A stretch of DNA of 64,000 nucleotides, from NCBI RefSeq assembly GCF_900112525.1, contig NZ_FOMD01000004.1, positions 124,001 to 188,000 on the forward strand. The letters are read 5' to 3'. The stretch is from Klenkia taihuensis. GTDB taxonomy: Bacteria; Actinomycetota; Actinomycetes; Mycobacteriales; Geodermatophilaceae. This document shows, one piece after another, positions 1 through 64,000 of this stretch. The first letter of the stretch is position 1; the number at the start of each line of letters is the position of its first letter. The notes beneath the pieces were generated by a model that was not told where the DNA came from, did not search any database, and saw nothing but the letters and a program-made list of their open reading frames with translations. Both the position numbers and the translations under genes were made by a program.

Positions 1-1628
1 TCGGCGTCAGCTTCGCCACCGAGCTCGGCTACACCAACCTGCTCGAGGCCCTCGACCTCGCCGGCGTCCCGCTGCACGCGGTGGACCGCGACGAGACCCA
101 CCCGGTCGTCGTCGCCGGCGGGCACGCCGCGTTCAACCCCGAGCCGGTCGCGGACTTCGTCGACTGCGCGGTGCTCGGCGACGGCGAGCAGGTCGTCGGC
201 GACATCACCGACGTCGTCGCCGCCTGGAAGGACGCCGGCCGCCCCGGCGGGCGCACCGAGCTGCTGGCCCGCCTCGCCCGCGTCGAGGGCGTCTACGTGC
301 CGCAGTTCTACGCGGTCAGCTACCTGCCCGACGGCACCATCGAGGCCTTCACCCGCACCCGGGACGACGTCCCCGCGCAGGTGGCCAAGCGCACCGTCAT
401 GGACCTCGACGAGTGGCCCTACCCCAAGCAGCCGCTGGTCCCGCTCGCCGAGAGCGTGCACGAGCGGATGAGCGTGGAGATCTTCCGCGGCTGCACCCGT
501 GGCTGCCGGTTCTGCCAGGCCGGGATGATCACCCGCCCGGTGCGCGAGCGGACCATCACCGGCATCGGCTCGATGGTCGACACCGGCCTGAAGGCCACCG
601 GCTACCAGGAGGTCGGCCTGCTCTCCCTGAGCAGTGCCGACCACTCCGAGATCGGGCAGCTGGCCAAGGAGCTGGCCGACCGGTACGAGGGCACCAACAC
701 CGGCCTGTCGCTGCCCAGCACCCGGGTCGACGCGTTCAACGTGACCCTGGCCAACGAGCTGTCCCGCAACGGCCGGCGATCCGGGCTCACCTTCGCCCCC
801 GAGGGCGGCAGCGAGCGCATCCGCCGGGTGATCAACAAGACCGTCTCCAAGGACGACCTGGTCCGCACCGTCACCACCGCCTACGCCAACGGGTGGCGGC
901 AGGTGAAGCTCTACTTCATGTGCGGTCTGCCCACCGAGACCGACGAGGACGTGCTCGAGATCGCCGAGCTCGCCACCGAGGTCATCCGGGCCGGACGGGA
1001 GGCCAGCGGGTCCAAGGACATCCGCTGCACCGTCTCGATCGGCGGCTTCGTGCCCAAGCCGCACACCCCGTTCCAGTGGGCGTCGCAGGCCTCGGCCGAG
1101 ACCATCGACCACCGGCTGCGGGTGCTGCGCGAGGCCATCAACGCCGACCGGCGGCTGGGCCGTTCCATCGGCATCCGTTACCACGACGGCAAGCCCGGGA
1201 TCATCGAGGGCCTGCTGTCCCGCGGCGACCGCCGGGTCGGCCGGGTCATCGAGCGGGTGTGGCGCGACGGCGGGCACTTCGACGGCTGGAGCGAGCACTT
1301 CTCCTACGACCGCTGGGTGGCCGCGGCCGCCGACGAGCTGGCGCCCTTCGGCGTCGACCTCGACTGGTACACCACCCGCGAGCGCGGCCAGCACGAGGTG
1401 CTGCCCTGGGACCACCTGGAGTCCGGCCTGGACAAGGAGTGGCTCTGGGACGACTGGCAGGACGCGATCAACGAGGACGAGGTCGCCGACTGCCGGTGGA
1501 CCCCCTGCTACGACTGCGGCGTCTGCCCGACGATGGGCACCGAGATCCAGATCGGCCCCACCGGCCGTTCGCTGATCCCGCTCACCCCGGTCGGTGCCGG
1601 TCCGCGCCCCGCGGCGCACGCGCACTGA
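1..1628 (+). CDS. B12-binding radical SAM protein (TIGR03960 type), 5' truncated by window edge
   Basis: The reading frame is open from the first bases, so the true start lies upstream; 541 codons are visible. The first part reads as the end of a cobalamin-binding fold (VVVAGGHAAFNPEP). The radical SAM cluster follows as CTRGCRFC near base 490-515, which would bind a 4Fe-4S cluster and SAM. The C-terminus carries a cysteine-rich patch (CRWTPCYDCGVC). The family usually sits directly before a DUF2344 protein, as here: the stop overlaps the next ATG by one base (TGATG). The substrate of this family is not established to my knowledge; the link to RNase E/G and ribosomal protein genes suggests RNA or ribosome modification, which is inference. 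Confidence 0.9.
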   Translation, partial: GVSFATELGYTNLLEALDLAGVPLHAVDRDETHPVVVAGGHAAFNPEPVADFVDCAVLGDGEQVVGDITDVVAAWKDAGRPGGRTELLARLARVEGVYVPQFYAVSYLPDGTIEAFTRTRDDVPAQVAKRTVMDLDEWPYPKQPLVPLAESVHERMSVEIFRGCTRGCRFCQAGMITRPVRERTITGIGSMVDTGLKATGYQEVGLLSLSSADHSEIGQLAKELADRYEGTNTGLSLPSTRVDAFNVTLANELSRNGRRSGLTFAPEGGSERIRRVINKTVSKDDLVRTVTTAYANGWRQVKLYFMCGLPTETDEDVLEIAELATEVIRAGREASGSKDIRCTVSIGGFVPKPHTPFQWASQASAETIDHRLRVLREAINADRRLGRSIGIRYHDGKPGIIEGLLSRGDRRVGRVIERVWRDGGHFDGWSEHFSYDRWVAAAADELAPFGVDLDWYTTRERGQHEVLPWDHLESGLDKEWLWDDWQDAINEDEVADCRWTPCYDCGVCPTMGTEIQIGPTGRSLIPLTPVGAGPRPAAHAH

Positions 1629-2395
1629 TGGCCCGCCAGCCCGACGGCCCCCCGCCGCCGCCCACCGTGCAGAAGCTGCGGCTGCGCTACACCAAGCGCG
1701 GTCCGCTGCGGTTCGCCTCCCACCGCGACCTGGCGCGCGCCCTGGAGCGGGCGCTGCGCCGGGCGCAGGTGCCCATGGCGTTCTCCGCCGGCTTCAGCCC
1801 GCACCCCAAGATCAGCTACATGGGTGCGGCGCCGACGGGTGCGGCGTCGGAGGCGGAGTACGTCGAGATCGGGCTGGCGGTCCGCTGCGACCCCGAGGCC
1901 GTGCGGGTGGCGCTGGACGCCTCCCTGCCGCCGGGCATCGACGTCCTGGAGTGCGTCGAGGCCGGTGAGGGCACCGGTGGCCTCGCCGAGCGGCTGGACG
2001 GCACCCGCTGGCGCGTCGACCTGGCCGACGTCGACCCCGCGGAGCTGTCGGCCGCGGTCGAGCAGCTGCTGGCGGCCGAGGTGGCGATGGTCGCCAAGCG
2101 CACGAAGAACGGCACCAAGGACGTTGACGTCCGGGCTGCCCTGGTCTCCGCATCGGTGGCCGGGGAGGCAGGTCGTGCCATACTGCACGTGGTGGTACGG
2201 CAGGTGACGCCGACCGTACGACCGGACGACGTGTTGGCCGCACTGGCTGCCGTCGCCGACCTGCACCCGCCGGTGCCCCCCCGGGCCGTGCGTGAGGCGC
2301 AGGGCCGGCTCGACGGCACCGGTGAGGTGACCGACCCGCTCGAGCCCGACCGCGAGGCCGGCTCCCGCTGCCAGGGGGAGCCCCAGCCGGTCTGA
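1628..2395 (+). CDS. DUF2344 / TIGR03936 radical SAM-linked protein
   Basis: 255 aa. The start ATG shares its A with the stop codon of the radical SAM gene, so the two are translationally coupled. The N-terminus matches the family (RLRYTKRGPLRFASHRDL, then FSAGFSPHPKISY). In many bacteria this protein is fused to the radical SAM partner; here they are separate. Its molecular role is unknown. The C-terminal third is proline- and charge-rich. A start at this ATG gives a normal family length; longer in-frame versions merely run antisense-like through the upstream gene. Confidence 0.9.
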   Translation: MARQPDGPPPPPTVQKLRLRYTKRGPLRFASHRDLARALERALRRAQVPMAFSAGFSPHPKISYMGAAPTGAASEAEYVEIGLAVRCDPEAVRVALDASLPPGIDVLECVEAGEGTGGLAERLDGTRWRVDLADVDPAELSAAVEQLLAAEVAMVAKRTKNGTKDVDVRAALVSASVAGEAGRAILHVVVRQVTPTVRPDDVLAALAAVADLHPPVPPRAVREAQGRLDGTGEVTDPLEPDREAGSRCQGEPQPV

Positions 2396-2704
2396 CCCGG
2401 ACGGGGCCGGACACCCGGGCCGACGCAGGACGTCGCCCCGCACCACGAACTGCCAGCCGTGGCGCACCCAGCCTTCAGCTCCACCCAGCTTCTGCACCAC
2501 CTGCAGCACCGCTCCACCCGCGAGCCAGCACTGCGCACAGCACCACCCGGGACCCCGGTCACCCGGCCGGGTCCCGCGCACAGACTTCACGCGGGCCCCG
2601 GCGCGCCGCACGGCGTACCGACCCGCCCGACCCGCGCCCCTGCGCGGCCGCCAGTCGCCTCCCGGCGATCGGCGCCCGGGGGCGCACCAGGAGGCGAGCC
2701 CTTC
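2396..2704 (+). other. Intergenic region and probable leader of the RNase E/G gene
   Basis: 309 bases without a convincing gene. The rne frame stays open upstream to base 2459, but its AGGAGG Shine-Dalgarno (2689-2694) sits 10 nt before the GTG at 2705, so I treat this stretch as leader. It contains a hairpin at 2549-2575. RNase E leaders are autoregulatory in Escherichia coli; whether that applies here is unknown. Confidence 0.5.
2549..2575 (+). other. Hairpin upstream of the RNase E/G gene
   Basis: GGGACC at 2549-2554 pairs with GGTCCC at 2570-2575; the inner CCGG/CCGG-type pairs close a 4-nt TCAC loop with a short bulge on the right arm. There is no T-tract. It could end the upstream two-gene unit or be a structured part of the rne leader. 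Confidence 0.35.
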
Positions 2705-5700
2705 GTGGCCGACACCGACGACACCACCGGCGACACCACCGAGCAGCAGGTCGCCGAACCGCAGGACACCACCCCGCCGGACACCCCGGCCGGCGAGCCC
2801 GCCCCCGACGAGGAGGCCGCCGGGAGCGCCTCCGAGGAGCCGGCCGAGGACGAGGTCCCGGCCGAACCGGTCGCCGAGCTGCGGGCCGACGCCGCCACCC
2901 TCGAGGCCGCGGCCATCCCGCCGACCCGCGCGCTGGCCGAGGACGCCGAGGCCCCCCGCTTCGGCGCCCACTTCAGCTCGCCGGAGCCCACCACCGTCAC
3001 CGCCCGGCCCCGTCGCCGGGCCACCCGCCCGGCGCTGTCGGCCGACCCCGACTCCGTCGAGCCCGCCCCGGCCGCCCCGCCGGCGCCGGCGTTCGTCAGC
3101 TTCGTGGCCGCCCCGCAGGAGGTCGCCCCGCCGGCGCCCCGCCGCCGCAGCCGCCGCACCCAGGCCGAGACCCCCGCCGAGCCGGAGGAGCCCTCTGCGC
3201 CCGCGGAGGCGCCCGCAGACGAGGACACGGCCAAGCCCCGCCGCAGCCGCTCCCGCCGCCGGGCCGTCGAGCCCGCCGCGGAGGAGCCCGCCGACGAGGC
3301 CGTCGTGCTGCAAACCGCGGACGCCGACGAGGACACCCGCGACGCCGAGGACGACGGCACCGACGGCGACGAGGACGACGACCGCGACGCCGCGTCGGGC
3401 AGCCGCCGGCGCCGCCGTGGCCGCCGCGGCCGTGGCCGGGGCCGCTCCGGTGAGGACGAGGACGAGCAGCCCGGCACCGCCGAGGGCGAGGGCGCCGAGG
3501 ACGAGGGCGACGACGAGACCGACGGCGCCGAGGACGAGGACGGCGCCGACGACTCCGCCGAGGGCGGCCGCTCCACCACCCGCCGCCGGCGTCGCCGTCG
3601 CCGGCGTGGCGAGTCCGGCGGCGAGGCCACCGACACCGCCGACGACGACCGCCCCGAGCGCGCCGGCCGCAACGGCAAGGACTCCAGCGACGACGCCGTC
3701 CGCGGCGTGGCCGGGTCCACCCGGCTGGAGGCCAAGCGCCAGCGCCGCCGCGACGGTCGCGACACCGGCCGCCGCCGCGCCCCGATCCTGAGCGAGTCGG
3801 AGTTCCTGGCCCGCCGCGAGGCCGTGGACCGCGCGATGGTCATCCGCCAGCAGGGCGAGCGCACCCAGATCGCCGTCCTCGAGGACGACGTCCTGGTCGA
3901 GCACTACGTGACCCAGGCGCAGTCGACGTCCTTCGCCGGCAACGTCTACCTCGGCCGCGTGCAGAACGTGCTGCCCTCCATGGAGGCGGCGTTCGTCGAC
4001 ATCGGCAAGGGCCGCAACGCCGTGCTCTACGCAGGCGAGGTCAACTGGGAGACCGCGGGCCTGTCGGGCAAGTCGCGCTCCATCGAGCAGGCGCTGAAGT
4101 CCGGCGACAAGGTGCTGGTGCAGGTCACCAAGGACCCGATCGGCCACAAGGGCGCCCGGCTCACCCAGCAGATCAACCTGCCCGGCCGGTTCCTGGTCTA
4201 CGTGCCCGGCGGCTCGATGACCGGGATCAGCCGCAAGCTGCCCGACACCGAGCGGCAGCGGCTCAAGGACATCCTGAAGAAGATCGTCCCCGAGGACGCC
4301 GGCGTGATCATCCGGACCGCCGCGGAGGGCGCCTCGGAGGAGGAGCTCACCCGCGACGTCGCCCGGCTGCAGGCGCAGTGGGAGGTCATCCAGACCAAGG
4401 CCGGGTCGGCGACCAACGCCCCGACGCTGCTCTACGGCGAGCCCGACCTGGCCATCCGGGTCATCCGCGACGTGTTCAACGAGGACTTCAAGCGGCTGGT
4501 CGTCCAGGGCGACGACGCCTGGGACACCGTCGAGGCCTACGTCGCGCACGTCTCCCCGGAGCTCTCGCAGCGGCTGGAGCGCTACATCGGCAACGGTGAC
4601 GTCTTCCGCGACCTGCGCATCGACGAGCAGCTGCTCAAGGCGCTGGACCGCAAGGTCTGGCTGCCCTCGGGCGGGTCGCTGGTCATCGACCGCACCGAGG
4701 CGATGACCGTCGTCGACGTCAACACCGGCAAGTTCACCGGCTCGGGCGGCAACCTCGAGCAGACGGTCACCCGGAACAACATCGAGGCCGCCGAGGAGAT
4801 CGTCCGCCAGCTCCGGCTGCGCGACATCGGCGGCATGATCGTCATCGACTTCATCGACATGGTGCTGGAGAGCAACCGCGACCTGGTGCTCCGCCGGCTC
4901 ACCGAGTGCCTGGGCCGCGACCGCACCAAGCACCAGGTCGCCGAGGTCACCTCGCTGGGCCTGGTGCAGATGACCCGCAAGCGGGTGGGCCAGGGCCTGC
5001 TCGAGGTCTTCAGCGAGAACTGCGAGCACTGCCGCGGCCGCGGCGTCGTCGTCCACCTCGACCCGACCGAGAAGCGCTCCGGCGGCAACGGCGGGAACGG
5101 GCACGGCGGCAACGGCGGCGGCAGCGGGAACGGCGGCGGCCGGTCCCGCGGCGAGGACAAGGCCGAGAAGCCGGCCGAGCCCGCCGACGACGCCCCGGCG
5201 ACCGGGCCGGACACCGAGGGCACCCAGGAGTCCTCGGGCCGCTCGGGCCGCCGCAACCGCGGCCGGCGCAACCGGGGCCGCAGCGGCGACGAGCAGGTGG
5301 CCGAGGACGCCGCCGTGCTGGCCGCCAGCCGCGGCGACGAGGCCCCCGAGCCGGCCGACGAGCCCGGTGTCCCCGACACCGGCGACGCCACGACCACCCC
5401 GGACGCCGGTGTCCCCGACACCGGGGACGCGGCGGGGGAGAAGGCCGGCGTCGTCGAGCCCGACGAGGTCGCCGACGCCGTCGAGGCCGCTGCGCCGGAG
5501 GCCGGTGCGCCGCAGGCCGATGCACGGCAAGCCGAGGCGCCGCAGGGCGAGCCGGCCGAGGTCCAGGCCCCCGACGCCGAGGCCCCGTCCGTGGACGGGT
5601 CCGGCGAGGAGGACGGCGACACGGCCCCGGAGGCCCCGGCGCTGCCCGAGCCCGCCGACGCGGTCACCGAGCAGTCCCCGGCCACCAGCACCGAGGGCGA

Positions 5701-5830
5701 CGCCGCCCCCGAGCCGACCGCCGTCGCGGCCGAGGCCGCCCCGACGGCCCCGGACGCGCCCGCCGCGCCCGTGGCCCGTCCGCGGCGTCGTCGGGCGGCC
5801 AGCCGACCGGCCGGTCCGCCCGCCGAGTGA
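2705..5830 (+). CDS. rne: Ribonuclease E/G family endoribonuclease with long disordered arms
   Basis: 1041 aa from GTG at 2705, chosen because AGGAGG lies 10 nt upstream. Roughly residues 1-370 are acidic and arginine-rich low complexity, including a run of nine arginines and RGRGRGR-type motifs likely to bind RNA. The catalytic core follows: an S1 domain from about residue 375 (GNVYLGRVQNVLPSMEAAF), the metal-binding aspartates in VVDVNTGKF (about residue 671) and DFIDM (about 716), and the zinc-link CEHCRGRG near 772. The C-terminal 250 residues are again acidic/proline-rich with a duplicated GVPDTGDA. The enzyme cleaves single-stranded AU-rich RNA in rRNA maturation and mRNA decay. Placing a scaffold arm on both sides of the core is typical of actinobacterial RNase E. 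A strong hairpin follows the stop. Confidence 0.95.
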   Translation: MADTDDTTGDTTEQQVAEPQDTTPPDTPAGEPAPDEEAAGSASEEPAEDEVPAEPVAELRADAATLEAAAIPPTRALAEDAEAPRFGAHFSSPEPTTVTARPRRRATRPALSADPDSVEPAPAAPPAPAFVSFVAAPQEVAPPAPRRRSRRTQAETPAEPEEPSAPAEAPADEDTAKPRRSRSRRRAVEPAAEEPADEAVVLQTADADEDTRDAEDDGTDGDEDDDRDAASGSRRRRRGRRGRGRGRSGEDEDEQPGTAEGEGAEDEGDDETDGAEDEDGADDSAEGGRSTTRRRRRRRRRGESGGEATDTADDDRPERAGRNGKDSSDDAVRGVAGSTRLEAKRQRRRDGRDTGRRRAPILSESEFLARREAVDRAMVIRQQGERTQIAVLEDDVLVEHYVTQAQSTSFAGNVYLGRVQNVLPSMEAAFVDIGKGRNAVLYAGEVNWETAGLSGKSRSIEQALKSGDKVLVQVTKDPIGHKGARLTQQINLPGRFLVYVPGGSMTGISRKLPDTERQRLKDILKKIVPEDAGVIIRTAAEGASEEELTRDVARLQAQWEVIQTKAGSATNAPTLLYGEPDLAIRVIRDVFNEDFKRLVVQGDDAWDTVEAYVAHVSPELSQRLERYIGNGDVFRDLRIDEQLLKALDRKVWLPSGGSLVIDRTEAMTVVDVNTGKFTGSGGNLEQTVTRNNIEAAEEIVRQLRLRDIGGMIVIDFIDMVLESNRDLVLRRLTECLGRDRTKHQVAEVTSLGLVQMTRKRVGQGLLEVFSENCEHCRGRGVVVHLDPTEKRSGGNGGNGHGGNGGGSGNGGGRSRGEDKAEKPAEPADDAPATGPDTEGTQESSGRSGRRNRGRRNRGRSGDEQVAEDAAVLAASRGDEAPEPADEPGVPDTGDATTTPDAGVPDTGDAAGEKAGVVEPDEVADAVEAAAPEAGAPQADARQAEAPQGEPAEVQAPDAEAPSVDGSGEEDGDTAPEAPALPEPADAVTEQSPATSTEGDAAPEPTAVAAEAAPTAPDAPAAPVARPRRRRAASRPAGPPAE

Positions 5831-5833
5831 CCT

Positions 5834-5865
5834 GCTCCGGCCCGGGGGACCCCCCGGGCCGGAGC
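5834..5865 (+). terminator. Perfect hairpin terminator after rne
   Basis: The 15 bases 5834-5848 are the exact reverse complement of 5851-5865, closing on a tiny loop (in practice 14 bp with a 4-nt loop). It begins four bases after the rne stop. No T-tract, as is usual for actinobacterial terminators. Confidence 0.8.
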
Positions 5866-5890
5866 GCGGACGCGATGTCCGGCACAGGGG

Positions 5891-5921
5891 TTCGACCCCG
5901 ACCGCCGGGCTCGGGTACGCT
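5891..5921 (+). promoter_or_regulatory. Candidate promoter of rplU-rpmA
   Basis: TTCGAC at 5891-5896 and TACGCT at 5916-5921 with a 19-bp spacer resemble a housekeeping actinobacterial promoter. It lies between the rne terminator and rplU, leaving a leader of about 140 nt. Confidence 0.4.
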
Positions 5922-6068
5922 AGCCGGGTTGCTCCGTCCGGAGTGGCTGCTGCCCTGTGCCCCGTGCGCAGACGGTGGTGGGCCCCGGGTGCGTGAGCGG
6001 CCCGTCCCGCACACCGGTCCACGCCGGGGTGCGCCCAGGACAACGAGAGACCTATCGAGGAGTCAGTG

Positions 6069-6389
6069 GTGTACGCAGTCGTCAAGGCCGGTGGCAAGCA
6101 GCACAAGGTTGCTGTCGGTGACCGGTTCACCGTCAACCGTCTCGAGGGTGCGGCCGGCGACACCGTCACGCTCCCCGTGGTGCTCCTGGTCGACGGCGAC
6201 ACCGTCACCAGCGACGCCGAGGCGCTGGCGCAGGTCACCGCCACCGGCGAGATCGTCGAGCACGGCAAGGGCCCGAAGATCCGCATCCACAAGTTCAAGA
6301 ACAAGACCGGCTACCACAAGCGCCAGGGGCACCGTCAGCCGCTGAGCGAGGTCGTGGTGACCGCCATCGGTTCCGAGAAGAAGGGCTGA
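6069..6389 (+). CDS. rplU: 50S ribosomal protein L21
   Basis: 106 aa starting [19 protein letters not shown], the standard L21 N-terminus. Two GTG codons lie in tandem (6066 and 6069); GAGGAG at 6057-6062 is 6 nt from the second, so I prefer 6069, but a one-residue-longer protein is possible. The C-terminus [16 protein letters not shown] contacts 23S rRNA in the family. It is a primary component of the large subunit and is followed seven bases later by rpmA, the universal rplU-rpmA pair. Confidence 0.97.
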
Positions 6390-6396
6390 GCACGCC

Positions 6397-6672
6397 ATGG
6401 CTCACAAGAAGGGCGCATCGTCGTCCCGCAACGGTCGTGACTCCAACGCCCAGCGCCTGGGCGTCAAGCGCTTCGGCGGGCAGATCGTGAAGGCCGGCGA
6501 GATCATCGTCCGCCAGCGCGGCACCCACTTCCACCCCGGCCTCGGCGTCGGCCGCGGCAAGGACGACACGCTGTTCGCCCTGACCCCCGGCGCGGTCGAG
6601 TTCGGCCGCCGCGGTGGCCGTCGCGTGGTGAACGTCCAGCTCGTCGAGCCGGCCCTCGAGCCGGCCAGCTGA
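6397..6672 (+). CDS. rpmA: 50S ribosomal protein L27
   Basis: 91 aa, [20 protein letters not shown]. Residue 2 is already alanine-histidine, so no N-terminal cleavage extension of the Firmicutes type is present. The N-terminal tail reaches toward the peptidyl transferase centre in known ribosomes. It is co-transcribed with rplU and closed by an 18-bp hairpin before obgE. Confidence 0.97.
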
Positions 6673-6690
6673 CACCAGCACCCGTTCCAC

Positions 6691-6732
6691 CAGCAGGGGC
6701 CCGGCGGATGACCCTCCGCCGGGCCCCTGCTG
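6691..6732 (+). terminator. Strong hairpin terminator after rpmA
   Basis: 6691-6708 pairs perfectly over 18 bp with 6715-6732 around a 6-nt loop. It separates rplU-rpmA from obgE, which then begins 34 bases later. Confidence 0.85.
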
Positions 6733-6766
6733 CGTCCGCACCACCGATCGTCTGAGAGGTACCTCC

Positions 6767-8242
6767 GTGGCCGCGTTCGTCGACCGCGTGACCGTGCACG
6801 TCACCGCGGGCAACGGCGGCCACGGCGTGAGCTCCGTGCACCGCGAGAAGTTCAAGCCGCTCGGCGGCCCCGACGGCGGCAACGGCGGCGACGGCGGGGA
6901 CGTCGTCCTCGAGGTCGACGCCAGCGTGCACACGCTGCTGGACTTCCACCACCACCCGCACCAGAAGGCGCCCAACGGCAAGCCCGGTGCGGGCGGGCAC
7001 CGCAACGGCGCCCGCGGCGAGGACGCCGTGCTGCGCGTCCCCGAGGGCACCGTCGTCACCATCGGCGGGGAGACCGTGGCCGACCTGATGGGCGTGGGCA
7101 CCCGGCTGGTGCTCGCCGCCGGCGGCAAGGGCGGGCTCGGCAACGCCGCGCTGGCCAACGCCCGCCGCAAGGCGCCCGGCTTCGCGCTCCTCGGCGAGCC
7201 CGGCGAGGAGGTCGACGCCGTCCTCGAGCTCAAGAGCGTCGCCGACGTCGGCCTCGTCGGGTTCCCCTCAGCCGGCAAGTCCTCGCTGGTCGCCGCCATG
7301 AGCGCGGCCAAGCCGAAGATCGCCGACTACCCGTTCACCACGCTGGTGCCCAACCTCGGCGTCATCCGCTCCGGCGACGTCACCTACACGATGGCCGACG
7401 TCCCCGGCCTCATCCCGGGCGCCTCCACCGGCAAGGGCCTGGGCCTGCAGTTCCTGCGGCACGTCGAGCGCTGCGCCGTCCTGGTGCACGTGGTCGACAT
7501 GGCCACCATGGAGCCCGGCCGCGACCCCGAGAGCGACATCGAGGCCCTCGAGCACGAGCTGCGCGAGTACGACGAGGAGCTCGACCTCGTCGGCCGGCTG
7601 CGCATCGCCGTCCTCAACAAGGTCGACGTCCCCGACGGCCGCGACCTGGTCGACCTGGTCCGCGCGACGCTGGAGGCCCGCGGGCTCGAGGTCTTCCCGA
7701 TCAGCGCGGTCACCGGCGAGGGCCTGGCCGAGTTCGGCTACGCCCTGGCCCGCGAGGTCGAGGCCCACCGCGCCTCGCTGCCCGCGCCCGACGCCGTCCG
7801 GGTCACCCTCACCCCCCGCGCGGTCGACGACGGCGGCTTCAGGGTGCAGCCCGACGCCCGCACCGGCGGCTGGGTGGTGCTCGGCCTCAAGCCCGAGCGC
7901 TGGGTCCGGCAGACCGACTTCTCCAACGACGAGGCCGTCGGCTACCTCGCCGACCGGCTCAACCGGCTGGGCGTGGAGATCGAGCTGGCCAAGGCCGGCG
8001 CCGTCCCCGGCGACGCGATCACCGTCGGCGACGTCACCTTCGACTGGGAGCCCACGCTGCCGGCCGGCACGCTCACCGTCGAGGAGACCGCCGGGCTGGG
8101 CGGCCGCGGCACCGACGCGCGGCTGGAGAGCAACCACCGGCCCCGCGCCGAGGAGCGGCTGGCCGCCAAGCGCCGCCGCCGCACGCCCTACGAGCTCCTG
8201 GAGCCGGAGGACGACGACCCCAGCTGGGACGACGAGCCGTGA
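6767..8242 (+). CDS. obgE: GTPase Obg (CgtA)
   Basis: 491 aa. The GTG start is preceded by GAGAGGT at 6754-6760. Domains in order: the glycine-rich Obg fold (about residues 1-158; [14 protein letters not shown]), the GTPase domain with G1 GFPSAGKSS (about 165), G3 DVPGL and G4 NKVD, and a C-terminal OCT domain (about 350-425) ending in a basic and acidic tail. Obg binds the 50S subunit in late assembly and responds to ppGpp. Its position after rplU-rpmA is conserved. The stop overlaps the proB GTG (GTGA). Confidence 0.97.
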
Positions 8243-9357
8243 GCCGCGCGGCGGTCGCCGGTGCGCACCGGGTGGTCGTCAAGGTCGGCTCCTCCAGCCT
8301 GACCTCGCTGGAGGACGGGCTGGACGCCGGCCGGCTGCGCGCCCTGGTCGACGTCCTGGCCGGGCTGCGGGCCGCGGGCCGGGAGGTCGTGCTGGTCTCC
8401 TCCGGCGCCATCGGCACCGGGCTGGCGCCGCTGGGCATCACCGGGCGGCCCCGGGACCTGGCCACCGCGCAGGCCGCGGCCAGCGTCGGCCAGCTGCGGC
8501 TGATGGCCGCCTACGCCGAGGCCTTCGCCGCGCACGGCGCCACGGTGGGCCAGGTGCTGCTCACCGCCGACGACCTGACCCGACGCGGGCACTACCGCAA
8601 CGCCCGGCAGACCGTCGACCGCCTGCTGGCCCTCGGCGTCGTCCCCGTGGTCAACGAGAACGACACGGTGGCCACCGAGGAGATCCGGTTCGGCGACAAC
8701 GACCGGCTGGCCGCGCTGGTGGCCCACCTCGCGGTGGCCGATGCGCTGGTGCTGCTGTCCGACATCGACGCGGTCTACGACGGCGACCCCCGCGAGGGCG
8801 CGGCGTCGCGCATCGACACCGTCGCCGACCCCGCCGAGCTGGCGTCGGTGGTGCTGGGCTCGGCGTCGCGCAACGGCGTGGGCACCGGCGGCATGGCGAC
8901 CAAGGTCGAGGCGGCGTTCATCGCCGCGCGCGCCGGCGTCCCCGTCGTCGTCACCTCGACCGCGCAGGCCGCGGCCGCGCTGGCTGGGGAGCCGGTGGGC
9001 ACGCTGTTCCCCGCCCACGGCCGCCGTCCCTCGGCCCGGCAGTTCTGGCTGCGCTACGCCTCCCGCCCCCGCGGGCAGGTGCTGCTGGACGCCGGCGCGG
9101 TCGCCGCGGTCCGCGAGCGCGGCGCCTCGCTGCTGGCCGCCGGCATCACCGGGGTGGCCGGGGACTTCCTGGCCGACGACCCCGTCGAGCTGGTCGGGCC
9201 GGACGGCGTGGTGGTCGCCCGGGGGCTCGTCTCCTACGACGCCCGCGAGCTGCCGGCGCTGCTGGGCCGCAAGACCGGGGAGCTGGACCCCGAGCACCGG
9301 CGCGAGGTGGTGCACCGCGACGAGATGGTGCTCGTCCGCACCCGCGCGGGCGCCTGA
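8239..9357 (+). CDS. proB: Glutamate 5-kinase with PUA domain
   Basis: 372 aa. The start GTG overlaps the obgE stop by 4 nt. The amino-acid kinase domain fills residues 1-260 ([30 protein letters not shown]); a PUA domain follows (about 280-360, [18 protein letters not shown]). It phosphorylates glutamate in the first step of proline synthesis; ProB enzymes are normally feedback-inhibited by proline. Its pathway partner proA lies 1.1 kb downstream, interrupted by a deformylase and a GNAT gene. Confidence 0.96.
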
Positions 9358-9369
9358 GAGGATCCCCGC

Positions 9370-9849
9370 GTGGCCGTCCGTCCCCTCCGTGAGCTCGGTG
9401 ACCCGGTGCTGCGCACCCCCTGCGACCCGGTGCGCGCCTTCGACGCCTCGCTGGCCGCGCTGGTGCGCGACCTGGAGGAGACCGTCGACCACCCCGGCCG
9501 GGCGGGCCTGGCGGCCAACCAGATCGGCGTCTCGCTGCGGGTGTTCTCCTACAACGTCGACGACCGGATCGGCCACCTGGTCAACCCGGTGATCGTCGAG
9601 CGCAGCGAGGAGACCCAGGACGGCGACGAGGGCTGCCTGTCGGTCCCCGGCCTGTACGCCCCCACCGTGCGGGCGATGTGGTGCGCGGCCGAGGGCTTCG
9701 ACGTCCACGGCGAGCCGCTCCGGCTGGAGGGCGAGGGCCTGATGGCCCGCTGCCTGCAGCACGAGGTCGACCACCTCGACGGCACGGTCTTCCTCGACCG
9801 GCTGACCGGCGACGCCCGCAAGGCGGCGTTGCGCGCCCTCCGCGGCTGA
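9370..9849 (+). CDS. def: Peptide deformylase
   Basis: 159 aa, GTG start 12 nt after proB. The three deformylase motifs are present: GLAANQIG (motif 1), EGCLSVPG with the metal-binding cysteine (motif 2), and QHEVDHLDG with the HExxH-type histidines (motif 3). It removes the formyl group from nascent chains at the ribosome exit. It shares a strand and close spacing with proB, so is probably co-transcribed. A second def elsewhere in the genome is likely but cannot be judged from here. Confidence 0.95.
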   Translation: MAVRPLRELGDPVLRTPCDPVRAFDASLAALVRDLEETVDHPGRAGLAANQIGVSLRVFSYNVDDRIGHLVNPVIVERSEETQDGDEGCLSVPGLYAPTVRAMWCAAEGFDVHGEPLRLEGEGLMARCLQHEVDHLDGTVFLDRLTGDARKAALRALRG

Positions 9850-9867
9850 CGGCAGCTCCGCGCCGGG

Positions 9868-10413
9868 TCATCGGGTGGTGCGGCGGGCCCGCCACTCGTC
9901 GGCGAGCAGGCTGCCGATCCAGGCGTCGTGCCGCTGGCCCCGGGCCACCGACGACCCGCGCGCGGTGCCCTCGACGAGGAAGCCGTTCCTCTCGGCCACC
10001 CGCCGGGACGCGGTGTTCCCGACGAGGGCCTCCCACCGGACGCCGACCAGGTCCCGCTCGCCGAACCCCCACCCCAGTGCCAGTCCGGCGGCGGTCGTCA
10101 TCACCCCGCGACCGCGGGCCCAGGGGTGCAGGCCGTAGCCGATCGACGCCCAGCCCTCGCCGAAGCGCAGGTCGACGCTGCCGGCGAACCGGCCGTCCAC
10201 CTCGATCGCCCAGGACGCCGCGCTGCCGTCCTCCCAGCCTCGCCGCACGTGCTCGAGGAACCAGGCCGCGTCCTCGCGGGCGTAGGGGACCGGGACGGTG
10301 GTGAACCGCTGCATGTCCGGGTCCTGGCACTGCTCCCACACCGCGTCGAGGTCGGCCTCGGTGTGCGCACGCAGCAGCACGCCGCCGTCGCGGAGCGCGG
10401 GCACCTCGGTCAT
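9868..10413 (-). CDS. GNAT family N-acetyltransferase (RimJ/RimL type)
   Basis: 181 aa from ATG at 10411-10413 (MTEVPALRDGGVLLRAHTEA). A start 10 codons further upstream is possible but lacks family similarity. Typical GNAT features are visible: LHPWARGRGVMTTA (acetyl-CoA binding loop) and GNTASRRVAERNGF near the C-terminus. This subfamily acetylates protein N-termini or small amines; the target is not evident. It is transcribed against def and proA and shares the short divergent region with proA. Confidence 0.85.
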   Translation of the reverse strand: MTEVPALRDGGVLLRAHTEADLDAVWEQCQDPDMQRFTTVPVPYAREDAAWFLEHVRRGWEDGSAASWAIEVDGRFAGSVDLRFGEGWASIGYGLHPWARGRGVMTTAAGLALGWGFGERDLVGVRWEALVGNTASRRVAERNGFLVEGTARGSSVARGQRHDAWIGSLLADEWRARRTTR

Positions 10414-10484
10414 GCCTGCGCACGGTAGGCAGGCGGTGGACACAGGTCATCCGGTTTCCCGGACGGTCAACGCTGACGGTTGCG

Positions 10485-10490
10485 TAAGCT
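10485..10490 (+). promoter_or_regulatory. -10 element (TAAGCT) 7 nt before the proA start
   Basis: TAAGCT followed by 7 nt and the GTG at 10498. That spacing would place the transcription start at the start codon, giving a leaderless mRNA. No clear -35 is seen. Confidence 0.5.
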
Positions 10491-10497
10491 CGGCCGC

Positions 10498-11748
10498 GTG
10501 CCCGAGGTCGAGCTGCCCCTGATCGGCGACGCCGCCCGTCGCGCCCGCACCGCTGCCCGGGTGCTGCGCACGCTGCCGACGGCCGCCAAGGACGGCGCCC
10601 TGCTGGCGATGGCCGACGCCCTCGTCGCGCACACCGACGACGTGCTGGCCGCCAACGCCGCCGACGTCGAGGCCGCCCGGGACGGGGGCACGCCCGACGC
10701 GATGCTCGACCGGCTGCGGCTGGACGCCGACCGGGTCGCCGGGGTGGCCGAGGCGCTGCGCCAGCTCGTCGCGCTGCCCGACCCGGTGGGCGACGTCGTC
10801 CGCGGGTCGACCCTGGAGAACGGGCTGCAGCTGCGCCAGGTCCGGGTCCCGCTCGGCGTGGTCGGCATCGTCTACGAGGCCCGGCCCAACGTGACCGTCG
10901 ACGCCGCCGGCCTGTGCCTGAAGAGCGGCAACGCCGCGCTGCTGCGCGGGTCGGCCTCGGCCTACCGGACCAACGTCGCCCTGGTGCAGGTGCTCTCCGA
11001 GGCCGCCGCCAAGGCCGGGCTGCCGGCCGACAGCGTGCAGCTGCTGCCCGCCGAGCGGGCCAGCGTCGGGGAGCTGCTCAACGCCCGCGGCCTGGTGGAC
11101 GTCGTCATCCCGCGCGGTGGCGCCGAGCTGATCCAGCGGGTCGTCCGGGAGTCCACGGTGCCGGTCATCGAGACCGGCGTGGGCAACTGCCACGTCTACG
11201 TCGACGCCTCCGCCGACCCGGCGATGGCCGAGGCCGTCGTCCTCAACGCCAAGACCCACCGGGTCAGCGTCTGCAACTCCGCCGAGACCCTGCTGGTGCA
11301 CCGGGACTACCCGCAGCTCGACCGGCTGCTGGCCGCGCTGGTCGAGGCCGGGGTCACCCTTCACGGCGACGACACCACCCGCACCGCGCACGACGCCGTC
11401 GTCCCCGCGACCGACGAGGACTGGGCCACCGAGTACCTGTCGATGGACATGGCCGTGCGGGTGGTCGACGACGTCGACGCCGCGCTGGACCACATCGCTG
11501 CGTGGGGGAGCGGGCACTCCGAGGCGATCCTCGCCGACTCCGCCGCGGCGATCTCGGTCTTCGTCGCCGGGGTGGACGCCGCCGCGGTGCTGGTCAACGC
11601 CTCGACCCGGTTCACCGACGGCGGCGAGTTCGGGTTCGGCGCCGAGATCGGCATCTCCACCCAGAAGCTGCACGCCCGCGGCCCGCTCGGCCTGCCCGAG
11701 CTGACCTCCACCACCTACGTCGTGACCGGTTCCGGCCACACCCGATAG
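10498..11748 (+). CDS. proA: Gamma-glutamyl phosphate reductase
   Basis: 416 aa. The frame extends six codons further upstream, but those codons contain the -10 hexamer; GTG at 10498 is preferred. Rossmann and catalytic domains of the aldehyde dehydrogenase superfamily: [24 protein letters not shown], and the catalytic cysteine in [15 protein letters not shown] (about residue 259). It reduces gamma-glutamyl phosphate to glutamate semialdehyde with NADPH, the step after ProB. The stop is TAG, one of only three clear TAG stops in the window, which matters given the CUA anticodon of the tRNASec. Confidence 0.96.
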
Positions 11749-11755
11749 GAGCCCC

Positions 11756-12640
11756 GTGACGCACGCGCAGCAGGCAGCCCGGTTCGCCGACGTCGCGGAC
11801 GTGTCCGCGCGGCTGGCCGCGGCCGGGTACCTCCCCGACGCCCAGATCGCCACCACGGTGTTCCTGGCCGACCGGCTGGGCAAGCCGCTGCTGGTGGAGG
11901 GCCCGGCCGGCACCGGCAAGACCGAGCTCGCCAAGGCCCTGGCCACCGCGACGTCGTCGGACCTGATCCGGCTGCAGTGCTACGAGGGCCTGGACGAGGC
12001 CCGCGCGCTGTACGAGTGGAACTACAAGAAGCAGCTGCTGCGCATCCAGGCCTCCCAGGGCACCGACGGCGCCGACTGGGGCGAGCTGCACGACGACGTG
12101 TTCGGCGAGGAGTTCCTGCTCTCCCGGCCGCTGCTGACCGCCATCCGGCGCGAGGACCCCACCGTGCTGCTCATCGACGAGACCGACAAGGCCGACGTCG
12201 AGGTCGAGGGCCTGCTGCTGGAGGTGCTCAGCGACTTCCAGGTCACCATCCCCGAGATCGGCACGATCGTGGCCACCCGGCGGCCGATGGTGGTGCTGAC
12301 CTCCAACGCCACCCGCGAGCTGTCCGAGGCGCTCAAGCGCCGCTGCCTGTACCTCGCGCTGGACTACCCCAGCGCGGAGCGGGAGCGGGAGATCGTGCTG
12401 TCCCGGGTGCCCGAGCTCGCGCCGGCGCTGGCCGAGCAGCTGGTGCGCACCGTGCGGGCGCTGCGGGCGATGGAGCTGAAGAAGTCCCCGTCGATCTCCG
12501 AGACCCTGGACTGGGCGCAGACCCTGCTCGCCCTCGGCCTGGACACCCTGGGCAACGACGAGGTCCGCGAGACCCTCGGCGTGGTGCTCAAGCACGCCAG
12601 CGACCAGACCCGGGCCGCCGCCGAGCTGCGGCTGAACTGA
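11756..12640 (+). CDS. MoxR-family AAA+ ATPase
   Basis: 294 aa, GTG start with AGGAG at 11747-11751. The Walker A is GPAGTGKTE (about residue 50), followed by Walker B VLLIDETDKAD and sensor-1 MVVLTSNATRE. MoxR ATPases act as chaperones that assemble or insert metal cofactors, normally with a VWA-domain partner. The ATG of that partner overlaps the stop of this gene by one base, as in CoxD/CoxE-type pairs. The client is not encoded nearby. Confidence 0.92.
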   Translation: MTHAQQAARFADVADVSARLAAAGYLPDAQIATTVFLADRLGKPLLVEGPAGTGKTELAKALATATSSDLIRLQCYEGLDEARALYEWNYKKQLLRIQASQGTDGADWGELHDDVFGEEFLLSRPLLTAIRREDPTVLLIDETDKADVEVEGLLLEVLSDFQVTIPEIGTIVATRRPMVVLTSNATRELSEALKRRCLYLALDYPSAEREREIVLSRVPELAPALAEQLVRTVRALRAMELKKSPSISETLDWAQTLLALGLDTLGNDEVRETLGVVLKHASDQTRAAAELRLN

Positions 12641-14043
12641 TGACCGACGGCGGCCTCCCGGCCCACCTCGACGGCTTCGTGCGCGCGGTGCGCGAGGCCG
12701 GCATCCCGGTGGGCATCTCGGCCGCCGTCGACGCCGCGCAGGTGCTCACCGCCGTCGACCTGCTGGACCGGGAGCAGCTGCGCCACGGGCTGGCCGCCGT
12801 CCTGCTGCAGCGGGCCGCCCAGCGGCAGACCTACGACGTGCTGTTCGACCTGTGGTGGCCGCTGTCGGACCGGCCGGAGGTGCCCGCCGAGGACGGCGAC
12901 GACGTCGAGGCCGTCCCCGACGACGGGAGCACCGACGCGGAGCGGCAGGCGGCCCTGGCCGCGCAGCTGCGCGAGGAGCTGCTGCGCCGGCTGCTGGACG
13001 GCGACGAGGAGGCGTTGCGCCGGTTCGCCCGGCTCGCCGTCGACCAGCTCGGCCAGGGCCAGCCCTCGGCGTCCGGTCAGTCCTTCTTCTCCTACCGGGT
13101 GCTGCGCGCGCTGTCCCCGGACACCCTGGTCTCCCAGCTGCTGGACGGCCTGCTCGGCGGTGCCGACCGCGGCGGGCTGGCCGAGCAGGTGGCCCGGCAG
13201 ACCGTCCGCGAGCGGCTGGCCGCCTTCCGCGCCGCGGTCGAGGCCGAGGTCCGGCGCCGCTCGGCCGCCGAGCGCGGCCGCGACCGGGTGGCCCGGACGG
13301 CGGTCAAGCCGCTGGCCGACCAGGTGGACTTCCTGCGGGCCCAGTCCGCCGACCTGGCCGAGCTGCGCCGGTCCGTGGCGCCGCTGGCCCGGCGGCTGGC
13401 CGCGCGGCTGTCGGCCAAGCGCCGGATGGGCCGGGAGGGCCGGCTGGACTTCCGGCGCACCGTCCGGGCGTCGCTGGCCACCGGCGGGGTGCCCGTGGTG
13501 ACGCACCACAAGCCGCGGACGGTGCACAAGCCCGAGCTCGTCGTGCTGTGCGACATCAGCGGGTCGGTGGCCGGCTTCAGCCACTTCACGCTGATGCTCA
13601 CCCAGGCGCTGCGCGAGCACTTCTCCGGCGTCCGTGCCTTCGCGTTCGTGGACTCCACCGACGAGGTCACCCGGTTCTTCGCCCCCGGCGCCGACGTCGC
13701 CGACGCGGTGCAGCGGATCGGCCGCGAGGCCGAGGTGGTGACCTTCGACGGGCACAGCGACTACGGCAACGCCCTCGGGGTGTTCGCCGAGCGGTGGGCG
13801 AGCGCGGTGGGCCCGAAGACGTCGCTGCTGGTCCTCGGCGACGGCCGGACGAACTACCGGCAGCCCGGGTTGCCGGTGCTGGCCGACCTGGTGCGGCGGT
13901 CGCGGTCGGCGTACTGGCTGAACCCGGAGCCGGCCCGGCTGTGGGGGAGCGGGGACTCCGCGGCCGACCGGTACGCCGAGGTCATCCCGATGATCGAGGT
14001 CCGGAACGCAGCCCAGCTCGCGGACTTCGTCACCACCCTCTGA
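12640..14043 (+). CDS. VWA domain protein, CoxE-like partner of MoxR ATPase
   Basis: 467 aa, ATG overlapping the moxR stop. An N-terminal helical region with a charged linker (about residues 1-280) is followed by a VWA domain whose metal-ion-dependent adhesion site begins LVVLCDISGSVAGF (about 305). The matching downstream aspartate lies in VVTFDGHSDYGNAL. Such proteins couple the MoxR ATPase to a client enzyme; in carboxydotrophs this is CO dehydrogenase, but no such enzyme is in the window. A GC-rich hairpin follows at 14211. Confidence 0.9.
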   Translation: MTDGGLPAHLDGFVRAVREAGIPVGISAAVDAAQVLTAVDLLDREQLRHGLAAVLLQRAAQRQTYDVLFDLWWPLSDRPEVPAEDGDDVEAVPDDGSTDAERQAALAAQLREELLRRLLDGDEEALRRFARLAVDQLGQGQPSASGQSFFSYRVLRALSPDTLVSQLLDGLLGGADRGGLAEQVARQTVRERLAAFRAAVEAEVRRRSAAERGRDRVARTAVKPLADQVDFLRAQSADLAELRRSVAPLARRLAARLSAKRRMGREGRLDFRRTVRASLATGGVPVVTHHKPRTVHKPELVVLCDISGSVAGFSHFTLMLTQALREHFSGVRAFAFVDSTDEVTRFFAPGADVADAVQRIGREAEVVTFDGHSDYGNALGVFAERWASAVGPKTSLLVLGDGRTNYRQPGLPVLADLVRRSRSAYWLNPEPARLWGSGDSAADRYAEVIPMIEVRNAAQLADFVTTL

Positions 14044-14210
14044 ACCGCCCTGGGTTCGATCCCACGGCGGACGACGAACATTTCTCCGGGTGCGGCCGTA
14101 ACCGAGTCGGTCCCGTGCCGTTGGTCAGCGCGGAGGCAGGGATGCCTTCGCGCGCCGCCCGGGCAACCGGTCGGCCGGCCGGCGACACGGGGGCGCCGGC
14201 CGGGCGGGCC

Positions 14211-14244
14211 GGCCGGCCCCCCGCCGAGGAGGCGGGGGCCGGTC
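14211..14244 (+). terminator. GC-rich hairpin upstream of nadD
   Basis: 14211-14225 pairs with 14231-14244 around a GAGGA loop, with one bulged C and one G.T pair. It lies in the 274-base gap between the VWA gene and nadD; I see no gene in that gap. Confidence 0.6.
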
Positions 14245-14305
14245 GGCCCGCACGCGCGCCCCACGGACCTGCGCGATCGCTCCGTGGGCCGCGTGCGGAC
14301 CGGGC

Positions 14306-14311
14306 TACGCT
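14306..14311 (+). promoter_or_regulatory. -10 element (TACGCT) 6 nt before nadD
   Basis: TACGCT at this position is followed by 6 nt and the GTG start at 14318, suggesting a leaderless nadD-rsfS-phosphatase transcript. Confidence 0.45.
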
Positions 14312-14317
14312 GCTGAG

Positions 14318-15031
14318 GTGGCGGGCAGTCGACTGGGCGTGATGGGTGGCACCTTCGACCCGGTGCACCACGGTCACCTGGTCGCCGCCAGCGAGGTGGC
14401 GAGCCTGTTCGAGCTCGACGAGGTGGTCTTCGTGCCCACCGGCGAGCCCTGGCAGAAGGCCGACCGGCAGGTCAGCCACGCCGAGGACCGCTACCTCATG
14501 ACCGTCATCGCCACCGCGTCCAACCCGCGGTTCTCCGTCAGCCGGGTCGACGTCGACCGCGGCACGACCACCTACACCATCGACACCCTCACCGACCTGC
14601 ACCGGCAGCGGCCGGACGCGGAGCTGTTCTTCATCACCGGCGCCGACGCGCTGGCCCAGATCGTGGGCTGGCGGGACACCGAGCGGCTGTTCGACCTGGC
14701 CCACTTCGTCGGCGTCACCCGGCCCGGCTACCAGCTGGCCAGCGCCGACCTGCCGGCCGACCGGGTCAGCCTGGTGGAGATCCCGGCGCTGGCGATCAGC
14801 TCGACCGACTGCCGTGACCGGGTCCGGCGGGGCATGCCGGTCTGGTACCTCGTCCCCGACGGCGTGGTGCAGTACATCGAGAAGCGCGGCCTGTACCGCG
14901 ACGGCATCCCCGCCACCCCGCCCGGGCAGCTGCTGCCCGGCACCGGCGTCCGTCACGCCGACGCCCCCGTTCCCCCGCCGGCGGTCGACCCCGACCCCGG
15001 CACCCCCGAGCTCCAGGAGATCCCCCGATGA
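14318..15031 (+). CDS. nadD: Nicotinate-nucleotide adenylyltransferase
   Basis: 237 aa. The nucleotidyltransferase signature [11 protein letters not shown] lies at residues 10-20 and the ISSTD motif of the family near residue 165. It adenylates nicotinate mononucleotide in NAD synthesis. The C-terminal 40 residues are a proline-rich extension absent from short homologues. Its stop overlaps the rsfS ATG, a pairing conserved across bacteria. Confidence 0.96.
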
Positions 15032-15465
15032 CCGCCTCGACCGAGGCCCGCGAGACCGCGCTGCTGGCCGCCCAGGCCGCCGCCGACAAGCTCGCCACCG
15101 ACGTGTCGATCGTCGACGTCAGCGACCGGCTGGCCATCACCGACGCCTTCGTCCTCGCGTCGGCCCCCAACGAGCGCCAGGTGCAGTCCATCGTCGACGA
15201 GGTCGAGGACCGGCTGCGCGAGCACGGGATCAAGGCGGTGCGCCGCGAGGGCGTGGCCGAGTCCCGCTGGGTGCTGCTGGACTTCGTCGACGTCGTGGTG
15301 CACGTGCAGCACGCCGAGGAGCGGGCCTACTACTCCCTCGAGCGGCTCTGGAAGGACTGCCCGGTCATCCCCTTCACCGACAGCGCGTTGCCGCCGGCCG
15401 GGGCGGCAGGGGCGGACGGGGCGCCGGACGCCGACGGGTCCGCGCAGGCCGACGCCGACCGGTGA
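15028..15465 (+). CDS. rsfS: Ribosomal silencing factor RsfS
   Basis: 145 aa, ATG overlapping nadD by 4 nt. The DUF143/Iojap core is clear: [32 protein letters not shown], and the conserved [11 protein letters not shown]. It binds ribosomal protein L14 and blocks subunit joining when nutrients are scarce. An alanine/aspartate-rich tail of about 25 residues follows the domain. The stop overlaps the next GTG. Confidence 0.95.
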
Positions 15466-16259
15466 GCGACGGCACGGGGGAGCAGACCGCACCGACCGTC
15501 GAGCGGGTCCTCGTCTGGCGGCACGGCCGGACGGAGTGGAACGCCAGCGGGCGCTTCCAGGGCCAGCTCGACCCGCCGCTGGACGGCACCGGGCGGGAGC
15601 AGGCCCGGCGGGCCGCGGACGCCCTGGCCGCCGAGCTGCCCGCGGGCGCCCTCGTCGTGACCAGTGACCTGGTGCGGGCCCGGGACACCGCGCAGACCCT
15701 GGCCGACGCGCTCGGCACGCCGCTGCGGGTGGAGCCCCGCCTGCGCGAGCACGGCCTGGGCAGCTGGGAGGGCCGCACCCGCGAGGACGTCGCCCGCGAC
15801 CTGCCCGAGCAGTACGCCGACTGGACGGCGGGCCGGCCTGTCCGCGGCCGCGGCGGGGAGGACCCCGCCGACGTCACCCGTCGCGCGCTGGCCGCACTCG
15901 CCGACCTGCCGTCGGCGCCGGTGGCCGTGCTGGTCACCCACGGCGGCACCGGGGGCCGGCTCATCGAGGCCCTGCTCGGGTTGGGACCGGAGCACCGCCG
16001 CGTCTTCGGCCCGCTGGGCAACTGCCACTGGACCGAGCTGGCGCACCAGGGCAGCCGGTGGCGGGTGCTGCGGCACAACGCGTCGGCGACCGGGGGTGCG
16101 CCCGGCGTGCCGCGGCGCTCGGGAGCCGACGGGGCCCCGGACGTCGCGGAGGCAGCCGGGGTGCCCGAGGCCGCCCCCGGGGACGGCGGCGTGGTCCGCG
16201 CCGGGGCGACACCCGACGAGGCGCCGCCCGCGCCGACCGACGCCGACGCCCTGTCCTGA
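15462..16259 (+). CDS. Histidine phosphatase family protein
   Basis: 265 aa. The RHG motif WRHGRTEWNASGRFQG near residue 20, the conserved arginine in SDLVRARDTAQTL and the late catalytic histidine in LVTHGGTGGRL define the phosphoglycerate-mutase-like fold. The last 60 residues are a disordered alanine/proline-rich tail. The start overlaps the rsfS stop (GTGA). The substrate is unknown; in actinobacteria this position after rsfS is usually held by such a phosphatase, sometimes annotated glucosyl-3-phosphoglycerate phosphatase. Confidence 0.88.
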   Translation: MSDGTGEQTAPTVERVLVWRHGRTEWNASGRFQGQLDPPLDGTGREQARRAADALAAELPAGALVVTSDLVRARDTAQTLADALGTPLRVEPRLREHGLGSWEGRTREDVARDLPEQYADWTAGRPVRGRGGEDPADVTRRALAALADLPSAPVAVLVTHGGTGGRLIEALLGLGPEHRRVFGPLGNCHWTELAHQGSRWRVLRHNASATGGAPGVPRRSGADGAPDVAEAAGVPEAAPGDGGVVRAGATPDEAPPAPTDADALS

Positions 16260-16279
16260 AGCCGCAGCTGCGGGCCGGT

Positions 16280-16285
16280 TAGCCT
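16280..16285 (+). promoter_or_regulatory. -10 element (TAGCCT) 7 nt before degV
   Basis: TAGCCT, 7 nt, then the ATG at 16293: the leaderless arrangement seen repeatedly in this window. Confidence 0.5.
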
Positions 16286-16292
16286 CGCGCCC

Positions 16293-17162
16293 ATGCCCGT
16301 CGCCGTGGTCACCGACTCCACGGCCTACCTGCCCGGGCAGCTCGTCGACGAGCTCGGCATCGAGGTGGTCCCGCTCTACGTCGTGCTCACCGGCCGCTCG
16401 GGCCGCGAGGGCATCGACGTGGGACCGGCGGAGGTCGCCCGCACCCTCGCGGTGAGGGGCCAGCAGGTCACCACGTCCCGGCCGACGCCGGGGGACTTCG
16501 TGGCGGCCTACCGGCGGCGCCTGGACGCCGGGGCCGACCGCATCGTCTCGGTGCACCTGTCCAGCGAGCTGTCCGGTACCTGGGACGCCGCGCGCACCGC
16601 CGCCGCCCAGGTCGGCGAGCACGTGGTGACGGTCGTCGACAGCCGCACCGCCGCGATGGGCACCGGGTTCGCCGTGCTCGCCGCGGCCCGGGCCGCCGCC
16701 GGGGGCGCCGAGGCAGCGGAGGTCGCCCGGTTGGCCCAGAGCACCGCAGACGCCTCCAGCACCCTGTTCGTGCTCGACACGCTGGAGCACCTGCGCCGGG
16801 GCGGGCGGATCGGGCCGGCCGCGGCCGTGCTCGGCACCGCGCTGTCGGTCCGGCCGGTGCTGCACGTCCAGGACGGCCGGATCGTCGCGCTGGAGAAGGT
16901 GCGGACGACGTCGCGCGCGGTGGCCAAGCTGGTGCAGCGGGTGGCCGACCTCTGCGGTGACAGGCCGGTCTCCCTCGCCGTGCACCACCTCGCCGCGGCC
17001 GCCCGCGCGGACGCGCTCGCCGACCAGCTGCGCGAGCGGGTGCCGGGGCTCCGGGACCTGCACGTCAGCGAGCTGGGGGCGGCGATCGGGGCGCACGTCG
17101 GGCCGGGTGCGCTGGGCGTCGTCGTCGACCCCACCGCGACCCCGGCCGCCGTCGCGGACTGA
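16293..17162 (+). CDS. DegV family fatty-acid-binding protein
   Basis: 289 aa starting VAVVTDSTAYLPGQL, the hallmark of the family. Later motifs include TSRPTPGDF and VHLSSELSGTWDAA, which line the fatty-acid pocket, and LEHLRRGGRIG. Members bind a fatty acid; in Firmicutes they present it to a fatty acid kinase. Here no kinase gene is adjacent. The gene ends in front of a hairpin and a convergent membrane-protein gene. Confidence 0.92.
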   Translation: MPVAVVTDSTAYLPGQLVDELGIEVVPLYVVLTGRSGREGIDVGPAEVARTLAVRGQQVTTSRPTPGDFVAAYRRRLDAGADRIVSVHLSSELSGTWDAARTAAAQVGEHVVTVVDSRTAAMGTGFAVLAAARAAAGGAEAAEVARLAQSTADASSTLFVLDTLEHLRRGGRIGPAAAVLGTALSVRPVLHVQDGRIVALEKVRTTSRAVAKLVQRVADLCGDRPVSLAVHHLAAAARADALADQLRERVPGLRDLHVSELGAAIGAHVGPGALGVVVDPTATPAAVAD

Positions 17163-17172
17163 CCGCCGGGGA

Positions 17173-17192
17173 CCCGGCCGCCGAGGGCCGGG
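17173..17192. terminator. Short hairpin between convergent degV and membrane-protein genes
   Basis: CCCGGCC (17173-17179) pairs with GGCCGGG (17186-17192) around a 6-nt loop. It could serve both converging genes. Confidence 0.5.
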
Positions 17193-17201
17193 CCACGGAG
17201 G

Positions 17202-18788
17202 TCAGCAACGGCCGGACGTGCGCCAGCCGCTGGTCACCGTGACCGTCCCGGCCGAGGGTGCGCGGAGGCGCACCGTGCCCTCCGCGGGGCCCGGCTCCAG
17301 GCAGCCGTCACCGACCAGCGTCAGCCGGTCGTCCCAGAACATCGACAGCAGCACGTCGCCGCCACCGACCGAGAGCACCAGGTCGGTGCGGCCACTGGCC
17401 ACCACCTGCGCGTCGCCGTCCAGCACCAGGCCCGGCCCGTCGACGGCGTACAGCGACCAGGTGCCGTCCGACCACACCCGGTCCAGCCCCGGCACCCCGC
17501 CGCGGACCAGGGCCGCCTCCTCGCGGCCGGCCCAGTCGGGACGCTGCGTCGACAGCGCGACGTAGGAGACGCCCCGCGCGCGCAACCAGGCCAGGTAGGA
17601 GCCGGCGTCCAGCCCGCCGTCGTAGAACAGGGGGTTCCGGGCGAGGTCCAGCTGGCGGGTCCACCCCCGGGCCAACGGCACCTGCGCGCCCATCGCGGCG
17701 TCCGAGTGGTCGGCCAGCGGCACCACCTCCACCCGGCCCACCGGACCTCGGCGTCCCAGCTCCGCCAGCAGCGGCGCCGCGGCCCGCTCCACCGGCCCGG
17801 TGTCCCTCGGGACCAGGTCCTGGGGCACGAGCGGTGGCAGCAGCCAGGTCACCAGCACCGCGGCCAGCGCCACCAGCACCGTCGACCGGCCCGGGACCGC
17901 CACCAGCACCGGCACCGCGAAAAGCAGCACCAGGCGCGTCGTGTTCGAGCCCATCGGGTCGGGCACCAGCCACGCCGCCAGCAGGGCCAGGACGGTCAGC
18001 GCCGCCCCGGCGCGCACGACGGGCAGACGTCGGCCGACCACGGCCAGCACCACCAGCGCCGCGAGCACCGCCGCCAGCATCTGGTGCGCGCTGCCGGTCA
18101 TCGGTCCCCCGGACGCGCCCAGCGCCACCATCACCAGCAGCGGTACGCCGGCCCCCGCCAGCAGGACCGCCACGGCCGTCCACCCGCTCCGTGACCTCCG
18201 TGCGGCGACCGCCCACCACGCCACGGCAGCGAGGCCGAGGAGAACGGCCGCCACCGGGCTGAGCGCCCCCGCCACCGCCGCCAGCGACCCGGCCGCGAGA
18301 ACCCGGCACCGGGTCGGCCGACCCAGCCGGTGCTGCACCGCCACCAGCGCCAGCAGACCTGCCGCCGCGCCCATCGCGAACGTCGTCCGGCCCGACAGCT
18401 GGTCGGCCAGGAACGCCAGCGCGCTCACCACCGCCACCGCCGTCGGCCGGGCCGCTCCGCCGCGGACCAGCAGCCGGGTCGTCGCCCAGGCGCCCGTGGT
18501 GCTGCTGACCACCCCCGCCACCGCCGGGCCGACCAGGGCCAGCACCCAGGGGGCCAGCAGGCTGTAGGAGACGGCCGGCGAGCCGGCGTACCAGGCCAGG
18601 TCGACCGGGTGCCCACCGGCGGAGGCGGCCCAGGACTGCCACCACCGCTGCGCGACCAGGTCGCCACCGCCCACGGGCAGCAGCTCGACCAGCACGCCGC
18701 CGACCAGTGCCACCAGCGCCGCGAGCAGCGCGGCGTCCGGTCGGGTCGCAGGTCGGGTCCACCGCGGCAGGGTGACCCGGAGCGGCAT
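17202..18788 (-). CDS. Polytopic membrane protein of unknown function
   Basis: 528 aa if it starts at ATG 18786-18788 (MPLRVTLPRW); an in-frame ATG six codons upstream (18804-18806) is equally possible. The N-terminal 350 residues hold roughly ten hydrophobic segments; the C-terminal 180 are soluble, with FYDGGLDAGSYLAWLRARG and a beta-rich end. The layout (multi-TM plus extracytoplasmic C-domain) recalls GT-C-type glycosyltransferases or cell-wall assembly proteins, but I recognise no catalytic motif, so no function is assigned. It is divergent from comEA across about 90 bases. Confidence 0.7.
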   Translation of the reverse strand: MPLRVTLPRWTRPATRPDAALLAALVALVGGVLVELLPVGGGDLVAQRWWQSWAASAGGHPVDLAWYAGSPAVSYSLLAPWVLALVGPAVAGVVSSTTGAWATTRLLVRGGAARPTAVAVVSALAFLADQLSGRTTFAMGAAAGLLALVAVQHRLGRPTRCRVLAAGSLAAVAGALSPVAAVLLGLAAVAWWAVAARRSRSGWTAVAVLLAGAGVPLLVMVALGASGGPMTGSAHQMLAAVLAALVVLAVVGRRLPVVRAGAALTVLALLAAWLVPDPMGSNTTRLVLLFAVPVLVAVPGRSTVLVALAAVLVTWLLPPLVPQDLVPRDTGPVERAAAPLLAELGRRGPVGRVEVVPLADHSDAAMGAQVPLARGWTRQLDLARNPLFYDGGLDAGSYLAWLRARGVSYVALSTQRPDWAGREEAALVRGGVPGLDRVWSDGTWSLYAVDGPGLVLDGDAQVVASGRTDLVLSVGGGDVLLSMFWDDRLTLVGDGCLEPGPAEGTVRLRAPSAGTVTVTSGWRTSGRC

Positions 18789-18868
18789 GGGGCTGCATGG
18801 TGCCATCCACAGCTGGGGGTCCTGTCCACAGATGTCGGCGACGGGGCCCACCGGGTCGGCCGGGGCCC

Positions 18869-18874
18869 TACGGT
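18869..18874 (+). promoter_or_regulatory. -10 element (TACGGT) 7 nt before comEA
   Basis: TACGGT, 7 nt, then the GTG at 18882. Confidence 0.45.
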
Positions 18875-18881
18875 CCGCGCC

Positions 18882-19781
18882 GTGCTGTTCTCCCCGAGGC
18901 GGGCCGACGACGCCGACGTGATCCGCGCGCGCCTGCGCGCCCTGCTGGCCGAGGGGTCGGCCCGACCGGGCTGGGTCCCCGACGACGACCCGCCCGGCCC
19001 CCGCGACGCCCACCGGCGGGGCACCGGGTCGGACGACGCACTCGACGACGGGGCCGACCCCGAGGACGACGCCTGGTCGCTCGACCCGCCCCACGACCAC
19101 GGACCGGCCGCCGCGGAGCGACCCGAGGGGGCAGGGTCCGGCCGGCACCGGGCCGCGGGCCCGTCGACCCGGCTGGACCCAGGACCGGTCGGCACCCGCA
19201 GCCTCTGGCTGGTCGCCGTCCTCGCCGCCGTCGCGGTCGCCCTGTGGAGCTGGACCAGCCGCCCGGAGGTGACGGCTGCACCCGACCCGGCGCCCTCGGT
19301 CCCGGCGGCACCCGCTGCGAGCACCACGTCGCCGTCCGGTGCCGACGCCGGCGGCGCCCCTGCCGACGTCGTCGTGGTGGCCGTGGTCGGTCAGGTGGCC
19401 AGCCCGGGCCTGGTCACCCTGCCGGCGGGCTCCCGGGTCGCGGACGCGCTGGCTGCGGCCGGGGGCCTCCTGCCCGGCACCGACCCGGCCACGGTCAACG
19501 CCGCGGCGCTGCTGGTCGACGGCCAGCAGGTCGCGGTCGGCGTCCCGGGTGCGGCGCCCGGTGCGGCGGCAGGCGGGCCCGCGCCTGGCGGGCTCGTCGA
19601 CCTGAACACCGCTGCGCTGGCCGACCTCGACGCGCTGCCGGGCATCGGCCCGGTCCTGGCCCAGCGCATCCTCGACCACCGGGCGCAGCACGGCCCGTTC
19701 GGCAGCGTGCAGGAGCTCGACGACGTCAGCGGCATCGGGCCGTCCCTGTTCGCGGAGGTCTCCCCGCTGGTGACCGTCTGA
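18882..19781 (+). CDS. comEA: ComEA family DNA-binding competence protein
   Basis: 299 aa from GTG 18882. An acidic cytoplasmic segment (about residues 1-105) precedes one transmembrane helix (SLWLVAVLAAVAVALWSW). A proline/alanine linker follows, then an SLBB domain (VVVAVVGQVASPGLVTLPAG) and a C-terminal double helix-hairpin-helix: LNTAALADLDALPGIGPVLA and a second GIGPSLF. In competent bacteria ComEA binds incoming double-stranded DNA outside the membrane and passes it to ComEC, encoded 760 bases downstream. The long acidic N-terminus is larger than in Bacillus ComEA. Confidence 0.92.
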   Translation: MLFSPRRADDADVIRARLRALLAEGSARPGWVPDDDPPGPRDAHRRGTGSDDALDDGADPEDDAWSLDPPHDHGPAAAERPEGAGSGRHRAAGPSTRLDPGPVGTRSLWLVAVLAAVAVALWSWTSRPEVTAAPDPAPSVPAAPAASTTSPSGADAGGAPADVVVVAVVGQVASPGLVTLPAGSRVADALAAAGGLLPGTDPATVNAAALLVDGQQVAVGVPGAAPGAAAGGPAPGGLVDLNTAALADLDALPGIGPVLAQRILDHRAQHGPFGSVQELDDVSGIGPSLFAEVSPLVTV

Positions 19782-19804
19782 CCCCTCCGGTGTGTGATGG
19801 GGGC

Positions 19805-20437
19805 ATGGACCCAGGGCTGCACGAGGTCATCCACCGCCGCCGCGACGTGCGCCGCGAGTTCACCGGCGCCCCGGTGGACCCCGCCGCCCTCGAGCGGGTG
19901 CTGACCGCAGCCCACGCCGCGCCCAGCGTCGGGATGACCCAGCCGTGGGACTTCGTGCTGGTCCGCGACCAGGGGTTGCGCGCACGCTTCCAGGCCCACG
20001 TGGCCGCAGAGCGCGAGGCGTTCGCCGCCGGGCTGGACGCCGAGCGGTCCGAGGTGTTCGCGCGGATCTCCGTCGAGGGCGTCCGGGAGGCCAGCCTCGG
20101 CGTCGTCGTCACCTACGACCCCACGCGCGGTGCGCCCGCGGTCCTCGGTCGGCACGCCATCGCCGACACCGGCCTGTACTCCACCTGCCTGGCGGTGCAG
20201 AACCTCTGGCTGGCCGCGACCGCGGAGGGCTGGGGCGTGGGCTGGGTGTCGTTCTACCGCGAGCCGTTCCTGCGCGAGCTGCTCGGCATCCCCGACCACG
20301 TGCGCCCGGTCGCGTGGCTGTGCGTCGGCCCGGTCGACCGGCTGCAGGAGGTCCCCGACCTGGAGCGGCACGGGTGGCGCCGGCGCCGGCCGCTCGCCGA
20401 CGCGGTGCACGCCGACCGGTGGGGCGCCCGGCCCTAG
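19805..20437 (+). CDS. bluB: 5,6-dimethylbenzimidazole synthase-like flavoprotein (BluB)
   Basis: 210 aa nitroreductase-fold protein. BluB-like segments are RRRDVRREF, AAHAAPSVGMTQPWDF and AVQNLWLAATAEGWGVGWVS, ending ERHGWRRRRPL. BluB cannibalises reduced FMN to make the lower ligand of vitamin B12. The similarity is to BluB rather than generic nitroreductases, but the D/S catalytic residues were not aligned. It lies between comEA and comEC without functional logic. It ends in TAG. Upstream TGTGAT at 19793-19798 is a poor -10 candidate. Confidence 0.8.
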   Translation: MDPGLHEVIHRRRDVRREFTGAPVDPAALERVLTAAHAAPSVGMTQPWDFVLVRDQGLRARFQAHVAAEREAFAAGLDAERSEVFARISVEGVREASLGVVVTYDPTRGAPAVLGRHAIADTGLYSTCLAVQNLWLAATAEGWGVGWVSFYREPFLRELLGIPDHVRPVAWLCVGPVDRLQEVPDLERHGWRRRRPLADAVHADRWGARP

Positions 20438-20529
20438 CAGACCGGAGGGCGGCGTGCGGCCCGCCGTCCACAACCGTGGTGCCCGTCCACCACCTCGCCG
20501 GCGACGGGTCCCGGAGGCCGGGCCGTCCC

Positions 20530-20535
20530 TAGCGT
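20530..20535 (+). promoter_or_regulatory. -10 element (TAGCGT) 7 nt before comEC
   Basis: TAGCGT, 7 nt, then the GTG at 20543. Confidence 0.5.
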
Positions 20536-20542
20536 CGCGGCC

Positions 20543-23500
20543 GTGCGGGTGCAGCGTCGGCGGGTCGAGGACCGGTGGTCCTGGACGGACCTGCGGCTGG
20601 TGCCCCCCGCCGTGGCGGTCTGGTCCACCACGCTCGCGCTGGCCGGGACGGGCTCGGCAGCGGCGGTGGCCCTGGCGGTCGCCGCCGCCGTGCTCGCGGC
20701 AGGCGTGGGCCGGTGGGGGCGGCGGGGCCCGGTCCGCCGGGTGGTGCTCGCCGCCCTGGCCGGTGTCCTCGTCGCATCGGCCACCGGTGCCGTCCGCGGG
20801 GCGGAGCGCAGCGCCTCGCCCCTGCTGGAGCTGGCCGAGCGCGGCGCCACCGTGACGGTCCTGCTCGACGTCGACGAGGACCCCCGTGCGCTGGCCGCCG
20901 GGCTCGGACCACCGCGGGTGCTGGTGACCGGGACCGTCGAACGGGTCCTCGACGGGCCCGGGCAGCGACCGGCCGCGGTGCTGCTGTTCGGTGCGGCCGA
21001 CGACTGGGCCGGCACCCTGCCCGGCACCCGGGTGACCGTCCGCGCGACGGTGCGCCCGGCCGAGGACGGCGACGACGTCGTGGCGGTGCTCAGCGCCCGC
21101 GGGCCGCCGGAGGTGGTGGCAGGAGCCGGGCTGGCCCAGGACGTCGCGGGGGAGCTGCGCGCCGGTCTCGGCGACGCGGCCGCCCGGGTGCTGCCCGCCG
21201 ACGAGGCCGGCCTGCTGCCCGGCCTGGTGGTCGGGGACACCACCGCCATGCAGCCCGGCGTCACCAGCGACTTCCGGCGCGCCGGGCTCGGCCACCTCAC
21301 CGCCGTGTCCGGGGCCAACGTGGCGATCGTGCTGGCCCTCCTGCTGTGGCCGCTGCGCCGCCGGGCGGTGGACCGCCGGTGGCAGGCCGTGCTCGGGCTG
21401 GCGGGCCTCGTGGGGTTCGTCCTGCTGGCACGGCCGACGGCCAGCGTCGTGCGGGCCGCCGCGATGGGCGCGGTCACCCTGCTGGCCCTGGCCTCCGGGC
21501 GCACCCGGGTCGCCGTGCCCGCGCTCGCCGCGTCGGTCTGCGTCCTGCTGCTCGTCGACCCCGCGCTGGCCCGGGACGGCGGCTTCGCGCTCTCGGTGGC
21601 CGCCACGGCCGGCATCGTCCTGCTCGCGCCCGGGTGGTCCCGCGCGGTGCGCCGGCGCGGACTGCCGGGACCGCTGGCCGACGCGCTGGCCGTCAGCGCT
21701 GCGGCCGGGCTGGTGACCGCACCGCTGGTGGCCGGGCTGTCCGGGCTGGTCAGCCTGGTCTCCCTGCCGGCGAACCTGCTCGCCGCGCCCGCGGTCGCCC
21801 CGGCCACCGTGCTGGGCCTGCTGGCCGTGCTCGCCGGCCCGGTCAGCCCCGAGCTGGCCGACCTGCTGGTGTGGCTGGCCGGCTGGCCCACCCGCTGGCT
21901 GGTGCTGGTCGCCGACCGCGCCGCCGCCGTCCCCGACGGCGCCTTCGGCTGGCCCGCCGGCGCGGGCGGTGCGCTGCTCCTCGTCGCGCTGGTCGCGGGC
22001 GGGGCCGCCGTCCTGGTCCGGTGGCCGCGGGCCCGCCCCCTGGCGCTGGCCGGGCTCGTGGGTGCCGTGGCGATCGGGTGGCCGGCCCGGCAGCTGGCCG
22101 ACGGCTGGCCGGTCCCCGGCTCCGTGGTGGTGGCCTGCGACGTCGGGCAGGGGGACGCCCTGGTGTTCCCGACCGGCGAGGGCGAGGCGGTGCTCGTCGA
22201 CGCCGGACCCGACCCCGAGCTCGTCGACGGCTGCCTGACCCTCCTCGGGGTCGAGCGGTTGCCGCTCGTGCTGCTGTCCCACCTGGACGCCGACCACGTC
22301 ACCGGCCTGCCCGGCGCGCTCGCCGGCCGCGCGGTGGGGGAGGTGGCCACCGGCGTGCTCGCCCCCACCGAGGACCGCCTCGCGCCGGTCGCGCGGGAGG
22401 TCGCCGCAGCCGGGGCGCGGCTGACCGTGCTGCCGGCCGGCACGGTCCGCACCGTGGGGACGGCGACCCTGCAGGTGCTCGCGCCCGACGAGGCCGACGC
22501 CCGGCCCGGTGCCGACGCGAACGCGCTGTCGGTGCTGGCCCGGGTCACCCAGCACGGGATCACCACCCTGCTCACCGGCGACCTGGGCGCCGACCGCGAG
22601 GCGCGGCTGCTCGCCGACGGGCTCAACCTGCGCGCCGACGTGCTCAAGGTCCCGCACCACGGCAGCGGGGACGTCGACCCGGGGTTCCTCGCCGCGGTCG
22701 GCGCGCGGGTGGCGCTGGTCTCCGTCGGCGCGGACAACGACTACGGCCACCCCGCGCCGCGGCTGCTGGACCTCCTGGCCGCGGACGGCGTCGCGGTGCA
22801 CCGCACCGACCTCGACGGCGACGTCGCCGTCGTCGGCGACGCCGGCGGTTGGGGCGTGAGCGCCCGCGGTGTCGACGACGTCCAGCGCGCGGTGGCCACC
22901 GCGCCCGTGCCGGCGGTGCCCACCGCCGCTCGACGCGGCCGGGACCGTCGGTGCCCCGTGACACGATGGCCGCGTGCCGCAGACCGCCTCCGCGCCGCCC
23001 CCGCTGTCCCGGCTGCGCCTGGTCGTGGGGGAGGAGGAGCTGCTGCGCTCGCGGGCGGTCGCCGAGGTGCGGGCCGCGGTCCGCCAGCTCGACCCCGCCT
23101 ACGAGGAGCACGAGCTCACCGCCGCCGGGCTCCCGGTGGGGGACCTGGCCGACGTGCTGGCGCCGTCGCTGTTCGGCGGCCACCGGCTGGTGGTCGTCTC
23201 CGGTGTGCAGGAGTCCGCGGCCGCGCTGGTCGACTCACTGGTCAGCTACGCCAAGGACCCCGACCCCGAGCTGACCCTGGTGCTGGTGCACGCCGGCGGC
23301 AAGCGCAACGAGGCCCTGCTGCAGGCCTTCCGCCAGGCCGGCGCCACCGAGGACACCTGCGCCAAGCTGAGCTCACCCGGCGACCGGATGAGCTTCGTGC
23401 GCAACGAGGTCCGCCGGGTGGGCGGGCGCATCACCGCCGACGCGGCCAACGCCCTGCTGGACGCGGTCGGCAACGACCTGCGGTCGCTGTCGGCGGCGGC

Positions 23501-23752
23501 CAGCCAGCTGGTGTCGGACTTCGGCGGCTCGATCGACGCCGACGCGGTCGCCCGGTTCCACCGCGGTCAGGCCGAGGTCACCGGGTTCACCGTCGCCGAG
23601 CGGGTGCTGGTGGGCGACAACGCGGGCTCCATCGAGATGTTGCGGTGGGCGCTGGACCGGGGCGTGCCGCACGTGCTGGTGGCCGACGCCATCGCCGACG
23701 GGGTCCGCACCGCGGCCCGGGTGGCCTCGGTCGGCAGCTCGAACGTCGGTGA
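20543..23752 (+). CDS. comEC: ComEC/Rec2 DNA uptake channel; open frame runs into holA
   Basis: N-terminal hydrophobic segments and a DUF4131-like region are followed by the competence domain (GLGHLTAVSGANVAIVLALL, about residue 250 on). A metallo-beta-lactamase-like domain then shows DVGQGDA (about 533), HLDADH (about 580) and VPHHGSG (about 706). The protein forms the inner-membrane pore for single-stranded DNA uptake, with a possible nuclease domain. Recognisable homology ends near base 22,870 (residue about 775). There is no in-frame stop there: the frame continues 779 nt into holA in another frame, giving a 1069-aa product whose last 260 residues are arginine/glycine-rich shadow sequence. 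Either a real long overlap, a recently lost stop, or a sequencing frameshift (a TGA lies one base off frame at 22950). Confidence 0.85.
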   Translation: MRVQRRRVEDRWSWTDLRLVPPAVAVWSTTLALAGTGSAAAVALAVAAAVLAAGVGRWGRRGPVRRVVLAALAGVLVASATGAVRGAERSASPLLELAERGATVTVLLDVDEDPRALAAGLGPPRVLVTGTVERVLDGPGQRPAAVLLFGAADDWAGTLPGTRVTVRATVRPAEDGDDVVAVLSARGPPEVVAGAGLAQDVAGELRAGLGDAAARVLPADEAGLLPGLVVGDTTAMQPGVTSDFRRAGLGHLTAVSGANVAIVLALLLWPLRRRAVDRRWQAVLGLAGLVGFVLLARPTASVVRAAAMGAVTLLALASGRTRVAVPALAASVCVLLLVDPALARDGGFALSVAATAGIVLLAPGWSRAVRRRGLPGPLADALAVSAAAGLVTAPLVAGLSGLVSLVSLPANLLAAPAVAPATVLGLLAVLAGPVSPELADLLVWLAGWPTRWLVLVADRAAAVPDGAFGWPAGAGGALLLVALVAGGAAVLVRWPRARPLALAGLVGAVAIGWPARQLADGWPVPGSVVVACDVGQGDALVFPTGEGEAVLVDAGPDPELVDGCLTLLGVERLPLVLLSHLDADHVTGLPGALAGRAVGEVATGVLAPTEDRLAPVAREVAAAGARLTVLPAGTVRTVGTATLQVLAPDEADARPGADANALSVLARVTQHGITTLLTGDLGADREARLLADGLNLRADVLKVPHHGSGDVDPGFLAAVGARVALVSVGADNDYGHPAPRLLDLLAADGVAVHRTDLDGDVAVVGDAGGWGVSARGVDDVQRAVATAPVPAVPTAARRGRDRRCPVTRWPRAADRLRAAPAVPAAPGRGGGGAAALAGGRRGAGRGPPARPRLRGARAHRRRAPGGGPGRRAGAVAVRRPPAGGRLRCAGVRGRAGRLTGQLRQGPRPRADPGAGARRRQAQRGPAAGLPPGRRHRGHLRQAELTRRPDELRAQRGPPGGRAHHRRRGQRPAGRGRQRPAVAVGGGQPAGVGLRRLDRRRRGRPVPPRSGRGHRVHRRRAGAGGRQRGLHRDVAVGAGPGRAARAGGRRHRRRGPHRGPGGLGRQLERR

Positions 23753-23978
23753 CCTGGCCCGCCAGCTGAAGATGCCGCCGTGGAAGGTCAAGAAGGCGCT
23801 CGCCCAGTCCCGGGGCTGGAGCATCCCGGCGCTGCAGCAGGCCGTGGGCGTGGCCGCCGAGCTGAACGCCGACGTCAAGGGTGTCGCGGCGAGCGCGGAC
23901 TACGCGCTCGAGCGGGCGGTGCGGCGGATCGTGGAGCTGCGCGCCACCGCGGGCGCCGGCCGCGGCCCGCGCCGCTGA
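22974..23978 (+). CDS. holA: DNA polymerase III subunit delta
   Basis: 334 aa, GTG start with a CACGAT hexamer 6 nt upstream. The AAA+-like domain I begins RLRLVVGEEELLRSRAV; later motifs FVRNEVRRVGGRI and LDAVGNDLRSLSAAASQLVSD are typical of actinobacterial HolA. It opens the beta clamp in the clamp-loader complex. The comEC-holA(-rpsT) order is conserved in actinobacteria. Its 5' 779 nt are overlapped by the comEC reading frame. Confidence 0.93.
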   Translation: MPQTASAPPPLSRLRLVVGEEELLRSRAVAEVRAAVRQLDPAYEEHELTAAGLPVGDLADVLAPSLFGGHRLVVVSGVQESAAALVDSLVSYAKDPDPELTLVLVHAGGKRNEALLQAFRQAGATEDTCAKLSSPGDRMSFVRNEVRRVGGRITADAANALLDAVGNDLRSLSAAASQLVSDFGGSIDADAVARFHRGQAEVTGFTVAERVLVGDNAGSIEMLRWALDRGVPHVLVADAIADGVRTAARVASVGSSNVGDLARQLKMPPWKVKKALAQSRGWSIPALQQAVGVAAELNADVKGVAASADYALERAVRRIVELRATAGAGRGPRR

Positions 23979-23994
23979 GCCCGACCCCGGAACG

Positions 23995-24037
23995 CGACGA
24001 GCCCCCGTCCCCGGTGACCGGGGAGGGGGGCTCGTCG
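23995..24037. terminator. Bidirectional terminator between holA and rpsT
   Basis: 23995-24014 pairs with 24018-24037 over about 19 bp with one G-G mismatch and a TGA loop. It sits between convergent genes, so it can end both transcripts. Confidence 0.8.
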
Positions 24038-24052
24038 ACGAGGCGGTCGGCC

Positions 24053-24313
24053 TCAGAGCGAGGCGGCCTGCTTGGCCAGCGCCGACTTGCGGTTGGCGGC
24101 CTGGTTCTTGTGGATGACGCCCTTGCTGACGGCCTTGTCCAGCAGCTTGCTCGCGTTGCGCAGCGCGGTGCCGGCGGCGTCCTTGTCCCCGGACTCGGCG
24201 GCGGTGTGGAACCGACGGACCGACGTCTTCAGGGCGGACTTGACCGCGACGTTGCGCTGACGCGCCTTCTCGTTGGTCTTGATCCGCTTGATCTGGGACT
24301 TGATGTTCGCCAC
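24053..24313 (-). CDS. rpsT: 30S ribosomal protein S20
   Basis: 86 aa, GTG start at 24311-24313 ([20 protein letters not shown]). Helical, lysine/arginine-rich, with the conserved [18 protein letters not shown] end. It binds 16S rRNA early in assembly. It is divergent from lepA across about 200 bases and convergent with holA. Confidence 0.97.
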
Positions 24314-24517
24314 GCGTGAGCCTCTGGGTCTTCTCGGGGAAAGTCTTCTCGAGCGTCCACAGCGCATCAGGCGTCCTGCGGACCGGTTCGCCAGGCTACC
24401 AGCCCGCCCGGGGCGTGCCCAGCGGCGGCCGGTGCGGTGCGCACCACGTGCGCGGTGCGCGCCCGGGTCCCGGTGGTGCGCCAGCTGGTGGCCGCGACGT
24501 GGGACCATGGCAGCACT

Positions 24518-26356
24518 GTGACTGCTCCCGCCCGCACCGACCCGGCCCGCATCCGGAACTTCTGCATCATCGCCCACATCGACCACGGCAAGTCGACGTT
24601 GGCCGACCGGATGCTCGAGGTCACCGGGATCATCGAGGCGCGCCAGATGCGCGCCCAGTACCTCGACCGCATGGACATCGAGCGCGAACGCGGCATCACC
24701 ATCAAGTCGCAGAACGTGCGGCTGCCGTGGGCCCCGCGCGCCGGTGAGCACGCCGGCGTCGAGCACGTGCTGGACATGATCGACACCCCGGGCCACGTGG
24801 ACTTCACCTACGAGGTGTCCCGCTCGCTGGCCGCCTGCGAGGGCGCGGTGCTGCTGGTCGACGCCGCGCAGGGCATCGAGGCGCAGACGCTGGCGAACCT
24901 CTACCTGGCGATCGAGAACGACCTGACGATCATCCCGGTGCTCAACAAGATCGACCTGCCGGCCGCCCAGCCGGAGAAGTACGCCGCGGAGATCGCGCAC
25001 ATCATCGGCTGCGACCCCGACGACGTGCTGCGGGTCAGCGGCAAGACCGGCGAGGGCGTGCCCGAGCTGCTCGACCGCATCGTGGAGCAGATCCCGGCGC
25101 CCACCGGCGTCGACGAGGGCCCCGCCCGCGCGATGATCTTCGACTCCGTCTACGACATCTACCGCGGCGTCATCACCTACGTCCGCGTGGTCGACGGCCG
25201 GATCAACAGCCGCGACCGGATCAAGATGATGTCCACCGGCGCCACCCACGAGCTGCTCGAGATCGGCGTCATCTCACCCGAGCCCAAGCCGGTCGACGGC
25301 CTCGGCGTCGGCGAGGTGGGCTACTTCATCACCGGCGTGAAGGACGTCCGCCAGTCCAAGGTCGGGGACACCGTCACCCTGCAGCACGCTGCGGCCACCG
25401 AGGCGATCGGCGGGTACTCCGACCCCAAGCCCATGGTCTACTCCGGCCTCTACCCGGTCGACGGCAGCGACTACCAGCTGCTGCGCGAGGCGCTGGACAA
25501 GCTGCTGCTCAACGACGCGGCGCTGACCTACGAGCCCGAGACGTCGGCGGCGCTGGGCTTCGGGTTCCGGGTCGGCTTCCTGGGCCTGCTGCACCTTGAG
25601 ATCGTGCGCGAGCGGCTCGAGCGCGAGAGCAACCTCAGCCTCATCTCCACCGCGCCCAACGTGGTCTACCGGGTGGAGATGGAGGACGGCAGCGAGCACG
25701 TCGTCACCAACCCCAGCGACTGGCCGCACGGCAAGATGAGCGCGATCTACGAGCCGATCGTCAACGCCACGGTGATCGCCCCCAGCGACTACACCGGCAC
25801 GATCATGGAGCTCTGCCAGAGCCGGCGCGGGTCGCTGTCGGGCATGGACTACCTGTCGGAGTCCCGCGTCGAGCTGCGCTACACGCTGCCCCTCGGCGAG
25901 ATCATCTTCGACTTCTTCGACGCGCTGAAGTCCCGCACCCGCGGCTACGCCAGCCTCGACTACGCCGAGGCCGGCGAGCAGCAGGCCGACCTGGTCAAGG
26001 TCGACATCCTGCTCCAGGGCGAGGCCGTGGACGCCTTCTCCTCGATCGTGCACAAGGACAAGGCCTACAGCTACGGCGTGATGATGGCCGGCAAGCTGCG
26101 CGAGCTCATCCCGCGCCAGCAGTTCGAGGTGCCCATCCAGGCCGCCGTCGGCGCCCGGGTGATCGCCCGCGAGACCGTCCGCGCGATCCGCAAGGACGTC
26201 CTCGCCAAGTGCTACGGCGGTGACATCTCGCGCAAGCGCAAGCTGCTGGAGAAGCAGAAGGAGGGCAAGAAGCGGATGAAGATGGTCGGCCGCGTCGAGG
26301 TCCCCCAGGAGGCGTTCGTCGCCGCGCTCTCCAACGCCGAGCCCGCCAAGAAGTGA
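24518..26356 (+). CDS. lepA: Elongation factor 4 (LepA)
   Basis: 612 aa from GTG 24518 ([20 protein letters not shown]). The G domain shows [14 protein letters not shown] and NKIDLP; switch motif RGITIKSQ. Domains II, III and V follow, and the LepA-specific C-terminal domain includes [19 protein letters not shown] and [20 protein letters not shown]. It back-translocates or remodels stalled ribosomes and aids 30S biogenesis. Codons upstream of 24518 are open but lack family similarity. Its stop overlaps the next GTG (GTGA). Confidence 0.97.
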
Positions 26357-27000
26357 CCGGCCGGGTCGAGGCCGTCTGCGTCTCGGGCAGCGACCTGCTG
26401 CCCCTGCCGGGCAAGCGGCCCGCGTCGACCGGCATCCGCAAGCGCCCGGTCACCGGCCGGGTCGCCGTCCTCGAGGAGACGCTGGACGGGGACCGGCAGG
26501 TCAACCGCAAGCACCACGGCGGCGAGGGCCAGGCGGTCTACGCCTACGCCGCCGAGGACGCCGCCTGGTGGGAGGCCGAGCTCGACCGCGACCTGCCGGC
26601 CGGGTCCTTCGGGGAGAACCTGCGGACGACGGGGCTCGACCTGACCGGCGCCGTGCTGGGCGAGCACTGGGCAGTGGGCAGCGCCCTGTTCGAGGTCACC
26701 GCGCCGCGCATCCCGTGCGCCAACTTCGCCCGCTTCTGGGACGTGCCCGACCTGGTGAAGCGGTTCACCGCGCACGGCGCGAGCGGGGCCTACCTGCGGG
26801 TGCTGCGCACCGGGGACGTCGGCGCCGGCGACCGCGTCGAGGTCGTGCACCGCCCCGGCCACGGCGTCACCGCCGGCACCCTCTTCCGGGCGCTCACCAC
26901 GCAGCGGTCCCGGCTGGTCGAGGTCGAGCCCGCGCTCGACGCCGTCCCGCACAAGGACCGCGACAACCTGGCCCGGCGGATCGCCGCGCTCGTCGGCTGA
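26353..27000 (+). CDS. MOSC domain protein (YiiM-like)
   Basis: 215 aa, overlapping lepA by 4 nt. The MOSC core is [23 protein letters not shown] and the conserved cysteine in APRIPCANF (about residue 122). MOSC proteins bind the molybdenum cofactor or transfer sulfur; the YiiM group detoxifies N-hydroxylated compounds in E. coli. No Moco gene is adjacent, so the substrate is open. Translational coupling to lepA is probably incidental. Confidence 0.88.
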
Positions 27001-27062
27001 ACCGTCGGGGTCCCGCGCTACTGTCCGGCCGGGTCCCACCCCGGGGCCGACGGGGAGGGCAC

Positions 27063-27752
27063 GTGCGACTGCGAGCGACGGCGGCGGTGCTGCTCACCGC
27101 GCTGGCCCTGGCCGGCTGCGGCGGCGGCAGCTCCGACGAGTCACCCGGCGACCTGCTGTCCCGGGCCAAGACCACCCTGGACGACGCCTCCAGCGCGCAC
27201 TTCGTGCTCACCAGCGACGGCGCGACCGGCAGCGGCTCCGCCCTGCTCGGCGGCGAGGGCGACATCGCCCGGCCCGCCTCGTTCCGGGGCACGCTGCAGG
27301 TGCAGGCCCTGGGCAGCGCCGTCGACGTGCAGGTCGTCTCCGTCGACGGCACCGTCTACGCCCAGCTGCCGCTGACCAGCGGGTTCTCCGTCGTCGACCC
27401 GGCCACCATCGGCGTCGGCGACCCCGGCGCGCTGCTGGACCCCGAGTCCGGCATCAGCCAGCTGCTCACCGCGACCGAGGAGCCGACCCTGGGGGAGGAG
27501 TCCCGGGTCGACGGCGAGGTGGTGCGCCAGGTCAGCGGCACGCTGCCCGGCCAGCTCGTGGCCGACCTGCTCACCAGCGAGGACCCGGCGCAGGACGTCG
27601 ACGCCGTCTACTCCGTCGCCACCGACAGCGGGCAGCTGCGCCAGGTGCAGCTGACCGGGCCGTTCTTCTCCGCCGACGCCGAGGGCAGCTACACGATCGT
27701 GCTGTCGGACTACGGGGCCGATGTCTCCGTCACCGCACCGCCCACCGGCTGA
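27063..27752 (+). CDS. lprG: LppX/LprAFG-type lipoprotein, LprG-like
   Basis: 229 aa. A signal peptide with lipobox LALAGC puts the lipidated cysteine at about residue 19. The mature part reads as the LppX_LprAFG fold (DASSAHFVLTSDGATGSG, YAQLPLTSGFSVVDPATIG), a hydrophobic cavity for lipids. Its 3' end overlaps an MFS transporter gene by 32 nt. In mycobacteria LprG plus the MFS pump P55 (Rv1411c-Rv1410c) export triacylglycerol and glycolipids; the same two-gene arrangement here is the main evidence for the name. Confidence 0.85.
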   Translation: MRLRATAAVLLTALALAGCGGGSSDESPGDLLSRAKTTLDDASSAHFVLTSDGATGSGSALLGGEGDIARPASFRGTLQVQALGSAVDVQVVSVDGTVYAQLPLTSGFSVVDPATIGVGDPGALLDPESGISQLLTATEEPTLGEESRVDGEVVRQVSGTLPGQLVADLLTSEDPAQDVDAVYSVATDSGQLRQVQLTGPFFSADAEGSYTIVLSDYGADVSVTAPPTG

Positions 27753-29448
27753 GGTCGCGGCGCCGGGGCGGGCCGCCGTCGTCCTGGCGACGCTGGCGGT
27801 CCTGGTCTCGGCGGCCGACACCTACGTCGTCGTGCTCGCCCTGCCCGACATCCTCACCGGGGTGGGCGTCGGGCTCGACCAGCTCCAGGAGGCCACCCCG
27901 ATCATCGGGGGCTTCCTGCTCGGCTACACCGCCACCCTGCCGCTGCTGGGCCGCCTCGCCGACCTGCGCGGCCGGCTCCCCGTCCTGGTGGGCTGCCTGC
28001 TGCTGTTCGCGCTGGGGTCCCTGCTGACCGCCACCGCCGACTCGCTGGGCCCGGCGGTGCTCGGGCGGGGCCTGCAGGGCATCGGCGCCGGCGGGCTGGT
28101 GCCGGCCACCCTGGCGCTGGTCGCCGACCGGTGGCCGCCGGACCGCCGGGCCGTCCCGCTCGGCGTGGTCGGCGCGGTGCAGGAGGCGGGTGCGGTGCTC
28201 GGGCCGCTGGCCGGGGCCGCGGTGCTGGCGATCGCGGACTGGCGGGCGATCTTCTGGCTCAACCTGGTCCTCGGCGTCGGGCTGGCCGTGGCGCTGCGGG
28301 TGACGGGTCCGCGCCGGCCCGGCCGCGACCTGGCCGGTGTGGCCTGCGCGGTGGTCGCCGCGGCGGCGCTGGCCCTCCAGCTCGCCGAGCCCGAGCCGCT
28401 GGTCACCGATGTCACCCTGGGGCTGGGCTGGGTCCCGGTCCTCCCGTCCCAGGGGTGGACGACGCCGCTGGTGCTCGTGGCCGGCCTCGCGGCGGCCGGG
28501 CTGGTGGCGCGGTCGCTCGCCGCCGCGCACCCGGTGCTGCCGCTTCGCGGGCTGCCGGCGCTGGCCCGGGAGGTCGACGTCCTGGGCGCCGTCCTCGTGG
28601 TGGTGGCCCTGGGCAGCCTGGTCTGGGCGTTCGCCGCCGCCGACCCGGCCACCGAGGTGGTGGCGCACGGCCCTGTGCTGCTGCCGCTGGCGGCGGTCGC
28701 GGCGGTCGCGTTCGTGCTGCACGAGCGCCGGACGGCGGAGCCGCTGCTGCCGCTGACCGAGCTGCGGCCGGTCGGCGCGTGGGGCGCGCTCGTGGTCAAC
28801 CTGCTGGTCGGGGTGGCGCTGGTGGCCGCCCTGGTCGACGTGCCGCTGTTCGCCCGGGCCACCACCGAGACCGACCAGCTGGGTGCCGCGTTGGTGCTGG
28901 TGGAGCTGCTCGTCGCCGTCCCGGTGGGCGCGGTCGCCGGTGGCTGGCTGTGCCGGCGCACCGCACCGCGGTGGATCGCCGCGACCGGCATGGCCCTGGC
29001 GGCCCTGGCGTTCGTGGCCATGACCCGGTGGGACGCCACGTCGCTGGACGGCTGGACCTCCACGGTCGCGCTGCTGGCCGCCGGTCTCGGGTTCGGGCTG
29101 GCCGTCGCACCGGTGAACGCGGTGCTGCTGGCGGTGACGCCGTCGCGGGTGCACGGCAGCGCCAGCGCGCTGGTCGTGGTGGCCCGCACGGTGGGCATGC
29201 TGGTCGGGCTGTCGCTGCTGACCGCGATCGCCCTGCGCCGGTTCACGGAGGTGGTCCGGGCGATCCCCAGCCCGCTGGTCACCTGCCCCGACACCCCGGC
29301 CGACTGCGCGCCCTACGACCGGGCCGTGGACGCCGCCGTGCTCACCCAGCTGCACACCGTCTTCGCCGGTGCGGCGGTCGCGGCCGGGCTGGCCGCGGTG
29401 GCCGCCGTCCTGCTGCTCCGGACGGCGGCCGCCGACGTCAGACGGTGA
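27721..29448 (+). CDS. MFS exporter, 14-TM DHA2 type, P55-like
   Basis: 575 aa, ATG inside the lprG end. About 14 hydrophobic segments; motif A GRLADLRGRLPVL between TM2 and TM3, and the exporter motif C region VGAVQEAGAVLGPLAGAAV. By context it is the P55 partner of LprG in outward lipid transport across the inner membrane. It ends with an 11-nt convergent overlap with the oxidoreductase gene. Confidence 0.88.
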   Translation: MSPSPHRPPAEVAAPGRAAVVLATLAVLVSAADTYVVVLALPDILTGVGVGLDQLQEATPIIGGFLLGYTATLPLLGRLADLRGRLPVLVGCLLLFALGSLLTATADSLGPAVLGRGLQGIGAGGLVPATLALVADRWPPDRRAVPLGVVGAVQEAGAVLGPLAGAAVLAIADWRAIFWLNLVLGVGLAVALRVTGPRRPGRDLAGVACAVVAAAALALQLAEPEPLVTDVTLGLGWVPVLPSQGWTTPLVLVAGLAAAGLVARSLAAAHPVLPLRGLPALAREVDVLGAVLVVVALGSLVWAFAAADPATEVVAHGPVLLPLAAVAAVAFVLHERRTAEPLLPLTELRPVGAWGALVVNLLVGVALVAALVDVPLFARATTETDQLGAALVLVELLVAVPVGAVAGGWLCRRTAPRWIAATGMALAALAFVAMTRWDATSLDGWTSTVALLAAGLGFGLAVAPVNAVLLAVTPSRVHGSASALVVVARTVGMLVGLSLLTAIALRRFTEVVRAIPSPLVTCPDTPADCAPYDRAVDAAVLTQLHTVFAGAAVAAGLAAVAAVLLLRTAAADVRR

Positions 29449-30406
29449 AGACGATCTTGCCGTTGGTGCGGCCCTCGAGCATCCGCTCGAACCCGTCGCG
29501 GGCCTGCGCCAGCGGCAGCTCCACGTCGATCTGCGGGCGCAGCCCGGTGGTGGCGCACAGCTGGACCAGCTGCTCCAGCTCGGTGCGGGTGCCCATGGTC
29601 GAGCCGATGACCCGCAGCTGGGTGAAGAACACCCGGTTCAGCTCGGCGGAGGGGTCGAAGCCGGTGGTGGCGCCGGAGGTGACGATCACCCCGCCGGGCT
29701 TGAGCGACTTGACGCTGTGCGACCAGGTCGCCTTGCCGACGGTCTCCATGACCGCGTCGACCCGCCCGGGCAGGCGGGCGCCGGTCTCGAAGGCCTGGTC
29801 CGCACCGAGCGCGAGCGCGGCGGCCCGCTTCTCCTCCGACCGGCCGGTCACCCACATCCGGTAGCCGGCGACCCGGCCGAGGGCGATGAGCGCGGTCGCC
29901 ACGCCGCCGGAGGCGCCCTGCACCAGCACGGTCTGGCCCGGCTGCAGCCCGGCCTTGACGAAGAGCATCCGGTAGGCGGTCAGCCAGGCGGTGGGCAGGC
30001 AGGCGGCCTCGGCGAAGGACAGGTCGGCGGGCTTGGGCAGCACGTTGCGGGCCGGGACCAGCACCTGCTCGGCCAGCGTGCCCTGGTGCAGTTCGGAGAG
30101 CAGGGTGCGCTTGGGGTCCAGCGTCTCGTCACCGGACCAGCCGGGGGTGCCCGGGACGACCGCGTGCACGATCACCTCGTTGCCGTCGGGGTCGGTGCCG
30201 GCGGCGTCGCAGCCCAGGGTCATGGGCATCCGCTCCTGCGGGAGGCCGACGCCGCGCAGGCTGAACAGGTCGTGGTGGTTGAGCGAGGCCGCCTTCACGT
30301 CGACGGTCACCCACCCGTCGCGGGCCTCGGGGGCCGGGCGCTCGCCCACCTCCAGCACGGACAGCGGGTCGTCGGCGGACGGGGTCGACACGAAGGCAGC
30401 CAGCAT
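29438..30406 (-). CDS. Zinc-type/quinone oxidoreductase of the MDR superfamily
   Basis: 322 aa. GroES-like N-domain (VKAASLNHHDLFSLRG; MTLGCDAAG) and an NAD(P)-binding domain with VQGASGGVATALIALGR. The structural-zinc cysteine set is absent, as in quinone oxidoreductase-like members. It reduces an unknown carbonyl or quinone using NADPH. It is the last gene before selD on the same strand (35-base gap), so could be co-transcribed with selD, but no selenium role is known. Confidence 0.85.
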   Translation of the reverse strand: MLAAFVSTPSADDPLSVLEVGERPAPEARDGWVTVDVKAASLNHHDLFSLRGVGLPQERMPMTLGCDAAGTDPDGNEVIVHAVVPGTPGWSGDETLDPKRTLLSELHQGTLAEQVLVPARNVLPKPADLSFAEAACLPTAWLTAYRMLFVKAGLQPGQTVLVQGASGGVATALIALGRVAGYRMWVTGRSEEKRAAALALGADQAFETGARLPGRVDAVMETVGKATWSHSVKSLKPGGVIVTSGATTGFDPSAELNRVFFTQLRVIGSTMGTRTELEQLVQLCATTGLRPQIDVELPLAQARDGFERMLEGRTNGKIVFTV

Positions 30407-30440
30407 GGCCGCACGTTAACCGGGGCTTACCTGCCCGGCA

Positions 30441-31436
30441 TCAGCGGACGACGACGGCGTGCTCCCCGGCGGTGACGAACTCCCCGATCACCGGTGACCC
30501 CGGCACCTCCCCGGACAGCAGCAGGCCGCCGGAGGTCTGCGCGTCGGCCAGCAGCAGCGCGTCGTCCTCGCCGACGGCGGACAGGTCGGCGTGCGGGCGG
30601 ACCCAGTCCAGGTTGCGCCGGGTGCCGCCGGAGACGTAGCCGTCGGCGACCGACTGCCGGGCGCCGGCCAGGTACGGGACGTCGGCGGCCGACACCACCG
30701 CGGTGACGCCGCTGGCCCGGGCCATCTTGTAGAGGTGGCCGAGCAGGCCGAACCCGGTGACGTCGGTGCCGGCCCGGATCCCGGCGGCGACCGCGGCGAC
30801 GGAGGCCTCGGCGTTGAGCCGGGTCATCGAGTCGATGGCCTCGGGCGACGGCTCGCCGGTGGCCTTCATCCGGTTGTTCAGGGTGCCCACGCCCAGCGGC
30901 TTGGTCAGCGAGATGGCGTCCCCGGCGGCCGCGCGGTCGTTGCGGATCAGCCGCTCCAGGTCCACCAGCCCGGTCACCGCCATGCCGTAGGTGGGCTCGG
31001 GGGAGTCGATGGAGTGCCCGCCGCCGACGTGGCAGCCCGCCGCGTGCGCCACCTCGAGCCCGCCGCGCAGCACCTCGGCGGCGAGCTCGGCGGGCAGCAC
31101 GTCCCGCGGCCAGCCCAGCAGGTTCACCGCGACGACCGGCCGGCCGCCCATGGCGTAGACGTCGGACAGCGCGTTGGCCGCGGCGATCCGGCCGAAGGTG
31201 TACGCGTCGTCCACGACCGGGGTGAAGAAGTCGGTGGTGAGCACCAGGCCCTGCCCGCCGGGCAGGCGGACCACCGCGGCGTCGTCGCCGTCGTCCAGAC
31301 CGACGACCAGCTCGGTGGCGGGGTCGCGCGGGCCGGTGTGGGTGAGCCCGGCGACGACCGCCTCCAGCTCGCCGGGCGGGATCTTGCAGGCGCACCCGCC
31401 GCCGTGCGCGTACTGGGTCAGCCGGGTCGCGGTCAC
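30441..31436 (-). CDS. selD: Selenophosphate synthetase
   Basis: 331 aa from GTG 31434-31436 (MTATRLTQYAHGGGCACK). The active-site pair is Cys then Lys in GGGCACKIPP (about residues 14-20); the first position is an ordinary cysteine, so this SelD is not itself a selenoprotein. Further motifs: ANALSDVYAMGG and VGGGHSIDSPEPTYG. It makes selenophosphate from selenide and ATP. It is divergent from the permease-selC-selA-selB side, with start codons 86 bases apart. Confidence 0.95.
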   Translation of the reverse strand: MTATRLTQYAHGGGCACKIPPGELEAVVAGLTHTGPRDPATELVVGLDDGDDAAVVRLPGGQGLVLTTDFFTPVVDDAYTFGRIAAANALSDVYAMGGRPVVAVNLLGWPRDVLPAELAAEVLRGGLEVAHAAGCHVGGGHSIDSPEPTYGMAVTGLVDLERLIRNDRAAAGDAISLTKPLGVGTLNNRMKATGEPSPEAIDSMTRLNAEASVAAVAAGIRAGTDVTGFGLLGHLYKMARASGVTAVVSAADVPYLAGARQSVADGYVSGGTRRNLDWVRPHADLSAVGEDDALLLADAQTSGGLLLSGEVPGSPVIGEFVTAGEHAVVVR

Positions 31437-31521
31437 CCGCCCCAGTGAACCGGACCGTGCGCCGGGGAGCATGATGGCCCCCGGCCCGAGCAGGGGGTCG
31501 CCGACGACCGCCGTCGAGGGG

Positions 31522-32583
31522 ATGCGCGTGACCACCACCGAGCAGCCACCCGTCACCGACCGCCGCCGGCTGCTGGTCCTCGGCGGGGTCGCGGTCGCGC
31601 TGCTGGTCGGCGGCCTGTGGTGGGCCAAGTACGGGCCCTACGCCGGGAAGGTGCCGGCCGTGCTGGGCAGCCACGACCTCGGCGCCTCGATCGTCACCGG
31701 GGACGGCGACACGGCCCCGCCGGTGTCGCTCGCCGCCGGCTGGGACTTCACCGTCGCCTACACCGCGGCCATCTGGAAGGCCCTCGTCGTCGGGCTGGTG
31801 CTGGCCGCGGCCGTACAGGTGCTGCTGCCGGTCAACTGGCTGCGGCGGGTGCTGGGCCGCCCCGACGCCGGCGCCGCCCGCGGCGGGCTCCGCGGTGGTC
31901 TGGCGTCGGTCCCGACGCTGATGTGCTCCTGCTGCGCTGCCCCGCTGGCCGTCGGTCTGCGGCGGGCGCGGGCCGGAACCGGCGCGGTGCTCGCCTTCTG
32001 GCTGGGCAACCCCGCGCTCAACCCGGTGGTGCTGGTCTTCTGCCTGGCCGTGCTGCCCTGGCCGTGGGCGGTGCTGCGGTTCGGGGCCGGCCTGGCCGTC
32101 GTGGTCGGGGCCGTGGTGCTGGCCGGGCGCCGGGGGACGGCGCCGGTCGAGGTGCCCGAGGTGCCCGTGGACACCCGGCCGTCGCCGGTGCGGTTCGTCG
32201 CGGTGCTGGCCGGGCTGTCCGTGCGGCTGCTGCCGGAGTACCTCGCCGTCGTCTTCGTGCTGGGGGCGTTCCGCGGCGTGCTGTTCCCCGCCGAGGCGGG
32301 GTCCGGTGCCGCCGCGGTCGCCGTCCTCCTGCTCCTCCTGGTCGCCGGCATCGCGCTGCCGGTGCCCACCGGCGGGGAGGTCGCCGTCGTGGCCGCCGCA
32401 CTGGCCGCGGGCCTGGCCGCACCCGCGGCAGCCGTCCTGCTGGTCACCCTGCCGCTGCTGAGCCTGCCCTCGCTGCTGATGGTCCGGCACGCCTTCCCCC
32501 GGCGGCTGCTCGCCGGCACGACGGGGCTGGTGGCCGCGGTCGCGCTGGCCGGCGCCGGGGTGACGGCCGCGCTGACCGGGTGA
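31522..32583 (+). CDS. Permease of the YraQ/DUF318 type inside the sel cluster
   Basis: 353 aa from ATG 31522; GTG at 31528, 6 nt after GAGGGG, is an alternative. About eight transmembrane segments. The signature LMCSCCAAPLAVGLRRA (about residue 133) with FWLGNPALNPVVL is characteristic of YraQ-type permeases, some of which export arsenicals. The position between selD and selC suggests selenium-compound transport, which is inference; the CxCC cysteines could bind a thiol-reactive oxyanion or metal. Confidence 0.8.
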   Translation: MRVTTTEQPPVTDRRRLLVLGGVAVALLVGGLWWAKYGPYAGKVPAVLGSHDLGASIVTGDGDTAPPVSLAAGWDFTVAYTAAIWKALVVGLVLAAAVQVLLPVNWLRRVLGRPDAGAARGGLRGGLASVPTLMCSCCAAPLAVGLRRARAGTGAVLAFWLGNPALNPVVLVFCLAVLPWPWAVLRFGAGLAVVVGAVVLAGRRGTAPVEVPEVPVDTRPSPVRFVAVLAGLSVRLLPEYLAVVFVLGAFRGVLFPAEAGSGAAAVAVLLLLLVAGIALPVPTGGEVAVVAAALAAGLAAPAAAVLLVTLPLLSLPSLLMVRHAFPRRLLAGTTGLVAAVALAGAGVTAALTG

Positions 32584-32591
32584 CCCGCACG

Positions 32592-32597
32592 TAGGGT
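32592..32597 (+). promoter_or_regulatory. -10 element (TAGGGT) 7 nt before mature selC
   Basis: TAGGGT lies 10-15 bases past the permease stop, with 7 nt to the first mature base of the tRNA (32605). If used, transcription would start at the mature 5' end. No good -35. Confidence 0.45.
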
Positions 32598-32604
32598 CTG
32601 CGGT

Positions 32605-32700
32605 GGAGGCGTCAGGGTGTCTGGTGGCCCCCGCGGCCTCTAAAGCCGACGTGGCCCGGTAGCCGGGTCAGGCGGGTTCGATTCCCGTCCGCCTCCGCCA
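32605..32700 (+). tRNA. selC: tRNA-Sec with CUA anticodon (reads UAG)
   Basis: Acceptor stem 32605-32611/32690-32696 (7 bp), discriminator G and encoded CCA. D stem 32615-32621/32626-32632 has six pairs, one T-C mismatch and a 4-nt loop, the long D stem expected of tRNASec. The anticodon stem is 32634-32637/32645-32648, and the loop is CTCTAAA (32638-32644), with U33 at 32639 and anticodon CTA at 32640-32642. The variable arm is an 8-bp stem 32652-32659/32663-32670. The T arm is 32671-32676/32684-32689 with loop TTCGATT. Acceptor plus T stem total 13 bp (7+6), matching the tRNASec rule. It lies directly upstream of selA. The anticodon is CUA rather than the usual UCA. Confidence 0.93.
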
Positions 32701-32728
32701 GCAGTCCACCGCACACCAGGGAGACCCG

Positions 32729-34003
32729 ACGACCGACCCCCGCCGGCAGGTGCCCCGCACCGACGCCCTGCTCGCCGACCCCCGGGTCGCCGCAGCCGCC
32801 GACCGGCTCGGCCGCGAGCTGGCGAAGTCGGTCGTCGCCGCCGTGCAGCAGCGCGTGCGGGACGGCGAGGTCCCCCCGGCGGACGCCGCCGACGCGGTGG
32901 TCGCCGCGCTGCCCGCCTCGGCGGCGAGCCTGCACCGGGTGCTCAACGCCACCGGCGTGCTCGTGCACACCAACCTGGGCCGGGCGCCCTGGTCGACGGC
33001 CGCGGTCGAGGCGGTCGTGGCGGCCAGCGGCACCACCGACGTCGAGCTCGACCTGACCACCGGCCGGCGCGGACCCCGCGGCGAGGGCGCGATCCAGGCC
33101 CTGCTGTCCGCCGTCCCCGCCGCCGGGGCCGCGATCGTGGTGAACAACTGCGCCGCCGCGCTCGCCCTGGTCGCCACCTGCCTCGGCGGCGAGCTGGTGG
33201 TCGCCCGCGGGGAGCTGGTCGAGATCGGCGACGGGTTCCGCATCCCCGACCTGCTGGAGTCGACCGGCGCCCGGCTGCGCGAGGTCGGGACGACGAACCG
33301 GGTCGCCCTCGCCGACTACACCGCCGCCGTCGGGCCCGGCACCGGCGCGGTGCTGAAGATCCACCCGTCGAACTTCGTGGTCCGCGGGTTCACCCGCTCC
33401 GTCGAGGTGGCCGAGCTGGCCGGGATCGGGGTCCCCGTGGTCGCCGACGTCGGGTCGGGGCTGCTCCGCCCGCACCCGGCGCTGCCCGACGAGCCGGACC
33501 TGCAGACCACGCTGGCCGCCGGCGCGGACCTGGTGCTGTGCAGCGGCGACAAGCTGCTCGGCGGGCCGCAGGCCGGGCTGGTGCTGGGCCGCGCCGACCT
33601 GGTGCAGCGGCTGCGCCGGCACCCCCTCTACCGCGCGCTGCGGGTGGACAAGACCACCCTCGCCGCGCTGGAGGCCACGCTGCGCGGCCCGGTGCCGCCG
33701 GTGCGCCGGATGCTGGAGACGACCGTCGAGGAGCTGCGCACCCGGGCCGAGGCCGTGGTCACCGCGCTGGGCGGCGACGCGCACGTGGTCGAGGCGGGCG
33801 CCCGGGTCGGCGGCGGGGGAGCACCGGAGTTCGAGCTGCCCTCCGTCGCGGTGTCGGTCCCGGCCGCCCTCGCCGAGCCGCTCCGGCGCGGCACCCCGCC
33901 GGTGGTCGGCTACCTGGCCGAGGGCCGCACGCTGCTGGACCTGCGCAGCCTCGACCCGGCCGACGACCAGGCCCTCGTGGGAGCCGTGCGCGCGTGCAGG
34001 TGA
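32729..34003 (+). CDS. selA: L-seryl-tRNA(Sec) selenium transferase; start codon uncertain
   Basis: Converts seryl-tRNASec to selenocysteinyl-tRNASec with selenophosphate and PLP. The PLP lysine is in SGDKLLGGPQAG; the tRNA-binding N-domain and LNATGVLVHTNLGRAPWS are clear. The first ATG/GTG in frame is GTG at 32750 (417 aa), but it has no Shine-Dalgarno. Seven codons upstream an ACG at 32729 follows AGGGAG (32719-32724) by 4 nt and would restore the family-typical start MTDPRRQVPRTDALL (424 aa). I give the ACG start with doubt. The 3' end overlaps selB by 10 nt. Confidence 0.93.
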   Translation, partial: TTDPRRQVPRTDALLADPRVAAAADRLGRELAKSVVAAVQQRVRDGEVPPADAADAVVAALPASAASLHRVLNATGVLVHTNLGRAPWSTAAVEAVVAASGTTDVELDLTTGRRGPRGEGAIQALLSAVPAAGAAIVVNNCAAALALVATCLGGELVVARGELVEIGDGFRIPDLLESTGARLREVGTTNRVALADYTAAVGPGTGAVLKIHPSNFVVRGFTRSVEVAELAGIGVPVVADVGSGLLRPHPALPDEPDLQTTLAAGADLVLCSGDKLLGGPQAGLVLGRADLVQRLRRHPLYRALRVDKTTLAALEATLRGPVPPVRRMLETTVEELRTRAEAVVTALGGDAHVVEAGARVGGGGAPEFELPSVAVSVPAALAEPLRRGTPPVVGYLAEGRTLLDLRSLDPADDQALVGAVRACR

Positions 34004-35724
34004 TCGCCACCGCCGGGCACGTCGACCACGGCAAGTCCGCGCTGGTCACCGCGCTCACCGGCATGCAGCCCGACCGGTGGGAGGAGGAGCGCCGCCGCGG
34101 CCTGACCATCGACCTCGGCTTCGCCTGGACGACGCTGCCCGGCGGCCGCACGGTCGCCGTCGTCGACGTCCCCGGGCACGAGCGCTTCGTCGGCAACATG
34201 CTCGCCGGCGTCGGGTCGGTCCCCGCCGCGCTGGTCGTGGTCGCCGCCGACGACGGCTGGTCGGCGCAGACCGGCGAGCACGTCGCCGTCCTCGACGCCC
34301 TGGGCGTGCGGCACGGCCTGCTGGTGGTGACCAAGTCCGACCTGGCCGACCCCGCGCCGGTGCTCGCCGACGTCCAGGAGCGGCTGGCCGCCACCACGCT
34401 GGCCGGCATCCCCGGGGTGGCGGCCAGCTCGCGCACCGGCGACGGCGTGCCCGCGGTCGCCGCCGCCCTGGAGGACGTGCTCGCCGGCCTGCCCGCCCCC
34501 GACACCGCCGCGCCCGTGCGGCTGTGGGTGGACCGCGGCTTCACCATCCGCGGCGCCGGCACCGTCGTCACCGGCACGCTCGCCGCCGGGGCGGTCGCGG
34601 CGGGGGACCGGCTGACCCTGGGCGGCCAGGACGTCGTGGTCCGCGGCCTGCAGTCCCTCGGTGCACCCGTCGAGCGCGCGGAGGCGACCGCGCGGGTGGC
34701 GCTGAACCTGCGCGGGGTGGCCGTCGAGGACCTCTCCCGCGGCGACGCGCTGCTCACCCCGGGGGCGTTCCGGGACACCGCCGAGCTGGACGTCGTGCTG
34801 ACCCGCCCGGTGGACAGGCTGCCCGCCGAGCTCGTCGTGCACATCGGCTCGGCCACCGTCGCCGCCCGGGTCCGGCCGCTGGACGGCGCCGCGGTGCGGC
34901 TGCGGCTGGGCGCACCGCTGCCGCTGCGGGTGGGAGACCGGTTGCTGCTGCGCGACCCGGGCAGCCGCACGGTGCACGGCGCCGGCGTCCGCGACGTCGA
35001 CCCGCCGGAGCTGCGCCGCCGCGGTGCCGCCCGGGCCCGCGCCGCCGACCTCGCCGCCGGCGGGGGAGCGGCGGCCGACCTGGCCCGCCGCCGGGTGGTG
35101 CTGCACGCCGACTTCACCGCGATGGGCTGGTCGGTGCCCGAGGGCGCGACCGCGGTGGGCCGCTGGCTGCTGGCCCCGGGCCTGGCCGACGAGCTGGCCG
35201 CCCGGGTGCCCGCCGTCGTCGCCCGCTACCGGCAGCTGCGCCCGCTGGAGCCCGGCCCGCCGACGGCGGTGCTGCGCAGCGCGCTGGACCTGCCCGACGC
35301 CGACCTCGTGGCCGGTCTCGTCCGCCCACCGCTGGTGCTGCGCGACGGCCGGGTGGTCGGTGCCGACGCCGGCCTGCCCGAGCCGGTGCAGCGGGCGGTG
35401 ACCCAGGTGCTGGCCCGGCTGGCCGACGACCCCTTCGCCGCCCCCGACGCCGAGCAGCTCGCCGCCGCCGGCCTGGGTCCGCGGGAGCTGGCGGCGGCGG
35501 TGCGCGACGGTCAGCTGGTCCGGGTCGGCGAGGGCGTGGTGCTGGCGCCGGGGGTGGAGGAGCGGGCACGCCGCGCGCTGACCGGGCTGCCGCAGCCGTT
35601 CACCCTCAGCCAGGCCCGGCAGGCGTGGGGGACCTCGCGGCGCGTCGCCGTCCCGCTGGCCGAGTGGCTGGACGCCCGCGGCGTCACCGAGCGCCTGGGT
35701 GACGCCACCCGGCAGCTGCGGTGA
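33994..35724 (+). CDS. selB: Selenocysteine-specific elongation factor SelB
   Basis: 576 aa from GTG 33994 (MQVIATAGHVDHGKSALVTA), overlapping selA by 10 nt. The GTPase domain has GHVDHGKS (8-15), DVPGHE and TKSD; domains II and III follow. The C-terminal half contains winged-helix repeats, and the last ends FTLSQARQAWGTSRRVAVPL, typical of the SECIS-binding WH4. It delivers Sec-tRNASec to a recoded codon with a downstream SECIS hairpin. Nothing in the sequence shows how it was adapted to UAG; the tRNA anticodon, not SelB, reads the codon. Confidence 0.95.
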   Translation: MQVIATAGHVDHGKSALVTALTGMQPDRWEEERRRGLTIDLGFAWTTLPGGRTVAVVDVPGHERFVGNMLAGVGSVPAALVVVAADDGWSAQTGEHVAVLDALGVRHGLLVVTKSDLADPAPVLADVQERLAATTLAGIPGVAASSRTGDGVPAVAAALEDVLAGLPAPDTAAPVRLWVDRGFTIRGAGTVVTGTLAAGAVAAGDRLTLGGQDVVVRGLQSLGAPVERAEATARVALNLRGVAVEDLSRGDALLTPGAFRDTAELDVVLTRPVDRLPAELVVHIGSATVAARVRPLDGAAVRLRLGAPLPLRVGDRLLLRDPGSRTVHGAGVRDVDPPELRRRGAARARAADLAAGGGAAADLARRRVVLHADFTAMGWSVPEGATAVGRWLLAPGLADELAARVPAVVARYRQLRPLEPGPPTAVLRSALDLPDADLVAGLVRPPLVLRDGRVVGADAGLPEPVQRAVTQVLARLADDPFAAPDAEQLAAAGLGPRELAAAVRDGQLVRVGEGVVLAPGVEERARRALTGLPQPFTLSQARQAWGTSRRVAVPLAEWLDARGVTERLGDATRQLR

Positions 35725-36236
35725 GGGCCGTCGTGCGGACGGCCCTGGCCGGGGAGGCCGAGGCGCTGACGCGGGCGATGGACGCACCCGCCGGGGTCTA
35801 CGAGGCGCACCTGGCCGCGCAGGCCGGGGGCCGCTGCACCGTGCTGGTCGCCGAGGTGGGCGGCCGGGCCGTCGGCACGGGCATGCTGCGCCGGGACCCG
35901 CGGGACGCCGTCGTGCGGGAGCGGCTCGGGCGCCTGCCGGAGATCAGCAACCTGCAGGTGCACCCGGACGAGCGCGGCCGGGGCCACGGCACGGCGCTGG
36001 TCGAGGCGCTGTGCGCCCTCGCGGCCGGCCAGGGCGGGACCCGGGTCGGGCTCGGCGTCGCCGACGACAACCCCGACGCGGCCCGGCTGTACCTGCGGCT
36101 GGGCTTCGCCGAGACCGGGCTGGCCTACGCCGACCACTACACGTGGACCGACACCGCGGGCGTGGAGCACCACGCGGCCGACGACGTCCGCTACCTGGTG
36201 CGCGACCTGGGTCAGGGCAGCGGACCGCCCAGGTAG
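35721..36236 (+). CDS. GNAT family acetyltransferase downstream of selB
   Basis: 171 aa, GTG overlapping the selB stop by 4 nt (GTGA), so co-translated with the sel operon. The acetyl-CoA site reads LQVHPDERGRGHGTALVEA and the family C-terminus DNPDAARLYLRLGFAETG. The substrate is unknown; acetylation of selenocysteine or a selenium metabolite would be a guess. It ends in TAG although the adjacent tRNASec reads UAG. Its last 25 bases overlap a convergent small gene. Confidence 0.82.
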   Translation: MRAVVRTALAGEAEALTRAMDAPAGVYEAHLAAQAGGRCTVLVAEVGGRAVGTGMLRRDPRDAVVRERLGRLPEISNLQVHPDERGRGHGTALVEALCALAAGQGGTRVGLGVADDNPDAARLYLRLGFAETGLAYADHYTWTDTAGVEHHAADDVRYLVRDLGQGSGPPR

Positions 36237-36382
36237 ACCGCGCGGGTCGTCTCGCCCAGGGTCTCCCGCCGTTCCCGGTCGGTGTCCACCGGCCACTGCG
36301 CGGTGTCGGTGGTCTCGACCCAGTCGTCGGGCCGGGGCGTGTCGGGCAGGGCGGCGAAGCGGCTGCGGTCGGGCTCGCTCAT
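36212..36382 (-). CDS. Small hypothetical protein (56 aa)
   Basis: ATG at 36380-36382; MSEPDRSRFAALPDTPRPDD... to ETTRAVYLGGPLP. Acidic/proline-rich, no transmembrane segment or motif I recognise. It lies on the same strand as, and just after, the enoyl-CoA hydratase, with 38 bases between. Codon usage fits the region and the sequence lacks the arginine-rich look of shadow ORFs, so it is probably real, but function is unknown. Confidence 0.5.
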   Translation of the reverse strand: MSEPDRSRFAALPDTPRPDDWVETTDTAQWPVDTDRERRETLGETTRAVYLGGPLP

Positions 36383-36420
36383 GCCGGCAGGGTCCCGCTC
36401 GCCGGGCCCGCCCGCAAGGG

Positions 36421-37182
36421 TCAGCCCTGGGGCACCCAGGACGCCGGCCGCTTCTCGCGGAACGCGGCGATGCCCTCCTGGCCCTCGGCCGAGGCGAAGA
36501 ACCGGGCCGAGGTCTCCAGCAGCGGCGCGAAGTCCAGGTCGGTGCCCGAGCGCAGCAGCCGCTTGGTCTCGGCCAGCGCCGCGGGCGCCCCGGCGGCCAG
36601 CGCGGTCACCTGGGCCTGCACGGTCGCGGTCACCTCGTCGTCGGCGACCGCCAGGTCGACCAGCCCGGCGTCGCGCGCGGTGGCGGCGTCGAACACCTCG
36701 CCGGTGAGCATCAGCCGGTGCACCGCGTTCGCGTGCATCCGTGGCCGGCAGACCGCCGAGATGACCGCGGGGACGACGCCGATGCGCACCTCGGCGAACC
36801 CGAACGTGGCCGAGGTGCCCGCCACCACCACGTCGCAGGCGGCCAGCAGCCCCACGCCGCCGGCCCGGGCCGGACCGCGGACGGCGGCCAGCACCGGCTT
36901 GGGCGAGTGCCACAGCGTCGCGAGCAGGTCGGGGAACTCGTTCACGCCCTGGTCCTCCGCGGCGCCGCCGGCGGCCTCGGACAGGTCCATGCCGGAGCAG
37001 AACACCCGGCCGGTGTGGTCGAGCACCACCACCCGGACGGCGTCGTCGGCCAGCGCGGCGGACAGCGCCTCGCGCAGCCGGGCGCGCATCGCCCGGGAGA
37101 GCGCGTTGCGGTTGGCGGGGGAGTCGAGGGTCAGGGTGGCGACACCGCGGGACACCTCGACGTGCAGCACCGAGTCGGTCAC
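36421..37182 (-). CDS. Enoyl-CoA hydratase/isomerase family protein
   Basis: 253 aa from GTG 37180-37182 (MTDSVLHVEVSRGVATLTLD); 24 more codons are open upstream but overlap the hemW promoter region. The crotonase fold shows FCSGMDLSEAAGG and VRGPARAGGVGLLAACDVVV (oxyanion hole) and the later FGFAEVRIGVVPA. It hydrates enoyl-CoA in fatty acid or amino acid catabolism; the exact substrate is unknown. CAGGAT at 37190-37195 sits 7 nt before the start. Confidence 0.88.
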   Translation of the reverse strand: MTDSVLHVEVSRGVATLTLDSPANRNALSRAMRARLREALSAALADDAVRVVVLDHTGRVFCSGMDLSEAAGGAAEDQGVNEFPDLLATLWHSPKPVLAAVRGPARAGGVGLLAACDVVVAGTSATFGFAEVRIGVVPAVISAVCRPRMHANAVHRLMLTGEVFDAATARDAGLVDLAVADDEVTATVQAQVTALAAGAPAALAETKRLLRSGTDLDFAPLLETSARFFASAEGQEGIAAFREKRPASWVPQG

Positions 37183-37189
37183 GCGCCCC

Positions 37190-37195
37190 ATCCTG
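37190..37195 (-). promoter_or_regulatory. -10-like element (CAGGAT) 7 nt before the hydratase
   Basis: On the minus strand CAGGAT is followed by 7 nt and the GTG. Matches only A2 and T6 of TANNNT. Confidence 0.35.
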
Positions 37196-37222
37196 CCGGG
37201 CGCGTGGACACTGGGTGCAGCG

Positions 37223-38455
37223 ATGACCACCACCCTGCCGCTGATCGGCCACACCCCTGCCCTGCCGGCCGACCCCTCGATGCTCGACGACGCCGCCCGC
37301 GCGGCCGTCCCGACGACGCCGTTCGGGCTGTACGTGCACGTGCCGTTCTGCGCGACCCGGTGCGGCTACTGCGACTTCAACACCTACACCTCCGACGAGC
37401 TGGGCCCCGGCGCCAACCGCAGCGAGTACGCGGCCACCGCGATCGCCGAGCTGGAGCTGGCCGCGCGGGTGCTCGGCCCGGAGCCGCCGGAGATCAGCAC
37501 GGTCTTCGTCGGCGGCGGCACCCCGACGCTGCTGCCGGCGTCCGACCTGGTCGCCGTGCTCGACCGCGCCCGGGAGCTCTTCCCGGTCGCCGCCGACGTC
37601 GAGGTCACCACCGAGGCCAACCCCGAGTCGGTGACCCCGGAGTCCCTCGCGGTGCTCCGCGCCGGCGGGTTCACCCGGATCAGCCTCGGCATGCAGTCGG
37701 CCGCGCCGCACGTGCTCGCCGTCCTCGACCGCCGGCACACCCCCGGCCGGGCCGCCGCGGCCGCCCGCGAGGCCCGCGCCGCCGGGTTCGAGCACGTCAA
37801 CCTCGACCTCATCTACGGGGCCCCGGGGGAGACCGACGCCGACTGGGACCTCTCCCTGCAGGCCGTCCTCGACGCACCCGTGGACCACGTCAGCGCCTAC
37901 GCCCTCATCGTCGAGCAGGGTACCAAGCTGGCCCGCCGGGTCGCCCGCGGCGAGCTGCCGATGCCCGACGACGACGTCCTGGCCGACCGGTACGAGCAGG
38001 CCGACCGGGTGCTCCGCGGCGCCGGGCTGGAGTGGTACGAGGTCTCCAACTGGGCCACCGACCGCGCCGCCCGCTGCCGGCACAACGAGCTGTACTGGGC
38101 CAACGCGCACTGGTGGGGCATCGGCCCGGGCGCGCACAGCCACGTCGGCGGGCTGCGCTGGTGGAACGTCAAGCACCCGGCCGCCTACGCCGCCCGCCTG
38201 GCTGCCGGCGAGCACCCCGCCGCCGGTGCGGAGCGGCTCACGCCCGAGGACGTCGCGCTGGAGACGGTGATGCTGGGCCTGCGGCTGCGCGACGGGCTGG
38301 CCCTCACCGCGCTGTCGGACGCCGGCCGGGCCCGCGCCGCGGACGCCGTCGCCCGCGGCCTGCTGGAGCCCGACGCCCACGCGGCGGGCCGCGCCGTCCT
38401 CACCGACCCGGGCCGCCTGCTGGCCGACGCCCTCGTCCGGGACCTCACCGACTGA
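37223..38455 (+). CDS. hemW: Radical SAM heme chaperone HemW (coproporphyrinogen oxidase-like)
   Basis: 410 aa from ATG 37223. Radical SAM motif YVHVPFCATRCGYCDFNTY with the CxxxCxxC cysteines near residue 44. The aromatic CxF feature after the cluster (CDF) and YEVSNWA and HNELYWA fit HemW rather than true HemN, which has a longer N-terminus. HemW binds heme and helps deliver it to enzymes. It is divergent from the hydratase and convergent with recQ. Confidence 0.93.
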   Translation: MTTTLPLIGHTPALPADPSMLDDAARAAVPTTPFGLYVHVPFCATRCGYCDFNTYTSDELGPGANRSEYAATAIAELELAARVLGPEPPEISTVFVGGGTPTLLPASDLVAVLDRARELFPVAADVEVTTEANPESVTPESLAVLRAGGFTRISLGMQSAAPHVLAVLDRRHTPGRAAAAAREARAAGFEHVNLDLIYGAPGETDADWDLSLQAVLDAPVDHVSAYALIVEQGTKLARRVARGELPMPDDDVLADRYEQADRVLRGAGLEWYEVSNWATDRAARCRHNELYWANAHWWGIGPGAHSHVGGLRWWNVKHPAAYAARLAAGEHPAAGAERLTPEDVALETVMLGLRLRDGLALTALSDAGRARAADAVARGLLEPDAHAAGRAVLTDPGRLLADALVRDLTD

Positions 38456-38510
38456 TCCCCGGCCGCACCCGGTGCGACCGGACGCGCGCCGGCTGACCGC
38501 CTCGGCGGGC

Positions 38511-40322
38511 TCAGCCCCGCAGGGCCGCGAGGACGCCCTCGCCGTAGCGCTCCAGCTTGGCTGCGCCGACCCCGCTGATGCTGCCCAGCGCCGCGGTGTC
38601 GGCCGGCTCCTCGGTGGCGATCTGGCGCAGCGTCGCGTCGTGGAAGACCACGTAGGCGGGCACGCCCTGCTCCTTGGCCGTGGCCGCCCGCCAGGCCCGG
38701 AGCCGTTCGAACGCCGGGGCGGCCTCCGCGGGCAGGTCGACGGCGGCCTTGGCGGCCTTGCCGGTGCGCCCGCGGGCCACCCGGTCGGGCTCCCGGCGCA
38801 TCGGCACGCTGCGCTCCCGGCGCAGCACCGGCCCGCTGGCCTCCGACAGCGCCAGCGTCCCGTACTCGCCCTGCACGGCGAGCAGGCCCTGGGCCAGCAG
38901 CTGCCGGACGACGCCGCGCCACTGCACCTCCGACAGGTCGGTGCCGATGCCGAAGGTGGTCAGCTCGTCGTGCCGGTGCTGGGCGACCTTGTCGGTGCGC
39001 TTGCCGAGCAGGATGTCGATGGACTGCCCGGCGCCGAAGGACTGCCCGCGCTCGCGCTGCAGCCGCAGGACGGTGGACAGCAGCATCTGCGCCGGGATGG
39101 TCGCGTCCCACGTCTCCGGCGGCACCAGGCAGGTGTCGCAGTTCCCGCAGGGCTCGGACTGCTGCCCGAAGTGGGCCAGCAGCCGCACCCGCCGGCACTC
39201 CACCGTCTCGCAGAGGGCCAGCATCGCGTCCAGCTGCCGGGTCAGCTGGCGGCGGTGCGCGGCGTCGCCGTCCGAGCCGTCGATCATCTTGCGCTGCTGC
39301 ACGACGTCGGCCAGGCCGTAGGCCAGCCACGCCGTCGAGGGCAGGCCGTCGCGGCCGGCCCGGCCGGTCTCCTGGTAGTAGCCCTCGACGGACTTGGGCA
39401 GGTCCAGGTGCGCGACGAACCGGACGTCGGGCTTGTCGATGCCCATCCCGAACGCGATGGTCGCCACCATCACCAGCCCGTCCTCGCGGAGGAACCGGGA
39501 CTGGTGCCGCGCACGGGTCCCGGCGTCCAGGCCTGCGTGGTAGGGCAGGGCGGGGATGCCCTGGGCGACCAGGAAGTCCGCCGTCGACTCGACCGAGGCC
39601 CGCGACAGGCAGTAGACGATGCCGGCGTCGCCGGGGTGCTCGGTGCGCAGCAGCTCCAGCAGCTGCTTGCGCGGCTCGGCCTTCGGCGCGATCCGGTACT
39701 GGATGTTGGGCCGGTCGAACCCGGCGACCACGTGCAGCGCGTCGTCCAGCTGCAGCCGGGTGCTGATCTCGGCGTGCGTGGCCGGGGTGGCCGTGGCGGT
39801 GAGCGCGATCCGGGGGACGTCGGGCCAGCGCTCGTGCAGCACCGACAGCGCCAGGTAGTCCGGGCGGAAGTCGTGGCCCCACTGCGCGACGCAGTGCGCC
39901 TCGTCGATGGCGAACAGCGCGATCCGGCCGCGCTCCAGCAGCCGCGCGGTGCGCGACCCGCCCCCGCCCAGGGACTCCGGCGCGACGTAGAGCAGGTCCA
40001 GCTCGCCGGCGAGGAAGGCCTGCTCGACCGTGCGGCGCTCGTCGGGGTCCTGGCTGGAGTTGAGGAACCCGGCCCGGACGCCGAGCGCGGTCAGCGCGTC
40101 GACCTGGTCCTGCATGAGCGCGATCAGCGGGGAGACGACGACGCCGGTGCCCTCGCGCAGCAGCGCCGGCACCTGGTAGCACAGCGACTTCCCGCCACCG
40201 GTCGGCATGAGCACCAGGGCGTCGCCGCCGGCCACCACGTGGTCCACGACCTGCTGCTGCGGGCCGCGGAAGGCGTCGTAGCCGAAGACCCGGCCGAGCA
40301 CCTCCAGGGTCTGCGCACTCAC
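38511..40322 (-). CDS. recQ: ATP-dependent DNA helicase RecQ
   Basis: 603 aa from GTG 40320-40322. Superfamily-2 motifs: Walker [21 protein letters not shown] in [20 protein letters not shown], and [10 protein letters not shown] (motif VI). The RQC zinc site is [11 protein letters not shown]...CGNCDTC, and an HRDC domain ends the protein ([16 protein letters not shown]). It unwinds forks and recombination intermediates in 3'-5' direction. TACCCT lies 6 nt upstream of the start. Confidence 0.96.
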
Positions 40323-40328
40323 ACGGCG

Positions 40329-40334
40329 AGGGTA
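40329..40334 (-). promoter_or_regulatory. -10 element (TACCCT) 6 nt before recQ
   Basis: On the minus strand TACCCT is followed by 6 nt and the recQ GTG. Confidence 0.4.
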
Positions 40335-40406
40335 GGTCGGCGCCGTCTGACATCCGTCAGCAGCTGTGGACGACGTCTCGCACTACATCCCCGGCGCCGC
40401 GCTGAC

Positions 40407-40412
40407 CAGGGT
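40407..40412 (+). promoter_or_regulatory. -10-like element (CAGGGT) 6 nt before the ABC ATPase gene
   Basis: CAGGGT then 6 nt then ATG 40419. Only A2 and T6 of the consensus are kept. Confidence 0.3.
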
Positions 40413-40418
40413 GGACGC

Positions 40419-41300
40419 ATGACACCGGCACTGGACATCCGCGGGCTCACCGTCCGCTACGGCGGCACGACCGCCGTGCACGACCTGGACCTGACCATCG
40501 GCCGCGGGGAGACGGTCGCCCTGCTGGGCACCAACGGCGCCGGCAAGTCCTCCACGGTCAACGCCGCGCTCGGGCTGTTCCGGCCCGCCGCCGGGACCGT
40601 CGAGGTGCTCGGCCGCAGCCCGCTGGCCGCCGTCCGGGCCGGTGGGGTGGGCGCGATGCTGCAGCACGGCGGCCTGCCCAGCGAGACCCGGGTCGGCGAG
40701 GTGCTCCGCCTGGTCGCCGGTCGCTACGAGGAGCCGTGGCCGGTGACCGACCTGGTGACCACCACCGGCATCGACGGCCTGCTCGACCGGCGCTGCGAGC
40801 AGCTGTCCGGCGGCCAGCGCCAGCGCGTGCTGCTCGCCCTCGCCCTGGCCGGCACCCCGCCGCTGCTGGTGCTCGACGAGCCCACCAGCGCGATGGACGT
40901 CGAGGGCCGGCAGGCGTTCTGGGCGACGATGCGCGACCTCGCCGGCCGCGGCCACACCGTCGTGTTCGCCACCCACCACCTCGCGGAGGCCGACGCCGTC
41001 GCCGACCGGGTGGTCGTGGTGGACGGCGGGCGGGTGGTCGCCGACGGCAGCTCCGCGGCCATCAAGTCCCGCATCGCCGGGCGCACCGTCCGGTTCTCCT
41101 GCCCCGACCGCACCGGCCTGGGCGACCTGCCCGGCGTCACCGCGGTCGGCGGCACCGGGGACCTGGTGGAGCTGGCCACCACCGACGCGGAGGCCACCCT
41201 CCGCGCCCTGCTCACCGCCCGCGACCGCCTGCCCGAGCTCGAGGTGGCCGGCGCCAGCCTCGAGCAGGCCTTCCTCACCCTCACCGGAGGCACGAGGTGA
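40419..41300 (+). CDS. ABC-2 type transporter ATPase
   Basis: 293 aa. Walker A LLGTNGAGKSST (about residue 36), signature QLSGGQRQRVLLALAL, Walker B LLVLDEPTSAMD and H-loop FATHHLAEAD. The C-terminal 70 residues form a regulatory extension. With the following permease it makes a two-subunit exporter; a DesK/DesR-like pair follows in the same operon, an arrangement common for drug or lipid exporters in actinobacteria. Confidence 0.92.
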   Translation: MTPALDIRGLTVRYGGTTAVHDLDLTIGRGETVALLGTNGAGKSSTVNAALGLFRPAAGTVEVLGRSPLAAVRAGGVGAMLQHGGLPSETRVGEVLRLVAGRYEEPWPVTDLVTTTGIDGLLDRRCEQLSGGQRQRVLLALALAGTPPLLVLDEPTSAMDVEGRQAFWATMRDLAGRGHTVVFATHHLAEADAVADRVVVVDGGRVVADGSSAAIKSRIAGRTVRFSCPDRTGLGDLPGVTAVGGTGDLVELATTDAEATLRALLTARDRLPELEVAGASLEQAFLTLTGGTR

Positions 41301-42040
41301 CCGCCCTGCTGCTGTTCCAGCTCCGCCGCGTGCTCCGCTCGTGGGAGTACCTGTTCTTCACCGTCGTCCTGCCCGCCCTGTTCACCGTGTTCTTCACCCA
41401 GGTGTTCGGCGGCCAGGCCGGCAGCGGCGCGGAGTACCAGGAGTACGCCCGCACCTACATGGTCGCGATGATGGCCTACGGCGGCCTCGGCGCGGCCCTG
41501 GGCGCGACCGTCCGGCTGTCGTTCGACCGGGCGTCGGGGTGGCTGCGCCAGGTGCGGGTGCTCCCGATCAGCGGCCGGGAGGTCGTCGCCGCGGACACCG
41601 CGGTCGGCATGGTGCTGGTGCTGCCCAGCCTGGTGGTGGTCGCCCTGGTCGGCCGCTTCGTCAACGGCGTCCAGCTCGGGCTGGGCACGTGGGCGGCGCT
41701 GGTCGGCGCGCTGTGGGTGGGGTCGGCGGTGTTCGTCGCGCTCGGCATGCTGCTGGGCCTGGCGCTGGAGCAGAAGGCCGCCGGGGCGGCCATGGGCATC
41801 GTCTCGGTCGTGCTGGCCGCGCTCGGCGGGCTGTGGATCCCGGTCGAGGTCTTCCCCGACGGGTTCCGGCGGGTCGCCCAGGCGGTGCCCTCGTACTGGT
41901 ACGGCGAGCTGGGCCGCGACGTCGTCGCCGGGACCGCGCCCGGGCTCGCGGTCGCCGTCCTCGCCGGGTTCGCCGTGCTGTTCGCCGGGGCCGCGCTGGC
42001 GGTGGGCGCCCGGCGTCCGCTGCACGCGGTCGCCGGCTGA
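41297..42040 (+). CDS. ABC-2 type transporter permease
   Basis: 247 aa, GTG overlapping the ATPase stop by 4 nt. Six hydrophobic segments; LRSWEYLFFTVVLPALFTVFF at the start and IPVEVFPDGFRRVAQAVPSY near the end match the ABC2_membrane family. It pairs with the upstream ATPase. The substrate is unknown. Confidence 0.9.
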   Translation: MTALLLFQLRRVLRSWEYLFFTVVLPALFTVFFTQVFGGQAGSGAEYQEYARTYMVAMMAYGGLGAALGATVRLSFDRASGWLRQVRVLPISGREVVAADTAVGMVLVLPSLVVVALVGRFVNGVQLGLGTWAALVGALWVGSAVFVALGMLLGLALEQKAAGAAMGIVSVVLAALGGLWIPVEVFPDGFRRVAQAVPSYWYGELGRDVVAGTAPGLAVAVLAGFAVLFAGAALAVGARRPLHAVAG

Positions 42041-42045
42041 CCGGG

Positions 42046-42051
42046 CAGACT
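42046..42051 (+). promoter_or_regulatory. -10-like element (CAGACT) 6 nt before the histidine kinase gene
   Basis: CAGACT ends 6 nt before GTG 42058. It lies only 5 nt after the permease stop, so it could be an internal promoter; the kinase may also be read from the operon. Confidence 0.3.
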
Positions 42052-42057
42052 GCCGTG

Positions 42058-43179
42058 GTGGACGCCGCCGGGACGCAGCAGCGCAGCCGGCTGCGCGGGC
42101 TGGCCTGGGCCCTGCCCTGGCTGGTGTTCCAGGTCTTCCCCGTGCTGGACCTGGTCACCACGCCCCGGCCGGCACCGGCCCGGGTGCTCATCGGGGCACT
42201 GCTGGTGGTGTTCACCGTCGCCTACCTCGCGGTGATGAGCCGGTTCAGCGGGGCCCGCGGCTTCCGGGCCGACTTCGTGCTCGTCGTCGCGCTGGCCCTC
42301 GGGCTCTCGACGGTGCTGGGCACCAACTACTCGGGGTTGTGGATCTACGTGGCCGCCGCGGCCGCGGCCACCCTGCCGGCCCGCCTGGTCTGGCCCGTGG
42401 TGCTGGCCGGCACGGCGGTCTGCGCGGCGGTGATCATCGGGTACCGGGACTGGGCCACGCTGTTCCTCCCGGTGCTCTGCCCGATGACCGCGGCCACCCT
42501 GCAGGGCACCCGGCACCTGCTCACCGTCAACGCCGAGCTCACCGCCGCCCGCGAGGAGCTGGCCCGCAACGCCGTCGCGGAGGAGCGGATGCGCTTCGCC
42601 CGCGACCTGCACGACCTGCTCGGCCACTCGCTGTCGCTGATCGCGCTCAAGAGCGAGCTGGCCCGCCGGCTCGCCCCGGTGGACGGCGCGCGGGCGGCGG
42701 CGGAGATGGCGGACGTGGAGTCCGCGGCCCGTCGCGCGCTGGCCGAGGTGCGGGAGGCGGTCAGCGGCTACCGGCAGGTCAGCTGCGCGCAGGCCCTCGC
42801 CGAGGCCCGGGCGGCCCTGACCGGCGCCGGCATCGCCTTCCGCGGGCCCGACCGCGTGCCCGTGCTGCCCGGCACCGTGGACGCCGCCCTGGGCTGGGTG
42901 GTGCGGGAGGCGACGACGAACGTGCTGCGGCACAGCGGCGCCTCCGCGGTGGCCGTCGAGCTGGCCGACGACGGCGTGTCGGTGACGTTGACCGTCACCG
43001 ACGACGGGCGGGGGCCCACCGGGGCCACTGCACCCGGCTCCGGGCTCACCGGGCTGCGCGAGCGGGTCGCCGCCGTCGACGGGGAGCTGACCGGCGGGGC
43101 CGGTCCCCGCGGTGGGTGGCAGCTGCGGGCCGTCGTCCCGCTGGTGCCGGCCGTCTCCGCGACCGGGGTGACGACGTGA
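42058..43179 (+). CDS. Sensor histidine kinase, DesK/NarL type (HisKA_3)
   Basis: 373 aa from GTG 42058; GTG 42055 is equally possible. About five transmembrane helices in residues 15-150 without a large extracellular domain, then the HisKA_3 dimerisation helix with the phosphoacceptor His in FARDLHDLLGHSLSLIALK (about residue 187). The ATPase lobe has VREATTNVLRHS (N box) and DDGRGPTGATAPGSGLTGLR (G1-G2). The cue is likely membrane-related. It overlaps the response-regulator gene by 4 nt. Confidence 0.92.
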   Translation: MDAAGTQQRSRLRGLAWALPWLVFQVFPVLDLVTTPRPAPARVLIGALLVVFTVAYLAVMSRFSGARGFRADFVLVVALALGLSTVLGTNYSGLWIYVAAAAAATLPARLVWPVVLAGTAVCAAVIIGYRDWATLFLPVLCPMTAATLQGTRHLLTVNAELTAAREELARNAVAEERMRFARDLHDLLGHSLSLIALKSELARRLAPVDGARAAAEMADVESAARRALAEVREAVSGYRQVSCAQALAEARAALTGAGIAFRGPDRVPVLPGTVDAALGWVVREATTNVLRHSGASAVAVELADDGVSVTLTVTDDGRGPTGATAPGSGLTGLRERVAAVDGELTGGAGPRGGWQLRAVVPLVPAVSATGVTT

Positions 43180-43781
43180 TCCGGGTGCTGCTCGCCGAGG
43201 ACCAGCAGCTGGTGCGCGGGGCGCTGCGGGCGCTGCTGGAGCTCGAGGAGGACCTCGAGGTGGTGGCCGAGGTCGGCCGCGGGGACCTGGTGCTGGCGGC
43301 CGCCCGCGAGCACGCCCCCGACGTCGCGGTCATGGACATCGAGATGCCCGGGTGCGACGGCATCGAGGCGGCCCGGGCGCTGGCCGCCGAGCTGCCCGGG
43401 GTCAAGGCGGTCATCCTCACCACCTTCGGGCGGCCGGGGTTCCTGCGCCGGGCCATGGAGGTCGGCGCGCAGGGCTTCCTGGTGAAGGACTCCCCGGTCG
43501 CCGAGCTCGCCGCCGCCATCCGGGCGGTGGTCGCCGGCGAGCGGGTCATCGACCGGGACCTGGCCGCCGCGGCGCTCGCGCTGGGCTCCTCGCCGCTGTC
43601 GGGGCGGGAGGCCGACGTGCTGCGGGCCGCCGCCGACGGGGCCACGGTGGCCGACATCGCCGGCCGGCTGTTCCTCTCGGAGGGCACCGTGCGCAACTAC
43701 CTGTCCAACGCCATCGGCAAGACCGGTGCCCGCACCCGGGTCGAGGCCGCGCGGGTCGCCGCCGACAAGGGCTGGCTCTGA
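43176..43781 (+). CDS. LuxR-type response regulator, DesR-like
   Basis: 201 aa, GTG overlapping the kinase stop. Receiver domain with phosphoacceptor Asp in VAVMDIEMPGCDG (about residue 54) and a NarL/LuxR helix-turn-helix at the C-terminus (LSGREADVLRAAADGATVAD; LFLSEGTVRNYLS). It likely regulates the adjacent exporter genes, as in the DesK-DesR and YxdJK-type pairs. Followed by two hairpins. Confidence 0.92.
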   Translation: MIRVLLAEDQQLVRGALRALLELEEDLEVVAEVGRGDLVLAAAREHAPDVAVMDIEMPGCDGIEAARALAAELPGVKAVILTTFGRPGFLRRAMEVGAQGFLVKDSPVAELAAAIRAVVAGERVIDRDLAAAALALGSSPLSGREADVLRAAADGATVADIAGRLFLSEGTVRNYLSNAIGKTGARTRVEAARVAADKGWL

Positions 43782-43791
43782 GCCGACCCCG

Positions 43792-43831
43792 CGCGACGTG
43801 CCCCGTCGCGGTGCCCCGGCCGCTGGGCACC
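43792..43831. terminator. Two back-to-back hairpins between convergent genes
   Basis: Hairpin 1: CGCGACG 43792-43798 with CGTCGCG 43804-43810. Hairpin 2: GGTGCCC 43810-43816 with GGGCACC 43825-43831. They lie between the response regulator (+) and the next gene (-), so probably end both. Confidence 0.55.
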
Positions 43832-43875
43832 GCTGGGTGTGGCACCCCGCGGCCACGGGGCGACGCGGGCCCGGG

Positions 43876-44187
43876 TCAGGCGGTGGGCATCAGGGAGTCG
43901 AGGTCCAGGACGCGGACGTGGATGACGTTGCGCTGCTGCAGGGCCGCGCGCAGCGCCCGGTGCAGGCCGTCCTCCAGGAACAGCTCGCCCTTCCACTGCA
44001 CCGCGTGCGGGAAGAGGTCGCCGTAGAAGGTGGAGTCGTCGGCCAGCAGGGCGTCGAGCTCGAGCTGACGCTTGGTGGTGACCAGGGTGTCCAGCCGGAT
44101 CTGGCGGGGCGGGATCATCGCCCAGTCGCGGGTCGAGAAGCCGTGGTCGGGGTAGGGCCGACCGTCGCGCACCGCCTTGAAGATCAG
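43876..44187 (-). CDS. Conserved actinobacterial protein next to hrcA; possible CTG start
   Basis: 103 aa if it starts at CTG 44185-44187, giving [20 protein letters not shown]... through [23 protein letters not shown] lies 8 nt before this CTG. The nearest ATG is 15 codons upstream (44230-44232) and would add [15 protein letters not shown], which looks non-conserved to me. The family is common in actinobacteria; some databases label it VapB-like antitoxin, without a toxin gene beside it here. Function unknown. Divergent from hrcA. Confidence 0.65.
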
Positions 44188-44243
44188 TGCCCCGGCTCCC
44201 CTCAGACCGCACCCCGGCACCCCGGAGCACATGGACTCGCCCC

Positions 44244-44249
44244 ACCCTA
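44244..44249 (-). promoter_or_regulatory. -10 element (TAGGGT) for the gene divergent from hrcA
   Basis: On the minus strand TAGGGT lies 11 nt before ATG 44232 and about 57 nt before the CTG start at 44187. Confidence 0.35.
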
Positions 44250-44288
44250 ACGGCCCCGGCGGTCCACGACGGCGACCCCGTCCGGTCG

Positions 44289-44294
44289 TATGCT
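44289..44294 (+). promoter_or_regulatory. -10 element (TATGCT) of hrcA-dnaJ2
   Basis: TATGCT is the best -10 match in the window and ends 5 nt before the CIRCE palindrome, so RNA polymerase and HrcA would compete for the same DNA. Confidence 0.6.
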
Positions 44295-44299
44295 GGCCG

Positions 44300-44326
44300 T
44301 TGGCACTCGGTGAGCGGGAGTGCCAG
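44300..44326 (+). promoter_or_regulatory. CIRCE operator (HrcA binding site)
   Basis: TTGGCACTC-N9-GAGTGCCAG, matching the CIRCE consensus TTAGCACTC-N9-GAGTGCTAA except at two symmetric-type positions and the last base. It overlaps the expected transcription start of hrcA, giving HrcA autoregulation of the hrcA-dnaJ2 operon by heat shock. Confidence 0.92.
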
Positions 44327-44351
44327 ACGGCAGGCGGACGGGAGGTGGCAG

Positions 44352-45398
44352 GTGGCCCACGAGGAACGCCGGTTGCAGGTCCTGCGGGCGATCGTCCAGG
44401 ACTACGTCTCCACCAACGACCCGGTCGGGTCCAAGGCCCTCGCGGCCCGGCACGACCTCGGCGTGTCGCCGGCCACGATCCGCAACGACATGGCCGTGCT
44501 GGAGGAGGAGGGGTACATCACCCAGCCGCACACCAGCGCCGGCCGGGTACCCACCGACAAGGGCTACCGGTTCTTCGTCGACCGGCTCTCGGCCATCAAG
44601 CCGCTGTCGTCGGCCGAGCGGCGGGCCATCGAGCGCTTCCTGGACGGCGCGCTCGACCTGGACGACGTGCTGGCCCGCACGGTGCGGCTGCTGGCCCAGC
44701 TGACCCGCAACGTCGCGGTGATCCAGTACCCCACGCTGTCCCGCTCCGCCGTCCGGCACCTGGAGGTCGTGCAGCTGGCGACCACCCGGCTGCTGGTCGT
44801 GCTCATCACCGACACCGGCCGGGTCGAGCAGCGGGTCGTGGAGGTCCCGCCGGTCGTCGACGCCCCGGCCGGCTCCGACCCGGTCGCCGAGCTGCGCACG
44901 CTGATCAACGCCGCGTTCGTCGGTGCCAAGCTCGCCGACGCCGCGGTGAAGGTCGCCGACCTGCTCGACACCGCTCCGGCGCACCTGCGCGGGCTGGTCG
45001 CCGCGGTCAGCGCCACCCTGGTCGAGACCCTCGTCGAGCCCGGGGAGGACCGCCTGCTCGTCGGCGGCACGGCCAACCTCACCCGCGGCGGTGCCCTGGA
45101 CTTCCCGGGCACCCTGCGCCCCCTGCTGGAGGCCCTCGAGGAGCAGGTCGTCGTGCTCCGCCTGATGGGCGAGGTCGCCCCCGGCGCGGTGCTGGTGAGC
45201 ATCGGCGAGGAGAACGAGCACCACAGCTTCACCGGCGCCTCGGTGGTCTCCGTGGGCTACGGGTCGGCCGGGGGCACCGCCGACCTGGCGCTCGGGGGCC
45301 TGGGCGTCGTCGGACCCACCCGGATGGACTACCCCGGGACGATGGCCGCGGTACGAGCCGTGGCCCGCTACGTCGGCCAGCTGCTGGCCGAGAGCTGA
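44352..45398 (+). CDS. hrcA: Heat-inducible transcription repressor HrcA
   Basis: 348 aa from GTG 44352 with GGAGGT at 44341-44346. The winged-helix DNA-binding N-domain shows [20 protein letters not shown] and [15 protein letters not shown]. The GAF-like inserted domain and C-terminal segments ([19 protein letters not shown]) follow. HrcA represses chaperone genes through CIRCE and is kept active by GroEL. The operator lies just upstream, so autoregulation is expected. Confidence 0.96.
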
Positions 45399-45411
45399 GG
45401 ATCGAGAAGAA

Positions 45412-46548
45412 GTGGCAACGGACTACTACGGCGTGCTCGGTCTTGCCCAGGGGGCGACCGACAAGGAGATCAAGAGCGCGTACCGCCGCAAGGCCCGCGA
45501 CCTGCACCCCGACGTCAACCCCGACCCGGCGGCCAAGGAGGAGTTCCAGAAGGTCAGCCGGGCCTACGAGGCCCTCACCGACCCGGACAAGCGGCGCATC
45601 GTCGACCTCGGCGGCGACCCGTTCGAGACCGGTGGCGGCGGGGGCGGCAACCCCTTCGGCGGGGCCGGCTTCGGTGGCCTGGGCGACATCATGGACGCCT
45701 TCTTCGGGGGCGGGACGGCGACGCGGGGCCCGCGCAGCCGCACCCGCGCCGGCGGCGACGCGCTGATCCGGGTCGACCTCGACCTGGCCGAGACCGTCTT
45801 CGGCACCACCACCGAGATCACCGTGGACACCGCGGTGCTGTGCACCCTGTGCACCGGCGCCGGCACCGCGCCGGGCACCCACCCCGCGCAGTGCACCACC
45901 TGCAACGGCCGCGGCGAGGTGCAGAGCGTGCAGCGCTCGTTCCTCGGCCAGGTCGTCGCCTCCCGCCCGTGCCCCACCTGCGGGGGCACCGGCCAGGTCA
46001 TCCCGCAGCCGTGCTCGCAGTGCGCCGGTGACGGCCGGGTGCGCGCCCGCCGCACCATCCCGGTGAAGATCCCGGCCGGCGTCGAGGACGGCATGCGGAT
46101 CCGGCTGTCCGGGCACGGCGAGGTCGGCCCCGGCGGCGGGCCGGCCGGCGACCTGTACGTCGAGGTGCACGAGCGCCCGCACGACGTGTTCACCCGCGAC
46201 GGCGAGGACCTGCACTGCCGGGTCACCCTGCCGATGACCGCCGCCGCGCTGGGCACCACCCTCACCCTGCGCACCCTGGACGGCGACGAGCCGCTCGACA
46301 TCAAGGCCGGCACGCAGTCGGGCTCGGTGCTCACCCTGCGCGCGCACGGCGCCCCCCGGCTGCGCGCCACCGGCCGCGGCAACCTGATGGTGCACGTCGA
46401 CGTGCAGACCCCCACCAGGCTCGACGCCGAGCAGGAGGAGCTGCTCCGGAAGCTCGCCGCCGTCCGCGGGGAGGACCACCCGGAGGCGAGCCGGGCCCAG
46501 CACAACGGCCTGTTCGGCCGGGTCCGCGACGCCTTCAACGGCCGATGA
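45412..46548 (+). CDS. dnaJ: Molecular chaperone DnaJ (DnaJ2)
   Basis: 378 aa, GTG 13 nt after hrcA. J domain with the HPD motif in [11 protein letters not shown], glycine/phenylalanine-rich linker ([19 protein letters not shown]), four CxxCxGxG zinc repeats ([32 protein letters not shown]) and the C-terminal substrate domain. It stimulates DnaK. Being behind hrcA and CIRCE, this is the DnaJ2 copy; a second dnaJ with dnaK-grpE is expected elsewhere. Confidence 0.96.
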
Positions 46549-47300
46549 CCGACCCCGGCACCCTCACCCACGACGGCGCCCCGCTGTTCCTGGTCGACGA
46601 GCTGCCCGCCGGCGGCACGGTGCTGGTCACCGGGCACGAGGCGCGGCACGCCGTCGACGTGCTGCGGATGACGGCGGGGGAGCGGGTCCGGGTCGCCGAC
46701 GGCGAGGGCACGCTGGTCGAGGGCGTGGTGGCCGCGGCCGGGCCCGAGGGCCTGCAGGTCGAGGTGCTGGCCCGGCACGAGGTGCCCGCCCCGACGCCGG
46801 AGCTGGTGCTGGTGCAGGCGCTGCCCAAGGGCGACCGCGGCCCGCTGGCCGTGGAGCTGGCCACCGAGCTCGGCGTCGACCGGGTGGTGCCCTGGACGGC
46901 GTCCCGGTGCGTGACGAAGTGGCGGGACGACCGGGTGGACAAGGGGCTGGCCAGGTGGCGGTCGGCGGCCCGCGCGGCGAGCAAGCAGGCCCGCCGCCCC
47001 CGGCTGCCCGAGGTCACCGAGCCGATGAGCACCCGCGCGGTCTGCGGGCTGCTCGCCGACGTGGACCTGGCGCTGGTGCTGCACGAGCAGGCCCGCCGTC
47101 CGTTCTCCGCGGTGCAGCTGGGCGGCGCCGGCTCGATCGCGGTCGTGGTCGGCCCCGAGGGCGGCATCACCGACGGCGAGGCGGTGGCCTTCCGCGCCGC
47201 CGGCGCCGAGGTCGTGCGGCTGGGCGAGGAGGTGCTGCGGACGTCGACCGCCGGTGCCGCGGTCCTCGCCGCGGTCTGCGCCCGCACCCGCTGGGCGTGA
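46545..47300 (+). CDS. rsmE: 16S rRNA m3U1498 methyltransferase
   Basis: 251 aa, ATG overlapping dnaJ by 4 nt. PUA-like N-domain ([20 protein letters not shown]) and the SPOUT knot: [43 protein letters not shown]. It methylates U1498 in the 30S decoding centre. The dnaJ-rsmE order is widely conserved. Confidence 0.95.
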
Positions 47301-47306
47301 GAGGGT
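47301..47306 (+). promoter_or_regulatory. -10-like element (GAGGGT) 7 nt before the HIT gene
   Basis: GAGGGT, 7 nt, GTG 47314. Weak match (A2 and T6 only). Confidence 0.3.
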
Positions 47307-47313
47307 CGGCCGC

Positions 47314-47673
47314 GTGACCGACTGCCTGTTCTGCCGGATGGTCGCCGGGGAGATCCCCGCCGACGTCGTGCACGAGACCGAGCGCACCCTGGCCTTCCGG
47401 GACATCGCCCCGCAGGCGCCCACCCACGTGCTGGTGGTCCCGAAGGACCACCACGCCACCGCCGGGCTGCTGGTCGGCGCCGACCCGCAGCTGCTGGCCG
47501 AGGTGGTCGCCGCCGCGCACGCCGTCGCCGTGCAGGAGGGGCTGGCCACCGACGAGGCGCCGGAGCCCGGCTACCGGCTGGTCTTCAACTCCGGCCCGCA
47601 GGCCGGGCAGACCGTGCACCACGTGCACGGCCACGTCCTCGGCGGGCGCGCCCTGACCTGGCCGCCCGGGTGA
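47314..47673 (+). CDS. HIT family nucleotide-binding hydrolase
   Basis: 119 aa from GTG 47314 (MTDCLFCRMVAGEIPADVV). The histidine triad is HHVHGHVLGG near the C-terminus; CLFC gives a zinc-type pair at the N-terminus. HIT proteins of the HinT group hydrolyse purine nucleoside phosphoramidates. It overlaps the next gene by 4 nt. Confidence 0.93.
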   Translation: MTDCLFCRMVAGEIPADVVHETERTLAFRDIAPQAPTHVLVVPKDHHATAGLLVGADPQLLAEVVAAAHAVAVQEGLATDEAPEPGYRLVFNSGPQAGQTVHHVHGHVLGGRALTWPPG

Positions 47674-48476
47674 CCGTCCGGCTGGAGCGCGACGGCGACG
47701 TCGCCGTCCTCGTGCTCGACAACCCGCCGCTGAACCTGTTCGACGGCGCCACCTTCGACGCGCTGGAGTCCTGCGTCGACGAGCTGGCCGACCGCACCGC
47801 CCCCGGGCGGGCCGACCGGCCGCGGGCGGTGCTGGTCCGCGCCGAGGGCCGGGTGGTCTCCGGCGGGGTCGACGTGTCGTTGTTCGCCGGCATCGCCGAG
47901 GGCCCGGACGCCGAGGCCGCCGGCGGCGCGCTGTGGGCCCGGCTGCTGCGCACCGTGCAGACGCTGGAGGACCTGCCGGTGCCCACCGTGTTCGCCGCGC
48001 ACGCGCTCACCCTCACCGCCGCCTTCGAGCTGGCGCTGGCCTGCGACCTGCTGGTGGCGGCCGAGAGGGCCTCCTTCGGCCTGGTCGAGGTCGTCGTCGG
48101 GCTCACCCCGTCGATGGGCGGGCCGCAGCGGCTGGCCGAGCGCGCCGGCACCGCCCGGGCCAAGGAGCTGGTGCTCACCGGCGAGCGGTACTCCGCCGCC
48201 ACCCTGCACGGCTGGGGCGTGGTGAACCGGGTGCTGCCCGACGAGGGCTTCGCCGAGGCCGCACTGGGCCTGGCCCGGCAGGTCGCCGCCGGGCCGACCG
48301 TGGCCCACGCGGCCACCAAGGTGCTGGTCGCCACCGCCGCCCGGCACGGCGTGCGGGCCGCCGACGACGCGGTCCCCGCGGTGTCCGGGGCGCTGTTCGG
48401 CACCGAGGACCTGCGCGGTGCAGTGGCCTCCTTCCTGGCCGACGGGCCGGGGAAGGCCACCCACCGGGGTCGGTGA
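47670..48476 (+). CDS. Enoyl-CoA hydratase/isomerase family protein
   Basis: 268 aa, GTG overlapping the HIT stop. Crotonase fold: LDNPPLNLFDGATFDALES, VVSGGVDVSLFAG and FAAHALTLTAAFELALACDL. The usual glycine-rich oxyanion segment is partly changed (AHALTLTAAFELAL, where G-G is typical), so the activity may differ from classical hydratases. Substrate unknown. A promoter for phoH follows. Confidence 0.85.
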   Translation: MTVRLERDGDVAVLVLDNPPLNLFDGATFDALESCVDELADRTAPGRADRPRAVLVRAEGRVVSGGVDVSLFAGIAEGPDAEAAGGALWARLLRTVQTLEDLPVPTVFAAHALTLTAAFELALACDLLVAAERASFGLVEVVVGLTPSMGGPQRLAERAGTARAKELVLTGERYSAATLHGWGVVNRVLPDEGFAEAALGLARQVAAGPTVAHAATKVLVATAARHGVRAADDAVPAVSGALFGTEDLRGAVASFLADGPGKATHRGR

Positions 48477-48514
48477 GCCGGGGGAATCCGGGCGCCGGGT
48501 CCCCACGGTCGGCG

Positions 48515-48520
48515 TAGGCT
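48515..48520 (+). promoter_or_regulatory. -10 element (TAGGCT) of the phoH operon
   Basis: TAGGCT, giving a leader of about 40 nt that includes AGGAAGG at 48544-48550. Confidence 0.45.
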
Positions 48521-48565
48521 CGGCGGGGTCCCACCCCCGTCGCAGGAAGGCAGGGTCGAGCGTTC

Positions 48566-49660
48566 TTGCCCGACACCTCACCGAGCTCCACCCCGGCCGA
48601 GCAGCCCACCAGCGCGTCCCGTGAGGCCTCGGCCCGCGCCGCCGGCCTGTCCGAGGACGCCGTCCGCACGTCGATCACGGTCCCGGAGTCCATCCCCATG
48701 GTGGCGCTGCTGGGCACCGGCGACGAGCTGCTGCGCATGGTCGAGTCCGAGCTCGCCGCCGACGTCCACGTCCGCGGCAACCAGATCTCCCTCACCGGCG
48801 AGCCCGGCGACACCGCGTTCGCCGTCCGCGTCTTCGACGAGCTCGTCGCGCTGGTCCGCACCGGCCAGGCGCTGCGCCCGGACTCCGTGCGCCGGGTCGT
48901 CGCGATGATGCGCGCGGGGGGCAGCGAGCGGCCCGCCGACGTCCTCAGCCTGGACATCATCAGCCGCCGCGGGCGCACGATCCGGCCCAAGACGCTGAAC
49001 CAGAAGCACTACGTCGACGCCATCGACGCCAGCACCGTCGTGTTCGGCATCGGCCCGGCCGGCACCGGCAAGACCTACCTGGCGATGGCCAAGGCCGTGC
49101 AGGCGCTGCAGACCAAGAACGTCAACCGGATCATCCTGACCCGCCCGGCGGTCGAGGCCGGCGAGCGGCTGGGCTACCTGCCCGGCACGCTCAGCGAGAA
49201 GATCGACCCCTACCTGCGGCCGCTGTACGACGCGCTGCACGACATGGTCGACCCCGAGTCGATCCCGCGGCTCATGCAGTCGGGGACGATCGAGGTCGCG
49301 CCGCTGGCCTACATGCGCGGGCGCACGCTCAACGACGCGTTCGTGATCCTCGACGAGGCGCAGAACACCACCGCCGAGCAGATGAAGATGTTCCTGACCC
49401 GCCTGGGCTTCGGGTCGAAGATGGTCGTCACCGGCGACGTCACCCAGGTCGACCTGCCCGGCGGTGCCCAGTCGGGCCTGCGGGTGGTCCGGGAGATCCT
49501 CGCCGGCATCGACGACGTGCACTTCTCGCAGCTGACCAGCTCCGACGTCGTCCGGCACCGCCTCGTCGGCGACATCGTCGACGCCTACGAGCGCTGGGAC
49601 ACCACCCACGCGCAGACCCCCGTGCGCGGCCCCGGGCCGCGGCGGCAGAAGGGCAGCTGA
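48566..49660 (+). CDS. phoH: PhoH family ATPase, TTG start
   Basis: 364 aa beginning at TTG 48566; no ATG or GTG in frame precedes the conserved [20 protein letters not shown], so TTG is the likely start. The nearest Shine-Dalgarno-like AGGAAGG is 15 nt away. The KH-like N-domain is followed by an ATPase with Walker [16 protein letters not shown] (about residue 159) and Walker [11 protein letters not shown]. PhoH-like proteins bind RNA and ATP and are paired with YbeY in ribosome quality control. The next gene starts 3 nt later. Confidence 0.93.
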
Positions 49661-49663
49661 CCC

Positions 49664-50155
49664 GTGGCCGTCGAGGTCGCCAACGAGTCCGGGATCGCCG
49701 TCGACGAGACGTCGCTGACCGGGGTGTGCCGCTTCGTGCTGGCCGAGATGGGCGTCAGCCCGCTGGCCGAGCTGTCCGTGCTGTGCGTGGACGTCGACCA
49801 CATGGCGAGCCTGCACGAGCGGTGGATGGGCGAGAAGGGCCCCACCGACGTGCTGGCCTTCCCGATGGACGAGCTGGAGACCGGCCGTCCCGACGCCCCC
49901 GACACCGGCCCGGAGCTGCTCGGCGACGTCGTGCTCTGCCCGGCCGTGGCCATCCGCCAGGCCCGCGCGGCCGGCCACACCATGGACGACGAGCTGCTGC
50001 TGCTGGCCACCCACGGCGTGCTGCACATCCTCGGCTACGACCACATGGAGCCCGACGAGGAGAAGGAGATGTTCGGCCTGCAGTCCGACCTCCTGAAGAA
50101 GTTCGCCTCCGTGCCCCGTGACCAGGTCACCGGTGAGGAGACCGCGCCGCGATGA
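49664..50155 (+). CDS. ybeY: rRNA maturation endoribonuclease YbeY
   Basis: 163 aa from GTG. The zinc site is [21 protein letters not shown], the family H-x3-H-x5-H signature. It takes part in 16S rRNA 3' maturation and 70S quality control. Tight spacing with phoH (3 nt) and overlap with the next gene indicate one operon. Confidence 0.95.
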
Positions 50156-51564
50156 GCTCCACCGCGATCACCCTGCTGGTGATCGCCGTCCTGCTCGTCC
50201 CCGTCGCCGGTGTGTTCGCCGCGGTCGACGCCGCCCTGCAGGGGATCTCGCGCGCCCGCGTGGAGACGCTGCGCCGCGACGGCGTCCGCCGGGCCGAGGC
50301 GCTGCTGGCCGTCGTGGAGGACCGCGCGCGGCACGTCTCGCTGCTGCTCCTGCTGCGGATCGTCTGCGAGACGACCGCGGCGGTGCTGATCGCGGTGATC
50401 CTGTTCGTGGAGTTCGACGGCGTGGCCGCCGGCGTGGTCACCGCCGCAGCCGTGATGACGCTGGTCAGCTACGTGCTGGTCGGCGTCGGCCCCCGCACGC
50501 TCGGCCGCCAGCACGCCTACTCCATCGCCCTGGCCGCCGCCGGCCCCACCCGGCTGCTGGGCCGGCTGCTGGGCCCGGTCGCCACGCTGCTGATCCTGCT
50601 GGGCAATGCCATCACCCCCGGCCGCGGCTTCCGCGACGGCCCGTTCTCCACCGAGGTCGAGCTGCGCGAGCTGGTCGACATCGCCGAGGAGCGCGGGGTG
50701 GTGGAGGCCGGCGAGCGCAACATGATCCAGTCGGTGTTCTCCCTCGGCGACACCATCGCCCGCGAGGTCATGGTGCCCCGCCCCGACGTGGTCTTCGTCG
50801 AGGCCGGCAAGAACGTGCGCCAGGCCCTCGCGCTGGCGCTGCGCAGCGGGTTCAGCCGCATCCCGGTCATCGGGGAGAACGTCGACGACATCGTCGGCGT
50901 CGTCTACCTCAAGGACCTGGTGCGCCGCACCCAGGGCGACCAGGACACCAGCCGGATCCGGGTCGAGGAGATCATGCGCCCGGCCTCCTTCGTCCCGGAG
51001 TCCAAGCCGGTGGACGTGCTGCTGCGCGACATGCAGGCCCGCCGCATCCACATGGCCGTGGTGGTCGACGAGTACGGCGGCTTCGCCGGCCTGCTCACCA
51101 TCGAGGACATCCTCGAGGAGATCGTCGGCGAGATCGACGACGAGCACGACGCGGTGCACCGGCCCCCGGTCGAGGAGCTCCCCGACGGCTCCTACCGGGT
51201 CACCGCCCGGCTGCCCGTCGAGGACCTCGCCGACCTGTTCCGGGTCGAGCTGCCCGAGGACGACGACGTCGAGACCGTCGGCGGCCTGCTCGCCCGGGCC
51301 ATCGGCCGGGTGCCGATCGAGGGCTCGGAGACCGTGGTCGGCGAGCTGCACCTGCTGGCGGAGTCCACCGGCGGCCGGCGCAACCAGATCGACACCATGC
51401 TGGTCCGCCGCGTGGAGGAGCCGGAGCCCGAACCCGAGGCGGAGGAGATCGAGGAGCCCGAGGACGACGAGCGGGCCGAGCGGCGCCGGCGCAAGCGGGA
51501 GAAGAAGGAGGCCGCCGCCCTCGCGGCCGAGGCCGCCGAGGGGCCTGAGAGGGTGTCCCCGTGA
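50152..51564 (+). CDS. HlyC/CorC family transporter-associated protein (DUF21-CBS)
   Basis: 470 aa, ATG overlapping ybeY by 4 nt. An N-terminal DUF21 membrane domain (about residues 1-170, four hydrophobic segments) is followed by a CBS pair ([34 protein letters not shown] region) and a C-terminal CorC_HlyC domain, then a highly charged tail. Members affect magnesium/cobalt efflux. Function by homology only. Confidence 0.92.
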
Positions 51565-51893
51565 CCCAGCTCGAGGCCGAGGACGCCAAGCTCGTGACCC
51601 TGGCCCGCTCCGCGCGCGGCCGCACCGGTGCCCCCGAGGGGGCCGCCGTCCGCGACACCGACGGCCGCACCTACCTGGCGGCCACCGTGGCGCTGCCGTC
51701 GCTGCAGCTGTCCGCGCTGCAGGCGGCCGTCGCCGCCGCGGTGTCCTCCGGCGTCGAGGGCCTGGAGGCCGCCGCCGTGGTGTCGGCCGCCGGTGCGGTG
51801 GAGGAGGCCGGGCTGGCCGCCGTCCACGACCTGACCGCGGGCGCGCCGGTGCACCTGGCCGGTCCCGACGGCACCCTCGTCACCACCGTCTGA
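51561..51893 (+). CDS. Degenerate cytidine deaminase-like protein
   Basis: 110 aa, GTG overlapping the CorC-family stop. Overall pattern matches short cytidine deaminases (GRTYLAATVALPSLQLSALQ aligns with the GR.Y.G..VEN.S...CAE region), but the zinc ligands are gone: where C/H-A-E is required the sequence reads LSALQ, and no PCxxC motif follows. It is therefore probably catalytically inactive. The location between corC and era is where actinobacteria keep a cda gene. Confidence 0.8.
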   Translation: MTQLEAEDAKLVTLARSARGRTGAPEGAAVRDTDGRTYLAATVALPSLQLSALQAAVAAAVSSGVEGLEAAAVVSAAGAVEEAGLAAVHDLTAGAPVHLAGPDGTLVTTV

Positions 51894-51899
51894 CCCGGC

Positions 51900-52496
51900 T
51901 CAGCCCAGCGGGCGGTCCAGCGCCTCGGCGAAGGCGTGCGGGTCGCGGACCCGGACGGAGAACGCGCGGTCGCGCTGGCCGTCGGCGGCCAGGTGCCGGA
52001 CGACGACCCTGCGCCGCCCCGGCCACCAGCCACCCCGCCGCTTCGCCCGCGGCCAGTCCGCCGGGGCCGGGGCCAGGACGACGTCCTCGACGAGCACCAG
52101 CGGTACGACGCCGAACGACGACGTCTGCCGGAGCCCGGCGATGTCGTTGGAGACGGCGAAGTCCGAGACGGTGAGCCGGCTGGTGGCCAGCACCAGCACC
52201 AGCAGCCCGAGGACGACGGCCAGCGGCGCCTCCGACCTCGCCGCGGCCCACCCGCTGATCAGGCCCAGCGCCACCAGCCAGACCACGACGGCGGCCACGG
52301 TGGCGGCCGCGACGCCGGGGGAGACCAGCACGTACTGCCAGTAGCGCAGCGGCGCCGGGGTGACGGTGACCGACCGCTTGGGGCCGCGGCTGGCGAAGAA
52401 GCCGTAGCTGGTGACCTGGCTGACGTGCCGCTCCCGGTCGCGGGCGGCGCGCACCGCCGGCGGCTCGTCGTTCTCGCGTCGGGTGCGTCGGGCCAT
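51900..52496 (-). CDS. Small membrane protein, hypothetical
   Basis: 198 aa from ATG 52494-52496 ([15 protein letters not shown]); ATG three codons upstream (52503-52505) is possible. Two hydrophobic helices in residues 60-125 ([37 protein letters not shown]) and a C-terminal domain ([21 protein letters not shown]) resembling a PH-type cap. No function recognised. It is the only minus-strand gene between phoH and uppS and is divergent from era. Confidence 0.72.
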
Positions 52497-52533
52497 GGGG
52501 TCCATCCTCGCAAGCGTTGTCGGACCCCGGTGG

Positions 52534-52539
52534 GAGACT
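52534..52539 (+). promoter_or_regulatory. -10-like element (GAGACT) 7 nt before era
   Basis: GAGACT, 7 nt, GTG 52547. A2 and T6 of TANNNT are kept. Confidence 0.35.
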
Positions 52540-52546
52540 TGTCTTC

Positions 52547-53461
52547 GTGAGCAACCCGGAGGTGCCGTACCGCAGCGGCTTCGTCGCGCTGGTCGGTCGC
52601 CCCAACGCCGGCAAGACGACGCTGACCAACCGTCTCGTCGGCGACAAGGTCGGCATCGTCAGCAACCGGCCGCAGACCACCCGGCACGCCATCCGCGGCG
52701 TGGTGCACCGGCCCGAGGGCCAGCTGGTGCTGGTCGACACCCCCGGCCTGCACAAGCCGAAGAGCCTGCTGGGCCAGCGGCTCAACGACGTCGTCCGCGA
52801 CACCCTCACCGAGGTCGACGTCGTCGTGTTCTGCATCCCGGCCGACCAGCCCGTCGGCGCCGGCGACGCGTTCATCGCCCGGCAGCTGCGGAACGTCTCC
52901 ACCCCCGTCGTCCTGGTGGTCACCAAGACCGACGCGGCGTCGAAGAAGCAGATCACCGAGCAGCTGGTGGCCGCCTCGCAGCTGGTCGAGGCCCGCGAGG
53001 TCGTCCCGGTCAGCGCCGTCGCCGACGACCAGGTCGACCTGCTCGCCGACCTGCTGATCGGCATGCTGCCCGAGGGTCCGCCGCTCTACCCCGACGACCA
53101 GCTGACCGACGACGACGTGGAGCGGCAGATCGCCGAGCTGGTCCGCGAGGCCGCGCTGGAGAAGGTGCGCCAGGAGGTGCCGCACTCCCTGGCGGTCAGC
53201 GTCGAGGAGATCGTCCGCAAGCCCGACCCGCGCGACCCCGACGCGGTGTTCACCGAGCTGCACGTGCTGCTGCACTGCGAGCGGCCCAGCCAGAAGCCGA
53301 TGCTGCTGGGCAAGGGCGGGGCGACCATCAAGGCCATCGGCAGCGAGGCCCGGGTGGGGCTGGAGCACCTGCTCGGCGGCCGGGTGCACCTCGCGCTGCA
53401 CGTCACCGTGCTCGGCGAGTGGCAGGACGACCCCAAGAAGCTGCAACGGCTGGGCTACTGA
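52547..53461 (+). CDS. era: GTPase Era
   Basis: 304 aa from GTG 52547; the frame is open 10 codons further upstream but the ORF length then exceeds the family. G motifs: GRPNAGKTT (G1), DTPGL (G3), TKTD (G4). A KH RNA-binding domain ends the protein ([18 protein letters not shown]). It assists 30S assembly by binding the 16S 3' end. The recO gene follows immediately. Confidence 0.96.
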
Positions 53462-54208
53462 GTGAGCACGACCCCCAAGGCCCTCTACCGCGACGAGGGC
53501 GTCGTGCTGCGGGTGCAGAAGCTCGGCGAGGCCGACCGCATCGTCACCGTGCTCACCCGCCGCACCGGCAAGGTCCGCGCGGTGGCCAAGGGCGTGCGCC
53601 GCACGAAGAGCAAGTTCGGTGCCCGGCTCGAGCCGTTCAGCCACGTCGACCTGCAGCTCTACACCGGCCGCAACCTCGACATCGTCAGCCAGGCCGAGTC
53701 GTTGCACTCCTACGGCCCGGCGATCGTGGCCGACTACCGCGCCTACACCGCCGGCACCGCGGTGCTGGAGACCGCCGACCGGCTCACCGCCGAGGAGAAG
53801 GAGCCCTCGCTCCGGATGTTCCTGCTGGTCATCGGTGCGCTGCGCAGCCTGGCCGAGCAGGCGCACCCGCCGGGCCTGGTGCTCGACGCCTTCCTGCTGC
53901 GCGCGATGTCGGTCGCCGGCTGGGAGCCGGCGCTCAGCGACTGCGCGCGCTGCGCCGAGCCCGGCCCGCACCGGCACTTCTCCGTCCCCGGCGGCGGCAT
54001 GGTGTGCCCGGCCTGCCGGCCCACCGGGTCGGCGATGCCCAGCCCGGTCACCGTGGAGCTGCTGGACGCGCTGCTCACCGGCGACTGGGCCACCGCCGAG
54101 GCCAGCCAGGGGATCAACCGACGCGAGGGGAGCGGGCTCGTGGCCGCGCTGCTGCAGTGGCACCTGGAGCGCGGGCTGCGCTCGCTGAGCCTGGTGGACC
54201 GGTCGTGA
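53462..54208 (+). CDS. recO: DNA repair protein RecO
   Basis: 248 aa, GTG directly after the era stop. N-terminal OB fold ([39 protein letters not shown]) and a zinc-binding cluster CARCAEPG...CPACRP (about residues 161-184). It loads RecA with RecR. It overlaps uppS by 4 nt. Confidence 0.95.
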
Positions 54209-54969
54209 AGCGGGCCGTCCGCCCGCCGAACCCGCACCCCTCGGGCGCCCGCCCGCCCGCGATCCCGCGCGACAAGGTGCCCCACCACGTCGCCGTCGTC
54301 ATGGACGGCAACGGCCGGTGGGCCAAGGAGCGCGGGCTGCCCCGCACCAAGGGCCACGAGGCGGGGGAGTCCTCCCTGTTCGACTGCGTCGAGGGCGCCA
54401 TCGAGCTGGGCATCGGCGCCGTCTCCGCGTACGCGTTCTCCACCGAGAACTGGAAGCGCAGCCCCGAGGAGGTGCGCTTCCTCATGGGCTTCAACCGCGA
54501 CGTCATCCGCCGCCGCCGCGACGAGATGCACGAGCTCGGGGTGCGGGTCCGCTGGGCCGGTCGCCGGCCGAGGCTCTGGGGGTCGGTGATCAAGGAGCTG
54601 GAGGTCGCCGAGGAGCTCACCCGCCACAACGACGTCCTCACCCTGACGATGTGCGTCAACTACGGCGGCCGGGCCGAGATCGCCGACGCGGCCGCGGCCA
54701 TCGGCCGTGAGGTCGCCGCCGGTCGCCTGGACCCGGCCCGGATAACCGAGAAGACCGTCGCGCGGTTCCTCGACGAGCCCGACATGCCCGACGTCGACCT
54801 GTTCCTGCGCAGCTCGGGGGAGAACCGGACGTCGAACTTCCTGCTGTGGCAGTCCGCCTACGCCGAGCTGGTGTTCCAGGACGTGCTGTGGCCCGACTTC
54901 GACCGCCGGCACCTGTGGGCGGCGTGCGAGGAGTACGCCTCCCGGCAGCGCCGCTTCGGCAAGGCCTGA
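54205..54969 (+). CDS. uppS: Isoprenyl transferase (undecaprenyl/decaprenyl diphosphate synthase)
   Basis: 254 aa from GTG 54205. Catalytic motifs [11 protein letters not shown] (the Asp binds the diphosphate), FSTENWKR and [14 protein letters not shown] (the C-terminal RxR-type basic end). It builds long-chain polyprenyl diphosphate for peptidoglycan lipid carriers. The recO-uppS pair is conserved. The intergenic region after it contains a 12-bp tandem repeat. Confidence 0.94.
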
Positions 54970-54990
54970 GCCGGGGCCTGAGCCGGGGCC

Positions 54991-56562
54991 TCAGCCGAAG
55001 GAGTCGCGGGTGGCCGTCCACCAGTCGGTGAGCTCGGCCAGCCCGTCGGCGCCGGTGCCGGCCGAGGTGGCCACCACCAGCAGCTGCTGGGCGCTGGCGG
55101 TCCAGAACAGCACCGCGTCGCCGCGGGTGGTGGTCAGGCAGCCGACGCGCCCGGCGGTCTGCTGGTCGGCGTCGCGCCAGTAGTAGTAGCCGGTCGACGC
55201 GGGGCAGGTGTCGCGGGCGGGCAGCGGCGGCAGGTCGGAGCGGTCGACCAGGCCGAGGAAGGCGCCGTCGGCGGCCGACGCGTCGGCGTAGGAGGACACC
55301 CGCACCGACGACGGCCCCGGCGCAGCGGCGCCGCACTCGACCCGGGCGGTCTCCCCGGCGCCGTCGGGGGTGGCCGAGGCGCAGTCGGTCAACGCGTCGG
55401 GCAGCACCCCGCGCAGCGCTTCCTCCTCGGCCGACGTGGTCGGCGCGGCGCTCGTCGTGGGTGTCGTGGTGGTGTCCTCGCCCCCGCCGCGGGTCAGCAC
55501 GACCACCAGGACGACGGCGGCGACCACCACCGCGGCGACACCGGCCGCGGCCCAGGGCAGCCAGCGGCGCCGGCTCGGCGGCCCCGGGTGGGTGACCGGC
55601 ACCGGCGCCGGTCCGCTCCAGGCCGGGGCGGGCGCGGGGGTCCAGCCCGGGCCGGACATGCCGACGGCCTGCGGCGGGGGCGGCGGCGGGCCGGGTGCGG
55701 GGCCGTTGTCCCGCTGCGGGGTGACCCCGCCGGTGCTCAGCGCCGCCCGGGCCGCGGTCGCCATCGCCCCGGCCGAGGGCCAGCGCTGCGCGGGGTCCTT
55801 GGCCAGCCCGCGGGCCACCACGTCGTCCAGCCCCGGCGGCAGGCCCGGCCGGACCGAGGACACCCGCGGCGGGACGGCGTTGAGGTGGGCGTACATCATG
55901 GAGGCCAGGCCCTCGCCGGTGAACGGCCGCCGGCCGGCCAGGCACTCGAACAGCACGCACGCCAGCGCGTACACGTCGGTGCGGGCGTCGACCGGCCGCT
56001 CCATGAACCGCTCGGGCGCCATGTAGTCGAAGGAGCCGACCGCCGACCCGGTCTGGGTCAGCGACCCGGTCTCGGAGTCACCGGCCGACCAGGCGATGCC
56101 GAAGTCCACCAGGTAGACGAACTCGTCACCGGGGTCGCCGGTGACCAGCACGTTGGAGGGCTTCACGTCGCGGTGCACCAGGCCCTCGTGGTGCGCGGCG
56201 TCCAGCGCCCGGGCGACCTGGGCGACCACCGCGACCGCGCGGGCCGGCTCCAGGGCGCCCTCGCGGTGCAGGAGGTCGCCGAGGTCGACGCCCTGCACCA
56301 GCCGCATGTCCAGGAACAACCGGCCGTCGACCTCGCCGTAGCGGTGGATCGGGATGACGTGCGGCTCGGACAGCCGGGCGACCGCGTGCGCCTCGCGGCG
56401 GAACCGCTCCCGGTAGCCGGGGTCCCCGGCCAGGCCGGAGGAGAGCACCTTGAGCGCGACGGTGCGGCGGTGCTCGGTGTCGAAGGCCCGGTAGACCTCG
56501 CCCATGCCGCCGCGCCCGATCAGCTCCTCGATGCGGTAGGCCCCGAACGAACCGGACTCCAC
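54991..56562 (-). CDS. Serine/threonine protein kinase with C-terminal extracellular sensor
   Basis: 523 aa from GTG 56560-56562 ([18 protein letters not shown]), with GGGAGG 3 nt upstream. Kinase domain: P-loop [16 protein letters not shown] lysine, [10 protein letters not shown] catalytic loop, DFGIA. One transmembrane helix near residue 325-350 follows a proline-rich linker, then an extracellular domain of about 130 residues with [11 protein letters not shown] and a C-x-C pattern. Likely substrate-phosphorylating in cell-wall or stress signalling; not PASTA. Close paralogue of the next gene. Confidence 0.9.
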
Positions 56563-56629
56563 GGGCCTCCCTCGGCGCGCGACGGGGCCTGCCCCCGTCG
56601 TCGGGACGATGGTAGGGGGACGTGCCGGT

Positions 56630-58327
56630 TCAGCCTGCCTGGAAGTCGCTCTTGGCCGGGTCGTTCCACCAGTCGAACAGCTCGGCGAGGCGCGTCTCGC
56701 CGTCGCTGATGAACACGAACCCCTCGGCGCGGGCGTCCTCCTGGGTCCAGGCCACCACACCGTCGCCGTCGGCGTTGACGAAGCAGGCCACCGACCCGGC
56801 GCGCTCACCGTCCTGGCCGGCGTAGTCGATCCAGCCGCGGGCGGTCGCGCAGTCGGCGAGCGAGTCCATCTCCGTCAGCCCCTGCCGGTCGACGTCCCCG
56901 CGGAACGCCTCCTGCAGGGTGTCGGTGTCGGGGTAGCCGTAGAAGTTGCCCGACCGCGGCACCGGCCCCGAGATCGCCGCCGAGCAGCGCACGGCCGCGT
57001 CGGCGCCGTCGCCGGGGAGGGAGTTCTCCTCGCAGTCGGCGGGGTCGAAGTCGGCGGGCAGCCGGTCCAGCAGCGCGTCGTCGCCGCCCGCCGGCCCGGT
57101 GGTCGCCGGCGAGCTGGTGGTCCCCGGCGTGCTGGTGGTGCTGGCGGCCGTCGTCGTCGTGGGCCCGGCGGACGTGGTGGTCGCGGTGGCCGAGCCGGAC
57201 GTGGCGACGACGTCGCCGCCGTCCCCGCCGCGGGTGGCCACCACCACGACCACCACGAGGACGGCGACGACGACCGTGGCCACGAGGGCGGCGACCAGCG
57301 CCGGCGAGGTGCGGGACGGGGCCGGCGGCGGGGGAGCGCCCCAGCCCGGGCCGGTGCCCCCGCCGGTCCACCCCGGGGGCGGACCCGACCAGCCCCCGCC
57401 GCCGGAGGGGGCGGTGAACCCCACGGTCTGCGGGGCGGGGCGCTGCACCGGGTGGGGCGGCAGCTGCGGGACGACGACCTCGGTGCGGGCCGGGCCGGCG
57501 CGCAGCGCGGCGCGGGCCTGCGCGGCCAGCTCGCCCGCGGTGGCCTGCCGCGCGGCGGGGTCCTTGGCCATGCCCTGCGCGATGACCGCGTCCAGGCCCG
57601 CGGGCAGCCCCGGCACCAGCGTGGAGGGGCGGTCGACCGGGGTGTTGACGTGCGCGAACATCTGCGCGGCCAGGCCCTCGCGGGGGAAGGGGCGCCGGCC
57701 GGTCAGGCACTCGAAGAGGACGCAGGCCAGCGCGTAGACGTCGACCCGCCGGTCGACGGGCCGCTCCAGGAACCGCTCGGGCGCCATGTAGTCGAAGGAG
57801 CCCAGCGCCGCGCCGGTCATGGTGAGCGAGGGACCCTGGGCGTCGGCGGTGGAGCGGGCGATGCCGAAGTCGACCAGGTAGGCGAACTCGCCGTCCCCGC
57901 TGCCGGTGAGCAGCACGTTGGAGGGCTTCACGTCGCGGTGCACCAGGCCGTCGGCGTGCGCGGCGTCCAGCGCCTGCGCGACCTGGCTGACCAGCGAGAC
58001 CGCCCGCTCCGGGGCCATCCGGCCCTCGCGGTGCAGCACGGTGGCCACGTCGTCGCCCTGCACCAGCCGCATGTCCAGGAACAGCCGGCCGTCGATCTCG
58101 CCGTAGCGGTGGATGGGCACCACGTGCGGCTCGTTCAGCCGGGCCGCGGCGTGCGCCTCGCGGCGGAACCGCTCCCGGTAGCCGCGGTCGGCGGCCAGGT
58201 GCTCGGACAGGACCTTGAGGGCGACGGTGCGCTCGTGCTCGGTGTCCCAGGCCCGGTAGACCTCGCCCATGCCGCCGCGGCCGATCAGCGACTCGATGCG
58301 GTAGCTGCCGAACTGCCCGGACTCCAC
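56630..58327 (-). CDS. Second serine/threonine protein kinase, paralogous
   Basis: 565 aa from GTG 58325-58327 ([18 protein letters not shown]), with a GGAGGGGG run about 9 nt upstream. Same domain order as its neighbour: P-loop [28 protein letters not shown], proline linker, one transmembrane helix (about 330-355, [20 protein letters not shown]), extracellular sensor ending [16 protein letters not shown]. The sensor shows the same motifs as the other kinase, so the two arose by tandem duplication. Confidence 0.9.
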
Positions 58328-58409
58328 CGCCCGCCCCCTCCGCCTCCGTGGGGCCAGCGCGACCACCGGCCAGGCAGTCTAGGGAGACGCACAGCCGGTG
58401 ACCAAGGGC

Positions 58410-58808
58410 TCAGCCCGCCGGTGCGGCGGCGTCCCGGCAGGCCGCGCAGGTGCCGAAGATCTCCAGCGTGTGGCTGACGTCGGCGAAGCCGTGCTCGTCG
58501 GCGACCCGGTCGGCCCACCGCTCGACGGCCGGGCCCTCGACCTCCACGGTGCGCCCGCAGCTGCGGCAGACCAGGTGGTGGTGGTGCCGGGTGCTGCAGC
58601 GGCGGTACAGCGCCTCGCCGGTGTCGGTGCGGATGGAGTCCAGCTCGCCGTCGTCGGCCAGGGCCTGCACCGCGCGGTAGACCGTCGACAGGCCCACGGT
58701 GTCGCCCTCGGCGCGCAGCCGGGCGTGCACCTCCTGGGCGCTGTGGAAGCCCTCGAGCTGGTCGAAGACGGCAGCGACCGCGGTGCGCTGGCGGGTGGTG
58801 CGGACCAT
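58410..58808 (-). CDS. zur: Zinc uptake regulator Zur (Fur family)
   Basis: 132 aa from ATG 58806-58808, whose A is also the first base of the overlapping TGA of the upstream smtB-like gene. Winged-helix N-domain ([33 protein letters not shown]) and C-domain with the HHHH metal motif [12 protein letters not shown] and a second CxxC (CAAC). In actinobacteria the smtB-zur pair responds to zinc. Confidence 0.9.
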
Positions 58809-59149
58809 CAGCCGATCGTCGCAGCCGTGACGTCGCCGTGCCCGGCGTGCTCCAGCGCGTCGCGCACGATGTGGCCCACGTGCGAGTCGACGAGGCGGTA
58901 GTGCACCTCGCGGTGCCGGCGGTCGCCGGCCACCAGCCGAGCCCCGCGCAGCACCCGCAGGTGCTGGGAGACCAGGGGCTGGGGGACGCCGAGGGCCTCG
59001 ACCAGCTCGTGCACGCAGAGGGTGCCGTGCTCGTCGAGCAGCGCCACGATGGACAGGCGCAGCGGCGCGGCCAGGGCGGACAGCAGCTCGCTGGCGGCGG
59101 CGACGTCCTCGGGGAGGCGCCGGGGGACCGGGAGCGGGGCGGCCGTCAT
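58808..59149 (-). CDS. ArsR/SmtB-type metal-responsive regulator
   Basis: 113 aa from ATG 59147-59149 ([18 protein letters not shown]). Helix-turn-helix [18 protein letters not shown]. The C-terminal helix has [19 protein letters not shown], with histidines in the SmtB alpha5-type zinc site. Its zur partner overlaps by a base. Mycobacterium has the same SmtB-Zur pair (Rv2358-Rv2359). It likely derepresses zur when zinc is high. Confidence 0.88.
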
Positions 59150-59169
59150 GGCACCATCGTCCGCGCATG

Positions 59170-59184
59170 TGAGAACCATTGTCA
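59170..59184. promoter_or_regulatory. Zinc-regulator palindrome upstream of smtB-zur
   Basis: TGAGAACCATTGTCA fits the imperfect palindrome TGANAATNATTNTCA at 14 of 15 positions. It is 20 bases before the smtB-like start and 18 before the divergent monooxygenase-like gene, so could control both. Whether the ligand is SmtB or Zur cannot be told from sequence. Confidence 0.7.
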
Positions 59185-59201
59185 ACTGCGAAGGGGTGCC
59201 C

Positions 59202-59471
59202 GTGTTCGCGCTCACCAGGTTCCGCACCGAGGACCCCGCCGCGCTGCGCGCCGACGCCGCGCTCCTGCTGGCCGCGCTGCGGCGGCGTCCGGGGTTCGTG
59301 TCCGGGGAGTTCGGGACGGCGGCCGACGACCCGGGCCTGTGCGCCCTGCTGACCACCTGGGACGGAGTCGGCTCCTACCGCCGGGCGCTGTCCGCGGCCG
59401 AGGTGAAGATCGCCGGGGCGCCGGTCTGGCTGCACGCGGTGGACGAGCCCGGGGTGTACCTGCCGGAATGA
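59202..59471 (+). CDS. Antibiotic biosynthesis monooxygenase-like small protein
   Basis: 89 aa from GTG 59202, with AAGGGG 5 nt upstream; GTG 59196 also possible. ABM ferredoxin-like fold: [38 protein letters not shown]. Such proteins vary in function (heme degradation, quinone oxidation). It is divergent from the smtB-zur pair across a likely zinc-operator, so zinc regulation is plausible. Confidence 0.75.
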
Positions 59472-59487
59472 GGTCGCGGGGGGCGTC

Positions 59488-59493
59488 TAGCGT
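59488..59493 (+). promoter_or_regulatory. -10 element (TAGCGT) of glyS
   Basis: TAGCGT with a 43-nt gap to the glyS GTG; GGAG at 59524-59527 follows in the leader. Confidence 0.45.
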
Positions 59494-59536
59494 TGCAGGG
59501 CAACCGCCGACCGCCAGCCGGATGGAGAACCTCCGC

Positions 59537-60949
<1,413 letters not shown>

Positions 60950-60954
60950 GCGGT

Positions 60955-61026
60955 GGGTTGACCCACCTCGGGGTCCCTCGGTCCACGGCACGCCCGGGAC
61001 CGGGGGACCGCCGGGTGGGTCAACCC
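60955..61026. repeat. Long inverted repeat after glyS
   Basis: 60955-60984 and 60997-61026 are reverse complements over 30 bp (27 Watson-Crick pairs, two G.T, one mismatch) around a 12-nt loop. The left arm also contains a small hairpin GGTGGGT-tg-ACCCACC (60952-60967). It is far longer than a normal terminator; a REP- or MITE-like element is possible. Confidence 0.75.
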
Positions 61027-61073
61027 CCCGCGTGCCATCTGTCCGCCGCGATCGGCACGACCAGCGCCCCGCC

Positions 61074-61079
61074 TACCCT
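61074..61079 (+). promoter_or_regulatory. -10 element (TACCCT) 6 nt before dusB
   Basis: TACCCT, 6 nt, then GTG 61086. Confidence 0.45.
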
Positions 61080-61085
61080 GGACCG

Positions 61086-62237
61086 GTGACCGCCGTCCTC
61101 GACACCGCACTGCCGCCGCTGCGGCTGGGCGCGCTGACCGTCGACCCGGCCGTCGTCCTCGCGCCGATGGCCGGCATCACCGGACCGGCCTTCCGCACGC
61201 TGTGCCGCGAGTTCGGCGCCGGGCTCTACGTCTGCGAGATGATCACCACCCGCGCGTTGGTGGAGCGCAACGAGAAGACCCTGCGGATGGTCCGGGCGAC
61301 CACCGAGGAGCACGACGCCTTCTCCGTGCAGCTCTACGGCACCGACCCGGCCACCGTCGGGCGGGCGGTGGAGATGCTGGTCGACGAGTGCGTCGCCGGC
61401 ACCCGGCCCGCGCACGTGGACCTCAACTTCGGCTGCCCGGTGCCCAAGGTGACCCGCAAGGGCGGCGGGTCCGCGCTGCCGTGGCGCCGCCGGCTGTTCG
61501 CCGACATCGTCACCGCCGCCGTCCGCGCCGCCCGCGACGTCCCGGTCACGGTGAAGACCCGCATCGGCATCGACCCCGAGCACCACACCTACCTCGACGC
61601 CGGCCGGATCGCGCAGGACGCCGGTGCCGCGGCGATCACGCTGCACGGCCGCACCGCCGACCAGCTCTACAGCGGGACGGCGGACTGGTCCTACATCTCC
61701 CGCCTGGTCGAGGCCGTGGACATCCCGGTGCTGGGCAACGGCGACGTCTGGGAGGCCGACGACGCACTGCGGATGGTCGCCGAGACCGGGTGCGCCGGCG
61801 TCGTCGTCGGCCGCGGCTGCCTGGGCCGGCCGTGGCTGTTCGGCGACCTGGCCGCCGCCTTCGCCGGCTCCGCGCAGCGGGCGCTGCCGACCTTCCGCGA
61901 GGTCGCGACGGTCATGCACCGGCACGCCACCCTGCTGGCCGCCGAGCACGGCGAGGCGCACGGCTGCGCGGACTTCCGCAAGCACGTCGCCTGGTACACC
62001 AAGGGCTTCTCGGTCGGCTCCGAGGTCCGCCGGGCACTGGCGATGGTCGGCTCGCTGGACGAGCTCGCCGGGCTGCTGGCCCGCATCGAGGACCAGCCGT
62101 ACCCGACCGCCGTCCTCGGCGCCCCCCGCGGGCGGACGTCGTCCCCCCGGCCGGTCGCGCTGCCCGAGGGCTGGCTGGACGACCGCGACGACCCCCGGCC
62201 GCCGGCCGGGGCCGAGCTGGAGGTCAGCGGCGGGTGA
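61086..62237 (+). CDS. dusB: tRNA dihydrouridine synthase DusB
   Basis: 383 aa from GTG 61086. FMN-binding TIM barrel: LAPMAGITGPAFRTLC, catalytic-Cys region NFGCPVPKVTRKGGG and TVKTRIGID, then GNGDVWEADDALRMVAETGC. It reduces uridine to dihydrouridine in tRNA. Located after glyS, as usual in actinobacteria. The 4-nt overlap with the next gene suggests one transcript. Confidence 0.95.
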   Translation: MTAVLDTALPPLRLGALTVDPAVVLAPMAGITGPAFRTLCREFGAGLYVCEMITTRALVERNEKTLRMVRATTEEHDAFSVQLYGTDPATVGRAVEMLVDECVAGTRPAHVDLNFGCPVPKVTRKGGGSALPWRRRLFADIVTAAVRAARDVPVTVKTRIGIDPEHHTYLDAGRIAQDAGAAAITLHGRTADQLYSGTADWSYISRLVEAVDIPVLGNGDVWEADDALRMVAETGCAGVVVGRGCLGRPWLFGDLAAAFAGSAQRALPTFREVATVMHRHATLLAAEHGEAHGCADFRKHVAWYTKGFSVGSEVRRALAMVGSLDELAGLLARIEDQPYPTAVLGAPRGRTSSPRPVALPEGWLDDRDDPRPPAGAELEVSGG

Positions 62238-62683
62238 GCGGCGCCCCGGAGTACCTCTACGACGACGACCCGCAGCCGCTGCACGCCGGCCCCGGCCGCT
62301 CCCGCAGAGGCCTGCTGGTCGCCCTGGGCGTCGGCACCGTCGCGGTCGCGGTCGGCGCGGTGGTCGCGCTGCCGCTGCTGCAGGGCACCGGCTCGGAGCA
62401 GGCGACGCAGGTGGCCGACGTCTTCAGCCGCGCGCTGGCCGCCGGCGACGCCGAGACCGCCTGGGGCCTGCTCTGCGAGGACGAGCAGGACCGGCTGGCG
62501 CCGGGCGACGTGGCGGGGGAGTACCTGCGGCCCGGGACGCCGACCGTCGGCGCGCCCGTGCGCGGCACCGGCGACGAGCGCACCGAGCAGGTCCCGGTCA
62601 GCTGGGACGACGGGGGCGCGGTCACCACGGTCGAGCTCACCGTGGTCCCCGAGGACGGCGCCAAGGTCTGCGGCCTGTCCTGA
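62234..62683 (+). CDS. Single-pass membrane protein of unknown function
   Basis: 149 aa, GTG overlapping dusB by 4 nt. One transmembrane helix (about residues 26-48, GLLVALGVGTVAVAVGAVVAL) is followed by an extracytoplasmic domain (VFSRALAAGDAETAWGLLC; VAGEYLRPGTPTVG) resembling the DUF4878/lumazine-like scaffold. No catalytic residues recognised. Confidence 0.7.
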   Translation: MSGAPEYLYDDDPQPLHAGPGRSRRGLLVALGVGTVAVAVGAVVALPLLQGTGSEQATQVADVFSRALAAGDAETAWGLLCEDEQDRLAPGDVAGEYLRPGTPTVGAPVRGTGDERTEQVPVSWDDGGAVTTVELTVVPEDGAKVCGLS

Positions 62684-62717
62684 CCGCGGCACGGCCGGGC
62701 GTGGTACCCATGTCGGC

Positions 62718-63338
62718 ATGCTCGGAGGCTTCGTCGCACGCGCCGTCGGTGCCGCCGTGCTCGCCGTCGCCCTGGTGGTCGTGTCCACGGCCGCGGCGAT
62801 CTGGTGGACCGCCCGGCAGGACTCCGAGCCCCGCTCCGACGCCATCGTCGTGCTGGGCTCGGCGCAGTACAACGGCGTGCCCAGCTCCATCTTCGAGGCC
62901 CGGCTGGAGCACGCGCTGCAGCTGTGGGAGGAGGGCGTCGCGCCGGTCGTGGTGACCGTCGGGGGCCGCCGCGACGGCGACGAGTTCACCGAGGCCGAGG
63001 CCGGCCGCGACTACCTGGAGCAGGCCGGCGTCCCGGCCGAGGACCTCGTCCCGGTGACCGACGGCGTGGACACCCTGGAGAGCATGCGGCTGGTCGCCGC
63101 CGAGTTCGACCAGCGCGGCTGGCGCACCGCGGTGCTGGTCACCGACCCCTGGCACGCCATGCGCGCCGAGCGGATGGCCGAGGACTCCGGCATCGACGCG
63201 GCCAGCTCGCCCACCCGGCAGGGCCCGGCCGTGCAGACCCGCAGCACCCAGTTCCGCTACATCCTCCGCGAGACCGCCGCCTACCTGCTCTACCGCGCCA
63301 CCGGCGAGAGCGTCGCGGGCGCACCGGGCATCGGGTGA
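62718..63338 (+). CDS. YdcF/ElyC-type (DUF218) membrane protein
   Basis: 206 aa from ATG 62718. N-terminal transmembrane helix (AVLAVALVVVSTAAAIWW), then a DUF218 domain: AIVVLGSAQYNGVPSSIF and VGGRRDGDEFTEAEA. E. coli relatives SanA/ElyC affect cell-envelope integrity. Function here is by homology only. Overlaps the next gene by 4 nt. Confidence 0.85.
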   Translation: MLGGFVARAVGAAVLAVALVVVSTAAAIWWTARQDSEPRSDAIVVLGSAQYNGVPSSIFEARLEHALQLWEEGVAPVVVTVGGRRDGDEFTEAEAGRDYLEQAGVPAEDLVPVTDGVDTLESMRLVAAEFDQRGWRTAVLVTDPWHAMRAERMAEDSGIDAASSPTRQGPAVQTRSTQFRYILRETAAYLLYRATGESVAGAPGIG

Positions 63339-63838
63339 CGGTCCACACGCTCTGCCGGGCCGGCCACCGCGGGATGGCGGCCGGGGTGCACGCCGTCGTC
63401 GCCGGCGGGGCGGGCGACAAGCACGCGACCGACGGCCTGCTGGTGGCCACCCTGCAGCCGCGCTGGTGGCGCGAGCGGGCGTTGGCCGTGGTCGACGGCG
63501 ACGAGTGGGTCTACTCCAAGGAGACCGGCGACCTGGGCGCGCGGCTGCACGCCGACCCCGAGCACACCGCGCGGCTCCGGGCGGTCCGCACGTCGTTCTG
63601 GACCGGCCGGCACGAGGTCGACCTGGAGGGCACCGTGCTGGGGGTCAGGACCGGGCAGCGCACCCGGGTGTGGACGCTGGGCGACGAGGTGGTCGGCCGC
63701 AGCGGACGCGTCGGGTTCTGGAGCCCGGTGCCCACCCTGGAGCTGCGCGACGACGTCCCGCTGCGGCACGTGGTCTTCCTGCTCTGGCTCGAGCACGTGT
63801 TCACCCGGCGCAACCAGGCCGCGGCCGCCGCCGCGTGA
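63335..63838 (+). CDS. Hypothetical protein
   Basis: 167 aa from GTG overlapping the DUF218 stop. No transmembrane segment; begins MTVHTLCRAGHRGMAAGVHA and contains VDGDEWVYSKETGD and FWSPVPTLELRDDVPLRH. It is a conserved-looking actinobacterial protein I cannot place; an internal ATG is not needed. Co-transcription with its neighbours is likely. Confidence 0.7.
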   Translation: MTVHTLCRAGHRGMAAGVHAVVAGGAGDKHATDGLLVATLQPRWWRERALAVVDGDEWVYSKETGDLGARLHADPEHTARLRAVRTSFWTGRHEVDLEGTVLGVRTGQRTRVWTLGDEVVGRSGRVGFWSPVPTLELRDDVPLRHVVFLLWLEHVFTRRNQAAAAAA

Positions 63839-63898
63839 GCAGCGCTGGGATGATGGGGCACGGATCGGGCAGCGGAGCGGTGCGGGGGGTGGGTCGGC

Positions 63899-64000
63899 AT
63901 GGCGGGTGAGCGGCGAGGGCGGATCCGTGCCGCCGACATCGCCACCGTGCGCGAGCGCGCCAAGATCGACGAGGTCGTCGGCGAGCACCTGCAGCTCAAG
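63899..64000 (+). CDS. dnaG: DNA primase, first 34 codons (3' truncated by window edge)
   Basis: MAGERRGRIRAADIATVRER followed by AKIDEVVGEHLQLK, matching the N-terminus of actinobacterial DnaG, just before the CHC2 zinc domain, which lies outside. Start ATG 63899. It primes lagging-strand synthesis. Confidence 0.85.
   Translation, partial: MAGERRGRIRAADIATVRERAKIDEVVGEHLQLK

What the first reader, a model, noticed from the sequence alone, without database searches (positions are those of the whole stretch)
32638..32644. tRNA-Sec carries a CUA anticodon: selenocysteine probably encoded by UAG
Seen: the 7-nt anticodon loop of the selC gene is CTCTAAA, so with U33 in place the anticodon is CTA, pairing with UAG rather than the canonical UCA for UGA. 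All tRNASec-specific features are otherwise present (long D stem with 4-nt loop, 8-bp variable arm, 13-bp acceptor/T stack), and selA and selB follow directly. Established: UAG-directed Sec was reported for Geodermatophilus and Blastococcus. Inference: every selenoprotein gene of this genome would contain an in-frame TAG and be truncated by normal gene callers.
Basis: partly seen in the sequence, partly recalled or inferred. Interest (0 to 1): 0.95.

Follow-up and report, generated by a model that had tools for sequence, protein, structure and literature searches.

The report
Selenocysteine encoded by UAG in Klenkia
A bacterium of the genus Klenkia carries a selenocysteine tRNA that reads UAG instead of the usual UGA, and its formate dehydrogenase gene has a matching UAG at the selenocysteine site; this codon swap was already reported for other members of its family.

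Summary
Observation confirmed. The gene at 32605-32696 is a tRNA-Sec by Rfam (65.7 bits, cut-off 47) with anticodon CUA. No second tRNA-Sec passes the cut-off in the 4.32 Mb genome.

Interpretation supported. The genome's formate dehydrogenase alpha gene has one internal stop, a TAG at the known Sec position, with a GGUCU-loop hairpin at the spacing of E. coli fdhF.

In the family the two traits go together. Of 111 selC loci read, 102 are CUA and 8 UCA. Three of the seven UCA-only genomes were read to have FDH with TGA at that site. On a SelA tree the labelled rows need one change.

The kind is known: UAG-Sec in Geodermatophilaceae is described in PMC5330540, citing Mukai et al. 2016. Added here: Klenkia, UCA relatives within the same family, and a closing pair of the anticodon loop that differs with the anticodon. 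As a side result, Geodermatophilus sp. LHW52908 has a second, UCA tRNA-Sec beside an AhpD-like gene with an in-frame TGA. In the window's genome only one selenoprotein gene was found.

The parts
32605..32696 (+). selC, tRNA-Sec with CUA anticodon (anticodon 32640-32642, loop 32638-32644); followed by GCCA to 32700
   Evidence: RF01852 65.7 bits; ARAGORN anticodon cta; covarying cloverleaf
32750..34003 (+). selA, L-seryl-tRNA(Sec) selenium transferase, 417 aa
   Evidence: TIGR00474 405 bits, cut-off 268; PF03841
34000..35724 (+). selB, Sec-specific elongation factor, 574 aa, with C-terminal SelB winged helix
   Evidence: TIGR00475 271 bits, cut-off 242; PF09107
30441..31436 (-). selD, selenide water dikinase, with Cys in HGGGCACK, so not itself a selenoprotein
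   Evidence: TIGR00476 384 bits, cut-off 125; start and sequence

Best explanation
The window holds the Sec system of a Klenkia species whose Sec codon is UAG instead of UGA. SerRS and SelA make Sec-tRNA-Sec (CUA). SelB brings it to a UAG that is followed, 18 nt on, by a GGUCU-loop hairpin. There it competes with release factor 1, and formate dehydrogenase is made full length. UAG elsewhere stays a stop. Shown by sequence: the tRNA, its anticodon, selA/selB/selD, the in-frame TAG at the FDH Sec site, the hairpin, and the joint difference of anticodon and codon among relatives. Inferred: charging with Sec, SelB delivery, competition with RF1, and the reason for the swap. UGA ends 37 of 40 picked frames in the window, so using a rare stop for Sec may lower conflict; this reason is a guess.
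For: tRNA-Sec with CUA, sole copy over the cut-off. FDH alpha frame of 1106 codons with one internal stop, TAG at codon 200; NCBIfam NF041513, 1918 bits. Of 51 FDH sites read in genera whose tRNA-Sec is CUA, 49 have TAG at this codon; the other 2, both in G080, have lost the region. One search lists an FDH match in 100 of 112 family genomes; the rest were not read. Hairpin: GGTCT at positions 22-26 from the Sec codon, as in E. coli fdhF; on the 25 distinct sequences 98.9% of cells pair, 3 of 7 pairs change on both sides, slid controls 31-57% paired. Of 111 selC loci read, 102 CTA, 8 TCA, 1 not a tRNA-Sec. In genus g8, which has TCA, FDH relatives have TGA at the aligned site with GGTCT at the same distance, 4 of 4 loci read (L319-L322); one of the four genomes, G072, gave no readable selC. 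SelA tree: 39 CTA rows form one side of one branch, support 100. RF1 present.
Against: No protein or selenium data. Single-sequence folding of the FDH hairpin region is no better than shuffles (z -1.05, 0.32, -0.06); only the 19-nt core is (z -2.46). In one search, 20 of 500 shuffles reach the number of pairs with double changes and 18 of 500 the number of pair types. The stretch is also coding, so amino-acid constraint adds to its conservation. A SECIS-shaped TAG pattern occurs twice in the genome and three times in the reversed control, so the pattern alone proves nothing. Only one TAG selenoprotein gene was found: no UGSC in any of the 9 genomes of the genus, no stop in 5 AhpC-type genes. 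One genus-mate, G080, lacks the Sec codon and hairpin in both FDH copies yet keeps a CTA selC.
Confidence: 0.95

Rival explanations
1. The gene is a tRNA-Pyl, as ARAGORN labels it, and UAG codes pyrrolysine.
For: ARAGORN's label; presumably set by the CTA anticodon.
Against: tRNA-Pyl (M. barkeri) has a variable arm of only three nucleotides (PMC7609411, passage); here it is an 8-bp stem. Rfam calls tRNA-Sec. It sits with selA, selB, selD. The TAG is at a Sec site of FDH. pylS was not searched genome-wide.
Confidence: 0.01
2. The selC is a decayed or suppressor-type copy and FDH is a pseudogene with a chance nonsense mutation.
For: Only one candidate selenoprotein found in the genome; both FDH copies of genus-mate G080 are broken.
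Against: TAG at the same codon in 49 of 51 sites read; compensatory changes in both tRNA and hairpin; codon and anticodon differ together among relatives.
Confidence: 0.02
3. UAG is reassigned to Sec throughout the genome rather than only before a SECIS.
For: TAG is a rare stop: 3 of 40 picked frames.
Against: RF1 is present, SelB keeps its winged-helix domain, and the hairpin is conserved, all fitting context-bound recoding.
Confidence: 0.02

Closest known systems
UAG-decoding tRNA-Sec (CUA) of Geodermatophilaceae, Mukai et al. 2016 (not held), as described in PMC5330540 section 17 (passage read)
   Same: Same family, same anticodon, TAG at the Sec site of FDH
   Different: Klenkia is not among the organisms named in the passage; the UGSC-motif protein is absent from all 9 genomes of the genus searched; no TAG AhpC like that of Blastococcus saxobsidens was found in this genome
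Canonical bacterial UGA-Sec system, E. coli selABCD and fdhF
   Same: SelA, SelB, SelD, tRNA-Sec fold, GGUCU hairpin loop at the same distance from the Sec codon
   Different: Codon UAG for UGA, anticodon CUA for UCA, release factor 1 rather than 2 as the competitor (inferred)
TCA-type tRNA-Sec of genera g6-g8 and TGA-type FDH of g8, same family
   Same: Same Sec position and hairpin spacing in FDH; closely similar tRNA
   Different: Keep UGA; closing pair of the anticodon loop is U-A, not C-G

Membership tests
UAG-decoding Sec system of Geodermatophilaceae | tRNA-Sec fold (13-bp acceptor/T stack, long D stem, long variable arm) | tested here: met
UAG-decoding Sec system of Geodermatophilaceae | CUA anticodon and no UCA tRNA-Sec over the Rfam cut-off in the genome | tested here: met
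   genome 99.98% complete
UAG-decoding Sec system of Geodermatophilaceae | Selenoprotein gene with in-frame TAG at the Sec site | tested here: met
   FDH
UAG-decoding Sec system of Geodermatophilaceae | bSECIS hairpin just after the TAG | tested here: met
   the folds on longer stretches are not significant
UAG-decoding Sec system of Geodermatophilaceae | Family membership of the organism | tested here: met
   SelA 95% to Klenkia brasiliensis, grouped with it at support 100; G076, same genus, has that species' contig length; Klenkia is Geodermatophilaceae
UAG-decoding Sec system of Geodermatophilaceae | Sec shown in protein at UAG | not testable with these tools
   needs 75Se or mass spectrometry
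tRNA-Pyl | Variable arm of about three nucleotides | tested here: not met
   8-bp variable stem; feature from PMC7609411 (passage)
tRNA-Pyl | pylS and pylBCD in the genome | not tested
   only the fold and neighbourhood were examined

The most novel reading that the evidence does not exclude
Its native CUA tRNA-Sec serves TAG genes (UGSC read; FDH listed with one TAG). A second, UCA tRNA-Sec, 65% identical to the native one, lies on a lower-GC stretch beside a transposase-like frame and next to an AhpD-like gene with TGA at its CxxU site. A mobile pair of tRNA and selenoprotein would have brought UGA-Sec back into a UAG-Sec lineage while using the host's SelA and SelB.
Probability: 0.5. Interest if true: 0.7.

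Novelty: new member of a known kind. Interest (0 to 1): 0.42.

Why it matters
It supports in a further genus that the Sec codon can move between stop codons by an anticodon change, and shows one bacterial family in which both states survive. That gives a natural before-and-after pair for studying how SelB, the SECIS and the two release factors interact. In practice, FDH genes with this TAG would be cut by gene callers that know only UGA-Sec (inferred; no annotation was checked), and ARAGORN labelled tRNA-Pyl the two CUA selC genes whose labels I looked at.

Tried and rejected
Single-sequence folding of the selC gene gave a non-cloverleaf minimum (z -2.70); the family alignment gave the cloverleaf. 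Folding 36-50 nt after the FDH TAG gave no signal over shuffles. A genome-wide pattern for TAG + 18 nt + hairpin found FDH and one other place (L317), whose frame is open for only 24 codons before the TAG; rejected as a gene. That pattern tests one spacing and one loop type, so other TAG selenoproteins are not excluded. My first two selC census scripts failed through a wrong expression (the second half, on named loci, worked); one search replaced them and read 102 of 111 loci, another the next 8; the last, L291 (G072), is not a tRNA-Sec by its letters. Of 80 named SelA loci, 12 gave no selC to ARAGORN and are left without a label on the tree. A pairwise alignment of the Klenkia and E. coli hairpins misplaced the stop codons and was not used. 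A scan of the upstream permease was in a wrong frame and was redone. An AhpD-like search of 396 phylum genomes at E 1e-30 found one relative with a TGA, L295 (37% identity), with no tRNA in the 3.5 kb fetched. Plasmid search for that gene: 327 records, all under 60% identity.

Full report
WHAT IS THERE. The window lies in a 4.32 Mb genome, 99.98% complete. Its SelA is 95% identical to that of Klenkia brasiliensis DSM 44526 and groups with it at support 100; Klenkia belongs to Geodermatophilaceae. The gene at 32605-32696 is tRNA-Sec by Rfam, 65.7 bits against a cut-off of 47. The loop 32638-32644 reads CTCTAAA, so the anticodon is CUA. selA and selB follow in the same direction and selD lies upstream on the other strand, each over its NCBIfam cut-off. 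SelD has Cys at the site that can be Sec in other SelD proteins (sequence; the site is recalled). A search of the whole genome lists six matches to the tRNA-Sec family; only this one passes the cut-off.

IS THE STRUCTURE REAL. On 30 sequences from the family, chosen from those fetched, the consensus fold is the tRNA-Sec cloverleaf with 13 acceptor plus T-arm pairs, a 6-bp D stem with a 4-nt loop and an 8-bp variable arm. Of 28 distinct rows, 99.7% of cells pair, 12 of 33 pairs have changes on both sides, and no shuffle of 500 reaches the covariation score; slid versions pair 39-54%; 41 of 500 shuffles reach the number of pair types.

THE MATCHING CODON. The genome has four PF00384 matches in three frames; one frame, at C7:641681-644998, contains one internal TAG and no other internal stop. 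The TAG is codon 200 of 1106 from the start taken here, in ENQARI*HSATVPGLG. E. coli fdhF has TGA at the corresponding place (ARV*HGPSV). Read through, the protein matches NCBIfam NF041513 formate dehydrogenase at 1918 bits. From the first base of the TAG, GGTCT stands at positions 22-26, exactly as in fdhF, closed by a 7-bp stem in the 19-nt core (z -2.46). I read this site in 51 FDH places of genera whose tRNA-Sec is CUA: 49 have TAG with the hairpin; two, both of G080, have lost the region. On the 25 distinct sequences 98.9% of stem cells pair and 3 of 7 pairs change on both sides; slid controls pair 31-57%; 20 of 500 shuffles reach the count of doubly changed pairs. The stretch is also coding, so part of the conservation is amino-acid constraint; and folding of longer single stretches is not better than shuffles.

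OTHER SELENOPROTEINS HERE. The UGSC family (PF24696) is absent from all nine genomes of the genus, though found in 54 of 112 genomes of the family; of 30 fetched UGSC loci, 18 have TAG at the U of UGSC and none TGA by my motif scan. Five AhpC-type genes in this genome have no internal stop, nor has its one AhpD-like match. A SECIS-shaped TAG pattern finds FDH and one place that is not gene-like, with three matches in the reversed control. So FDH is the one selenoprotein found here; the search was not exhaustive.

UAG STILL ENDS GENES. Of 40 gene-like frames picked in the window by codon-position GC, 37 end in TGA and 3 in TAG; one of the three lies over frames on the other strand and is doubtful. 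Release factor 1 is present. I infer that UAG is recoded only before the hairpin. That Sec sits on UAG because UGA is nearly the only stop used is a guess.

WHERE THE SWITCH LIES. In 112 genomes of the family, 110 have an RF01852 match over the cut-off (its list of matches is cut short, and matches near 50 bits were mostly not read). I read 111 loci: 102 CTA, 8 TCA, one (G072) not a tRNA-Sec. That is CTA in 101 genomes including all nine of the genus, TCA only in 7 (G067, G069, G070, G071, G073, G074, G075; genera g6-g8), and both in G059. Of the remaining four, G072 has a further match near 50 bits and G097 one at 48.2 bits, neither read; G068 and G098 had no match. The g6-g8 assemblies are fragmented and may be metagenome bins (inferred). 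FDH relatives in g8 genomes G072-G075 have TGA at the aligned site, with GGTCT at the same distance (4 of 4 loci read, L319-L322). For the other four TCA genomes no FDH Sec site was read; G071 has a further listed piece with a TGA that was not fetched, and fragments 44-68% identical to the query without the Sec site. No FDH at E 1e-100 was found in G067-G075. So where both were read, codon and anticodon differ together. The pair that closes the anticodon loop differs too: C-G in all 102 CTA and U-A in all 8 TCA genes read (pair counts). On a quick SelA tree of 84 rows, 39 CTA and 33 TCA rows need one change, support 100; 12 rows carry no label. The deeper forks are weak: the three TCA rows of the family are not joined to the CTA rows with support. 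That the switch lies within the family therefore rests on the family assignment of the held genomes and the likeness of the tRNAs, not on this tree. All 38 CTA loci among 80 named ones are Geodermatophilaceae by record or by place in the tree; one is titled Bacillus sp. AZ43 and sits among Blastococcus.

COMPARISON WITH WHAT IS KNOWN. PMC5330540 (passages read) states that three Geodermatophilaceae genomes have tRNA-Sec with CUA, citing Mukai et al. 2016, with Sec-UAG in FDH and UGSC proteins and, in Blastococcus saxobsidens, AhpC. PMC10778597 and PMC8124441 (passages) also say that some bacteria use UAG for Sec. The 2016 paper itself was not held. A search for Klenkia with selenocysteine found no paper in the held library. 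The window is therefore a further member of a published kind.

SIDE RESULT. G059 has, besides its CTA selC (C11:15836-15927), a TCA selC at C17:1173-1263, 81.8 bits. Contig C11 has the length and selC place of NZ_QVQH01000019.1, Geodermatophilus sp. LHW52908. Near the second selC is a transposase-like frame (named by eye) and, on the other strand, a 192-residue AhpD-like frame with TGA in LNRCFY*MESHAEF (TIGR01926 112.6 bits, cut-off 81.8). A 7-bp hairpin follows the TGA but is no better than shuffles (z -0.74). GC is 62-66% in the first 6 kb and 70-79% over nearly all the rest. The same contig carries the genome's only match to a DXS-like protein (named by eye), 87% identical to that of another genome of its genus, which supports that the contig is the host's. 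The two tRNAs are 65% identical. In the same genome the UGSC gene has TAG (L170) and FDH is listed with one TAG (not read). No other of the 112 genomes has a TGA in an AhpD-like match of similar strength; a 20-bit hit in G075 has two. The searches listed no paper that I recognised as describing such a pair; apart from the passages cited, only listings were seen. Against it: the stretch is at a contig end, and no expression data exist.

VERDICT. Observation confirmed, interpretation supported at 0.95, kind already published; interest 0.42.

Noticed in passing
L184 1169-1263 (-) and 1579-2157 (+) (G059:C17): Second tRNA-Sec, UCA, next to an AhpD-like gene with in-frame TGA and a transposase-like frame, in a genome whose native tRNA-Sec is CUA: possible dual Sec codon use.
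   Followed up: partly
L182, L183 (G080, same genus): Both FDH copies lack the stretch with the Sec codon and hairpin, with different left ends and the same right end, and the frame is broken; the CTA selC is kept. Real decay or assembly fault.
   Followed up: partly
window 32637 and 32645: The base pair closing the anticodon loop is C-G in all 102 CUA and U-A in all 8 UCA tRNA-Sec genes read.
   Followed up: yes
window 31522-32583 (+): Predicted permease (PF03773) between selD and selC; of 80 named selA loci only K. brasiliensis (L042) and one Blastococcus MAG (L067) gave a match.
   Followed up: partly
L059 (SPQJ01000003.1): Record titled Bacillus sp. AZ43 carries a CUA selC and a SelA that sits among Blastococcus: probably mislabelled.
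   Followed up: no
window 32605-32700: ARAGORN calls this and the K. brasiliensis selC tRNA-Pyl, an annotation trap.
   Followed up: partly
L217 (G037:C25): G037 has two CTA tRNA-Sec genes; the second, on a short contig, is identical to those of G079 and G082, genus-mates of the window's genome, which suggests contamination of that assembly.
   Followed up: no
G009:C1:1292973-1293368, G005:C40:185981-186331, G085:C79:69418-69546: Three weak AhpD-like matches (20-27 bits) contain one in-frame TAG each; possible further TAG selenoproteins or chance.
   Followed up: no
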